Origin: Heterotrichella gracilis
Taxonomy: Eukaryota; Sar; Xanthophyceae; Tribonematales; Xanthonemataceae
Direction of reading: 5' to 3'
Assembly (NCBI GenBank): GCA_032358255.1
Contig: JAULBX010030596.1
Location: forward strand, 117,080-181,079
DNA: 64,000 bases
The notes below the pieces were generated by a model. That model made no database searches and was not told the origin of the DNA. It saw only the letters and a list, made by a program, of their open reading frames with translations. The position numbers were made by a program, and so were the translations under genes. Within the stretch, counting starts at the first letter, position 1; each line of letters begins with the position of its first letter. Positions 1 through 64,000 of the stretch are shown in pieces.

Positions 1-47
1 ACGTCGGAATGTTGAAGTACTAGGTAAAGGCCCACTACACTCCCCAC

Positions 48-3000
48 CTTGATGACAAACTGCTCGTCCTCGTTTGTTGTGAGCATGACCTTGTCCACCA
101 CGCACTGCTCCCCCTGGGGCCCCTTCCATGTGAGGTGCGCGGGCTTGTAGAAGGCATCGGGCATGTGGGTGGGTGTGGTGAACACGTCGCGCGTGTTGCT
201 GGGGCTCTGCTTGTTGATGTACACCTCGCCTAGGTGGGGGGAGGGGGGGGGTCAGGAGGGTTTGGAAGGAAATGGAAACTAAATGAGATGCGACCATTTT
301 GATCACATTGGTTTTTGCACAGATGGGCAAAAAGTTTTTTATGCCTGCTTAACATGGGGTGATCACCTCTCCCGCCCAGCAGATTCTATTGCTGCCCCCC
401 AATCCCCATGCACCCCCAGAACGCACCTCCCTCTGCCCAACTCCCACACACACAGAGAGACACACACACATGGGATCACCTTTCCCCATGCGGCATGCAG
501 CAGACGGCGTCTATGGCAAAAACGGGATCTGCTTGGGGTAGCAAAGACTCTTTGCTACCCTAATCCCCACACGTCTCCCCAATCCTAAACCCTAAACCCT
601 ATAAAGTAATCCCCACCTGGGTTGATGACCTCCCCCACGCAGCAGATCCCGTCCCTGTCCAGCAGCCTGTGCTTGCCTGCGGTGCGCGCCTGAGGGCCAG
701 CGGGGGGCGCTGGCGCCACAATGCGGTCCTGGGTTCTGTTGGCGTACTTCTTCACCACAGTGCCGTACTTGCGCAGCACCACGCAGCGCCCAAAGCCGCG
801 GTCAAGGCTGGCCTGCGGGGGTGGGGAAACCAGATCAAGATACAAGACCATTATTAACTTACCATCAATTACAAGACGAACAACTTACCATCAATTTACA
901 AGACCAACAACTGACTTTTCATGTGCATCATCTTTGCTGGATTTCTCGTGTGTAACACCTTGTCTGGAAGCAATAGGGACATCCTGGGTTTGATTGGTGG
1001 GATTGTTCTACCACAGTGCAATACTGATGCAGTACCACGCAGCGGCCAAACCCTGACACCATAGATCGCAATGGAATATCCCACCCACAAGCAATAGCTG
1101 CCTTCCACCCAACCCTGCCATCACAATGGTGTCCTCCATGTCGTACCCGAGTAGTGTAGAGTTTGAAAGTCCAGGTTCAAGAATTTAGATATCAGAATTA
1201 GGGTTTACCTTGTTCATCACAATGGCGTCCTCAATGTCGTAGCCAGAGTAGTATGTAGGATTTAGGGTTTAGGGTAAGTGTTTAGGGTTCAGTGTAGGGT
1301 TTACCTTGTTCATCACAATGGCGTCCTCAATGTCGTAGCCAGAGTATGACATGACCGCCACCACCGCGTTCTGCCCTGCACCAAGCTTGTCAAAGCCGAT
1401 CAGCTCGATGGTCTTGGTGGTTGTGAGGGGCCGCTGGGGGTATGCCAGCAGGTACAGGAGGGTGTCCATGCGGCTCAGCTGGTTGTATGCGATGTTGCCC
1501 ATGGCTTGCTTGCCCATGGCGCACTGGGGGGAGTAGGGGATATGTGAGGGAGGGGTGAGGAGGGAAGGGGGAGGGGGGGTGCGAGTGGGGAGTGGGGGGA
1601 AGGGTGCTGTACATAGAGGAGTTTAGGGTTTGAGGTTCAGGGTTTAATTTATTGTGGCGGGGCGGCTCAGTAGGATCAATTGGAAAATGTTTGCCCTCAC
1701 TTGCCAGGTGGCATAGAGACATGTGCCACGAGGGCCACTCATCACAGCCACCCCACCAATCAGCCCACTTGCATGCCAAATTTGCTTAATTCCACTACAT
1801 TTGGTCATCACACTGGAATGGAAACGAGGCACAAAGAACTGCTGGGGTTCCATGTAGAGTTTTTACACCAGGAATCAGTGTTGGGCGATAAGCGCTTGGC
1901 TCGGCAAAATGCAAGGCCAACCGCTCATATCAGATGAGTCATTTGGCTACATTGCTGGAATGCATGAATAATAAAGATGAAATATATAATAATACACCAA
2001 CAGATCCCCTGCGACCTGCCGCGTAGGACCTGTCCAAGAATATGCCATGTTTGCCATAGGGTTTATAGCCAGGATTTTCCAGGCCCCACGTCTGGTAGGC
2101 GTTCAGGCAACCGGTAGTGGTGGTTGCCATAGGGTTTGATTAGGGCATTGTTAAGGGTTTAATTAGGGTTTTCAGGCCCCCGCACCTGGTATGTGTTTCT
2201 GGGCGACTGGTTGTGGTGTGGGTAGGGTATGAGCCCCGCCACCACCCCCAGGATGGTGAATGGCTCAATCTCCAGGTGGGTGGTGATGCGGGTGCACATG
2301 TCCTCGTACAGCGCCACCTGGCAGCGCAAGGGGGATCATGATAATGTTGACGAGCATGCGCTTTGCATTTTCATGGTCCAAATGTGAGAATATGTCTAAA
2401 GTGATAATACTACAGATATATTGACGATTTTGCTCGGAACACCAACTGTCATGGCAAGGGGATACGGGGGGGAGGGGAGGGGCGATACTTGCGAGGAAGG
2501 GGAGAAAGTACCAGTTGGGGGCCACATGGAAAGCAAGGGGTAGCAATGTCGAGGCAGATAAAAGGAATATCTGGAGTTTAGGGTTTAGGTGTGCTGGGGT
2601 AGCTCAGTAGGATCAATTGGAAAATGTTTTGCCCCCATTTGCCCAGAGGCATAGGGACATATGCCACGAGGGCCACTCATCACAGCCAGCCCAAAACACC
2701 TAATCCCAAACCCTAGACATTCCTCTCGCCAGACTGAAGGCACACACGCGATAAATATCCCGATAGAGGTTTTCGAGGTTCCCACTACCAAGCATAGGCT
2801 GTAGGAATTAATAGGGTTCCCCCCACCTGACAGTTGTTTTCCTCATTCACATCCAGGAACTCCACCAGTCCCTGGCGCAGGAAATCCGTGAAGGTCCAAT
2901 CCCCACTGCGCAGGTGCTACAGCAGGAAACCCCAGGTTAGGGTTTGAGCGGGGAGTGGGCCAGGATCCACCAGAAAAGGTTGCAAGCTAGGGTCAACGGC

Positions 3001-6000
3001 TACCGGAAATTGGGATTTCATTCGCTGGCTTGTGTGTTTTAGGGGTGCACTGCTGAGCTTGAGAGCATCAGATGGCATGCAATTAATCAATGCACACATT
3101 AGTGCTTTCTTGAACAAAGGCGCCAACCGCTGTATGAATGCAGCAATGACATCAGCAATCTTAAAAGTGCTTTCATTATTTTATGAATGGCATGAACAAC
3201 CCCGCCCCGCCTGCAATCCTGCACCTGTATGTGCTCCCACCTCAAACCCTAAACCCTAACCCTAAACCCTACCTGTATGTGCTCCGACCCCACCCGCGGC
3301 CGCCCCTTGTCACAGATGATGAGCGGCCGACACACGCGCCCCCCGTCGCAGGCAATGAAGCAGCAGTCCTGCTGGATGTACACAGACACGTACTCCCCCA
3401 CCCGCCCCGCGCGCCGCAGCTTTCGGAACATCTCCACAAACACCAGGGGGCGGCGGTGCACCCCCAGGATGAGGCCGTTCAGGAAAACGAGCGCGGTGCC
3501 CCTGCGCCAAAATAAGGCAATGAATACTAGAAAACCTTGCTTTATTGGCAATAAATTATTGCAGATGTACATATCGTACAGATCTTCCTCTGCTGCATGT
3601 TGTAAGCATCGTTGAGGAACACCAGCGTGGTGCCCCTGCGCCAAAATAGGGTAAATGGATGTTAGAAACCTTGCTTCATTGCATTCCTCATGTATCTTAC
3701 AAGAGATGCTACAATTCCTGCACTCTAACCACACACCAATCCCCTATTTCTGATTTTGAAATAGGTCGCAGGGTTTTGTTTCGGGGTGACGGATTTGCCT
3801 CTCCCGCCGTCCTTCCCAATTCCTACTGCAGGATCCTCTCCTGTCATCTCCCACAAACAGGCTGTCCCCACACAACCAACAACAATCCAAGAACAAAAAC
3901 GGTACCAGCACCATCACCACCACCCACCTCTCGTGCAGCTCCCCCCCGGTGACCACCCCCGCAGGCTGCACCCCCAGCGCCAGCGCCAGCCTGGCCAGCG
4001 GCCCCTCCCCCTCATCCGTGGTCACATGGGTCATCAGCGCCAGGTTCTTCACAAGGCCACAGCTCTCACCCTCGGGGGTATCGGCGGGGCAGATCATGCC
4101 CCACTGGCTGGTCTGGAGCGCGCGGGGGCCAGACACCTGCGGGCGAGCGCTTGCGTTAGGGTTTTGTTGGAGAGCTAGGGTTTCAACCAGCGCTTGCACG
4201 GCATACGCCGCACGGTGATTTCAAGCGCTGGCAACCATTGTTCCCACCTTTCATTGCGGATCATGTACAAGATCCCAGCAGGAAACCTGCATCTAAACCC
4301 TACAAAACCCTGCAGTTGCACCTTCCTGGTCTTGTCCAAACCCTAAAACCCTTACCTTCCTGGTCTTCTCAAACTGGGACGTCATGCGCGTCATCATGCC
4401 CAGCGCTGCGATGAAGCTCAGGCGGGAAAGCACCTGGAAGGGGGGATGGGACAGTTGGGTGAAAGGGTGTAAGGGGAGGTGTAAAAGGGAGAAGGTGGCA
4501 GGGAGGAAATGGAAGGAGAAAGGGTGTCAGTGAGGAAAGGGTGGAACTTACTTGGAGAGGGAGAAGAGTACATGCGCATGGAAGGCATGATGCTTGCTCA
4601 TTGCGTATGTGTCATTACCATATTTTGCTGATGCAGTTCAATCCCTAAAACAATAAGAAGAAAGTATTGAAAATGATAATAAAAAGTATGGGCAAGCGCT
4701 CCTAGCATGTGATGCCCCCAGGTTCCCTCCCCTCCCCCACCCCACCCTGCGTGACCCCCTTGCACTCCATCCTGCCATTACATCAGCACATTAAAAAACA
4801 AAAAAAGGCCCCCAAGATTCCCTCCCTCCCCACCCCCCACCTGTGTGACCCCCTTGCGCTCCATCCTGAAGCGCTTGATGGTCCAGTTCCCGCTGGACAG
4901 CGCGTGCTCCAGCCCAAAGGTGATGGTGTCGGTGCGGATGCACTTGGCAAGGTCAAACGCGCTGGCGCGGTTGGCCTTGGACAGAGACTGGTCGGCCTGC
5001 AAAGGGGGGTGATTTAGGCGCGAGCAGACCCACCACTACCACTACCAACGCATGACATCGCAACTACAACGCCACTCGCACCACAACCCACATGCTTCCT
5101 GAGGTATGCATTCATCAGGTCCTCAAACGGCAGAAACAGCATCCCATAATCCTCACCACCCACCACCACATCACCACACTCCCTCCCCCTCCATCCCACC
5201 ACAACAACAACCACCCACCTGCTTCCTGAGGTCTGCGTTCATCCTCTTGAACAGGTCCTCAAACAGCAGCGACAGCAGGCCCCCAGCCAGCTCCAGGCGC
5301 TTGTTCCCATAGTAGTCCCGGTCATCGATGAGCGCGGGGTTGGCCACAGCGGCCATCATGCGCCGCAGCATCACAGCAAGGTACAGCACCTGGGGTGAGG
5401 GGTGGAAAGTTGGAGGTGGGGTGGTGGGGATAGAGGAGGAGGGAGGGGGTTTGTGTTGTGTGGTGTGCCGCATGCGTACCGTCCAGAATGTAATGGACAA
5501 GGCTACAAATAACCCCTAACCCAGCCCCTGACCCGACCCTTCACCCCTCGCCTTAGGCTGGAAGTGGTAGCCGACCACCGGCACGTGGCACATCCTAAAC
5601 CCTAACCCAAACCCCCACCTTTTGCTGGAAGTCGTAGTTGACCACCGGCACGTGGCACACGATGACGTTTGCCAGTATGTCCCTTGCCTCATCCACCTTG
5701 GACCTTGCGCGCTTGATGTAGGGGGCCTTGCTCACCTTCACCTTGGAGCCAAGGTACTCAAGGGCCTGCGGGGGCGGGAAAAAGGCAAATTTCAATTGTG
5801 ATAGGGGTCCATTCACCTTTGCACTGCAAAATAAGGCGTGGGGGGGTTCATACACCAAGGTGCCTTTATGAATGCAATGTGGCCAAGGAGTGGGGGGTGG
5901 GCATGGGTTGGGGGGTCAACTATTGCCCTTGGTGGTCAAGATGCCAACTCCTCCCGCCCACGCCCCTACACCTGCATGTGTCACCCACCCACCCCACCCG

Positions 6001-8622
6001 CTCACCCCACCCACCAAACCCCACCTGCACCCCATCCTCCCCTCCCCCCACGTCCATACCCCACCCCACCCACGCCTTCACCACCACCCACAAGGGTAAG
6101 ATGTACTAGTCCTATCTATATCCTATTCCCCTTGCCACCTCCCACCTGCTGCATTGTGAACAGCCCCAGCCCCTTGGCCTCATGCAGCGAGGGCGCCAGC
6201 AGCGCCGCATACCCCCCCGCCCCCCCCACCAGCTCCACCACCTCCTGGTCGCTCTCCACCCCCATGGCGCGCAGCACAGCCACCACTGGCACGTCGTCCC
6301 TAAGCGGTGGGGGGTGGGCGGTGAGGGTGGTACGGGATTGGTGGGGAGGGGTATAGGCATGTTTCCGTGAGAGCCGCGGCAGGGTACTCATGCAGAGTTC
6401 ATTAACTTTTTATCATACATGCGAATCAAGCGATGCAGTACGTGGGCACAGCACTGGAGACCAGACCCAAGTGGCTCAGCAAAAACAATTTAGGAATTGC
6501 TGAGGGTCTGGATCAGGGTGTGGGGTTTAGGGTCTGTGTCAAAAGGCTTAGGGTTTTGGGTCCCACGCACTGGAACGCGTTGTGCCTCAGCAGGAAGCGC
6601 CCGTGCTTCTGCACCACGTTGGTCTTTGACTTGCGCTCGTGCGTTGAGGAGGTAACCGAGGCAAACACCTGGCCCGCACTGTCGCTGTCCACTATGATGC
6701 GGTTCTTGCTCAGCTGCTCCTGGATGAGGATGACCTTCTCGGTGCCCTGCAACAGTATGGGGTTTCAAGACTTTGATTATGAACGTTGGGGTTTTGCGGT
6801 TTTGGGGCAAAGGCTCTTCCTCAGCTGCTTTTGGGTGAGGTGCCCTGCAAAGGTTACGGTTTGACAAAATGACAATTGCATCCCCAGGATGTGTGACAAA
6901 TGCATTTCTAAAATGTGCATGCTTTTTAAGGGAAGCGGGGAGAATTGCCCAACCGCACCGTCCACTCCCTCTCACCTTGACCACAAAGTATCCCCCTGGG
7001 TCAAGTGGGCACTCCCCCAGACCTGCCAGCTCTTCCTCCCCCTTGCCCTTGAGGATACACCTGGCACAGGGAAATGAGGGGTCGGGTGGGGAATGTCCAA
7101 TTGTGTGGTGGTGCTAATCAATCAGAGGGTGAAGTGCCAACATGGAAAATACGGTAGTCGAAACCATATGCCATCATTCGTATGCAATTTCTGAGCAGAG
7201 CAATTTTGATTTCCAAAACGGCCATTCCCAATAAAATACAATGCGCAACTATTGCCCTTCCATGCACTGAAGATGAGAAAATCACAACCCCAGAGCATCG
7301 CCAGCAATCCCATCCCACTGCATCCACCCATTGCCTACCCCCCTGTTGCAGCGGACCATGAGGGAATTGTAGGCGAACATGCACTCCTCCATGTCCCGAG
7401 CGCATAATATGCCAAATCCCCTCAAAACAATGCCTATCCCCCTGTCGCAGCGCAGCTTGAGGGAACTGTAGTCGAGCATGGGCCCCTCCATGCCTACTTA
7501 ATGTGAAATGCCAACCCCAGAAACGCCTCGCAATCCCCACCCACCTGTCGCATCGCAGCATGAGCGGCAGGCGCCCGATGACCACCCCGCCCTGCCCCTT
7601 CTTCCCCTTCTTCACCACTATCTCCTTCCCCCTGGTGTACTCTATGTCCACGCTGATGGGTGCCGCGTAGGTGATGTCTCTCAGGCGGCAGTGCTGCGGG
7701 GTGATGGGCTGGACCACGTAGTCCTCCTCGATGCAGGGCTCACCCACGTAGATGTTAGTGTACCTGGCAAAACATTTCAGGCAATACAATTCAGGCGTTT
7801 TCTTTTCCATTCGTAATGGTTCAGTTTTCTTGTTAACAAATGTTTCTCTTCTCTTTAAGTACCAATTTATTCTGCGTGCTGCTCCTATAAGTACAGCCTC
7901 CCCCACATAGATATTGGTGCAATTGACTTAGCGGGTTCACCTGGCTGTGGCTGTACTAGAACGTGTGTAGCTAGTGTGAGGGGAGGTGGTTGGGGGGTGA
8001 GGGAGGAATGAGGGGCAGGGGTGGGCCCAGAATCCGGAGAAGGTGGATTGTGCAAGTCAGGGTCCATGCCGATTGGAATGTGTAGATGGGTTGGGGTTAG
8101 GCCATCTGCGTGGCCACTGGCGCTCTGGGTCCAGTTGGGAACAGTCACATGCATATGGGTGGAGCAAAAGTGCAGAAAGAGGTACCAGTTACTCGTGGCT
8201 ATCTACAGTAGAAGACTTGTTGCTTCTAACTATGTACCATCACTTCGATAGTTACAAAAGCTACTTATACTCTGCTAGGTAGGTACTAGTATAATAGCAT
8301 ATGCATGCATATGCGCATGCGTTCCTCACTTGAGGTAGAAGTTGGGGTCCGCGTCGCACGTGACCTTCTCGTTGCCCTTGGCCCGCACGATCTCCTTGAT
8401 TTCGTGGTTGATGAAGTAGTCGAACGACTCGATGTGGTGCTTGACCAGCCCCTTGACCTTCAAAAAGGCGGGGAGCAGTGCGTATTTGTCCTCGATGGTG
8501 GGGATGGGGGCGGTGAGCTTGGTGGGGTCCGCCGCCAGCATCTGCTTGACGGGGTCCAGGGGCTCGAACCCGTCCACCTCCATGTCCTCCCCCGCCCCAC
8601 CGCCGCCGGGGTTCTTCGCCAT
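48..8622 (-). CDS. RPC2: RNA polymerase III second-largest subunit RPC2 (POLR3B), 3' part outside window
   Basis: Second-largest catalytic-core subunit of nuclear RNA polymerase III (tRNA, 5S rRNA). Exons on the minus strand: 8622-8330, 7763-7545, 7060-6976, 6746-6571, 6299-6146, 5765-5619, 5389-5219, 4996-4841, 4433-4356, 4136-3928, 3501-3273, 2916-2827, 2317-2186, 1523-1305, 812-617, 229-48. All have GT-AG borders and consistent phases, giving 912 codons; about 220 residues and the stop lie beyond the left edge. Family motifs visible: [12 protein letters not shown] near the N-terminus (exon 1), [13 protein letters not shown] (exon 4), [15 protein letters not shown] (exon 7), [16 protein letters not shown] (exon 10), [14 protein letters not shown] (exon 13), [12 protein letters not shown] (exon 14), DRGFGR (exon 15). 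The exon 1 residues match RPC2 rather than RPB2 or RPA2. The start is the first ATG of exon 1. The Mg-proximal GDKF and C-terminal zinc regions are not in the window. Most introns contain decayed copies of a neighbouring exon end. Confidence 0.95.
357..390 (-). repeat. degenerate copy of RPC2 exon 15 3' end
   Basis: In the intron after exon 15, this stretch repeats the pattern of the exon 15 donor region (617-650), with several substitutions. It is not needed for the reading frame and is probably a non-coding duplicate. Confidence 0.5.
1119..1346 (-). repeat. three direct copies of RPC2 exon 14 3' end
   Basis: The real exon 14 end and its donor lie in 1297-1346. A perfect 50-bp copy lies at 1201-1250, period 96, including the GTAAACCC donor. 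A third, more diverged copy is at 1119-1153. The spacers are TTTAGGG-like. The two intron copies therefore offer duplicate splice donors and a duplicated [12 protein letters not shown]-coding stretch. Confidence 0.9.
2075..2128 (-). repeat. degenerate copy of RPC2 exon 13 3' end
   Basis: It resembles 2169-2222, the exon 13 end plus donor region (NQSPRNTYQ codons), at roughly 75-80% by eye. It lies inside the following intron. Confidence 0.65.
3615..3685 (-). repeat. degenerate copy of RPC2 exon 11 5' end and acceptor region
   Basis: It parallels 3481-3550, covering the start of exon 11, its CAG acceptor and about 40 bp of upstream intron, at roughly 80% identity by eye. It sits in the intron between exons 10 and 11. 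Together with a short copy of the exon 11 end near 3222-3242, exon 11 has decayed duplicates on both sides. Confidence 0.75.
4733..4776 (-). repeat. degenerate copy of RPC2 exon 8 3' end
   Basis: It resembles 4828-4870, the codons for MERKGVTQ plus the GTGGGG donor, with scattered changes. It lies in the intron downstream of exon 8. Confidence 0.7.
5081..5142 (-). repeat. degenerate copy of RPC2 exon 7 3' end
   Basis: Its minus-strand translation includes [14 protein letters not shown], a shadow of the genuine [15 protein letters not shown] end of exon 7 (5219-5280) with a small deletion. It lies in the following intron. Confidence 0.75.
5553..5595 (-). repeat. degenerate copy of RPC2 exon 6 3' end
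   Basis: It is nearly the same as 5617-5660, which codes for [12 protein letters not shown] and the donor. It differs at a few positions and sits inside the next intron. Confidence 0.75.
6811..6853 (-). repeat. degenerate copy of RPC2 exon 4 5' end
   Basis: It resembles 6705-6752, the start of exon 4 with its CAG acceptor. It lies upstream of the true acceptor, inside the intron between exons 3 and 4. Confidence 0.6.
7331..7493 (-). repeat. two degenerate copies of RPC2 exon 2 3' end
   Basis: Copies at 7331-7395 and 7427-7493 keep the coding pattern of the exon 2 end: [13 protein letters not shown] and [13 protein letters not shown] against the true LPLMLRCDR plus donor at 7545. The two copies resemble each other more than the exon, so the second probably arose from the first. 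Joining exon 2 directly to exon 3 restores the conserved R-C-I/V-L motif, so the copies are not exons. Confidence 0.8.
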
Positions 8623-9702
8623 TGGGGAGTGCTAGCGCAGGGGTGGCATGGGGGTGGTGGCGGTGGGTGGGTGGGTGCCAGGGCTGGGCACCCGCATGGT
8701 GACAAGCTGTGGTGTGTACACCAACCGTTCAATGCAGGTATCGCAGTATGGTGCCCGGACCGTGTTGTACACACACTGAAGCGCATGCACGCTTTAAGCA
8801 AACTTTACAAGGCCAACGGAAATTAAAGGCCTTTTTTCTTAAAAAAGCCGACTATGAGAATACAAAAGGTTTTTTTCTGGCCAACCTGCAGGATTCCTCT
8901 CTCCTGGTTGGCCCCCTGGATTTACACTGCAGAGCCTAGGTTGGCATATTACTAAATTCCAGGCTTCCCAAAGGTTGGCTGGGGCCTCAGCTCACGACAT
9001 TGAATATTATGCAAGGTGGACTCGCAGCCGTCATGGCGACGATACGTGCAGCCTGCCCTTGACTGTCCGGTGCCTTACATACTGCTGCAGATACATTTAT
9101 TGAACAAGGAAACAATGCACGACATAGCGTCCACAAAAGCATAACCTTGGCAAATACAGTTCTTGACAACGTTTGAGCATCTGACAGTGCAGACTTGCAC
9201 ATTGCGACCCATTACTCTGCCCACCCATATAATTTGGCTGGCGCAGTGCTCTGCCTTTGGAGCTGCAGTGCTGAGTGGAGATTGTTTGAGGCTGATGTAC
9301 TGCTGCCATTGGCGCATCACGCCTGTGAAAAGACAGAGTCAGTGGGTTCTCAGAGTTTGCCCCCACCCCTCAGGCCAAAAGTGCACGATTGCTGCTGCTG
9401 GCGCTTTCACGCCGATGTGAACACGGCTCCAATATTGCCACCACTCGTTCAAGATGAGTTTTGCCAACCTCCCGAATGGGAAGCCCCAGTGCCAGCCAGC
9501 GTGCTGACCGCACGGGAAGTCCCAGTGACCACCCTGGCGCGCTGGACCAGGAGCTCCTCCCATACTGCCACACCCGCGCCAGCCAGCGCTGGGACACCTC
9601 TGCTGCTTTAGCCACTTGTTGAACCACCCTGTCGAACCCGTCTGTTCCTTCCATCCTGCGGTGGTGCGCCATACCCAGACCAAGGCCATGCTAGGGGGGC
9701 GC
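8623..9702. other. intergenic: RPC2 upstream region and AGTRAP-like 3' region
   Basis: No supported gene. It holds the RPC2 promoter side (8623 onward) and the presumed 3' UTR of the minus-strand AGTRAP-like gene, whose best poly(A) candidate is a minus-strand TGTAA at 9075-9079. A small 8-bp inverted repeat (GGCCAACC/GGTTGGCC) lies near 8880-8917. Confidence 0.5.
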
Positions 9703-10656
9703 TCATACAGGTTGCCGCTGACCCCCTGAGGCAGGGTCTGTGAGGTCGTCATATATATTGGCGGGCGCAGGGGGCGGGGGAGGAGCGTAGGCGGGCTGGT
9801 AGACTGCAAAGGGGTCTGTGCGGGGGGCTGGCGTAGGGACAGAGGCCCCGCCACCTCCACTGCCAAAGGTCTGGTAGGCTGCAGATGGGAGGGGTTGGGG
9901 TGAACATTTGGAATGGAGGAGCAACGGTGCATTGTGGTAGAGGCATGCGACAGCATCACGGTAGGTCTTGTATGTGCAATAGGGGGTCCATAAGAGGAAT
10001 GCAACCTACACTAGCATGTGCCTTGCTTGTTCTGTGCCAGGCAAATGGAGTGCAATACAACTGGCAAGGTGATCCAGCTTTACCTGTTCCCTCCATCTGC
10101 CACAAATCCCAGGCAAACCATATCCCAGCAGCCTGCGCGAAAAGCGGACACGTGTGACAGCAACCCAAGGTTTGAACGATGTCGAGGAACGCATGCGTTT
10201 GCAAACTTTCCGGCACACGGCATGTCATTCTAAATTTGGTACGCAGGATAGGCACAGAGAGACAAGGTTGGATTTCGAACCAAATGCAACGTCTCCAGCC
10301 CGTTTTTCTTCTTTCTGGGTGAGTTTCCGTGTGCAATACCGTGCAACCCCGCAATGCATGCATACATGCAGATTACCCACCTGCGCTACCAGCGCGACGA
10401 TGTCTATTAAGATGGCAATCCACTCCCCATGGTGTGACTTCCAGGTGGCCATGTGTATGATCTCCACTATCATCGAGCATGGTGTGAAGGCCAAGTACGC
10501 TTTGAGCAAAAAGAAGTTGTTGAGGACAACAGCGATCAGGCCCATCAGTGCTATGCTCCCGGAAACGGACGGCTGCCAAAGACTCGCCAGCAGCGCAAGG
10601 CCAAGCTGGGCAGCAGTGACGGTTTTCAACCGGTCCCCTGTTATCGTGGCGTCCAT
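9703..10656 (-). CDS. AGTRAP-like (angiotensin II receptor-associated protein family) membrane protein
   Basis: Exon 1 (10656-10381) encodes 92 residues with about three hydrophobic segments (roughly residues 15-31, 33-58 and 77-92) and ends at a CAG/GTGGGT donor. The last exon (9878-9703) encodes a hydrophilic, proline-rich tail with AYQTF, then DPFAVYQPAY, ending in GGQRQPV. This order, a small polytopic N-half then a cytosolic tail with YQT and DPFAV, matches the animal AGTRAP/ATRAP family, in which the tail binds the AT1 receptor and promotes its internalisation. An alga has no such receptor, so only a general membrane-trafficking role can be suggested. The middle (10380-9879) is unresolved: at least one further membrane exon is expected. 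It is transcribed divergently from the ISD11 array. Confidence 0.5.
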
Positions 10657-11008
10657 CGTGGTCAGTTATGCTTCCAAGAGAAACTCTGGCATGTGGACCG
10701 AATGGTCACCGAAAACAGTAAACGACCCTTTTTGGTGCTTCAAAAGCTGCGACTACGGCTTGTGTGTCAAGTTTGCCCGAGTGGGTGGTTGCTTGGAGTG
10801 TTTTTGCTGTCCCGCTATGGCAAGCATTCTCCTTTCAGCTTTTCCTGCCCAACAAAAACAGAAAAGAAAATCATTTTGGTGGCCAGGAAAGGTCAGGCCA
10901 GCCACTCATCAAAAGGAAGAAGGTGTTTAAAACCGGGAGCTGACTAGCTGAGTAGTCCTTGACGACTGGGTTCGGTATCGGTTGGAGTGTGCCCATGCTC
11001 TTGCAGTG

Positions 11009-11602
11009 CAGCTAATGGTGGACACCCAGCTCCGGTCCGGCAACTGTGCAGGGCGTTCTTGAAGAAAGGTGGGCGGGAGTGACACCGCGCCGGCTTCTTG
11101 TACTTCAAAGCCACTTACTGCAACGGTTTTGTCTAGGCGGGCTCCAGTTTTACAAACTACAACGTCCGAGAGGAAGTGTGTTAGGTTTGGCATATGCATG
11201 CATGCATCTGATAGCGGTTTCTCACAGCTTTACACGTTATGTTGAGCGTACTATGTTGCTTTGAGTTTATTTCTTTCACCCTGACGTTGGCATTTGCCAA
11301 TATGCTTGCTCTTACTAGGTACGTGGAGCAAAGGGCAGGTGAGGGCTGCAGGGAGCATGCAGCCCAAAAGGATGCACAGGTGGTAACACAGCTCTGGGAG
11401 AAAGCCAAGCAAGACTTGGCCCTTGTGGAGAGACAGTCAGTAGTGTACAGCCTTTATGGAAGGAAGCACAAAAGCATCATGGTGACCTGTGCATGGCCAG
11501 CCTTGTGACTAAGCTGCGAAGGTGCTGTGGTACTCACAACACGATACCTGCCATGGCTCAGTGACACTGCTTTCTTGTGTGCAGGACTTGAAAGAAGCCT
11601 GA
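11009..11602 (+). pseudogene. ISD11/LYRM4 pseudogene, unit A
   Basis: It retains the four-exon layout of the intact gene at 16668-17266. Exon 1 remnant (11016-11068) has lost the ATG and about 12 bp, and the LYR tripeptide reads LCR. Exon 2 (11140-11171) has lost both its CAG acceptor (CGG) and GTAAGT donor (GGAAGT). Exon 3 (11319-11481) is still open and encodes a diverged helical region from YVEQRAGEG to YGRKHKSIM. Exon 4 (11585-11602) still gives DLKEA and a stop. Loss of start codon and splice sites makes a functional product unlikely. Confidence 0.85.
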
Positions 11603-11911
11603 GATATATGCTGCCTCTGTACTGCATGTAAGCGACGACTTTCAGTGTAAGAAAGGAGTGGCAACCTGAAGGCTTCAACCTGCTGTTGGATTTTGCGTGT
11701 GCAACAAGTGTGACGGGGCTTCTTTATCAGGTGCAGAGCCCAACACCAGGCAAGGTTAGCAGTCTTTGTGTTGTCTTGGGTATAATACAAAAACAAACTG
11801 TGGAAGTGTGCTTTGACGTGCAGCCTGTGCCCCTTGACTTGCACCACCACTCCATAAGGAGCCCACTCACTTGAGGTGTGCACTTTATCCAGGTCAGCAG
11901 CACCTTGCACG

Positions 11912-12617
11912 ATGGGAATCATCCTTTGTTTCAAAAAGGAGGCCAGCGCTCAGCTCGAACTTATTGCGCTGGATATAGATTCGGTACCTTGGTCACTCAT
12001 GGCCAAGGCATTGCGCTTTGACTGCCACAAAGTGCTCCGAGTCAAGGCGTCGCAGGGCAGGGTGCTTACTGTGGGGACAGGTTTACAACCCAATTTTCAG
12101 CTGATCAGAGCTGATGCGCCGAGCCCTTGGTGGCACAGCTGGAGAGCAAGACGACCCACTCATCATGCAGGGGACCAAGATAGATGGTAAGATTTGAGGG
12201 AGGCATGGCACTAGCACTGACTGCCTCGTCGTCACAAGTGGGCGCTGCATCTCCCACACCCTCACCATGCCTCAGGCTGTAGCACAAGGGGGAGTCAGTG
12301 TGCACAGGGTGCACCTCCATATGTTAGTCACTGCAGAGGGATGCCTGGAGATACTGTAGTGCTGGAGCTATGCACAGAACGGGCCATTCATACCTGACTG
12401 TTCTCCTTGTGCGCATGCTGCCGCAGGGGATGACCACACAGCAAGGATGCAGCAAGCCAGAAAGATGCTGAGGGAGATGTTATACGAGATACTCACTGAA
12501 ACACCGTTCTGCCCGGCCAACTACAATGCATCTGATTCCAACACTGAGGACTGCAGCGCATTTGAGGCCAAGACAGAGGATGCTCAGGAGCATGAAACCC
12601 CTTCAGAGGGTGCCTGA
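11912..12617 (+). pseudogene. frameshifted copy of the 144-aa partner gene, unit A
   Basis: It corresponds to the intact gene at 14852-15523. Exon 1 (11912-12186) opens with ATG and aligns with the intact copy through a shared LRVKA/LKVKT stretch, then carries a net 7-bp insertion before the conserved ALGGTAGEQDDPL stretch, which is read in another frame after an in-frame TGA. Exon 2 (12427-12617) stays open and clearly homologous: PANYNASDSNTEDC against TDYNASASDTEDC. The GTAAGA donor and CAG acceptor are preserved. It could be recently inactivated, or use an unseen splice variant. Confidence 0.7.
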
Positions 12618-13680
12618 TAGAGGTGAACAGCAAACTGCCATCGCACACTGCTGGCCTGTTGGGGTTAGTTATCCACTGTCAAGTCTGCACATGGCCCTGC
12701 CGGCACACAGCTGCAAACTTAGCTCCAACAGGCAGGGTCATGGGGTATCATGCTTGGATGGCCAATCTTCAGACCATGAAGGAGAAGAAGATTGCAGGCA
12801 GTGCTGCATCATGCTTTGTCGGTCAACCATCGAGGTCATGCGGGTGTCCAGAATATTTTGCATCAGGTTTTGTTCATTCCAGGATAGACTCTGGCAGTGT
12901 ACTGGATGGCAGGCAGTGCTGCAATCTTCTTCTCCTTCACTACCTAAAGGTTGGCACTCTGAAGCGTGTGCAATCTTCGAGGAGTGTAGGAGAAGAAGAT
13001 TGCAGCACTGCCTGCCATCCAGTACACTGCCAGAGTCTATCCTGGAATAAACAAAACCTGATGCAAAATATTCTTGACACCCGTGTGACATCAATGGTTG
13101 GCCAACAAAACATGATGCAGTGGGGGGCACGGGCGCATCCGTTTGTGACGCAGCAGGGAGGGGTTTGGGTGGGCGTGTAGCAGAGAGGTGTGTGGATGGG
13201 TATGCAGCGCATGGTGTTGCTGCTGGGGGTGGACATGGGGAGGTGGACAACTGTTTCAGCTGCAGGACTGTGAACGTCATATCAGGATGACATTGTAGCG
13301 CTTTGCGACCAGCCATCTCCTGCAGTCTCCCGGGTGGAACACGCCCTGTGTGTCGTGCCTGTTTGCCACCTGTGGGCAGTTGCCTTTTACAAATTTACTC
13401 CTTCTGGTGGCCTGAATCAACGTTGTTGTCTCCGCTGAACCACAATGGGTGTTGCTGCACCGCCTTTGGCATGTCAACACCCGCAAGGTTGCCATCTGTA
13501 ACCAACAGTCACACAGCTGGCTTACGGAGGCTCACATGCTACCAGTACAGTGCCTTCAAAGGCAGAACAACTGCTGGCACCACCGTTCTCAATGGACACA
13601 GTAACGTCCGGTTACAGTTACCACTGATGGGATGTTGCTGCACCACTGGGTGATGGTACACCACCCCATTTTCCCTGTTT
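12618..13680. other. spacer between units A and B
   Basis: No gene supported. It contains 3' flank sequence shared with unit B (12618-12745 resembles 15524-15620), the long inverted repeat, and weakly repeated text around 13440-13660 (GGTGTTGCTGCACC-like) of unknown nature. Confidence 0.5.
12804..13120. repeat. 132-bp near-perfect inverted repeat (long hairpin)
   Basis: Arms 12804-12935 and 12989-13120 are both 132 bp with 9 mismatches and no gaps (about 93% identical), separated by a 53-bp loop. The roughly 60 bp next to the loop are perfectly complementary. If transcribed, either strand would fold into one long stem. Short repeats of the arm sequence (GCAGTGCTGC) recur nearby. It could be a small-RNA precursor or a palindromic duplication or MITE-like insertion; no transposase is present. 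Confidence 0.9.
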
Positions 13681-13960
13681 CCAGCAGCTGCGAATACGGC
13701 TTGTGTAGAGTTCCACCTGAGTGGGGGGGTTGCTTAAAGTACAACACTGGGCATTCACTTATCAACTTTTCTGCCCAAATAAATACAGAAAAAGAAATCC
13801 ATTTAATTGGGGCAGAACAGGCTTTTCCAGCCATTCGTCTTTGCCAAAAGACCACAAAAGCGGGAGCAAAAGCTGTATGCTTGTAGCTTGTTACGACCAG
13901 CGTCTGAGATCGGTTTCAGTTGGAGTATGCACATGCTCTAGGAGTGCAAATAGTGGCACC

Positions 13961-14544
13961 ATGCCAGCTCCCACACCTGCACAGGTCCGCCAACTGTACA
14001 GGGCACTCCGGAAGAAAGGTGGGTGGAGGTGACACCGCAACGCCTTCTGGGTACCTGGGCATTTATTGACAACGTTTCGTCTATGCAGGCTCGAGTTTTA
14101 CAAACTACAACGTCCGAGAGTAAGTGTGTTAGGTTTGGCATATGTATGCATGCATCTGATTTAGCATATGCATGCATCTAGCAGTTTCGCACACTTTCGT
14201 TGTGGTTGCGCGTAAAGTGTTGCTTTAGGTTTTGTGCTTTAAGCCTGACATAAGCACGTGCTGATAAGTTTGTCATGACCAGGTACGTGAAGTGAAGGGC
14301 AGGTGAGGACTTCAGGGAGCACGCTGCCCAACAGGATGCACAGGTAATAGCACAGCTCTGGGAGAAAGCCAAGCAATAGTGTACAGCCTGTATGGAAGGA
14401 AGCACAAAAGCATTATGGTGAGCGGTGCATGGCCAGCCGTATGACTTAAGCTGGACAACGTGCTGTGGGGCTCACAACGATACCTGCCACGACTGAGTGA
14501 CAACGCTTTGTTGCGTACAGAACTGGAAAGAAGCCTACGATTAA
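13961..14544 (+). pseudogene. ISD11/LYRM4 pseudogene, unit B
   Basis: Exons 13961-14018, 14089-14119, 14283-14417 and 14521-14544 keep good GT-AG borders, and exon 1 has an intact ATG and the QLYRAL motif. In exon 3 the codon CGA of the intact copy is TGA (EYVK then stop). A 28-bp deletion near 14376, bounded by a CAA/CAA direct repeat, then removes the DLALVERQS codons and shifts the frame. Exon 4 reads NWKEAYD and a stop. The preserved splice sites and two coding lesions suggest later inactivation than unit A. Confidence 0.9.
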
Positions 14545-14851
14545 TGCTGCTCCATACTGCTCAAGTGACAAAAACCAGAGTTAAGAAGGTGCGGCAAGCT
14601 GAAGACTTCAACATGCTGTTGTTTTGCGTGTGCAGTAAGTGTTGACAGGTTTGCGTGTGCAGTAAGTGTGACAGGTTTTGTTCAGGTGCAGTGTCTAACA
14701 CCAGGCAACTTTAGCAGTCTTTGTATTGCTTTGTTCGTCTGCAAAACAAACTGATGAAGTGTGCTTGTTGTGCAGCCTGAGTCCCTTGACTTACACCACC
14801 ATTGCACAAGGAGCCCTCTCACTTGAGGTGTGCACGTTATCCAGGTCAGTG

Positions 14852-15523
14852 ATGGCAGACGTCATCTACTTCAAGGGGGAGGGCAGCGATGACCTGCTAT
14901 ATGTGGAGATGGATGGAGACACAGTCCCTTTCTCAGACATCGCCGACCTGTTGGTCTTGGACTATGCTGGAGGGCTCAAAGTCAAGACTAAATCCCAGGA
15001 CGACTGGTTTTGCGTGACGGCACGTCGAGAAGTCCACGCTCCCAAGATGCGCCAAGTCCTTGGTGCCACAGCTGGAGGGCGAGACAACCCACTTGTCATC
15101 AAGGGGAAACCGGCAGCTGGTAAGACTTGAGGGAGGTATAGTGCTAGCACTCAGTGCCTGGCTGTCACAAACTGGGCTGCGTGTCCCACACCCGCATGAT
15201 ACCCCAGGCTGTAGCACAAGGGGGCTTCACTGTGCACAGGGTGCACCTCCATATGTTGGTCACTGCAGAGGGATGGCTGGAGATGTTGTAGGGCTGGAGC
15301 TATTCACAGAACAGGCCTTTTCACATTGGTTGACTGTTCTCCTTGTGCGCATGCAGCTGCAGCCAAAGACAAGCTGCACGAGCTGTTCAACAAGATCATC
15401 ATGGAGTCATTTGCCTACACCGACTACAACGCATCTGCTTCCGACACAGAGGACTGCAATGTGTCTTTGGCGGACACCGAGGATGCACGGGAGGATGTTG
15501 CCCCTTCAGAGGATGCCAGGTAG
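14852..15523 (+). CDS. unknown 144-aa acidic protein (ISD11 neighbour gene)
   Basis: Two exons, 14852-15119 and 15357-15523, phase 1 with GTAAGA donor and CAG acceptor, sum to 145 codons. The protein starts MADVIYFKGEGSDDLLY, has a compact N-terminal half (about residues 1-88, alternating hydrophobic and charged, beta-like), then a helix from about 90 to 110 (KDKLHELFNKIIMESF), and a very acidic tail ending EDVAPSEDAR. I do not recognise the family. No signal peptide or membrane segment. A diverged paralogue sits 2.9 kb upstream with a frameshift, and residues conserved between the copies (TAG..D(D/N)PL, NAS.S.TEDC) mark likely constrained positions. The ATG was chosen because homology begins just after it; it follows ISD11 copy B on the same strand. 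Confidence 0.65.
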
Positions 15524-16400
15524 CGGTGGTGAAGAGCAAACCGTCTTGGCACACTGCTGGCTTGTCCGGGGTAGTGATCCACTGCCAAGTGCTGCACATG
15601 GCCCTGCCAAGCAAGTGGGTCAGTGGCGACAAGATCACAGCATTGCAGCTTGATTAACAACGATGCACCTCCCTCCTGGGACAGAAGATAGGTGGTGGAA
15701 TATTAATTGGACTACCTGCCCTGAGTATTGACCAGCCATACTGTAGTTGTGAGCCTGGGGTATTTGCCAGGAGCTGGGTTTTGTCCTGACAGCCATCTTT
15801 CTCATTAGGGGCTGCAGCTTGAAGGGTTTGGTGTTATTACAAGTCCTTGATGCGGTTTTTATGGATGTGACTGCAACGTGCTGTATTGTGGCAAGGTGGT
15901 GGGCGTTGGAAACAATGGTGTGGTCTGAGTGCAGTTCAGAGCAGGGCCATGTGCACATAGTCATTGGTACTTGTTTGTGGGTTTTCTCCTGAAAATGGAG
16001 ATCCTATACTGGATGATATTGTGACGGGTATTGAATTTTATATGAATGCATGGTTTTGGTCGTTGCGTGAATGCATGTACCCTTGTGGTACCTACAGGGA
16101 ATTTTTGTGGATTTCAGCTGTACCTAGATTGTTTGTGCCTATTGGCTTTTTCTTTGTGGTCTTGCGTGAAACTCTGAAAGACAGCAACGTCTAATAAAAA
16201 GGTGCACACCAGGGAACCAGGAACTTTATATCTTTTGCAGAACTCTGGTTGACAATACTGCTGTATGGCATTCATCGAGCTGTAAACATTGTCACTCTCA
16301 GCAAACTTGACTCGTGTTTGACAGTTTCAATATTGAAAACTGCTTTGCCCAATTTGAAAGAATGGCATGTTCTAAAACACTGGACTATACCTAGGATTTC
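15524..16400 (+). other. probable long 3' UTR and spacer before unit C
   Basis: No coding support. An open stretch at 15964-16194 exists but shows no recognisable protein. TGTAA near 16279-16283 could end the transcript of the 144-aa gene. Unit C begins around 16400. Confidence 0.4.
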
Positions 16401-16489
16401 ACTACTGCAGTGCATGGGCAGCTGCAGCAGTTACACAACCCCTTTGAAGTTCCTGTCCCACAATGGCCAGCATTTTACCTTTCCAACTT

Positions 16490-16539
16490 TTTTCTGCCCA
16501 ATAAAAACATAAAGGAAATCCATTTTGTTGGGCAGAAAA
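16490..16539. promoter_or_regulatory. short inverted-repeat element upstream of ISD11 copy C
   Basis: Perfect 12-bp arms (16490-16501 TTTTCTGCCCAA and 16528-16539) flank 26 AT-rich bases. Diverged versions occur at the same place upstream of copies A (about 10846-10895) and B (about 13768-13818), 130-190 bp before the start codon. It may be a duplicated promoter structure or a tiny mobile-element footprint present before the duplication. Confidence 0.45.
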
Positions 16540-16667
16540 GTACAGGCTTTTCCAGCCACTCGAACACAAAAGACGGACAACAGCTGGATGCTTGTAGTTT
16601 GTTGCGACTGAGACCGGTATCAATTCGGGTGCGCACATGTTCTAGCAGTGCAGCTAGTGGTGGCACC

Positions 16668-17266
16668 ATGCCAGCTCCCACACCGGCACAGGTCCGGCAA
16701 CTGTACAGGGCGTTCCTGAAGAAAGGTGGGTGGAAGTGACACCGCAACGGCTTCTTGTACGTAATTGCCACTTGTTGACAACGCTTTTGTCTATGCAGGC
16801 TCGAGTTTTACAAACTACAACGTCCGAGAGTAAGTGTGTTAGGTCTGGCATATGCATGCATGCATGCATCTGATTTGCAGTTTCTCACAACTTTAAACGT
16901 TATGTTATGCGTACTATTTGGCTTTGGGTTCATAGTTTCAGCCTGATATCTTCTTCTGCTAACAAGTCTGCCATGACTAGGTACGTGAAGCGAAGGGCAG
17001 GTGAGGGCTTTAGGGAGCATGCAGCCCAAAAGGATGAGCAGGTGGTAGCACAGCTCTGGGAGAAAGCCAAGCAAGACTTGGCCCTTGTGGAGAGACAGTC
17101 AATAGTGTACAGCCTGTATGGAAGGAAGCACAAAAGCATCATGGTGAGCGGCGCATGGCCAGCCTTGTGACTCATGCTGCGCAAGGTGCTTAGTTGGTTA
17201 CAACGCCATACCTGCCACGGCTTGGTGACAGTGGTTTCTGGCTTGCAGGACTTGGACGAAGTCTGA
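16668..17266 (+). CDS. ISD11: ISD11/LYRM4, LYR-motif Fe-S assembly factor (intact copy)
   Basis: Small mitochondrial LYR protein that binds and stabilises the cysteine desulfurase NFS1 (with acyl-carrier protein) at the start of Fe-S cluster assembly. Exons 16668-16725, 16799-16829, 16981-17143 and 17249-17266 join in phase to 90 codons (89 aa; human LYRM4 is 91). Residues 9-14 read VRQLYR with the LYR tripeptide, followed by FTNYNVREYVKRR, matching the ISD11 F-x-x-YN-R-x-Y pattern, then EKAKQDLALVERQ and YSLYGRKHKSIM. The last exon adds DLDEV and a stop. It is the only intact one of three tandem copies. Convergent with HYDIN, whose stop is 236 bp downstream; a plus-strand TGTAA lies at 17591-17595 inside antisense HYDIN sequence. 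Confidence 0.92.
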
Positions 17267-17501
17267 GCGGTATGTTACAAACGGAAGGCGCCTGGGCAAC
17301 CCACAACTACCACAGCTCTGGATGTCAGACCCCAAGCCAATACTATCTGGTTCTCTAGTCTACAGTGAATCTGAATAGTTCATTTCTACTTCTAGCACAC
17401 CGGAGGCCAATCCTGCCCAACGGTGCAACAGTCCTATGCATAACCCCCAGCAGCGCTCTCGCACATTGCACCCTTAGTCCCACATCCCATGCTGGTCCCA
17501 A

Positions 17502-20500
17502 TTACGTGCTCAAATAGAACACCCACACCTCGTCGGGCAGCTGGGCACAGCTGACCAACAGCTTGCCACTTGCGCCTGTGGCGGCTTTGCTTGTAACCTT
17601 GATATTCACGCTCCCTTTGGCTGAAATGGCATCTCCTTGCTGCGGCAGCACAAACGCTGGGTTGTCCACAGCATACCTGAACTCCGCCTGTGCATCCAGC
17701 ACGTTCTTGAAGCTCACAGTTGCTGCTCCTTGCTTGAGAAAAACCGGACCCTGGGGTTGCGCCCTGCTCCCAGTGCCCTGCAGCGGCACCTCCACCTTCA
17801 CACCACCATCCGACACAACTTGCAGCACGCCCTCCTCGCACACCCCAGCCACAGATTGGGCCTCAAAGCTGATCACAAATTTGGCTTTGGGCAGCCGCGC
17901 CGGGTCGGTGCAGGCAGGCACATCCACACTGGCAGGCGTGACGGTGAAACAGCTGCTTCCACCTAGGATGCTGGCTGTGTGTTGCGCAGGCTGTCTGCCC
18001 CAATGGTTGACCGCGTGCGTGCGCTGTGTGGTGGAGCCGATAGGCGCGGAAAAGGAGAGGGGTGGGAGTGCCTGTAGTGGCAACGCCTGTAGGTCGAGGT
18101 GGTATGTGCATGTGCCCAGCTGGGCTGATGCCACTGCCACTGCCACACGCTGGCTCCCTTGGGTAGATGGGTGGAAAATGCATGGCAGTGATGCGCAGCC
18201 GTGGCCTGGTATGCTGATGCTGCTGGCCACTGTCAGCTCCTCGCATGCGCATGACACCTGCGCAATTTCACTGTTAAACTTTTGTAAACCATGAATTCTA
18301 ATGGATTTGACTCATGGGCAATAGCAGTAGGCTAAGCAGGAACCCCTTTGAAATTCTTCAATCTGTCATGAGTAGGTAAGTACATGCCCAGCTTTGTCCT
18401 TCAGCAGGCACTTCCAGACCGAATTGAAGGGCATTACCCTTCTGTTTACACAGTTTCCTATCATTACCTGCGCCACCACCAGTTGGTCCAGGGGGGTGGA
18501 GATGGGGATGCTTCCTGCATGGTGCTGGCCCACCGCGCACCGCAGCATGACAGGCTGAGCGCTGCTGCCCGCTGCACCACTGGGACGCACATCAAACACC
18601 AGGTCATAGAACAGGTACTCGCCAGTGGCCTCATTGGTGAAGGTGACAGTGGCATCGCATCGGCCTGCCTCGGATGGCACCACCTGCAGCAGGCATGCAA
18701 ACAGGCGTTCACTGCATTTTGCCAAAATGTAACATTGTACTAAAAATACACTTTCTCCGAAGCCACCAAAAACATCTGCCAATTTCAGTCATATATAATT
18801 ATGGAATGATCTCATGGGCACGGGTATAATTCTATGGACGCCCCTGTGGCGGCAAGGCACGCCTGCACCGCTACATGCCATGGCATATGGCATAGGCATG
18901 CGTCATTCTGAAATGACATATTATTGAGCAGCCAGTGATGGAGCTTTCTGCGCAATGCCAACGCAAAGTTTTGCTACGCGTTTTCGTAATGTCAGTACGG
19001 TGCATTTTGCTATCCGTACCTGCAGCGTGTACTCTTTGCTGCCTCGCCCCGCCACCTCCAGTGCCTGTGGCCCACTCAGCTGCACCAGGCTGCCACCCCC
19101 TGTCACTCGCATGCCCACCGCCAGCTGCTGCCGCTCCCTGCTCCAGTTCTTGACCACAAGGGCCTGCTGGTGCACCACCCCAACCTGCATTTGCTTGCGG
19201 ATGGTGGCAACTGGCACCGGTGGGCCAGCACACCCTGCAGGGAACAGGCGTTTTTTTATGAACTGGTTGCGCTACTGGTCATGAGTGCCTAGTTTTGGCT
19301 GAGTTATATCACAACAGCAACACATGCCCAAAACCAGTTCCTGCAATGGAGACCATGGAATGAGGAGTTTCCGCAGGACCATGTGTTTGTAAGGCAGTCA
19401 CAACATGCATGGCATTCCAATGCCGCAATCCCCACCTATTATAGAGCGTTCTGGACACAGAACACTATAAAACACCATTGCCAAGCTGGGTCATAAGTGT
19501 CATACCTCTCAGCGCAACCGTTTGCACCTTGCCGCCAGGCAGCGTAATCTCAACGCTCCCTTCATCCCACACCCCTTCGCCGCTCATGACCACCGGGTGG
19601 TAGGTCACAGGCAGCCGGGCAGTTGCCTTTGCCAGCAGGTTTAGCCTTGGTGGGGCGCTGAAGGCCTTGCCACTGACCTTCACAACCGCACTCCATGCCG
19701 CTGCACCGGGGTTGGTGACAGTCACATGCTGCTGCCCAGCTGTGCGCACTGGGGTGTGGAACTCCAACATGCTAGCTCCAGGCTCATTGTCAGTGGCGGC
19801 GCCAGGCGCTGTGGTCAATGTACTGCATGAGCCAGACATCTTGATGGGCACCTGGTGCAACGTGCTGGTGTGCAGCACCGCTGTGCACTTCGTGGTTGTT
19901 CCCCGGTGTTCGTATAGGGGGGCAAAGCGGGCAGTGAGTGCCAGGCGCTGGATAGCGGGGATGTTTCCGCAGGTAGGGGATAAGGAAAAGGGAGGCGCAC
20001 AGGACCCTGGTGCCAGCTGGAAGCTGACATCTGCGCTGCTGTTGTTCTGGATCCAAACCTCTCTGGTAGCCTACAGGCAGATTGGCACAGGAACTTGCGG
20101 CTTTTGCAGTAGGGGCACTTCAAACAAAAAATGCGTACACAAGCTCATCAGATACCAAAGATGTTGGCAAAGTTAGGGGACAATAGTTATAATATTATGT
20201 ATTTGATTATTGGCATGTCAATACGTGCGACTTGAATTTGATGCAATGCATGCCATGCGTAAATTCAAGAGGAATGCGGTACTCAACAACAGGGTCCTGC
20301 TGAGCGTTGCAGTCATTTCTACAGTAAATACTCGCTGCAGGCATAATGCGTGTGGAATGATTCCTTACCACTCCTTTTGGGGCAACCTCTGCGAAGCTGA
20401 TAGCCTGCGGGGTGGCAACCACTGCTGCATCCGCCAAACAGCTCCCAACCAATGTCGCAATGGGTAGCGAGGCGCCATGCAGGTCAGCGGCCAGCTGAAG

Positions 20501-23500
20501 CTGGAAAGGGTTGATCCGCCGCATGGGCCTGTCAACGAAATAAAACAGTAATAATTGAGGTAATTACATGAGATGCCTTACTTCATGATACTACACTGAA
20601 AAGAGGCGTTTTGGTGCACGTGCACCAGGATTTACCACTGACACAGAAGAAACATTAATGTGGCAACTTGTGCTCATGACCATGCTATGATCTAGCAATA
20701 TTGTCGAATGACGCAGAACATGGAGAATAACTTGCATGCTTTACCTGAAATTCATGGATACAGAGACACGGCCTTGGGGTGGCAGTGTGTGATGGATGCA
20801 CGCCAGGTGAATGCCATAGCGCTGCAGTTGAGGCTGCATTGTTTGGAAGGAGAGAGGCATGGCCAAGGAGCTGTTGTTTGCCAGCTCAACTCGCCTGCAG
20901 AGATGAAATAATAAATAATAACAACCTAGTTTGCAACGCAACTATGCCAATTTCCCATTGGCAAATGAATAGGGACTCAGCGCATGCCAGACATCAAATG
21001 GTTTGCAATAGATCCAAGGTGTCCATACCTTGTCACATTCTGTCCAGGCTGCACCTTGCCAAAGTCCACAACGCCACCAGAAGGGTCAACCACTTGCAGA
21101 TCTCCAATGCCCACCACCTCAGCGCTCAGGGGTACCACCTCGCAGAAATCCGCAACATTCACACTCAGCGACTCGTTGAATACGCCCTCTGTTGTTGGAT
21201 GGTACTCCATGCGGATGTCCCGCTTCTGACCAGGGCCAATGGGGCCATGGACATAGGTCAAAAACACGTCTGTACTGCTGGATTGCACTTGGAAGGGCAG
21301 CTCACACTCCTCCTGGTTCCAGACTTGTACTGTTTTGCAGTGGGGCTTCATGCCGTCCCTGTGTTGGAAGACCCTTCCAAAGCTGTGCTTGCTGGGGGTC
21401 AGCTTCATGTGTGGCCGCTGTACGGGACCTGCACAACCATCACTGTTATTTGCAGAGTTTACCCACAGTTTTTACAAACAAAGCACAACCTATTTTGAAA
21501 AAACACTATCAGATATGCAACATAATTGAAAAACTGTGGCTTTACTGCTGCACACCTTTGATGCCAATCATATACGTCACACCACCAATGACACATGTGA
21601 CCACGCTGTTCTGTGGCGTTCTCTTGTCAGCTGCTGTGAACCGCAACTGGCAGCGCTGCGTCTGGCTGGCACCAATTACACCCGATGCGGGGACTAGCTC
21701 CACAAGGCCTGTGTTCTGAGCCTTTGTCCACTTGAAGTCAATTGGTACCTCACTGTCATTCTTCAGCAGCACGTCTCGGTTTCCATCCTGCAGAGGTGTC
21801 CGATTGCTGCTGAGTAGATGGTTGGTCTAGGGTACATGCCTACTAACATAGTTGATGGCTAATAATGATGGCTAATTATAATGCACAAAGATTTCAGTAA
21901 TCAACCAACCTCTAGACTACTATCCAGGTAATCTTTAAGGAACATTGGGAAAAACATAATATCTAGCCTGTCCTCAAAGAGGGGACCTGTTGAAGCAGAG
22001 TCATCAAACGAGAATGGAGTTACCCTCCTATCCACAATGCCCGCTACTCAGCCCAGGCATTCCCAGCATGAGCACGTACCTGTACGTGTATTTGGTGTAT
22101 GCTGCCGTGAGTCAGTACCACTGGATGTCCATTCTCACTGCCACCAGGTGGTTCCAGCACCACCATCTCACGCATGTCACATGCTTCTGCCACTATATCC
22201 AATGGCAGGCTGAGGGTGCTGTCCTTGATGACGAATTTGAACCTGCAGTCCATGAATCCTGCAGAATAATAATAAAAAGTCATGTAATGGATCGTTGATT
22301 AGTGAACGAGGTTTCTTTAGCCGCGCAATCTGCCTCTGAACAGGCCTGTTGGTTAACATTACTTAACCAGCATTAGTTCCCTGCTACCTGGACAGAGATA
22401 AGTTAGCAAAATGGAAAGGCAGGTACCCTCTCGTCCACTGCTGCCTAGCTAGGCCCCTGGCATTTCTCAGCTTTCGTCCCTAAGTATGCGCTGTCCCTTA
22501 CCTGCAGAGGCTGCGTTGACGCTGACATGGACTGGCATGGAAGACCTCGGCTGGATCGCCCCTCTCCTTGGCTTGCAGGAAAACGCGTTCATGTGCACAC
22601 TGCCTGTGCCCTCAATAGCAAATGAAAATGGCTGCTGCTCATTGTTCACCAGCTGAACAACCTCCTCGTGGGCAACACCAGCAAGGCACTTGCCAAGGTT
22701 CAGGTAGGAGTTGCTGAAGTGCAGGTTGGGTGCACATAGCTGGCCAATGAGTGAACATGCGGCACTGCTGGACGCGGTTGGGAAGTTCAAGGTCCACAAT
22801 TGCTCCTGCACAGCAAGCGCACCTTGATGAATAAAGGATCGCAGACTATAATTAATATTGATATCGAAGGATTTTATACATAATTTATGCGCTTTTGTGT
22901 AACAATAAAACTGTGGTTTTCAGACATATTTGATTTTAGCACTTCATGCTACTAAGTCTTGCGCATGTGGGAGCAACATGTGACAGCAGCACTGCTGCTG
23001 TATGGCTGTTAGCAAGACAGTATGCTACATTTGCAGCAAGGGGCAAAGGCAATTAAGGTTTAATTAAGATCCAGGATTGCAAAAAACAAGTGGCAACACA
23101 TCCCACCTGTAAATCTGTTGACCCTGCAGACTTGAACTCCACAGCCATTGTGTATGTGCCATGTCGCGGCAGCAACCCTCGAGGCCTGCTGAATGTGAAG
23201 GTGCCCCGGGAGCCGCTCCTGTCAGCATCACTGCGGACCCACTCATAGGGAAGAGTGGCATCTGTCAGGTTGGTGATTGTGAACTTGCGTTTTTGGACAG
23301 CAGCTGATCCCTTGAAAGCACATGCAATAAGTCCTTCTTCTCGCAGGTATCATGGAACTCCAGCTTGAATGGAGCTGCAGTTGCCGTAGCTTCCAGCGGG
23401 CACTGCAGCTGGGCTACGCATGCGGGATCCAGGTTTGAGGCATCACCTTTCAGCATCCGGGAATAAGTCCCTGGCTTGAGAGGTTTAAAATACACCACCA

Positions 23501-26500
23501 CGTCCTGAGACGCGCCAGCAAGTACCTTGCCTTGCGCTGGAATCACCTGCAGACACGCAGATGGATTGTGTCAATAACCATCACATGTTGTTTTATCAAG
23601 GGCAAGACAGCTATCAGCTCTTTTGCAATTAAAATATCAATGCAGGTCGGTAAACAAACACCCGACTGCTAGCAGCCAGTGGTAAAACCCGACTGAGTCT
23701 CATGTATTTGCATCGCTTATACCTGGAACACATCTGCAACCTCTGCCCCACTGGCAGCATCTGATGAAACCACACTCCACCGAACATGTGCGTCAACAGT
23801 CCCAGTGTTCTTCACAAGGAATTTGGAAGCAGTTGTGTCAAATATTGTTGTGTCAGGGAACTTCAAAGCACTCCAATCGCATTGCAGCACTGCATATTGA
23901 GCCACTGCGTTGAGCTTGACCTTGACAGTTTGCATGGTGCCTGGGACACGATCATGACCAGGCTCTCCTGCCAGTGATGGCCCCATGGCATCTGCTGCAC
24001 ACCACGCACATCGTGATCACATGCCACCATTGAGCGGTAAATGCCAGGTTGATGCCATTGGCAACCATGTACAACTTACCAGCAGGAAAAATCGGAAAAA
24101 GCAAATTTAGTTAATTTCTGAAAGTGTGTGATGAAACGTGTTATTGGTCCCAATCATGGTCAAACCCTAAAACTTACATCCTAAAGCCTAGAACCCTACT
24201 TTCTGGAATCCTTGAAAACCTAAACCCTAAAGTCTTTGTAGAACCCCCAACAACCAGCACCAGTGGATGCTGCTCAGGCTTATAAAAACCTTACAGGCCT
24301 GGCTTGGGCCATGTCACGGTGCTATAAATGCAATCTTTGCCAGACCTCCATACCTGCTTGTACAACACTCTTGCGGCTCGTTCTGGCATCACTAACAGAC
24401 ATGGTGATGGCAGCAGCATCCTCGCGGCTGTTCCGCACTGATGGATTAGAATCTGGCTGATAACTCATCTGGCAAACGTGCAGTGGGATTTCATAGCCTT
24501 GCAGGCATGCTGGTTCTGCGCTGGTATATGCCACGCAGATGGATGTTGAGGCCCCTGGAGGCAGATGACCCACGACTGGGTGGACTTCAAGGAATGGTGG
24601 GGCATTCCATTGAAACCTGCAACACAGAAACATGTAAATTTGGTGTTTGCTTGCCTGTTGCACAGCTCAAAAGTGCCAATGCTGCTGCAGTGAATCAATG
24701 ACATGACAAGGTTGCAGCCCGCTTCCCACAAATGATACAATAATTTCTAAAGTGACTGCGGCGGGCAATGCGCCTCAATGAAACAATATCCACCATACCT
24801 GTACCATGCAATAGAAGAAGAGTTGTGCACCGTCACAACCGACTGGGTGGTGACTCCAGGCACAGTGTCGGCCATTGTGATTGTGTTGACCATGCCTCCT
24901 GATCCTTCTAGGTAGACATCAGTCGCAATGCCGTCACCTGTTGTGCCCAAAACAGTGTGCAAGATTATCAGATTGGATGTAGTTGCAACACACTTTCTAA
25001 ACCAATTAGAGTGGGACAAATTACAGTGTACAATCACATGTCATGATCACCTTTGAGGCTGACAGTGATACTCTCGTAAGGGTTATGGTGTACTTTGATC
25101 TGGACATCTTCATTGCTGGTAGCATGTGCTTCAGGGCAGAATGTGACTGCAATGTTTCTGGTGCTTCCCGGCGCAATGCGTATGGCTGGCTCATCTGGCG
25201 CTAGCTGCAACTGAAAGCAAGAACCCTCTGGAGGTGCAATATATAGAGTTGCACCCACGAGTCCATGGTTGACCAACACCAATGTTTTGGTGGTTTTTGC
25301 CCCCTGCAACAACGGATGAAATCTTGAAGCTCAAGCAAATGCCCGCAGTGCATGACTGTTGTGCATAAACAACCTAGAGAATTCGAGCAAAAAATGATGG
25401 AATGGCGCAACTGAGTGTTGCGCCCCCGAACCTGCAATGCCAAGCTAGCGCTGGAGCTCAATAATCACATAGCGTAGCACATCAAATCATGTGCAGGGCA
25501 ATTGGCACTTGGCGCATTCTGTGGCCGTCAACTGACCTTGAGCGTGCTAGGAAATTCCATCAGGTACTGATTCGGCCCCTTGCGCTGCACATCAGCCTGC
25601 TCCTGCACGCTCACCACTGGCAGGCATGCCTGGCCCTTGAGGTCACAGGAGAACACATTCTGGCCTAGCGGGGGGATGCTGACCTGAAAACACGGGCAAA
25701 TGAATCAGTGTCAAGTATGCAGCCTGCTATGAAACGGGCTAGCCTGCAGGACATGCAAAAGGAGAGAGTGCAAAGAGAATGCAAACACATCAATAGTATT
25801 TACTCTTGATGCGCAACCTGTGCATATATGATAAGGGGTGAAGGGATAGCATTAATTTGACAGCGAGAGATAACCGTGCCCTCTTAGAGACTTGACCAAT
25901 AAGTCTTCTAAGTATGCTGCTGACCTGAAGCTGTGCCCCATGGTGGCCAATGGCCGCAGGGCAGAATTGACAGGTCACACTTTGGCTGGTGCATGCTGGG
26001 ATCTCCAGTTCTGCTGGGCCAAGGATGGCAAAAGCGCAGGAAGCATCAAAGCTGATCACGGAGAATTTGATTGGGCAAGCAACCTGTAAGGCAGCAGGGA
26101 GTAGGTGGTGTCAATGGTACGCCACCAGTCGGCCTCAAAAAAATTGTCCAGCCTTGCAACACAGCATGTTGCTGCCACCTTGACAAAACAATAAACGTTG
26201 AATGTATCAGGCACTCCGAGCTTTTTTCCTGCCAACTTGAAAGCATGGTGTGAACAAGTCATGCAGCGCTGGATCACGCCCTACCTTAGAAGGGTTTGTC
26301 AATCGAAGATTGGCGACCGATGGTGGGTGGGTGAGTTCACTTGAGCCTAGCAAGGTGGGTCCAAAATCAAAGCAGTTTGTACCCTTATCATCAAGCATGC
26401 CAGAGCCTGCTTGGCTACCCAGAACAACAGGGTAACCATCTAAAATAGCTTCGAGATTGGTGCTGTCGATGGTAGGCATGCATGAATGTCCTCTGAGTTT

Positions 26501-29500
26501 GTACTCGGTTGCCTGCTGATCCTTGGACATTTCCCTGCATCAATCACATGCCCATTGTGATTGGAATTACGTCAGATCTGAGGGCAGTATATCAACTTGC
26601 TTGTATGTTGTAAAGCCACTCAAAAATCATTTGCAACCCTCACAAGGGACATTCTGAAACTCTTGGTACAAGCAACCCATTGGCGCACACCTTGACCCCC
26701 GCATAATGCAGGGATATTTATCTTCCCTTGCAGAGTTGCAGACAGCAAGAAACACTAATGGATGGGCTGATGCAATGATTGGGGCACCACCAGGATATGC
26801 ATACCTATCAGTAACATCCAAGAAGATGGTGTCGGAAATTACTCCATCCCCACGAGGCTGACATGTAACCTTGACCTCTGCGCTGCATCCAGGCTGCACT
26901 AGCCCACAGGCTGGCTGTACCATGAATGCACCGCTGCTGCTGACAACACTGGAAGCTGCAGATGTATCTGTCACAGTGCTGTTCACGACCCTGTAATCAA
27001 AGGCAATGCTGCCAGTGTTCTTTACCACAAAGTTGCGTGTAGGCGCTGAGTCCTGGCATCCGCAGCGCACTGGACCAAAGTCTAGGAGCTGTGGAGGAGT
27101 GAGTGTGAACTGTGAAGCCACAGTGCGTGCGCTGACAAGCACAGGGATGGTGAGGGGCTGCAGGTGGGCTGGCTGCGCCTGGTTTGGCGCATGGTCCACT
27201 ACCACCAGCTGCAGTGCAGCGGCATGAGAAAAGCTGGCTGTTCTTCTCAAAGCACCATGTTTGTTGAACCACACGCTGACTTTCTGCTCACTGCCGCCAG
27301 CAATGATGGCTCCGGCAGGTTCTGCATGAAATGCCGCGGCAGCTGCCTGCATTGAATGAAAATAAAATAGTTGAAGTGATCAATACGCAACCACATGTTC
27401 ATTAGTAAAAGCAAACATAATTTGTTCTGCCCTCACATAAAGCAGTAAACGATGATGTAAAATTTATTGGGTTCTATTATTAATTACAAAACCAATATTT
27501 AATTGAAATGGCAAAATGGCATGCGGAAGGGCTTGAAGTAGGCAGGATGCACTGGGTAAATAACTGCTGTCAGCATGTTGTGGCACATTGTCTCCATATA
27601 CTGGCACACTCAGCTGTGTTGCTCGTAATGTGAAGGCACCTTTGCCTGCTGGATGTACCTGGGCTTGATTAGCAGAAAGACCTGGTACATTACCTTATTT
27701 GCATGCACAAGTTTGTAGGTTACAGCAGTTTTGCCAGGATTGGTAAGAACCAAAGAGCGTTCCTCACACCCCGAAAGCTTGACAACGCCAAAATCCAGCT
27801 CAGTTGCGTCAGGACTGTCGTTGTACGTCAATGTGATAGACAACATAGCAAAGCTCACGATAACGGGAACTTGGACTCCATGCAGTACAGCTGATCCAGT
27901 GACATCCATCACCTGTCAGTGCAAGAAAATTAAATGTTGGCACAATGCAATTGGTTGGGCAACATCCTCAATGCTGATCGTTATTGGAAAACGCTGTATG
28001 ACAGACACGCAGTTGGTATAGCTATTAAATTGACGATGTCAATATATATAATGTACCAAGTTGGCTTGTTTAAGTGCCATTGAGGGAACACCCTGCGCCA
28101 AGTGGGTCAGGAACCTCACTTTAAACTTGAACAGGTGCTGTGCATCTGTTGGTTGGCTGCTGTAGCACTGGATAGTGACGGCCTTGGAACTTTGAGCTTT
28201 CAGCTTCCCTGAAACATCTTTCACCTGCACCACCTTGCCCTGTTAAGCTCTGGCCACATAACCAAATTGCAGTGCAAATGACATCTTTGGGATTCCAGAA
28301 GTACCTGATAGCAGGCTGGTACAGCTCCTGCATCGCCCAGCGCCCAGCATATAGGCACAGTGGAAGGGTTGTGGATGAAGATTTTTCGTTCGCACCGCGC
28401 TCCAAGTGGGCAGCTCCCAAAGTCAATCTGCCCTTCAACCTGGCCCTGTAATGCAGAATTTTTTGACACCCAACTCAGCACATGAATTACATCCATGAGT
28501 CAATTTCCAACCATTCCTATGCCAGAAAACTCCAAAGCAATTTGAGGGCAATTGTAGGGCACTGTGGCATACCTCATCAATGGTGTCTGACTCATCGGGG
28601 TCATTGGCAGCACCCTCAGCCTGGCCACTCAGGTGCTCATCCGCTGTCACCCTCACAGACACAATGGCTCCACTACAGGCCAATGGGCACACTACAGGGA
28701 CAGGGTTGTTCTGCACGGTGATGACAACTGCGTTCTCATGCAAGCCCTCCTGCGCTGGGTGGGCAACAACATCCATTGCGTGGTGACTGTTTGGCTCAAC
28801 GGTGACTTCCGAAACTCCCAGTGAGAAGTTGGGGTCGTCGGGGTTTTGAAGCTCAACACGCACCACTGCGGTGAATTGACTATTGTTTACCAGCTTCAGG
28901 GTGGCAGATCTTCCCCTGCACACAATTTGTCAACCGTGAAATGCTGATTGTGGTGAGAGCGATAAGCAGTTAATCCACCAGAATGAGTAGCACTAGCTGT
29001 TTCGGTGCTACAGTATGCATTCGTGGTTGTACAAGCCTCCATGCAACAGCGCCAATCAGTGTCGGCGACAAACGCAACCATGGCATCCTGCTAATGCACA
29101 ACAGCAACCCACATACTTGTATTGCGATGCCTCCTCTGCCTGTATAGATGACTGCCCAACAGCAGCATGGCCAAACTCCAACATGCCAGCCCCTGAATCA
29201 TAATGCACAGTTTGTGCACGACCCTTGCTGGGCGGTGGTGGCAGCAACGAGTAGATTACAGCTGGATCAGAGCTGATGCTTGGCAGCGCACATGTTGCGC
29301 TGACAGCCAGAGGCACCACTGCGCCGATGTTCCTCATGCAGAAATGGAAGAGCTGATCAAAATCTCCCAGAGTGTCACTGCTGAAGACTATGCGGATGGC
29401 AACGCTTGACAATCCAGGGATCACCCATTTGCGCTGTGAGTGGCCTTCCTGAAATTACAGACAATGTGTGAAATTAACGCCTTTGCAACAGTTGGGAAAT

Positions 29501-32500
29501 AAAAACAGACGGTAACAGCTTCATGCCATATGGTAATATGATGTATGTTCCTCTTTTTGTTTCAATATGCGCAGACTTGCCTGATTATCATCCGTTGGGA
29601 ACATGAACTCTGACAGCGGCGGTGCAAATAATTGCTTGCTGCCAATCTGCAGCACCTGCACACCATATGCGCAAGTCAATACTGGGCCAACGCAAACCAT
29701 CGACAACATTGAGACAAGAGGTGCTCACCTGCTGTACAACACCTTGACTGCTTGACAGCAATCCTGTTGCGCCTCGCTGCTCCTCTTCAACAACCAGGCT
29801 TGGCGGGCTGGTGAAGGAAGCACAAAGAGCACCTTTAAGCACATCTCCTCAGAAGTAATGTATACATATATGATGCGTCAATGAGAACATGGTCGTCAGA
29901 GGGGAAGAGCTCAAAGCTTCTACTTGTCATTTAGCGGATGTCTAGGCAAAATTGAAAGTTTCACCAAGGCAATGAGTTGCACACACCAGGAGGACATCTG
30001 ATGATCTATTGCATCAGGAAGTGAAGCGGCTGGCAGGTCAACGTCACCAGCCAATTCCATCTCACAACAAACAACCTGCATGCATCAGTTCTTCTGGTGA
30101 GGGTTTATTGCAAGTAGACTTTGTTGCAGCACTCCAGCCCGTGGTGCCAAACTTAGCAAGCTTTTCACAATGTGTACAAGATTTAATGCAATGGCAGACC
30201 TGCAGGAATGTGGCACAAACACACCTCTGCAGGGACATCTCGATTGTTTGTTAGAGTGATAGTAACCTCCACTGGTTGAGAGGCCTTTGCAGCAGGAAAT
30301 AGAGCGCTCTTAGGTTCAACCACAAGGGGTTGCAAAATGGCGCGCCCTCTCAACTCTACATTCAAGTCAACGGGGCTATTTTCAACCAGCACTGGTATGC
30401 AAAGGCTTTGATTGGGCCTCATCTTGGAAGAGGGTGTGAAGTAAACCTGCAGAGGAAATAAAGCTAATGGTGGCACCATGGAGACATTTCTGCCACTTCA
30501 AAGGAACAATTGCGGGTATAAAATTAGCAGGGCAGTTGTCATGCTTTTGCGTGATTGGCAGGGCAACTTTTGCTTGTTTCACCTGAATCTTGCAGCTTTC
30601 TTTTGGCTGCAGCACACCGCTCTGACAGCTAAACGTGAAGCACCCCACATCTATACCTGCAGACGCCTTACCCAGTTTCCAGGCAACTGGCACTTGCGTT
30701 GGATTGAGCATTTTCAGCGGCATTGTCTGCATTTAAAGGGCAAAGTCAGCACAGGGTGCATTGAGATAGTTGTTAATAATTGTTTCCATGGCTTTTTAGC
30801 TACAGAAAGCCAGACCATTTTTGCAGTGCATTTTGTCGTGCATGAGGGGCATGTAGTTGTGCTGGACCTGGTTTGTACCGCCAATGGCTGCATACCTACC
30901 TTAGACAATCCAACCTCAAGCGGAGGTCCAAAATCGATGGTATGGTCCAACACCTGTAGCTCAGGCCTGATGAGCACACCCTGCACCCTCACTAGGATTT
31001 GGGCATTGCTGTTTTGCAATCCAAATGCAAGATTGCATGAAAACTCTTTGCTGTCCTGGGCCTTTTGACGAGAAGTTTTGGTGAAGTCCGTTTTGATGCT
31101 GACAGTTGCCTGTTGATTAGGTGCTATCTTGATGACGCCATTTGGGATGATCAGCAATTGGTTCTGCTTCAGCGTCCTCTTGTCCACAAGAAGGCACTCT
31201 GTGGCTGTGCCTGTGTTGTGAATAGTGAAGCTCCTCTCCTGCAACAAAATGCCATTCGTTTTGCCACATAAAACACAAGCTGCCGCCAGCAGCTTTGAGC
31301 ACCTGTTCTACAAATTTGGTCCTTGACAAGCTAGGGAGCAAGTCGCTGCTGCAGGAAAATACCACCCAGCTCTTTCACGCAGTGTTTAACAGTTTCTTCA
31401 GCAGTGTTTGCAGATTGTTGCCAACAAGGGTCTTTTGTTTTAGAGACTGATAGAAGTTCTGTCAACATTTGTTGAAGTAAATCTCACCTGATCTGCACCA
31501 TGTGTCATGAATCCAAAGTCAAGGACATGGTGCGCTATCATGACTTGAGTGGCGACCTTTGCAGGAACAGCTCCCTCGGCACTGAGTGCCATGGATCTGC
31601 TAGACGATGTCTGTGGGCGTGATGTAGCCTGCAAATGCTTAAAAGGTATTAGTATTATTAAATATTTTCTTTACCAAGTGGGCGGTGGAGTGATCATTGT
31701 CCCAATCATTGATTACTGTATACTTGCATTTGATCGGATTCATTCAACACAGTCAACGACTCACCTGCAAGTTGCGCAGTGCATACACACTCTGCGCTTT
31801 CAACCTGGTTGCCTCAGGAAGAGAGTCGAGGCTGCCAAGGAGCACGTCAGCGGTAACAGCATGCACCAGGGACAACACAGACTCCTCCGCAATGGCTGTG
31901 GCAGTGGCCTCAAAGGCTGCAGGCAGTTCTTGAAACTGCTGATACTCTGGAACTGTAGCACTGGGAATAGCTTGCATTGGTACAAGGTTGCTGGCCGAAT
32001 TTGGCTGTGACACAATCGCTGGTTCTGCGCTGTCCACAAGATCATTTGATGATGCTGGCCATAGGGCAGGTATCATCTCTCCTTCATCGAGGCCATCATC
32101 TGCACCCATTGACTGAGCTGCATCCATTTCCTTCACCGGCTGTGCAACCGGGGACAGCTCGCTCTCCCTGGGAGACAGCGGTGCTGAAGGGCATCTGGGC
32201 AGAGCAGCACCTGGTGATGCACGCTGGATGCACAGGCTGTTGTGTCTAGATGCTGACATCAGGTTATTGGCCTCCCCAGAGGTATCCATCTCCTGCTTCA
32301 TCGTTTGAAGGAGCCCAAAGCCACCTGGGTCTGGCCGTTCCCTGGGCTTGACCATGAGGGCTGCGCTGTTGCATTGTGCTTCCACAATTGCCTCCATGAG
32401 CTTCCTGTCACTCTTGTCATATGGAAGTGAGACCAGCAAGGATGGCAGGGTACCAGTCATTGTTAAGGTGATGGGTACGGGCTGCGAGTCAGGCACCTCC

Positions 32501-35500
32501 AAGTAAAGCACATCTTCGATTGTCACAGGGATATCCAGCTTGACCTGGACGCAGACCGAGCAGAGTATGAGTACACTCGATACACAAGCATCTGGCGCAC
32601 ATGTGTGCACATGCATACGCAGTACTATTACTGCTCAGGGAAGTAATAATACATGTGCGCATGCAGAGCAGATTTTACAGCTGCTGGAAAGAATGCAAGT
32701 GGCACAGTGGCCCAAATGGTAAACGCATCTGATGTCACATACCCAGGAAGCCTTTGGCAAGTCGCAAGTTCAATATATTCACGCTGGAATTATATGTGCA
32801 CAGTTTGACGCTGGCATTCAATCTATACTACACGTTGTAATATGTGGATGGCATTATTTCTGCCTACCCTGATTTTGACGTGCAGTAGGCTGCCAGGAGC
32901 CACTGTACCCTGGCTGGGGCTGACTGTCACTGACTTGGGCAAAGCTAGGTACTCAGCCTTGAACCTGAATTCCACGGGAACTCCTCCCTCGTTGGTGATC
33001 ACAACCTCTTCCTCACACAGCTTGAAAATGGGCTGGGCTCCAAAGTGAACCCTCTGAGGCATGGCAGAAAACCTGGACAATAGTAGCAAGGCAAAATTAT
33101 TTCTGATCGATGCTAAAAGAATTATCATCAACTGTGCACATGCTCACAATCTCAGGAGTGGTTCCTTATATCCTGTGCAGAGCATTATCACGTCCAACTT
33201 GGACTGTGCACCCTGGTCAGAGGGCATTCATCCACTGTCAATCTGACAGGGTACAAGGTACACCCTAATCACATCCACACCCACATAACACCTACCGTAA
33301 GCAGCTGGCTTCCCCTGATATTGACAGTGTGTAGGTCTGACCCCCTTCAACACAGCATTTGGCATTACCCGTGACAGCCTTGCCAGCCACTGCATTGTAG
33401 CTGAAAGCAACCTCTGTAGATTCGCCTGGGCTCAGTCGTAATGCTTTTGTATGCATTACAAGTGGCGGCTTCAGTGATTGATAGAATTGTGCCAGCTGTT
33501 CAATCTCAGGCGGACTCTGTACATCACCTGGAAAGGCAGGAGTACAATTTTGTGGCGCACTGTGCACGTATGTGAACTCTGCATCAACGATTGCGGTGGG
33601 TATTGAAGTATGCTAACAGGATGTTGCTGGGTGTCCACAAATCACTGAGCGGTTTCAAAACCAATTACAACACCTATGTGCACCAAAAAGAACGGCAGGG
33701 CTCACCAGGTTCGGCGTCACTGCTGGACTCATTTGTCGCACAGGCTGCAACTTCCTCGAAGTGCCAGTTGCACTGCGCTTCAATCCTGCTGCAATTTGTG
33801 ACCTGCACCTTCATCTGGCTGGTGGTGCCTGCCTTCACCTTCCCAAATGCCAGCCTGTCTGCGCCAAACTGCAGGTCTGGGGCGTCAATCTCAGCAATGA
33901 GCTCGACACGGTCTTTGGCTGGGTTGTCTGGGTAGGTGATGGTGAGCTCACCCAAGAACGTTTCAGATGTCGAGCATTGAGGATCGCTGCAGGCGCATGG
34001 TGGCGTTTGGTATATAACACATAAATTCCATTGTTTTCAACAGTCAAGCACATGAGAAGCTGTGGATACGACTGCCAACATGCAATGGCAATAGTATGGT
34101 GCCAAACTGTTTCAAATTGACCCCTCAATATTGGCCACTGTTGTGGCCGCGCATTTTGGACGTCATTTGTGTGATGTGACACAATACCATGAGATGCTAC
34201 TGCATCGCAACCACTCACAATATAGACATTTAATTATACAAAAGTTTATAAAACATTTATGATTTGCAGTTACAGTGTTACAAGGGAAACCCATACCTGG
34301 CGCTTGCATCAAAGGTAACACTGACAGCACACTGCTCCGATGGCTGCAGCTTGACCATGCCAGCTGGCACACTGAACGGTGACGCTGCGGTTGCGCTGAA
34401 CTGCAAGGGCACCTTAGACACATTCTTGACCATGACATCCTGGCACATGCTTCCAGAAGCGTGAGATCGAGGGGTCACAAACCTCAGCTGGCTGGGTACA
34501 AGTTCCAGAGAGGGTGCGGTGGCAACAGCTCTGCACGCAATTCCACATCGGATACCAGTGAGCTGGAAGAATTATCAAGCTTGACATATGATTTGACAAT
34601 TGGATGGAACAAAGGCTGGGCATTTGTCATGATTGTTGCCTATTGCCTCTCAAGGCTAACTCCCTCTCACTCTGTCGCTTCATCGACCAATGCCCTCATA
34701 CTTGAGATGAGGCGCAAAATCAACTCATTAATTAGTGAGTGTTGATTACTGGTCAGCAAATTTCTACTTTACATATGATGTGCAGTGCTGCCATTGTGAG
34801 CAGGTGCATGGCATACCTGAAGCGCGCCGCCAGCACCTGGAACCGGTTGACACTGACGCTGCTCCTCCTCCTCGACACAGACGTGCCATCCTTCTCCATG
34901 TAGGCACCAACGCATTCATGCAGCTCCTGTAGCACACCAGCCACCCGCGCATACCCAGTAATCACAAACGTCACGGTGCTCCCTGCTGCAATGAGCTGTT
35001 CTGGAGGCTCCACCCAGAATCCTGGTGGATTTCTGCGTGCTGCTGAGGTCCCATCCTTGCGTGGACTTGGCGATGGCCCTCGGGATGGAGGCACGATGGA
35101 GTCAGGTTTGGACCAGCAGATGCTCACTGCTTTCCTGCCTTGGTTTTCTACCTCAATTGTGTCTTGGAACTTGGTCCCTGCATCCGGTGATGACATGAGC
35201 ATTGAGGACAAGCAAGTTGCATGCAGCTGCAGTTGGGCAAGAGATTGACCACTTACCAACAAGGCGATTGCCAAAAGAGATGAAGCCATCCTTTGCCGCC
35301 TTGCAGACAAGGGCATGCCCTGTTCCAACAGCTTGCAGAGGTATCTCAATCGTCTTGCCATGGTCCACGTGAAATTGTAAGCATTCAGTGAACAAGATGT
35401 TGTCATTGATATGACACGTCACCTGCAGCGCATGTTGACGGTTTATGAGAAAATGGCAATGGTTGTTACAACTTGTCAGTCATTGCCATATTCATGACAA

Positions 35501-38500
35501 GTATTGTGATATGCATCCCCTTTCTTATGCTCAGCAACCTGGTGAATGACTGCGTGAACCATGCCATTGTCCTCAAGCTTTGCCATTGCATGCCATGCCA
35601 GGACAACAAGGAAATACTGAAGAAGGAAACAAACGCCCCCACGCACAGCACATACAGACACGACTTACCTGGACTGTTTCAACCCCAAATGGAGGTATTG
35701 TGCACATCTGGTGGCTGACCGCAGCCCAGGAATGCTCCCCAGCCATCTGCAGTCTGAGATTTGCGCTGACCGGGCAGGGGTTTTTTATGCTCAGCTGAAC
35801 AGCTTTCTCCTGCATGGCAGATTTTCCACCAGTCATGCATTGGTCAATGCATGGGTGCATGCCCTGACTGATGCACTAACGTTGTATATATCCGTAAAGT
35901 AAATAGACGCAAAGACCTCAACGGTGCAGTCGATTTATAAACATTTGCAGGCACACTATTTTTCTTTCCGCACCTAATTTCACCATTTGAGTGCGGGGAA
36001 AACCTTTACCGCAATTAGGGTTTCACTTCAGGGTTACGCCTCAGCCCTACCCCCAAAATCCATTATACTCGTACCTGCAGCAATTGCACCTCCTTGAAGT
36101 CCATCGACTCCACAGCCTGCTCGCTCGCCGTGTCCACAACCACCACATGCACAGGCTTGCCCACAAGCTTGACAGGCAGTGTTAGCGGTTCATGCTCCCT
36201 CCCGACTGCACTGGCTGTCAAGCTGATGTTCCCTGGTCCCTGCTCCCGGATGGTGAATTTAGCAGAAATGATGGCTTGCTGATGCGGCTGTACAACCTCC
36301 GTGCTGCACTCAAAACTGGTGTCCGCCATAGTGAGATTGTTGGCGTCCATGATGAATTTGGCAGCGTAGTCGGTGGGGTTGTGGACGGCGAGGTTGGCTG
36401 TCAGGGTCTCACCCACGTAGGCTGATCCACGGTTGATGGGGCCGCTGCCTGGACCCCATTCAAGCCTTGCTGCAACTGCTGTGGCATGCAGGGGTACCCG
36501 CTGCACATCTTGCCCGACACCATCCACATCAACCCCCAAATAACAGCAATACATCCCCGCTTTCTTGGGTGCACATGTCACTGTAGCGCTGCAGGTCTCC
36601 CCTGGCTGAAGCTCTACCATGTTGGGCTCTACTTGGAATGCCTTGGCACCATCTCCCCGGGCCTGTAGCTTAGCTGTGAAGGGAATTGTGCTGCTGTTGC
36701 CCACAGACACGCTGCTGCTGCTGCTGAGCCCACATGGCAAGGGGTCAAAAATCAGAGCGGCAGGGGCCATGGCCATGGAAGGGGCAGAGACTGTTCCGGT
36801 AAGGAGCAGTGTGATTGGCTGCGGGTTGCCCTTGACTTCGCACATCACTCCCTCACAAAACTGACCCAGGCAACAGGCGTAGAAAATTGCAGTGATTTGG
36901 GTGCTCTGTCCAGGGCTGAGGCACACCTGGTGGGTGCCTATTGTGCACGCATTGCTGCTGGTTGTGGGCTGTACGCGCAGGCTGCATTCAGCCGGAACAG
37001 CGCCCCTGCAACCACAGTGCAAACGCATTTAGTTAGGTATAATATTTCAGCCACAATTCGTTAAGAATTACTACTGTAGGATTTTAGGGTTTGCATTAGG
37101 GATTTGTTGAAGTTCCTTGGATTTATAATGCACCAGCACAGCAAGCTCAGCAATCATGCAATCATTCGACACAATGCCACGCTGTAGTCCAACCCAGCGC
37201 GCTGCATCCACATGCACGCAATTGGACATACCATTTTTGCACACACACACACTCTTCACCCGCCACGTACCTGTTCACAAGCTGCAGCACCACCTCCCTT
37301 GAGGTATGCACCGTCACCTCGCCAAGCTCCAGGCTGGATGGCAAGAATGCAACATCGGGCCCCACCCCCTCTGCACCAATGTGAACCACCAGGGGCTGCT
37401 CCCTGCCCTCCACTGTGCACACTGCCACCACCCGATGGCATGCTGCCAATTGCGGCTCGAAGCACACCGCCACCCACTGCATGCTGTTTGCCCACACGGT
37501 GCCCGATGCTGGGTGCACACTGAAGTGCTGCAGGCATCTGGATAGCTCTGGCACTTGCTTATGCTGCACCTGCTGGTCCAAGCGTTCAAGAACCCCCTGC
37601 TCGTCCATGTACCCATCAGATGGAGAGTCAGAGTAGGTGAGCTGCTCTGTGCTTGCAGCGCTGTGGACGCTCCCGGCAGCAAAGCCTTCCAGCGCAGACT
37701 CCAAGGCCTGTGGGTCTGCCAGCTGGACACAGAACTTCAGGGGCCGCTGGCTGCTGTTCTGGATGAGGATGTGCCCTGTGCTGTGCTTCCCGATGTAGGC
37801 TGAAGGCAGCTGCAGGTCGTTGCTGAGCAGCCCCACGTCCTCCTCCTGGCACCTCCCAGTGACTGTTGCATACACCACCTCCCCTGTGCTGTACTCAAGG
37901 GCCAGCTCTTGGTGGTACTTGCCCACCAGCACTGGTCGGAAGGCGACTGTGAGGTGCTGGCTTTGGCCCGGCTCGAGGACCAGCTGCGGTGGGTGCACAG
38001 AAAAGGCTCCATGAGCTGGGAAGGACACGCGTGCAACACCCAGGCCCAGGTTTGTGACCAGGAGTGTCTTTTGTGTCTCTGACCGAGACGCGCAAGGACC
38101 AAGGGCGAGCTTGTCTGGAAAGTCCACGGCTCCTCTTGCCCCCACCACGCTGACTGGAACCACAAATTTCTGCCTGCCGGTGCTTACAACAAGCTCTGTG
38201 CTGATGTCTGTGCTGGCAGCCTTGTCTGCAAGGAAGCTTATCGTGAACTGGGCGTCCATCCCCGGGGCCACAACCCGCTCCAACCCACTGCCATGTTTGC
38301 CAGTGACCTCAAAACACTCACAGGAAGGGGGGGAGACTTGGACCTTTCTTTGCACCTGGTGTGGAGGGGTTAGGGGTGGTGAAAGGTGCTTTGCTCAAGA
38401 ACTGGGCATTTAATAGCTGGTGTCTCGTGACAATAACCAGTGACTGGTGGTGACGACAAGACTACCAGTAGCAAGTGACAACAACCAGTGACTGGTGGTA

Positions 38501-39079
38501 GTAAGACTTCCTGTAGCTGGTGACGATAAGGAGTGACTGGAGACAACAACAATACCAGTGATGGGTAGTGTCAACAACAACCCACCTTGTCCAAGTTCCG
38601 GAGCCTCAGCACAAGCTGTTGGCTCTGCCCAAAGCCATCCCCGCTTGTGCGCTGGAACACCAGTCTGTTTGGCTCGGGAAGGAACAAAGGCACGCTCAAA
38701 CCCACTGCCCAGTCGCTCTGCGTTTGGTGGGTCACTGTCAGTAAGGTCTCCCTCGGACCGTGCCATATGCATGCCTTGCAAAAAGGTGCGTATGGTTGGC
38801 TCATATACCTTCCGACCTCGGTCAACACCCGGCAGAAGCTCGATCACTTTCATCCCATCGTCACTGAAAGCATACGGCACAGTTCCGGCCCTCAGGTGCG
38901 CTATGTAGCAAGATGGAGCCAGCTTCCCCTGCGATGCACCCTGTCGTGAGCAACGGACGATACTTGCTAGGTGCTTGATTGTGAAGAGTTAGGCATACCT
39001 TTAAACATGGGACCTGATCCATGCCGACCTCTGTTACCGTCTCACGGCAGGGCTGCCTAGTCAAGTCATCCCACTGCAT
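17502..39079 (-). CDS. HYDIN: HYDIN, central-pair (C2) ciliary protein
   Basis: Giant axonemal protein of the central-pair C2 projection, needed for ciliary beating; built of ASH/MSP-like beta-sandwich repeats. About 45 exons over 21.6 kb, roughly 4,200 residues recognisable (human about 5,100). First exons: 39079-38999, 38940-38809, 38717-38586, 38355-about 37270; last exon about 18258-17502. Landmarks in family order: EPNRLVFQRTS and VGARGAVDFPDKL (N-terminus), PPLSEFMFPTDDNQ (29582-29650), GDFDQLFHF (about 29360), TGEYLFYDLVFDVRPSG (about 18600), VSFKNV, VDNPAF and WVFYL at the C-terminus. The start is the ATG of an in-phase 27-codon first exon; an upstream exon is possible. A one-base frame break appears near 23345. 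The P-loop segment of animal HYDIN was not found. Minus-strand TGTAA at 17275-17279. Confidence 0.95.
29830..30250 (-). other. HYDIN gap where animal proteins carry a P-loop region
   Basis: Between the ASH block ending ITLTNNRDVPAEV (about 30250) and the next recognised segment SPPSLVVEEEQ (about 29800) I see no convincing exon and no Walker A motif. In animals this interval holds an adenylate-kinase-like P-loop segment. It may be absent or in an exon I cannot recognise. Confidence 0.4.
31770..32550 (-). other. HYDIN exon with long low-complexity linker
   Basis: One exon of about 260 residues begins with an ASH repeat end (KLDIPVTIEDVLYLEVPD) and continues into a Ser/Pro/Glu-rich, probably disordered region before DVLLGSLDSLPEATRLKAQSV. 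Animal HYDIN has a comparable flexible insertion at this position. Confidence 0.6.
32701..32775 (+). other. tRNA-like remnant in a HYDIN intron
   Basis: TGGCCCAAATGGTAAACGC resembles a tRNA A-box/D-arm of the Arg type and GCAAGTTCAATAT resembles a B-box about 45 bases later. Acceptor-stem pairing is poor, so it is at best a decayed tRNA or the head of a tRNA-derived SINE. Confidence 0.25.
37270..38940 (-). other. HYDIN N-terminal ASH-repeat block
   Basis: Exons 38940-38809 and 38717-38586 are separated by a 91-bp intron (donor GTATAT, acceptor CAG). The large exon 38355 to about 37270 (some 360 residues) contains three ASH-like repeats in continuous frame. The match to animal HYDIN is clearest at KFVVPVSVVGARGAVDFPD, where animal proteins read FIVPIRAIGARAILDFPD, and in the ETQKTLLVTNLG segment. 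Confidence 0.85.
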
Positions 39080-39726
39080 CGCTACGGCATGCGCATGCCA
39101 CGACCCATATGCTACAAGCTTGTCAAAACGCTCTTGCCTTCACTGCAAACGATCGGTTATTTCGCCGATTGTGGTGCAGTGATACCAAGCAGCCAATATA
39201 AGCCAACCTGTAGTGTAGCTGTTACAGTTGTGATAGGGTAACAAGGGGAGCGTGATATTGAACACCTTTAGGGCAAGTCAACGCTAAACCCTATCCAATT
39301 AATAAAAAGCCTGATACCCAACTCTGCTCGGGGCCTGCTCCCTAGGATCAAAAGAAGGGACAACGCTCAAGGCTAAAACTTGTGAAGTAAGCGTCTTGTT
39401 CGTGCTGGTGTGGAGTTGAAAATAGCCCTCCGGTGTGAGCCTACCACCATAAAATTAAACACGCGCAGTCTACTCTCATCTGGGCGAAAAATGAAGGAAC
39501 CATTTTAGGACTTGGCTCCGAACAGCCTCGCAAAATTGGAAAGTATAGTGGCTGGGTTTGTGGTCCACTGGCATGTCAAACGCTGCTCAGCAACTGCCTC
39601 AGAGACAACACTGAGGCAACCGCCGCAGCCTCGGCCACAGCAACCGCCGCAGCCTCGGCCACAGCAACAGCCTAACACTGAACCCTACACCCTAGGCAGC
39701 AACACCCTAACACTGAACCCTACACC
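39080..39726. other. HYDIN upstream region and methyltransferase 3' UTR
   Basis: No gene. A minus-strand TGTAA at 39222-39226 is the candidate poly(A) signal of the methyltransferase. Two 24-bp units (39617-39640, 39641-39664) and a 33-bp direct repeat adjoin its stop codon. Confidence 0.55.
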
Positions 39727-39738
39727 CTAGGCAGCAAC
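39671..39738 (-). repeat. 33-bp direct repeat duplicating the methyltransferase stop codon
   Basis: Perfect 33-bp copies at 39671-39703 and 39706-39738. The second spans the last codons and stop (39727-39729) plus TAGGGT-rich 3' sequence; the first lies wholly in the 3' UTR. Confidence 0.9.
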
Positions 39739-42578
39739 TGTCGCAGCCGTGGCCGCAGACTTGGCCGACTGGGGCGCCTGCGCCTTGACAGCCTTGGCCA
39801 TGCCATACTCCATGAGGCCTGACTTGAATGCCTGGTGCATGCGCTCAATCATGTAGATCTCGCGGATGGTCTTGTACCAGATCCAGGGCCCCTTGAAGAT
39901 GACGATCCAGGGGTCCACGATGCCCACCCAGATGGAGTGCCGCCAGGTGTCAACCGTGGGGACCGTCCAGTCCTCAGTCTCCACATTGGTCAGCTGGCCG
40001 GTGCCCTGCAAGTGTTTTAGGGTTTTATCAGCAGCAGCTTTCCGCACCACGCCAGCAAGTAAATGGAAGTGGGGCCAGCACTGCACTATCCCTCACCACG
40101 CATTGCAATGCACTATCTCTCACACCTGAGATTCTGCGAGCGTCCACGGGTACATGGTTCACCGTACGCTAGGCTATCCAACATGTGCCCCTGCATGTAC
40201 ATGCACCCTCACCCATTTTCCCACCCAATCTATGGCCTTCTGCATGCACTCGGCCCAATCCACAGGATGTGCCCACACCTCCTTGCATCTACATGCGCCA
40301 CTTCCTCTCTGTACAAATAACTTCCATGAACCTTACTGACTAATCACAACCAGTTCATGCACCCATACTTGGCGTAGGACCTCAAAACCCCCTACCTCCA
40401 TGATCCTGCCGTACTCCTCCTTGAATACAAAATAAGGGTGCGCCCACTAGCCACACATAATCATTTATTCCCGACCACTCCAAGCACCTGCATTGCCATG
40501 CAATGACATGAACCCTCCAACTCCCCCTACCTCCATGATCCTGCCATATTCCTCCTTGGACACAAAGTAGGGGTGCGCCCACTCATCGTACAGGTACTGC
40601 AGGTCGTCCCTGTCCTTCTTCGTGAAGGGGGTGGCGGGGGTCTCATCGCGCTGGCACCAGGTGGCGATCACAAGGGTGCCGCCCGGCTTGAGCACGCGCA
40701 CCATCTCCTCAACGTACTTCTTCTTGTTGGGCATGTGCTCGCCTGCGAGAAAATATTACATTTACAATTTAAAATTACAATGACAACTTGACGGGCATGT
40801 GCTTGCCTGTTAGAAATTGTTATTTAGAATGTTATCTAGAGTGGGGTAATTTTGATCACTTAATCGTGCACCATCCCCGCAACATGCTTCTCCTGGTCAG
40901 GCATGTGCTTGACTGCAGAAAAATGATGTACACTGAGTCTCTAAAATGTGCGTTAGTTCCCGGGTACCATCTTACCCAATTTAACCTAAGGGAATTCAAG
41001 CTGTCGGGCATGTGCTTAACTGTGACCGATAATGCAGTTGCGGGTCGACCTGTGTGCATATGCTCCCGCTCCCTGTGGCGAGATCCCGCTCGCTCCCCAC
41101 CTGATTTACACGCCCACACCATGCCAAAGTTATTTAGGGTTTAGGGTTCAGGGTTTAGGGTTTAGGGTTTGCTTCCGCCGCCCCCCACCTGACTCGCATG
41201 CCCACACCATGTCAAAGGTGTCATCCTCCCACTCCATTGCCAGCGCGTCCATCACCCGGAACTGCGCGTTGGGCACGCCCTGCTCGGCGGCAAGGGCGGT
41301 GGCGCGGTTGCGCTGGTTGGGCGACAGCGTGATGCCTGCGGGGCAAAGAGAGGGGGGAGAGTGTTCAGCTTCTAGGGTTCTCAAGGGTTTCCATGCAGTG
41401 CACACAATAGACAGCCAGGGAGATAGCGCGGAGGCGCTGATTGGGTGACAACTTGAACCCTGTGGGCCGCTTGACCCAGGTTATTCTAAATGGGTGACAA
41501 TGGAATAGGGTTCCTAGTGGTTTCATACAGTTTCACAACCCACATCAAGAATTGTCCTGCGGCGTAGGGTTTAGGGTTGCACCTGTGATGGAGGAGTCCG
41601 GGAAGGTCTTTGCCAGGTGCCTGGAGGTGCCCCCAATGCCGCACCCCACGTCCAGGATCTTCTTAGGGTTTTGCGCCCCCGACCACCTCAGCATCTCGTC
41701 CACAAAGTCGAATTTCGCCTGCTTGAAGTCCTTCCGCAGGTACCCCTTCTTGCGCTCCTCGTCATTGTAGTACCCCAGGTGTATGTGCTCGCCCCAGTAA
41801 TACTCCAACACCCCCTCCTCAGTCCAGGCGTCATATTCCTCGCCCACATTCTGGTCATACGTCCGCATGGGCGTGTCCAGGATTTTCTTGATGGCGAGCG
41901 TGGCGAGGAGTAGCCCGCCCACCGCTGCCACCACCGTGGGGTTGAGGAAGGAGGAGAGGTTGGGGAGGGAGGAAGTGGCGCTGTCAGCCGCCACCGCCAC
42001 GTTGTAGGCCTGCAGGGTGTAGGGTTGAAGGTTTAGGGTTTAGGGTGGCAGAGGCGCTGTCTGCGGCGCAAGCCATGTTGTATGCCTGAGGTGTGTAGGG
42101 TTGAGGGTTGAGGGTTCAGGGTGGCGGCGGCGCTGTCTGCCGCCTCCGCCATGTTGTAGGCCTGCGGTGTGTATCATTGTTTGGAGCCGACAACCCCTCA
42201 TATTAGTAGCCATAGTTGGGACTGCAGCCGTGCACTACCAAATACGCCACGCATGGCAAGCGGAGCAGCTACAATGACTAGTTGATACCACAACCTCCTA
42301 AGGTGCATTGACTGTCTGATACAACAATAATAATCATAGCAACAATAATACTATGGCATATTTATTACCTCCACATGGCTCCCTGAAGTGGAGCACTCCA
42401 GGGTGGAGGTCTGCAGGTCACCCAGGGGCTGCGCATTGGGGGGGGTGAGCCGCCGGGAGGGTGCCCGCCCCCGCAGGCTGGTGGTGGTGGTGGTGGAGAC
42501 CCGCCTAGGTTGGCTCACCAGGCAAGGTGCAGCACTGTGCCTGAGCGCAGGCATCGTAGTGTGGAGCGGAGACGCCAT
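39727..42578 (-). CDS. plastid SAM methyltransferase, cyanobacterial MPBQ/MSBQ (sll0418-like) type
   Basis: Likely methylates a prenylated benzoquinol in tocopherol/plastoquinone synthesis at plastid membranes. Exons 42578-42369, 42009-41583, 41335-41189, 40742-40531 and 40005-39727 join in phase to 424 aa. Residues 1-70 are Ser/Thr/Arg-rich, like a chloroplast transit peptide; a hydrophobic segment (VVAAVGGLLLATLAI) follows, then YDAWTEEGVLEYYWGEHIHL, SAM motif I ILDVGCGIGGTSRHLA, SPNQRNRA, VWACESGEHMP, VLKPGGTLVIATW. The C-terminal DWTVPTVDTW then IWVGIVDP and a REIYMIERM...GLMEYGMAKAV helix resemble Synechocystis sll0418 more than gamma-tocopherol methyltransferase. Plants use an unrelated VTE3 for this step, so substrate is inferred only; gamma-tocopherol methyltransferase is the main alternative. 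Confidence 0.8.
40396..40450 (-). repeat. degenerate copy of methyltransferase exon 4 3' end
   Basis: It repeats 40529-40584 (codons for AHPYFVSKEEYGRIME plus donor) with about 10 changes, one creating a stop. It lies in the intron after exon 4. Confidence 0.85.
41415..41475 (-). repeat. degenerate copy of methyltransferase exon 3 5' end
   Basis: It resembles 41295-41345 (SPNQRNRATALA codons and the acceptor). It lies in the intron upstream of exon 3. Confidence 0.55.
42045..42175 (-). repeat. two degenerate copies of methyltransferase exon 2 5' end
   Basis: Copies at about 42045-42105 and 42121-42172 mirror 41977-42030 (exon 2 start, CAG acceptor and the TAGGGT-rich intron tail). They offer decoy acceptors upstream of the one used. 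Confidence 0.8.
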
Positions 42579-43482
42579 GGGGTGTGGGTGTGGAGTGTGG
42601 GGTGGGACCCGGCCTCCTGTGGCAGGGGATCAGGGTGGTGGGTGTGGCAGCGGTGGCTTGCAGTGTGCGAGCACACAGCGTGCTTGTTGGGTTGCAAGGG
42701 CAATTGTACGGCAGAAAAGAGCTGGAAAACGGCCTAAGTAGTTTGGTGGCCAGTGGCAGGGCTGCTGATCTAGGGAGCTAGGTGCCTGTGGTCAGCGTGG
42801 GGCGGGCCCACCCCACCCACTCCCCACCCGGTTAGGACAGCTTGTGCCGCGTTCACCACAGATGAGAAGCTAGTACAATCGCAACAAGTCAGTTGATTGT
42901 TCCACAAACCACACGCTATTGGCACTGTGCAGATAGGCTCAAACGTGGCTATTGGGCTCATGGACAGGATAGACGACAGAACTGCCCACCAACTGCGAAA
43001 AGCGTGGTGCAAGCTGTAGCGAAGATACGCACAGGGGGTTACCTTTCCAGCAACCAGGTCGTACTGCAGAGACGCTTCAACCAGAGAAGTTTCGGTTCTG
43101 TATGGCTCTCGGTAATTTGGTGGCCCGTGCACCACGACTTGCACTTCAATATACAACAACCAACGTCTAAATACTACAGTAGCGAGTATTGTCCACCATT
43201 TACGAGTGATTGGCGTGGTAAAGTGTGTTGTTGCAGTAGCAACAAGGGCCTCCAGGTTGGTGGGTGGCCGTGAGTGGGCTCAAACGGCCACGTGGCATAG
43301 CGTATCTGCCACACATGTGCATGCATGCATTGTGCATGCATTGTTCTGCACCATTCTTGCTATTCTTGCCGGGTTTGTTACTTATGATCACGTTTATGCG
43401 TCAAACATAAAAGGTGTGCATGTATATGCTCTGTATTGCACAATTGGTGGCATACTTTCCTTAATCCTCGGTGGCACTCGTC
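42579..43482. other. divergent intergenic region, methyltransferase and ferredoxin-like promoters
   Basis: Bidirectional promoter space between a minus-strand and a plus-strand plastid-protein gene. TGCATGCA palindromic clusters lie at 43317-43350. No coding segment is supported. Confidence 0.5.
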
Positions 43483-44438
43483 ATGGCTCTGACCCTTTTC
43501 ACACCTACATCGCGCCAAACGAGTGTCAACCAGGCCCCAGGAGCGCCTTCAACTTCGGGAAGGGTCCCACGTTCCTACAGCAATCAAGGTCGACGGTTGG
43601 ACGCGCTACGAGTAGCAGCAGCAGTTGGCAACCCACAGCGTGCAAGCCCAAGTGCAGAGCGTGCAGCTCTGACTGTGCACTTTAGGGCAGAGGACGTGTG
43701 GACCAGCGCACAGCCAGGGGACAACATCTGCGAGGTACAGTTTGTCAATATGGTGCACAGATACTACCCCTGGCTTTCCTGTGTTGCGCAACTACCACAC
43801 AACATACTCCTGGGTAAGTGTATCCCACAGGCACTGTTCTGGGCAGTGTGCACTGCCCCTGGGCACAACTGCGTTGCTTTGTTCATTCCAATGGCTTTGT
43901 TTGAGCTTGTACTGGCGCCACCAGGACATTATTGGCATCCTGCTTCCTTGAAGAACCCGCGAGTGGCAACACAGCAGTCCTGGGCCAGCCGTGGCGACTG
44001 CCGGGGTGGTGCTAATTGCATGCGCAGTGTTTGTAACCCTTTTGTGTTGGTTTGCAGCTTGCCAGCAGGAGCGGTGTCACGATACAGACAGGGTGCCACA
44101 CAGGGAACTGCGGGATATGCGAGGTGCGCCAGTGGCACTGCAGGGCACTTCCGCACTCCACTCGCTCACCTCTCTGCTTGGCACTAGGCACTGTTTGCGA
44201 GTATGGAGCCTGTTATGTTTCAGCTGCTGTGCTCGCATTGGGTTTGGTGGTTGGGGGTGTTTGAGCGTGGCCCTGCCCCTTTCAGGTTGAGGTGACAAAA
44301 TACAGTGGTGAGGAGGGGAGTGAAGGGTCCACCAGCATTGTGCGAGCCTGCATCACCGCCCTGCCTCCGGGCTACAGCAAGGTGGTAGTGGACCAGCTGG
44401 AGGACACGATATGGGGGCTGGATGGTTATGACACGTAG
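43483..44438 (+). CDS. plastid [2Fe-2S] ferredoxin-like protein
   Basis: Exons 43483-43734, 44058-44123 and 44286-44438, all phase 0, make 156 aa. Residues 1 to about 65 are Ser/Arg/Ala-rich with MALTLFTPTSRQTS, typical of a chloroplast transit peptide. The core starts ALTVHFRAEDVW and PGDNICE, then TGCHTGNCGICEV with the plant-type C-x4-C-x2-C cluster ligands; the fourth cysteine is probably in RACITALPPGY. The tail VDQLEDTIWGLDGYDT is not seen in photosynthetic ferredoxin PetF, so this is a distinct ferredoxin-domain subfamily; a role in NDH or redox electron transfer is possible but unproven. The stop codon is the TAG of a TAGGGTTTAGGG telomere-like run. A TGTAA at 44764-44768 may be its poly(A) signal. 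Confidence 0.8.
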
Positions 44439-45312
44439 GGTTTAGGGTTTGGGTCCAGGGTTTTAGATGCGACATTGGAACAAGTCGTGTTTGACACATA
44501 GGGTTCAGGCCTGACCCTAAACGGTTGAGGAACTGGACCCCATCTAGGATTTAGGGTTTAGGACGTGACACAGCATTCTTCTTTTCGTTGCTTCCTTTTC
44601 ATTTAACGCTCCTATCGCGAACAGGGTGTGTGCTTGTTATTTATTCCCCCCCCCTGAGGACGAGATATTGGGACCACTTGGGTAGGACACATAGTGCGGG
44701 TTGCAGCAATAATTTGATAGTGGTTCTATTCAGCCCATTATGAATTGCACGGATGGTGTGTTGTGTAAACAAGTGCTGTAGATGTGTCACGGCCAAATTG
44801 TGGTTGGCCACCTGGCATGTGGTGGCATGCTGTGCGCTTGGGGACCGCTTTTACACCACTACGTACGTACAATTCCAAGTAAGTCACATGAACAGTTACA
44901 CAGGTGGCAGCACGCCATGGAAAACACGTTGGCTGCTGACCCCACCCCTACGCCTTGGGGTACCTCGCATGCCTGCTGACTCCATGACAGTGGCAGTTGA
45001 TTCAACTGAGTTGAAGGCGTGCATATCACCAGGCAAACGCGCACCAGTCGTGTACGGTGTGAACTACAAACTTAGGCTATGCTGATTTGAACGCCGTCTC
45101 ACTGTGATATATGGGAAAATGGCTGTACTTGGTTGTTGAACACCGCATGGAACGCTGAGCAACGTTCTTACACTTGGCTAGCACACGGTACTTGACGGTT
45201 GTACTCAGCAAATGCGCGTCTAAGGAATGGCTTTTGAAGAGTATCATCAGTTGAAACATAAGGCGCAGCGGACGTAGGCTTGCAAGCGTTTGGGGGCATA
45301 GGTACCCGACCA
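44439..45312. other. ferredoxin-like 3' region and upstream of coiled-coil gene
   Basis: TTTAGGG-like copies at 44436-44560, TGTAA at 44764-44768, then unremarkable sequence up to the presumed first exon of the coiled-coil gene. Open stretches near 44750-45085 show no recognisable protein. Confidence 0.45.
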
Positions 45313-48300
45313 ATGAACATCGGAACGCTAGGTAAGGGGTCTCTCTATACGCCTGCCGTTACTCCTTTCAGTAACCACAGACGCGTCGATGCGCTTGCAC
45401 CAAGTACACCTGTGTGAACGAAACACTGGGCATCAACGTTGCATGCTGCTCAGTGGGTCAACTCTCTTGTTCCAGATCAGTCAGCGCTATTGGAGCAGGT
45501 GCAGTCACAGCTCGGAGCAGTCAAAACCGAGCTCTACACAACCAAGAAAGCAGCCTTCGAGGCCCAGCAAGCCCTCTCAGCGGTACAGTTCACTCGTCCC
45601 TATATGCATGCATTATGGGCTCTGCCAAGGCCTGCTAAGTGTGCACACACAACACCCACTCCCGGCTCAGCAGTGTCCTTTAAACATTGTAAGTATACAA
45701 GGAGACTTTTGATTCCAGACCATCCACTGAAAACGAGGGTTATTGGGTGCATCTGCAGGCTCGTATCCAAAATGAGGGCCTGTCAGCCCGGGTACAGGAG
45801 CTCGAAACCCTGGTGTCAGAGCTGCAGCATCAGGCCAGCCAGGTGCCTGCGTTGCAGCGGGCGTGCGGCGAGCTGCAGTCGCTCAAGGCAACCATCGAGG
45901 CAGAGAACGAGCAGATACTGGTGAGGGTCTAGGGTTTTAGGGTTTGGGAAGGAGCAGGTACTGGCGAGTCCAGGTTTAGGGTATAGGTTTAGGAACGAGC
46001 AGTCACTGGTGCGCTCAACTGTGCCTGACAATCTTCTGGCATATCTGACCCATGTATCGCAACGCTCTACCCAACGGGATCCAGTCAGTTTTCTAGCCTG
46101 CACGTCGCAAGAGGTGACTCCTGCCACCCATGCAGGGCCAGTCACCTGCCTGCCAGTAGCTGACCCATGCATACCACAGTCATCTGTCCACCATGCCTGC
46201 CATGTGCCTTTGGGGCCGTAGTCAACTGCCCGCCATGCACATCACGGTGCTTGAATGGACTCATGCATGCATCCCTTTCTCCTCCGCAGGCCAAGAGCAA
46301 GCAGTTGAAGCGTGAGCTGGATGAGGAGCAGGGGAGGGTGCGGGGGGGGGAGGCGGGGCGGGGCCGGGCGCAGGCTGAGGTGGCGAGGCTGCAGCAGGCA
46401 CTGGAGGACTTGACCGCAAAGCTCAAGGTGAGTTAAGCCTGGTAGGGTTTAGAGGGTCTCATTTCAGGGTTCAGGGATACCATGAATGTGCATTTGCACC
46501 CTGGGCTATTAGTGGTGGTGGTGGTGGTGGTGGTGGTGCATCGGGGTGGGTAAGCAGTGGCCTCGGGAGATGATGGGTTGTTGGTGGTGCCAGTGGCTGT
46601 GCTGGTGGTGGAGGCGGCGGCGGCGGTGGGGTTTGGATTTCATGTCCACCAAATCAGCACGAGCACACAACACTGCTGTAGGTTTGGCCCCACCTACACC
46701 CTAAACCCTAAACCGGTGTGGTTTCCCCAGGTTGCTGAGCAACGGGCGGTGGAGGCAGAGCAGGAGGCGCGTCAGGCAGAGGAGGAGGGGATGGCGGCAG
46801 CTGCACAGGCGCGGGCAGAAGCAAGGGAGGAAATGGAGGAGAGGGGAAATGGCGCGGGGGATGGGCCGCCCCAATGTGGCGAGGTGCGGTCGTGCGCACT
46901 CGCTCTTCCTTTCTGGGTTTGCGGTGTAGCATTGGGCCCTGCGCGCCCGCCAGTACGCTAGTGAAAAAAAAAATGGAGGCAATTTTAATTGGTATTCAAT
47001 ATACAAGATGTATTACAGTATGTATTTCATATTGTTTACAACAAACATTATGAATTCAATTTATCACTATCATTGTCAGTAGGTAGTTGGTAGGCAACTA
47101 CCAGCGGAATAATAAATATATATATATATAAAATAAAATGTACAAACGTCCACAGGCCTCCCAGGCCCCCTCTGCCGACCTCCACCATCTTGAGGGGCAG
47201 CTGCGCGCAGAGAGGGATCGGGCGGAGGCCCTCGCTGCAGAGTTGGCGGGTGCGCGTGCGGCTGAGGCTGAGGCCAGGGGGGAGGCCGAGGGGCTGAGGG
47301 AGCGGGTGGCGGCTGCGGAGAGGGCAGGTGGGGCCCGGGGCGGCTGCCGGTGGCCTTTGCATGCAGTTTCGCATGATTCAGGTTTACTCTTATTGTTACA
47401 ATGGCATCTGTTCCACTTACATATGGCTGTGTACCAATGGGCCAAAGGCTGTTATCCTCAATATCACCTTTGGAAGGACATTTGCAGCGAGAATCCCTGG
47501 AAGGACCCAATTTATCCCAAATTCTAACCTGGTCCACCCCCACAGGACCAATTTCACTCCCTCTACCCTCCTCTTACACCCTGCAGATCCCACCCGCCCC
47601 CACTTTGACGCCTCCGCCCCCGCCTCCTCCCATGCAATGACCCCCTCTGCATCTTACGCCAACCTTGCGGCGGCTGGGGAGGGGCCCGCGCCCTCCCCGG
47701 AGGAGCTTCAAGCCGCCCTGCAAGCGGCTGTGGACAGGAACAGGCAGATGAAGCGGGGCAGGGACAGGCTGCTGCGGCAGCTGGATGCGCAGGTGGGGGT
47801 GGGAGTGGTGCGCGTGGGGGGAAGGGGGTGGTTCATGTGGAGGGGATGGGTTGCCAGCAGTGACCGTAAGCCCTCAGCAAGGGCTTCAACACGTGGTCTG
47901 TAGTGCGTTGCAGTGCAGCGCAGTGAGAGGGATCTGGGGATCAGGGGTTTATGCACCTAGGATGAGGTGTGGTTGCCATGGCTTTGTGGGGCAAGGTCGC
48001 GTGCATGTGTGCACTGCCGCGTGCGACTGCGCACACTTTTGGAACCTGAACATGCATGAAATGGTGCCCTGAAGCGGTGTGCACACCCATATGCAGGCGG
48101 GGGAGGTGGAGCGAATGGCAGGGGAGGTCGCGCTGCTGTCACAGGTGGGGTCCAGGCTTTGACAAGGACGTGCAAGGGTGGCTGGCCATGCCAAATGCCC
48201 GTATCTCGTATGACAAGCTTTTGTGTCCCTCTACCGTGACTGCTGGGTCACATTTAACCAGTTTGGAATCCAGTTTCTGAACAAAGCCGGGGATATGTGT

Positions 48301-49517
48301 GTGGCATGTGCCGTGCTGTGGCTGGTGCAATGCATATCCTCAACCCCCCAACCTCTGCAGTTACCTTATGGTGCATTCGAGTGGCTGCGGGATGGTGTTG
48401 ACACTAAATCCTAAGCTCTTAACCCCTTCCCTTAGAGCCTGTCCAGTACCAGGGAAGTTCAGCACGGGGACAGTGCTAAATGAATCCAACACCCAAAACC
48501 TACATTAGGTCTAAGCCCTTCCAACCCTCTACTCTAAACCCTGACCCTACCCGTTCCCTAGGGTCTGTCAGAGGCCCGCTCCCTGTCCGCCACCTGGCAG
48601 GTCCATGCGCAGCAACTGATGGGGCAGGTGGAGCGTCTCAAGGGGTGCCTGGAAGAGAGCGCAGCGTGGGGGGGTGGGGAGGAGGAAGGTGGGGCGGGAA
48701 AGGGGAGGCGTGCACTCTTTGCATATGTGCGTGAGCTGCTTGGCTCAGTGTGTGTGGGATGGATGGACGGGTTGGGTTTGCGTGCATTTGTGGGTGTGGC
48801 GGGGTTGGTGGTGGGTGGGGGCAGGGGGGGTAGGGTACGCTGGTGCTTGGTCTCGTGTGCACTTAGGCGACTCATGAGGGGAGGGGCATGCCTCTTCATT
48901 TGCGCGTTTGGCGTTCTTTGTGTTTCAATTCCTCCCCCTGTCTACCTTGTTCGTGTACTGAAACCCCCCCTTTTGCCCCACAGCCGCCCGCCTTCAGCAG
49001 CAGCTTCTGTCTACCCACGCCGCCAGCGCTGGTCTGGAGCTAGAGGTGCGTGCGCTGGCTGCTGAGCTGCTGCTCGCATCCTGTTTCCTTTACATGAGGG
49101 TTATGTTCACCCTTGGGCCTTTCTTCCTGTGGGATGCTCCCTACACCCTGCTTCCTATCCCTTGTGGTGTTGCTCTATGACCTGTATTTTGGGTGTAGGG
49201 TTTGGCCACCCCTAGTGACCGTCAAATCACCACCACCTACAGTTCATATGTTGTCTGCACTTCACTTTAAACGTGCTGTTAAACACAAAAATTGGATCTG
49301 TGTGAGGTGCCTTCCATGAACCCTAAACCCTAATCCCTAGACCCTCAAGAGTTTCCTATCCTTCTTCTAGGTGCGGGCGCTGGCTGCTGAGCTGGCGAGG
49401 GCAGTGGAGGAGCAGGGGGTGTGGGCGAGGGGGCTGGTGCCGGGGCTGGTGGAGGTGGATGGGGTGCTGGAGGAGGCGCTGAGGGTGGGGGGGTGGAGGA
49501 AGGGGGCGCTGGACTGA
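45313..49517 (+). CDS. coiled-coil protein of unknown function (about 441 aa)
   Basis: Eleven exons read by phase: 45313-45331, 45476-45582, 45759-45920, 46290-46427, 46731-46883, 47156-47327, 47587-47792, 48097-48144, 48562-48673, 48984-49045, 49371-49517; total 442 codons with stop. The very short first exon (MNIGTL) is the least certain. The product is heptad-like throughout: LLEQVQSQLGAVKTELY, ARIQNEGLSARVQELE, SKQLKRELDEEQGR, LRAERDRAEALAAELA, then a Ser/Pro/Ala linker (MTPSASYANLAAAGEG) and further coils to VDGVLEEAL. No catalytic motif, signal or membrane segment. It could be a cytoskeletal or basal-body component, but I do not recognise the family. A TGTAA at 50145-50149 is a candidate 3' end. 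Confidence 0.65.
49046..49394 (+). repeat. direct repeats bounding intron 10 of the coiled-coil gene
   Basis: The first 24 bases of the intron (49046-49069) match the first 24 bases of exon 11 (49371-49394) with one mismatch. The intron therefore starts and ends at equivalent AG/GTGCG junctions of a duplicated exon segment. Confidence 0.9.
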
Positions 49518-50245
49518 GGGCTGGGGGGTGGGGGGCGGCTGGTGCTGTATCTGTGTTGGGGTGGAGGTTGGAACAAGTGCAAGAGCAGCATCTGGCCTAT
49601 GAACCCATTCTTGCGTTGTGTGGCCGGGTGGCCTGGCCCACAATGGCTGCTACTCTTGCTGTTGCCGCTTTTCTGTACCCCTTCACACTGTGGACTCACA
49701 CCACCACTCCACATGGTCGGGCATCGTGGAGAATGTCACACACAAACATTTCACGTTCCTTTCAATCCTAGTTATTACCAGGTCCATCTTTGTAGGGCTC
49801 TTGTACTAGAACTTGTAGGGTTGGATTGTGACTCACGGCAACAACAGTGACTGTGTTGAAACCAAACTTCACTTCTCACAGCTCACTTCTCACTTCTCAC
49901 TGCTGCTCACCAAAAATATTTGCTTCTCAGACCCTATTAGGGTTGAGCCCCGTGCAGTCACCTTGGACTACAAATGCACCCTCGAAGGCACCGATCGCAC
50001 CAACTTTGTGCTGGCTACCTGCATTGCCTGGGCTATTTGTGTAGAACACCCTCGATATAGTGAGTGGAGCTTGACTGAACACCGGTATTGCTTCCTACAT
50101 CGCCACCGTTGGCTCTATCGTAGCCGCTGGGGTGGTGCAGGCGTTGTAACCCACTTGCAGCAGGGGTCAACGTTGTTTGTTTAACCCAAAACAGTGCATG
50201 CCATATCGCATACATACCCTATAGCAGGGTCGCTGGGGTCGCACC
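49518..50245 (+). other. coiled-coil gene 3' UTR and DNAJC11 upstream region
   Basis: It contains small tandem CACTTCTCA repeats (49870-49905) and TGTAA at 50145-50149. No gene supported. Confidence 0.5.
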
Positions 50246-53200
50246 ATGGAGGGGGGTTGGGACGGGGATGAGGGCGAAGGCAGCGACAACTCCCACCTGT
50301 ATGCGGTGCTGGGGGTCTCCCGGGAGGCGTCCCCGGAGGAGATCAAGCGGGCGTACCGGTCGCTCGCCGCCGTGTTCCACCCCGATAAGCACGCGGACCC
50401 TTCCACACACGACCAGGCTGCGCAGAGTTTTGCGCGGGTGCAGGAGGCGTATGAGGTGGGTGGGGTGGGTGCGTGCATACGCATATATATGCGTGCACAG
50501 GCGGGGTCAACGGTTAGTTTGCGGATAGGGAATAACGGTTTTACGGTTGGTCTAGTGGTCAGAGTTTGGTTTGCCGGGGGGTACGCGTGGGTTCCATATG
50601 CATGCATATATAACAATGTGTGTGGGTTCACAGGCATGCATGTATGCTTGTACGAGTGGGAAGGTATGGATGCAATTGCTTGGTGCGTTGCTGCTTTTAG
50701 GTGTGCCCAGGAGCATTCAAACTTGCACCACCGCCCGTGCAACCCCCATGCTTCCATACCCACAACCAAAACCTTCCAGGACCAAGATTAGCAGTACGCC
50801 GGATGCCCATTCCATTCCTTCTCATCCATCCATCCTTACCTTCAAAACATGCCCGTTTCACTATCACCAACCACGCACTCACAAGCAGCAGTACCAGACT
50901 AGCCGTGGAGATTGACCAGAGGGGATCAGTCAGTTGCGGGGCCTAACAGTGGGGGTTTGACCAGGGGAGATGACTCAGGAGGGACGAGAACATTGGGGAT
51001 TGCATATTAGGCATTACCTAGCAGGTGATACCTTGTGGGTCACCCAGTGTGGGTAATGACACAGCTGGTTTTTGCACTCGCGCCTGTGCACCACTCGAAT
51101 GAAAACAAGAATTAAAATTTTATATGAGTACCCGCTAAGAAACCACAGGCAATGCACGGGCACCAATCCTTACCCCCCTTGGCCCTCCACCCCCCCCAGA
51201 TCCTGAACGACCCCTCACAGCCCCCACACCCCTCCTTACCCCCCTTGCCCCCCTCCCCAGATCCTGAGCGACCCCTCCCGGCGAGGGGTGTACGACGTGT
51301 ATGGGCGGCAGGGACTGGAGGCGGGGATGCAGATTGGGGACAAGCTGCGCAGCCGGGAGGAGCTGCGGGAGCAGTGGGCAATTTTCCAAAAACTGCAGGT
51401 GGGTGGCGCTAACCCTGCCAAACCCTAAACCCTACACCTGGAGAGGGTGCTGTCCACACGTGCAAGCCTCACCGCCGCCCCCGCATCGCCGCTACCCCAC
51501 CACCATCGCCACTACTGCACCACCGCATCCACCCACCCCGCGCCCCAGCCACCCCACCACTGCACCCACCCACCCTCCACTGGAGGATTGGCGCATGGAG
51601 CAGGCCATCACCACCACCAGCCACTACCTGTTAAATTGAATTGTATGCGTCTCCCTCCCCTGGTGGCCCCACAGACACTGCACCAAATCTTGCCCCAAAT
51701 ACGCCTCCGCCCACCCCATCACCACCCCTGCATTCACATATGCCCGACCCCCACCCACCCAACCCCCACCCCCACAGGAGGAGCGGCGCATGGAGCAGGC
51801 CACCACCAGCCGAGGCCACTATGTTTTTCGCATTGACGCGTCCCCCCTGCTGGCTCCAGAGCGGGCAGAGGAGGCAAGGGAACGCGAGGCGATGAAGCAC
51901 CCGATACTCAGCCAGGTAGATAAAATAAATAAATAAATAAATATGTACGATCACGAGCCATGGAACAATGGGCTCGCTTGCAGGACGCACAGAAGATATT
52001 TCTTATTATAAATCACTAATTTAATTTAAATTATATTTGTTTTCTCCTTATATCTTAGTTTTTACAATTCACATGTTCCCATCCTTCCGCCCCGCAGCTC
52101 CTGATGCGCGGCGGCACCCTTGCGCCCCTGAGCCGGTGGCCGCAGATGGGCGGAGTGGCCATGACCTCATCCATGGACATGCAGCTGTCGGAGTGGGACA
52201 GCGGGAACGCAGGGGGTGAGTGTGTGTGGGGGAGGAGAGGGGTGTTGTTCTTATCGGCTCACCTGCTTGTTGGGGTGGGACAGTGAGATTGCAGGGGGTG
52301 AATGTCGCCGCCCTGCCTTGCTGGGGCCTGTGTGAGAGGGGGGGGGGTGAGGGGTAATTGAGGGATGTGCGAGGGGGTGGGAGGGGGATATCCTTGCATG
52401 TTGAGGGATGTGCGAGGGGGTGGGAGGGGGATATCCTTGCATGCTTGTGAAGGTGTGTGGGAAGGGGGCGGCGCTGGTGACTGGCGTGAGGCTTGGGTGA
52501 AACTTTTCACGGTGAAGGGCTCACTTGAACGTTGACCCACTTGGAAGGCAACGTAAACATGCGTGGTCATGTGCGCCGGAACCCCACACCATGCATGGCA
52601 GCTGTACACATTGCACATTCATGCACCCGCCCTCCGGTCGACCCTTGGACCAAGGCTGATTCAAACACTCCACGCGCACACATCCCACCCACCCACACAC
52701 GCACACGTGCCATGCGCCTGCCTGCCCCCTTTCAGCACTTAACTTCCAAAGCCCCCCCACCCCCCACCCACCACCCACCCCATCCCCCACCGGCTGCAGG
52801 TCAAGTGGTGATCAACCGGCGAGGCAGCGGCAGCAGCTTCGTGGCTGGCTACCGGAGGATGCTGTTCCCAGATCTGTCTCTGGAGGCGCATGGCATGCTG
52901 GGTGAGGCGAAACAGTGTGTAGGCTTGACTGTTGAATAGCGCATGGTCCCTGGCCTGTGAGGCGAAACAGTGTGCGTGTGTCGACTATGGAACAGCGCAT
53001 GTTCCCTGCCCTGTGAGGCAAAACAGTGTGTGTGTTGACTATTGGCTAGCGCGTGGTCCCTGACCTGTGAGGCGAAACAGTGTGTGTGTTGGCGCATGCT
53101 GTTTTTGGATCTGTCTGTGGAGGCGCATGGCATGCTGGGCGGGGCAAAACAGTGCATATGTATCGACTGCTAAAGTAGCGCATGACCCCCAGTATTATCT

Positions 53201-56200
53201 GTGTAGGGTTCAGGCATGCGCCCTCCTCCATTATTTGCCACTCCCCCTTGCCATTCCCCCGCACTCTCCCCAAAGATTTGCCGTATGTGTCCATTGCAGG
53301 CCTGAAGACCCTTTTGAGCCTCCAATCCACGCAGCAGCTTGGCCCGCACGCGTCAGCCACCCTGTCGCTGAGCTGGCAGCCGCAGGTTGGGGTGGGGATG
53401 GAGCTGGTCACGTCGAGACAAATTACTCAAAAGGTGGGGACAGCTAGGTTCGTTCGTTTCCAGAAAAGAAACTTCCCAACAGCACTTCCTCACCTGAAGA
53501 CATGTTTCTTGGGGGGAAGTTAGTGTAGTCCCTGTGTGATCAGCGGGGATGGGAGGTGGAGGAGAGCATGTGGGCTGAAAAGCAATTGGGCTGTCGGTGG
53601 TGTTGTTGCGATGCAAGCTTTCTCTGTATACCACATTCACACACCTGGCTCATACTTGTGTGCATTGCAGGTGCTCTGGAGGTCCAGGTGCCTGCTGGCT
53701 AAACCCTAACCCTGATTCTAAATACCCTTGTGCATGCGACTCACGTGCCTGCTGTCATGCCGTACGCCGCAACCCCCTTCTGTGAACCTAAACCCTAAAA
53801 TCCTGAGCCCTGAACCCTAAACCCCCCTGCTGCAGCTGACTGGGGAGCTGTCTTGGGTCCTTGGGCCCCCTGAGGCAGGTGGGATGGGGCTAAGCCTGGT
53901 TAGGAGGGGAGAAAAAACCATTCTGACGGGCCAAGTGCAGGTATGTGAGTGTGTGTGTGCCTGGCACCACTGTTGTGCAGTGTGTGTTGTTGCTTTGCAT
54001 GCCAAACCGCCTTGACATCACTACCTGCTGGGGGGAGCAATTGCTTTCGCTACCCACCCTGGCCCCTCGTGACCTGCATATCTCATGTGTGTACTCTTCA
54101 GCTATGCATATTTTGAATGCTTCAAATATCTGTATATCTGCCTTCCTAAGGTGACAGTCGTGACTGGCATCTGTCTCTATTTGAAGAGTACCTTTTTTCC
54201 CTATATTCATGCCCCTCGTATCCAGGTGGGCGTCGCGACTGGCATTTCAGGGCGGGTGGTGCGGCGGGTGGGGGAGAATTATAGCGTCAAGGTTGGGGCC
54301 AAATTCGGGACCACCGGGGTGGAGCTGGATGTGGGCGCATCCATGCGCATTTCTGAGACCACCAGCGGGGGCATGTCTGTGGTGTGGGGCATGCAGGTGT
54401 GCTGAAGGAGGGGTGAGGGGGCCATGTAGGTGTGTTGCCAATGGGGGAGGGAGTGAATGTTGGTGCGCCGGCAGGGGGGTGAATCGGGGTGGGGTGTGTG
54501 CCATCCCACTGGGAGGCATGCCAGTGTGGGGATTGAGGTTTTAGGGTAATATGGGGTTTTGAATTGCTTGGGCCTGCTGGGAGGTACAGGGCAGTCTTTG
54601 CCAAGCTGGCATGACGGACAGCTGCGCTTGTCACAATAGCCGCAGGGTGACAACCCAGTGGGTGCGTAAAGCAGTTGGGGCAAAATGTCTCTGTCAGAAA
54701 GGGCTACTGCGTGTCAAATGCGCCGCAAACGCCCCACGGGAATAGTACTAAGGATACCAAGGGTCTCATTGCGCTTTTAAATTTGCAGGGCATCACCTTC
54801 AAGGCCAGGATGGCACGGTCAGGCAACGTGTTCGAGTTCCCCGTATTATTGTCCCCTTCCTACCAAGACTACAGGATCCTGGTGGCCTCCTATGTGGTAC
54901 CCCCCCTGCTGTCGCTGGCAATCAACTATGCAGTGGTCAAGCCGGTGGTGCGGTACCGAAAGCGGCTAAGGGTAAGGCACAAAACCCTAAAAATCCTAGT
55001 CCTCAAACCCTGAACCCAAGCCAGAGATTAGGCATCACACCACCCGTGCCGTGCTCCATCCACATTGACTCTCCTTTAAAACAAGGGGAGTACTTTATCA
55101 GCAGTTAGGCTTGATCACCAGCATGATGAGCATTGGGAGCACAAGCACAATCAGCTCACGCTTACAAAAGGGGTTCAAGTTTTGGGGATGCCAGTCACCA
55201 GCACACACATTCTGTATTTTTTATTAGGTTTTTATTCACCTTGAAGCCCTCCTCTCATCCACCCCCAGGCGCAGCAGCGGCGAGCGGGCAAGGCCAGTGA
55301 AATCACCAGCGCCCTGCGGGAAGCCAGGCGCACAGCGACCCTGGTTGCGCCCGTGGCGCAGCGCAAGCTGGGGCGGGAGATGGCGGAGGGGGGGCTGGTG
55401 GTGGTGTCTGGGGAGTATGGGATGCTGGAGGAGGGGGCGGCGGGGCGGGTGCCGTGGCCGGCGGCAGGGGGGGGCGCGGGGGCGGGTGGGACGGGGAGGG
55501 GGGAGCGGGCGGAGGATGAGGAGGGGAGTGAAGAAGGTGCGGTTGTGTGTGGGGGGGACTGGTGGCTCACCCTGGGTATTGAATCCGTGGTGTGGGTGGC
55601 AGTGGAACAGTGTGCTTTGGAGAAGTATATATACATGGTGTGTTGTCAATACAAAATGAATTTCTTGTTTTGCTTTATACCTTGCAATAAATGAAATTTA
55701 CAGAATAACAGGTGTATTTTTACAAAACAACAGATCTTTCCCTTCAATATGCTGTTGCTTATGTGGGTGTGGTCCTCCCCAGGTGATGAAGCCGCAGCGG
55801 CCTCCACAGCCGACCTCCCCCACACACTAGACGTCACCATCCCCCTGCGATTCATGGTGGATAAGGGGACCCTGCACTTCTACCCAGGTAAGGCATTGCA
55901 CCGACAAGGAAGGGGAAACAGGCCTGTAGGATGTTGGATTAGGTAACCCCGAGCCAATCAGGGGCTGCTTCCACCAATGATGTTATAACAGGCCACGCAC
56001 TCCTGCCCTCGCATTGAAAACCTGCTGCCAAGCGCCAACCCCAGATCTCCCACAGCAGACTCGTATCCTACTCGTTTCACCTTACTTCATCTCATTTTCC
56101 CTATCAGAATTTTGCTAAAGATGATATATTTTAAACTTTTGGCTATACACAGTTAGATTAAGGCCCCCATTCCCCCTCCTCCCAGATGTGTCCAAATCCG

Positions 56201-56406
56201 GCCTCATGGGCTTCTGCGACATTGCGCCCGGGGCGCCCAAGCAGCTGCGGGTGTGTTACCTGTGGAGGGGCAAGCCGCACGAGGCGCTGGTGGGGGACAG
56301 CGCGGGGGTGGAGCTGCCGGGGGGCGGGGCGCCGGTGGCGGACCCTGTGCGCGCGGCTGCGGTGATGGAGTCTGCTCGGGAGCAGGGGCTGTTGCCGGGG
56401 GCTTGA
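50246..56406 (+). CDS. DNAJC11: DNAJC11, mitochondrial J-domain protein with DUF3395
   Basis: J-protein associated with the MICOS/SAM bridging complex that shapes mitochondrial cristae in animals. Twelve exons (50246-50455, 51261-51398, 51778-51915, 52098-52215, 52800-52901, 53300-53433, 53836-53940, 54226-54396, 54789-54971, 55269-55536, 55783-55887, 56186-56406) join in phase to 630 aa (human 559). Residues 17-70 are the J domain: [20 protein letters not shown], then FHPDKH with the HPD triad. Then the DNAJC11 hallmark [16 protein letters not shown], a beta-rich central region (GTLAPLSRW to [14 protein letters not shown]), a charged helix ([16 protein letters not shown]), a Gly/Glu-rich insert (about residues 470-510), and the DUF3395-like end ([33 protein letters not shown]). 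Several introns carry decayed exon copies. TGTAA occurs at 57097-57101 and 57160-57164. Confidence 0.92.
51190..51232 (+). repeat. degenerate copy of DNAJC11 exon 2 5' end
   Basis: It matches 51250-51285 (polypyrimidine tract, CAG acceptor and ILSDPS codons) with few changes; it lies just upstream of the real acceptor. Confidence 0.8.
51576..51630 (+). repeat. degenerate copy of DNAJC11 exon 3 5' end
   Basis: It matches 51778-51825 ([13 protein letters not shown] codons) in altered form, in the intron before exon 3. Confidence 0.7.
52269..52443 (+). repeat. copy of DNAJC11 exon 4 end and a 43-bp tandem repeat
   Basis: 52269-52303 resembles the exon 4 end and donor (52188-52222). A perfect 43-bp direct duplication follows at 52358-52400 and 52401-52443. 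Confidence 0.85.
52902..53140 (+). repeat. 55-bp tandem repeats starting at the DNAJC11 exon 5 donor, plus exon 5 copy
   Basis: Units begin with GTGAGGC(G/A)AAACAG at 52902, 52957, 53013 and 53067 (periods 55, 56, 54); the first GTGAGG is the real exon 5 donor. The fourth unit runs into 53095-53140, a copy of the exon 5 end ([14 protein letters not shown] codons). Confidence 0.9.
54148..54168 (+). repeat. short copy of DNAJC11 exon 8 start
   Basis: A GTGACTGGCAT-containing stretch echoes the exon 8 start (54226 onward, GTCGCGACTGGCAT), upstream of the true acceptor. Confidence 0.45.
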
Positions 56407-58379
56407 TGGGGGGCATTAGGGATGGGGATGGATCGTTGGGAGGGATTAGTTGGTATGCGGAGCGCTGTGATTATGGATCCAGGGATCAGTTTTGGTGGAT
56501 ATTGGACTCAATGCGCATGGTGCCACTGCGTTCATGAAGGGTTTGGGTGCCACTGTGTAGCATCGCTGCGGAGTCTGCATGGGAGCAGCGGCTGGTGCCA
56601 GGGGTGGAAGAGGAGTGGGGTTGGGGCTGCGATCATGGGAGCTCTGGGTGCAGCGGGAGTGATGGCTGCCTGGTGTCATGTCAGATAGTGTATCTAAAAT
56701 GACGCCTGGCTGTCATCAGCGCTGACGCACCCAGAGCTGCCCATGAAGACAGCCCCAACCGCTTGCACTTCCACTTGGTGAAGAGTGAAAGTGGGGGATG
56801 TGCGCTCGGGTGGGAAACTGTTATCGGGTTGGGGTGATCGGGTCCAGGCGATGCAGTGTAGCAATGGAGAGCCGTTTTTAACACCATTTTGGGAGGGAGG
56901 CGTGAGCATCAGTCTGCCAGCGACCAGTGTTTTCATGGTATGCTATGTTGGTCGGGTCCACTGGACGATTGACAACAGTTCAAACATAGATTAAGGGTAC
57001 CCTTTCAAAGTGGAGTTTGGGTGGGTTGCAAGCATGGCTGCGTCTCTCTGGTACCTGCGCGTTGTCAATGCCTGGAACATGCTCCAAATGGCTGTCTGTA
57101 ATTCACAATGTCAATGTGATTTACACATGTGGCCACTCATGTGGCCATCTCAAACAAATTGTAAAGCATTAAATATTGCAAATATTTGAAATTCAATAAT
57201 GGCTGTCGGGCTCCACAGTGACTGCACATGGGATCCCGGTGGGGTATTGGCTGGGACTCTTGAGATTGAAATGATTTAAAATTGGAACTGTTTGAAACTG
57301 TCCATTCCCCACCCAATGGACAGTTTGATTGGGGGTAATGAGGATGCCAATTCGGGAGCTGTCAGCACTGTTACCGCACTGAAGGAAAATGTAGTCTAAG
57401 CTTACAAGATCTTCTACAAGCCTTAGGTGGCTTGTGACTTAGTGCGCTTGCCAAGCCCCCGAGGGCAACTTTCAATGTTTTTGTATAGCCTAGCCTGAGG
57501 CAGGGTCCACACTGCAGCTGGCACTGCCTGGCCAGACTGAGTGTCAATACTGCACTGCACCGTGTCAACCCTATGATAAAGTTTATAAGATTGATAAAGA
57601 TCAATTAAGAGACTGTGCACATGTGGCATCAACATGTGAAGCATGCTGTGATGCGCCTTCCTACCAGAACCATCGATGCCAGAAGTCCTGCTGCAAAATC
57701 ACAACCTGATCCCAAAGTCGGGATGGTACGTTTCTGGGCGCACAAATTGACTTCTGTTGTCCCTTCCCGGTCCGTGTTGTTTGGCTGTGATTTTGTGTCG
57801 GAGCGTGGACCCCTTGAAGTGGTACACATACGCGGCTGTATGGAGGCAAACCTTCTGTCGCCGGGTAACACGTCTGGACACATCCATTTCTTGGCCAATC
57901 ACCTGCACAGAGGTTAAACCCCCCAGATTTTAAGTTCTAATTATACCTTGAAATACCATTATGATCAAGCCACCGTGGAAAACTAGGTGTTTTGCGTGAA
58001 TATTATGATGCAGAGCCTGCTCGATGTATCGGCAATGGTACAGCGTACAGGGTTCACATGGACCGTCTCATGAGCATGCGCAAATCTAATGATGGATACC
58101 CTTGCGTTTGCTGCATTTAATGCATTCAATATAAATGAAGGGTTTTTCATGCAATGTGACTCAAATTGGGCAACAGGGTCAGTTCTCGAGTAGATACATA
58201 TCATGCAACCCATTTTTTCAAGATGCTGTCCTGAGTGAAGCACATGCGCAATGAGTTGACAAGCCTGTTCTGAGGCTGCACGCCATGGTTGGCAACACTG
58301 TAATTTCTCCAAACGATGACTTAAGTGGAATGATGGCTATGCATTCTAGTAAATACAGAAATTGCTAGTGCTGTACATG
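56407..58379. other. intergenic: DNAJC11 3' region to glycosyltransferase 3' end
   Basis: DNAJC11 3' UTR with candidate TGTAA signals at 57097-57101 and 57160-57164. A perfect 12-bp inverted repeat with an 8-base loop lies at 57295-57326. Open stretches at 57615-57917 on both strands show no recognisable protein. Confidence 0.5.
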
Positions 58380-60810
58380 TCATTGAACCTGCCTCCGTTT
58401 CCTATTTGGGTACGGTATACTACTTGCCTTATTGTTGGGGTCAAATAGGAACCCAGGCTGGTACTCAAAGTCCGCTACCCGGGGCACTCCAAAAAAGAAG
58501 CCCGAAAACGCCCTTGTTACATGTCGCAGCACTGGTGCTTCGCTAGCAGAGTCTGCCCGCATGTCCAGCATCCTTTGTACCCGTGCGTAGTTGAAGGGGT
58601 GGTGTACAAGCTGCATAGCGCGGGGTGACAGCTGGTGCACCACCTCTATGCCATCCCTGTTGCCTACAAACCCCATCCCTGCACCGCGCATGTATGTGCA
58701 ATTGGAGATGTGCACGGTGTTAAAATACAGTGATCTAATTTTCAAAATACATCTGCGCAACATCATGCATGCCAGCTGGCGTTAAAGGGCTGACCATGAA
58801 CCAATTTAATCAATTTATTGTCGCAATGCAAACTGATCTGACAGGGATGTAAATGCTAACAACATGGCATCATTATTGATATTACATGCACACTGACAGC
58901 AAAACCAGATCAGCATCAGCCTTGCCCAAGCTTGCGCCACCCAACCCTGTCCTTACACTGCTTTGTAACAACATGGCATGGCCGTATTGAAAGACGGGTA
59001 TACCCTCTCCCCACCTCCCCCCTATGCCTACCTTGCATGGTGCTCATTGGTGTGATGAGGCCACACCTCCCACTGTCAGTGCTCAGCCCTGCCATCAGCT
59101 TTGTGAGCACGCCATCTGGCACCAGCACATCGTTGTTGATGATGAAGAAGTGGGTGAGGTGGGTGTGGTTCAGGAAGTACTGCCACGCAAGGTTCCAGCT
59201 GTGGGTCACTCCCAGCGGCTCTGGGGGAGAGATGACGGTGATATTGAGGTGGGCCAGCGACTGCAGTGGGCACGGGAAATAGAACCGAGCAGGTGTAAGA
59301 CAGTTGCTGTCGAGTGGCAATTGTAATATGACACTACGCAGTGTATATATTGATTAACAAAAAGAGCAGGTCAGTTTTCAATTCTAATAATCTTTTTTAT
59401 AGTGGATTGCTATGAGAAAAAGGAAAACCATTGCCTGCTGCTCCGGCCTCTATTTTACGTTGAAATGCACTGTTAGGCTTCATGCCAGTATGGAAGAACT
59501 AATAACTATTGCTGAGGGGATGAGACAATTTGCGCAGCTGCAGAGCAAGGCTGAGCCATCAGCTCTTAATATGGAGCAACACTCTGTGCAATACAGGTTG
59601 TCTAACCATGCACAATGCGTGGATTCTAGACCCCCCCTGATGGCAGTACATGGTGCAGGGTACATGGCAGTACAACCATAGAATACACGGCAGCACAATT
59701 TGTCTTACCATGCGTGTAGAATCCACACTGAGCTCATCCACCACCAGCAGGTCAAACCTGTCTCTGACTGTCGCCAAGGAAGTCAGCAGCAAGATGGTTT
59801 TCTCCCTAGTAGTATGGGATGACAGTTTTTAGTAGTTATTAAAGCCCCACCTGGATAAAGTCCAATATCAAAATTAGATCAGACAGCTAGTTGTTTGAAT
59901 TGCTCAGAGTCTGTGGGATCTCTGCCACCCCGGGGGCTGGCAAAGTCACTTCAAGTAAAATTAGTAATAATCAGTAATTAGTAGTAATAACCAGTATTTG
60001 TAATAACTAGTAACACATACCACACGTTAGCGGTCGAGACAGCCACCAATGCATGGAAGGGCTGTCTGGCACCGGCAGCAGCTGCTTGCCCGCATGCAGG
60101 GCACCGGTAGCTGCAGTCAGGTTGCGAAGCGGCGTCCCAAGAGCTGTCGCTGTGCCAGGCAGTTCCAGCAGGCGAGTCAGAGATCGCCGCCTGTATGGAC
60201 AAGTTTAAATTACTAATAAAAGGAGACTCCTGAAGAAAACACCGAGGTTGCACTGATGCCACTAGGGACTGTCCATTTGGTGAGAACCCTAAACTTCAGT
60301 AACCAGAGAGGTAATGAGCGAGGGATGGACTTTCAATCTGTTCAGATAGCCTCCAAGGTGAGACTGTCACGGTGTAGAGACCGTGCTCCCGGCGTAAATT
60401 ACCGGCAAGTGGTGATAATGTATTATAATTCTAATTTCAGTTGTTATACTGCATTGAGTTACAATGTCAACTGTTCATCAACACAATTACGATCAATGAC
60501 GTCAAGCAGAAAATAGAATAAATCAGGAGGCCTTTGATAAACCTGCAACAATAATGATATTCTGGCATATGATATAATACATATTATTTAATATTATGAT
60601 AAAGCGTTATATTTCTATTTTGGCAAATATTGATTGTGCAGAACAAACCTGCACCAAGAGAGCATCCAGTTCTTCAGAGATGCTCCAGCAACCGGTTGGT
60701 GTTTGGTCTAGCTGCGCAGGCCTTTCCCTTGCAGACTCGAGCGTTGGCATTCCTAGCACTACGCAAAATGCGACGCAGATGCGAAGCCACCAGACACCAA
60801 ACGACCCCAT
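58380..60810 (-). CDS. family-2-like glycosyltransferase with N-terminal signal anchor
   Basis: Exons 60810-60649, 60190-60021, 59805-59709, 59260-59032 and 58678-58380 join in phase to 318 aa. Residues 5-21 (GVWWLRICVAFCVVLGM) are a signal anchor or signal peptide, suggesting a Golgi/ER lumenal enzyme. A cysteine pair CPACG (about residue 86) precedes the GT-A core: TILLLTSL...FDLLVVDELSVDST, then HFFIINNDVLVPDGVL, where NND takes the place of the usual DXD-like nucleotide-sugar/metal site, and GFFFGVPRV...GFLFDP. Donor and acceptor sugars cannot be told. The final exon is read to a stop at 58380; an alternative GC-AG donor (AAG/GCAAGT near 58430) could extend the gene. Confidence 0.7.
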
Positions 60811-62137
60811 TTCTGCCACCAGCAATTCAGCAACTCTGGCAGAAGGCTAGGAAAGATGACGATAATTGCTAAAGTTTCGAGGCTGGGGTGTCGAGACCTC
60901 AAGCTCAACGAGAGACATGCCTCTAAAGTGAGCAGCCGGCGACGCCACAGACCGTCAAGGGTTTTGGAGGGTTGAGTTGAACTGCCATTGCCACAGTGCT
61001 CACTGGCCAATCAGGTCTGAAGTTCGTTGTCACTTTGCTGTTGCCCTTACTCAAACGACTCGTCACGATGGATGCCGCTAGCTGGTTTGAAATGCAGGTA
61101 TCAAGGTGATAGAGATTGCGTTGTACAGTATTGCTGCAGTGAAGCTGAGCTTGACACTGATTTAGAAGCTGAAGCTGAGGCTGACAAGTGTCCTTTGACC
61201 CAAAAGTGATAAAAGGTTCCTTGGCAGAACAACTACCTTGAGGGACTCTTTCATGCCAGTTTTTGCACGTTTAACTAAGTGTTTACTGCCTCAATATATT
61301 ACAACACCGCATTGCAAGTGAGGTGTGTGCATGTATGCAATTGCTCACCTGGTTCAGCAGTATCGAAGGGCGGTCATATGTCATATGTATTGTAATTACT
61401 TTGAAAGTAGTGCAATGGGGGAAGTGCCCGTGGCACTGCAAAAGGATACTTACTCAGTGTGCGCAAGCCTCAGGGTGGCAGGGCCCGTCATGCTTTAACC
61501 ACGTTATAACCTGTGCGTGGTCCCGCCATGCCCCAAAGCGCATGAGTCACTCCTGAGCACTCTGATTCAAGACAAAGTCCTTCAGTCTATACAATATTAG
61601 AAATATTTGATCAACAATATTGCGCCAAAGGAGGAACAAAACCGTGACAGATGTGTCACAACAGACTGCCAAAATAGCTGTGGACCACTTCATCATGATG
61701 AATCCAAGCAACATGGCATTGGCGTCTCATGCAAACTCCAAATCCTTGCAATGTCTATTTCTGAATAGAGAAAGTCCTTAAACGTCCCTGCACGCCACAT
61801 TGAGCACCCATACCCTGGATATAGGAACGCCAGGCCAAATTTTGAACCAGGTGTCAGTTTGTAAACTCTATGTCATGCCCCATCGCTAAAAGCTGCATGC
61901 GCATACTATGCTTAGCATGGAACATGGCACCAATTTTCATCTGAACTTTGGCAATGAGCCGACTCGATGCCCTGCTCATAGCCTACCAGCAGGGCATCCA
62001 GTCGGTGCACTGCCAGAGTTCAGATGAAAAAAGGTTCCATGTTGCCCCCATCAGACCCTCCAGTGGAAGCATCCAGAAGAGCTGAGCTAATACTCTGGAA
62101 GTGTGTCGTCTCACACCATCAGCGCCCGGTGACAACA
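60811..62137. other. intergenic spacer with a second long hairpin
   Basis: It holds the glycosyltransferase promoter side and the DUF72 gene 3' region. No gene supported; the notable element is the inverted repeat at 61921-62043. Confidence 0.5.
61921..62043. repeat. 56-bp imperfect inverted repeat (hairpin)
   Basis: Arms 61921-61976 and 61988-62043 are each 56 bp with about 8 mismatches and no gap, around an 11-base loop. It sits just beyond the 3' end of the DUF72-like gene. Confidence 0.9.
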
Positions 62138-64000
62138 TTACTCCGGCTCTGGCTTTGGGAACACCCCCATCTCGCACAGCCCATCCCGCAGGGAGCGGCA
62201 GTCCGCGATTGCCGATGGCAGCTGCGCCCCGTCATCTGTGTTGTTGAACATCAGGTACACGTGGCGCCCAATGGCAGCCCACTCAATTTCAAAGGGGAAA
62301 TTGCAGCTATCATCCAAAAATGTCTTTGTGAGACATAAAAATATGGTGAATGGCATGGCCGGTATCACAAGCATCACAAGAGTTCAGAACCCTCACTGTA
62401 TGAAATTGTTGGAATCCACACAAAAGACAGCCGATCATGCCATGATGGTTGTCCACATGTGGTATGAATGCACCGCATCCAGCGCTGGCGTAACAGGAGC
62501 TAGCTAGACGTGGTGCACGCATTGATCCCAAGGATGATGGTGGAACACTACACACTGTTTTTGATCCCTGCGATGATGGTGGAACACTATACACTGCTTT
62601 TGAAAGCCATTCCTGGAGCTAGAGCTGTCTAGAGCTGGTGCACATGGTCTCAGTACCCCTACCTTGCCAGCAGCCCCATGGAAGCACACGTACGCCCCCC
62701 AGCTACAACCATCAAGCGGGTACTCTGTCGGGGGGGGATGCGTTCCCCCCGCCATCCCTTTCACCCACGACTCCCACTCCTCAGGCACCACCTCCACATC
62801 CCCTGACCCCTCTCCTGAGGATGACGTTGGAGTGGTGGATGGTGGGTGCACGCCCTCCACCCCTGCTGGCACCTCCGGTGATGGGGAGTTGCGTGGAGGG
62901 GGGTGCACGTCGATGGCGCATAGGCACCAGTTGTTGCGCCGGAAGATGCTGTAGGTTTCCTGACAGAACCAGGAGGGGTGGCGTAACTCAAATGCAAAGT
63001 GGCCCTGGGGATCCAGCACCTGTCAAGGACAGGGAGAAGAATCTCAAGATCTTACGTCAGATTTTAGCACACTGTGCCTGCACGCTACGGCACTAAAATT
63101 GCAATTGTGATTGCGGTCGTCGGAAACGGCTATCATCAGTCGTGCTATGATGCCCGGAAGACAGTGCCACTCTTCATACATCACACACGCACCTGACTGG
63201 TGCCAACTCCCACACCGCACCAGGGGGTCCTCAGGAGTTTACTTAACTATACATTGTTTGATCCCCCCCCTAGGTTCAAGCGCACATGCCTTACCTCCCC
63301 AAGTGCTTCCATTCGCTCCAGGTTGCTCCCCTTGTCCCCTCCCTTGCGCCAGGTGGCTAAGTTCTCTGGGAACTGGAACAGCACAGGGCCATGGTGGGGA
63401 TCCAGGCGCTGGCACCGGCCCTGCAGGCACAGCCACACGTTGTACTCACGGGTGCCATGGTGCATTGTGAGACATGGCAATACATGTAACACGGAATCCA
63501 TGCTGCCATGACCCAGGCATGCACAGGCACACATGGCAACGATGGCACGTTACCCAAAGGGTTTGCACGAGGCTCGCATGGCGGGAAGATCATATCAGTG
63601 CATGGCACCATGATGGCACATGCTGCCATGAGATTAGCCACCATCATGAACGTATAAAGACACATAGAAAGGGCAGGACTTGCCGGAAAGGACTCTTTGC
63701 ACTAGGTACACACAGGGCTCGCATGGCTGAGACACCTGGAGACACACACAGCAGACATGACAGTACACGACTCCTGTAACATGTATCGTACGAGAGGATG
63801 CCGGCTCTCTCATACACACATGTGTAGGGCAGAGCAGCACTGTGCAGTGTGCGCGTACCCAGAACTGGCCCCACTTGTCCCTGAACGCCGCGTCCACTTG
63901 TCAGCCTGCGCTTGTGTGTGAAGTACAGTGGGAGCCACGTAATCGAGTAAGGTTTTAATGGGCGAAAATGGGGGTGGCACTTCAATGCCCAGGATGTTTT
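62138..64000 (-). CDS. DUF72/YecE-like protein, 5' part outside window
   Basis: Exons seen: 63896-63859 (DAAFRDKWGQFW), 63420-63295 (GRCQRLDPHHGPVLFQFPEN), 63019-62663 (HFAFELRHPSWF, NNWCLCAIDV, then AYVCFHGAAGK) and 62281-62138 (GRHVYLMFNNTDDGAQLPSA to the stop). The order GPVLFQFP, E-L-RHPSW, FHG and V-Y-x-x-FNN is that of the DUF72 TIM-barrel family (YecE), whose biochemical role is not settled. About 55 residues rich in Pro, Ser and Glu are inserted between the AIDV strand and YVCFHG. The 15-20 residues usually found between FHG and FNN were not located. Upstream, KRRLT followed by VDAAF is interrupted by one base near 63898, either a frameshift or a misplaced intron border. The N-terminus lies beyond the right edge. 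Confidence 0.7.
62524..62601. repeat. 39-bp tandem duplication in DUF72-like gene intron
   Basis: Two adjacent copies (starting 62524 and 62563) share GATGATGGTGGAACACTA and flanks with few changes. Confidence 0.8.

Follow-up and report, generated by a model that had tools for sequence, protein, structure and literature searches.

In mammals, interstitial telomeric sequences have been inserted at double-strand breaks (Nergadze et al., 2007; PMC2246262). The arrays described below resemble them in being short, internally placed at discrete sites and built from the telomere repeat that the organism itself uses, which the sections of that account used here attribute to telomerase acting in break repair, and in being accompanied in some cases by target duplications (PMC2246262). 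Those sections give duplications for 6 of 130 insertions in rodents and 4 of 25 in primates, compared with flanking repeats at 15/58 and 12/20 arrays in the alga studied here, and they mention pieces of telomerase RNA beside some rodent arrays (PMC2246262). Unlike the mammalian insertions as portrayed there, the arrays of this alga are concentrated at intron ends. Land plants carry many short internal motifs of the TTTAGGG type, the telo boxes, for which telomerase acting at free 3′ ends has been proposed (Gaspin et al., 2010; PMC3022908). In the portions of that study drawn on here, telo boxes of Arabidopsis and rice are near or below expectation in introns overall, reach higher frequencies in introns one and two of Arabidopsis genes, and show a clear excess in the 5′ UTRs of rice (PMC3022908). 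In this alga, by contrast, blocks are densest in introns (10.6 per 10 kb) and sparsest in the 1 kb preceding predicted coding regions (0.44).

Direct repeats at or near exon/intron borders, for which break repair has likewise been invoked, were reported by Rogers and Bendich (2025; PMC11782384). In the part of that report considered here, the repeats measure 4–30 bp (mean 11.4), pair a 5′ with a 3′ border and are read as traces of intron insertion; the copies found here, in contrast, are longer, lie inside the intron and derive from one border. Intron gains with short repeats in Daphnia (Li et al., 2009, cited in PMC3488318) share with the present case double-strand break repair as a proposed source of intronic DNA, but the Daphnia introns, as summarised in the citing article, are new, whereas here existing introns seem to grow. 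Core-Reinhardtinia algae have median introns of 198–343 bp with no short peak, and the cause or driving mechanism of these long introns is left open in the part of the study used here (Craig et al., 2021; PMC8226300); the median of 329 in our sample likens the two by length alone. Among the open-access titles and abstract openings listed, no joint account of telomeric filler and exon-end duplication in introns was found. The present finding is a variant of known repair and intron-growth processes.

Copies of exon ends in the RPC2 introns

The window, that is, the whole stretch of 64,000 nucleotides that was analysed, comprises bases 117080–181079 of contig C804 in a genome of 68.5 Mb and 903 contigs. 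It contains most of the gene for RPC2, the second-largest subunit of RNA polymerase III, on the minus strand. The exons were built by hand from splice signals, with the end of the last exon left undefined, and the model has 20 exons and 19 introns: exons 1–16 and 15 whole introns lie within the window, and four further exons in piece L030. The following coordinates are those of the window and rest on splice signals and PDB alignment.

48–8622, minus strand: RPC2 gene, part in the window
8330–8622, 7545–7763, 6976–7060, 6571–6746, minus strand: RPC2 exons 1–4
6146–6299, 5619–5765, 5219–5389, 4841–4996, minus strand: RPC2 exons 5–8
4356–4433, 3928–4136, 3273–3501, 2827–2916, minus strand: RPC2 exons 9–12
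2186–2317, 1305–1523, 617–812, 48–229, minus strand: RPC2 exons 13–16

The 912 residues spliced from the window part align with RPC2 chain 7a6h_B in a single stretch (residues 32–912 to 12–882, 1120 bits), and likewise in one piece with a second RPC2 chain in the PDB, 5fj8_B; we take these chains to be the human and yeast proteins, respectively. The one-piece alignment with both chains indicates that the gene model is sound within the window. No copy-sized insertion was present in the alignment of the 912 residues with 7a6h_B, so the copies described below lie outside the RPC2 protein. In the genome, 43 matches to chlorophyll a/b-binding proteins were observed, and a CP26-like fragment was nearest to CP26-type PDB chains, which are presumably from green algae; on these grounds the organism is assigned to the green algae.

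Probes consisting of up to 90 nt of exon end and the adjoining 12 nt of intron were aligned with the respective own introns, with 200 dinucleotide shuffles, the other introns of the gene and the reverse complement as controls. An intron passed if the alignment scored at least 18 and none of the 200 shuffles reached that value. Twelve of the 15 introns in the window passed, and 13/19 in the whole gene. Donor-side copies passed in introns 2, 5, 6, 7, 8, 9, 11, 13, 14 and 15, and acceptor-side copies in introns 3, 10, 14 and 17. At a score of at least 22, copies were found in 9 of 38 own exon–intron pairs against 0 of 684 pairs with other RPC2 introns. The copies and the telomeric filler associated with some of them are as follows.

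352–397, minus strand: intron 15 copy of the exon 15 end (615–660), 74% identity
About 580–600: telomeric repeat in intron 15 (CCCTAAA at 590), between the copy at 352–397 and the original
982–1053, minus strand: intron 14 copy of the exon 15 start (727–797), 76% identity
1119–1148, minus strand: older third copy of the exon 14 end in intron 14, 90% over 30 nt, with the 96-nt spacing again
1199–1250, minus strand: perfect 52-nt copy in intron 14 of the exon 14 end with its donor site (1295–1346)
1251–1294, no strand assigned: telomeric filler of TTTAGGG units and variants between the perfect intron 14 copies
2081–2139, minus strand: intron 13 copy of the exon 13 end (2174–2232), 68% identity, telomere-like filler between
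3215–3244, minus strand: intron 11 copy of the exon 11 end (3265–3292), 83% identity
3242–3271, no strand assigned: intron 11 telomeric filler abutting both copies, flank score 16 (cut-off 20)
3610–3681, minus strand: intron 10 copy of the acceptor, exon 11 start and intron sequence (3476–3547)
4304–4341, minus strand: intron 9 copy of the exon 9 end, core 4320–4339, original 4354–4373
4736–4774, minus strand: intron 8 copy of the exon 8 end (4829–4868), 90% identity, without telomeric filler
5080–5141, minus strand: intron 7 copy of the exon 7 end (5207–5277), 76% identity, without telomeric filler
5543–5592, minus strand: intron 6 copy of the exon 6 end (5611–5659), 86% identity
5593–5614, no strand assigned: telomeric filler separating the intron 6 copy from its original
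5958–6049, minus strand: weak intron 5 copy of the exon 5 end (6135–6225), 62% identity, score 18.5, 0/200 shuffles
6812–6846, minus strand: intron 3 copy of the exon 4 start (6701–6736), 81% identity
7329–7362 and 7428–7461, minus strand: two older copies of the exon 2 end (7531–7564) in intron 2, spacings 99 and 103
7875–7919, minus strand: marginal intron 1 copy of the exon 2 start (7717–7760), 69% identity, 1/200 shuffles

The sequence-only reading had claimed that at least nine of the 15 introns contain copied sequence from a neighbouring exon end, and the comparison with shuffled introns that it proposed bears this out, with 12/15 introns in the window and 13/19 in the whole gene exceeding all 200 shuffles. 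Each of the 11 places that it listed starts on, or at most 6 nt from, a copy found here. Further copies were detected in intron 9 (4304–4341), intron 11 (3215–3244), on the acceptor side of intron 14 (982–1053) and in intron 17, the last just beyond the window edge. The splice junction lies inside most of the copies, as had been stated, and most also include some intron, of which the probe carried 12 nt. Identities range from 100% (1199–1250 to 1295–1346) down to 62–69%, which agrees with the described range from perfect to barely recognisable and fits a continuing process. In intron 14 the spacing is 96 nt both from the original to the perfect 52-nt copy and from that copy to an older one. 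The intron 10 copy has a period of 134 and lacks telomeric filler, and in intron 9 the telomere-like sequence gtaagggttttaggg is found at the donor, between copy and original.

The alignments with own introns, judged against shuffles, gave no convincing copy in introns 4, 12, 16 and 18, while introns 1 and 19 are marginal, with 1/200 and 2/200 shuffles reaching their scores. The weakest passing intron is intron 5, for which the best shuffle scored 18.0.

Exon-end copies and repeats across the sampled genes

The copies were sought in a 268-kb sample made up of C2:1–200000 and the window with L030; across the whole study, the 68.5-Mb genome was sampled by this 200-kb stretch of one contig, the window region and 20 short pieces. 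Genes were predicted with a home-made gene finder trained first on RPC2, of which it recovers 19/20 exons exactly, this being its own training gene. Settings with weak intron penalties yielded a few giant genes and were dropped. After 12 predicted exons of zero length had been merged, 243 introns in 29 predicted genes were obtained. An exon-end copy was found in 65/243 predicted introns, compared with 32/3645 length-matched swaps, 37/4860 Markov introns and 3/243 of the own introns when reverse-complemented.

The presence of copies in most introns of one essential gene had been called unusual. The copies are not specific to RPC2, being found in 52/224 introns of the other 28 predicted genes, although RPC2 is indeed the richer (13/19; Fisher p = 9e-5). 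High-scoring genes other than RPC2 carry copies in 41/102 introns, and seven better-supported genes in 37/84. Five of these seven are supported by searches (RPC2, a Sec24-like gene, a decarboxylase, an ABC1 kinase and a DNAJC11-like gene); the sixth, a DUF819 gene, is a doubtful fusion model with an internal stop, and the seventh, C2_18, was taken in by its look alone, which we take to be WD40-like. A Pfam check of six predicted proteins or parts returned Sec23/Sec24, PLP-dependent decarboxylase, ABC1 kinase, DnaJ and DNAJC11, DUF819 and LysR-type domains. Introns with copies are longer than those without (median 398 vs. 301, p = 2e-4).

A scan independent of gene models detected 143 local direct-repeat pairs in the 268 kb, some of them overlapping, and none in resampled sequence. 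Sixty of the 143 join an exon with the adjacent intron, against a mean of 26.6 in 500 shifts, none of which reached 60, and 18 have both members intergenic, against 57 in the shifts; both counts are based on the gene models before zero-length exons were merged. The intergenic shortage is partly a matter of detection, because pairs in which neither copy is conserved decay faster.

The copies were also expected to leave decoy splice sites, and they do: the duplicated donor GT is retained in 30/40 cases (27.7 predicted by general decay) and the acceptor AG in 16/23 (16.0). Since retention is close to that expected from general decay, there is no sign that decoy sites are being purged. This survival, together with the greater length of copy-bearing introns, fits a tolerated duplication across the splice junction.

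In the AG|GT duplication model, an intron is born by tandem duplication of a piece of exon. A birth signature of this kind was defined as an intron tail equal to the upstream exon tail, both ending at the splice site. The uncorrected gene models gave three apparent signatures (3/255 tails at a score of at least 15, vs. 0/2432 controls), but these were decoy AG|GT sites misread as zero-length exons and vanished once the 12 such exons had been merged. Convincing intron birth was not found in the 243 corrected introns, which contain no tail signature and a single mirror signature, an intron head equal to the downstream exon head in predicted gene C804_5. As for mobile introner-like elements, exon ends seldom match the introns of other genes (32/3645), and a genome-wide search matched a 109-nt piece repeated in introns 12 and 13 of RPC2, considered as a possible interspersed element, at only 2 places. 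On these comparisons, we consider it highly improbable that new introns born by either route account for the pattern. Duplication across splice junctions had been put forward as a route of both intron gain and intron growth; the growth part is well supported, and the gain part is not.

Telomeric arrays between copies and at intron ends

The sequence-only reading missed the telomeric filler that lies between some of the copies and points to a repair mechanism. The repeat TTTAGGG/CCCTAAA is the alga's own telomere repeat, the same unit as in the introns. Its two-unit word, CCCTAAACCCTAAA, has 5629 matches in the genome (overlaps counted), compared with 5 for a reversed control. Perfect 7-unit CCCTAAA arrays are found on 11 contigs, six of which have the array at base 4–138, oriented as at a left chromosome end; in the remaining five, all such arrays are oppositely oriented. 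The genome encodes a telomerase RNA-binding domain (PF12009). In a search for pieces of telomerase RNA beside the arrays, no non-telomeric 9-mer common to more than 5 of the 127 array blocks was found.

The 120 nt on either side of each array were compared, with a cut-off score of 20. In the 268-kb sample, similar flanks were found at 15/58 arrays, against 14/3306 cross pairs and 74/2000 random places. Exon-overlapping copies lie on one side of 11 of these 15 arrays, on both sides of one and on neither side of three. A second sample of longer arrays, spread over 17 other contigs, was drawn by taking the first 20 distinct places beyond C2 among the matches listed; of these, 12/20 had similar flanks, against 8/380 cross pairs. 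Telomeric 9-mers occur in the spacers of 23/143 direct-repeat pairs (4.7 expected, maximum 13 in 200 draws). Filler lies between donor and copy in 14/46 cases (control mean 4.8, maximum 11). For the space from copy to acceptor the count is 5/28 (control mean 1.9, maximum 6), which is within the control maximum and thus not significant alone. Most exon-end copies have no recognisable telomeric filler.

Taking both samples at a flank score of at least 18, the array lies only between the copies at 16/29 loci, the tightest of which include RPC2 intron 6, C2:141010, L038, L040 and L044. Telomere-like sequence also lies beyond a copy at 7/29 loci, L045 and L051 among them with such sequence beyond one copy, and inside the copies at 6/29, where it raises the flank score, an effect partly controlled for by the cross pairs, since these too are array flanks. 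These 13/29 loci, which also include RPC2 intron 14, L043 and L052, show more telomere-like sequence than a single filler event requires and fit either the duplication of a unit that carries an array or a succession of events. The former would be expected if replication slippage or unequal exchange made the tandem duplications and arrays already present at intron ends happened to fall inside the duplicated unit. Pairs of AGGTAGGGTTTAGGG 41–106 nt apart recur in the genome, as such a process would allow, and the many duplications that lack filler are in keeping with it. A duplicated array-bearing unit, however, leaves an array after each copy, and this is at odds with the 16/29 loci at which the array is confined between the copies, among them RPC2 intron 6, C2:141010, L038 and L040, in which it abuts both copies or almost does. 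We therefore regard slippage or exchange as a rather unlikely source of the pattern.

Two further ideas concerning the arrays were rejected. If array and copies aged together, array purity should follow copy identity, and the two were uncorrelated (n = 28, rho = -0.17, p = 0.38). The idea that an array serves as a ready-made donor, which came from RPC2 introns 6, 9, 11 and 14, was dropped after AG was found before 123/1679 (7.3%) of GTAGGGTTTAGGG sites, compared with 8.0% for any GT. The corresponding count of AG before GTAGGG in our sample is 25/181.

Counted on their own, arrays show an excess in introns that is independent of the conserved copies: introns carry 10.6 telomeric blocks per 10 kb, exons 0.7 and intergenic sequence 1.6, with UTRs and missed genes counted as intergenic. 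The kilobase downstream of predicted coding regions has 2.5 blocks per 10 kb and far intergenic sequence 1.7. A 5′ concentration like that of plant telo boxes was not found, at 0.44 upstream vs. 10.61 in introns per 10 kb, with UTRs unannotated. Within introns, density is 2.96 blocks per kb in the first 50 nt and 0.67 in the middle; in the seven supported genes the corresponding values are 4.52 and 0.83. The blocks in the first 50 nt show no strand bias (18 G-strand and 18 C-strand). The last 80 nt are also crowded, and there 23/26 blocks read CCCTAAA in sense, that is, C-strand (p = 9e-5), as do 5/5 arrays between copy and acceptor.

The even use of both strands near donors is what passive relics would show, as if arrays arose evenly by break repair and their crowding at junctions were an edge effect, with the exon blocking deletion and intergenic arrays being lost. 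This is quite improbable, given that even mid-intron density (0.67 blocks per kb) exceeds that of intergenic sequence (about 0.16 per kb, 18 blocks in 110.8 kb) and that a deletion bias leaves the exon-end copies flanking the arrays unexplained. The strand bias near acceptors could in turn suggest that telomeric motifs at intron ends are retained for splicing, for example with CTAAAC as a branch site and a C-rich tract near the acceptor. Donors, the most crowded position, lack any such bias, and the bias at acceptors is explained equally well by selection against the stray AG of the G strand, so that we consider retention for splicing very unlikely. At acceptors, G strands may be selected against for the AG that they bear, the C strand may serve as branch site and pyrimidine tract, or telomerase may be primed on the tract's G-rich antisense; any of these would give the bias.

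A proposed role of break repair in the lengthening of introns

These observations are best accommodated, with a probability that we put at roughly 0.63, if DNA breaks close to exon edges are repaired with small duplications, sometimes with telomeric filler, and the introns of this alga are lengthened in this way. Points that count against this explanation are the many copies without filler, the 13/29 loci with telomere-like sequence beyond or inside the copies, the lack of correlation between array purity and copy identity, the absence of a preference for arrays as donors and of a shared word pointing to telomerase RNA, and the scarcity of arrays in intergenic DNA. The explanations weighed above overlap in part with this one and are not fully exclusive. 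Vaughn and Bennetzen in 2014 and Schiml et al. in 2016 reportedly described tandem duplications arising from nicks or breaks in plants. In the present case, the initial lesion near an exon end would be either two nicks or a break whose ends are widely staggered, and both single-stranded ends would be filled in and rejoined, duplicating about 20–90 bases. Sometimes telomerase, or a process copying its product, may first add a few TTTAGGG units, which would give the order copy, telomere repeat, copy; without such addition, fill-in repair would give a plain tandem duplication. Where the duplicate spans a splice junction, the outermost junction would maintain the correct mRNA and the inner copy would become intronic. 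With the inner copy spliced out and the outer junction correct, such a duplication would be tolerated and the intron would grow. The inner copy would then be free to decay, the exonic copy being conserved, and repeats of the process at one junction may leave several copies of differing age.

Telomerase is the candidate source of the filler, and selection may sort the events that survive. Because intergenic DNA is poor in arrays, uniform breakage is insufficient as an explanation, and breaks may fall preferentially in transcribed exons or repair may be targeted to exon edges. That telomerase-assisted repair of breaks preferring the exon edges of transcribed genes is the main engine of intron lengthening here is possible but doubtful.

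The origin of intronic DNA is an old question, and most events of intron growth are too decayed to read. Here a single genome displays events of very different age, the perfect 52-nt copy at one extreme and faint traces at the other, and the ancestral sequence can be referred to in the conserved exon. The telomeric filler points to a candidate enzyme and thereby opens the mechanism to testing. If the proposed mechanism is true, telomere repeats and second-hand exon ends are steadily added to the introns of this alga, and decoy or recursive splice sites remain as a residue. The mechanism could also account for the unusually long introns of some green algae, for which the window suggests one cause.

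Repeated pieces in introns of RPC2

Introns of RPC2, the minus-strand gene for the second-largest subunit of RNA polymerase III, contain the following features:

Window 2592-2700 and about 1659-1755: repeated piece, RPC2 introns 12 and 13
L030:3850-3989 (window -150 to -11, in the contig piece adjoining the window start): internal tandem duplication, RPC2 intron 16, period ~65 nt

The piece of ~100 nt common to introns 12 and 13 shows 89% identity between its copies. A search of the genome found it in two places only, both of them these introns, and each place is adjoined by telomere-like sequence. The tandem duplication makes up most of intron 16, and comparison of exon ends with the adjacent intron found no exon-end copy there.

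Predicted genes and decoy junctions

Two predicted genes were characterized by their domains:

Window 50246-56406, plus strand: DNAJC11-like gene with DnaJ, beta-barrel and C11 C-terminal domains
C2:164284-170673 (pieces L026 and L027 of contig C2): intron-rich nuclear gene, LysR-type by domain search

Exon-end copies are present in four of the 11 introns of the DNAJC11-like gene. The first 383 residues of the C2 prediction, when searched, returned LysR-type helix-turn-helix and substrate-binding domains; its second half, judged by eye, is similar. By its domains, this predicted algal gene would encode a regulator of bacterial type.

To our home-made gene finder, junction copies that retain AG|GT resemble zero-length exons, and 12 such exons occur among the genes predicted in C2:1-200000 and the window region. 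In these predicted genes, the copies formally count as recursive splice sites.

Recurring words

The word ATGCATGCAT occurs 13 times, scattered over the 64-kb window, and ranks with the commonest 10-mers. Among the first 100 of its 123 places, AGGTAGGGTTTAGGG was found as pairs or short series:

Genome contigs C51, C52, C61, C75, C203, C217, C300 and C377: AGGTAGGGTTTAGGG pairs or short series, spacing 41-106 nt

Series at this spacing suggest that units bearing arrays (short runs of the telomere repeat TTTAGGG) have been duplicated repeatedly.
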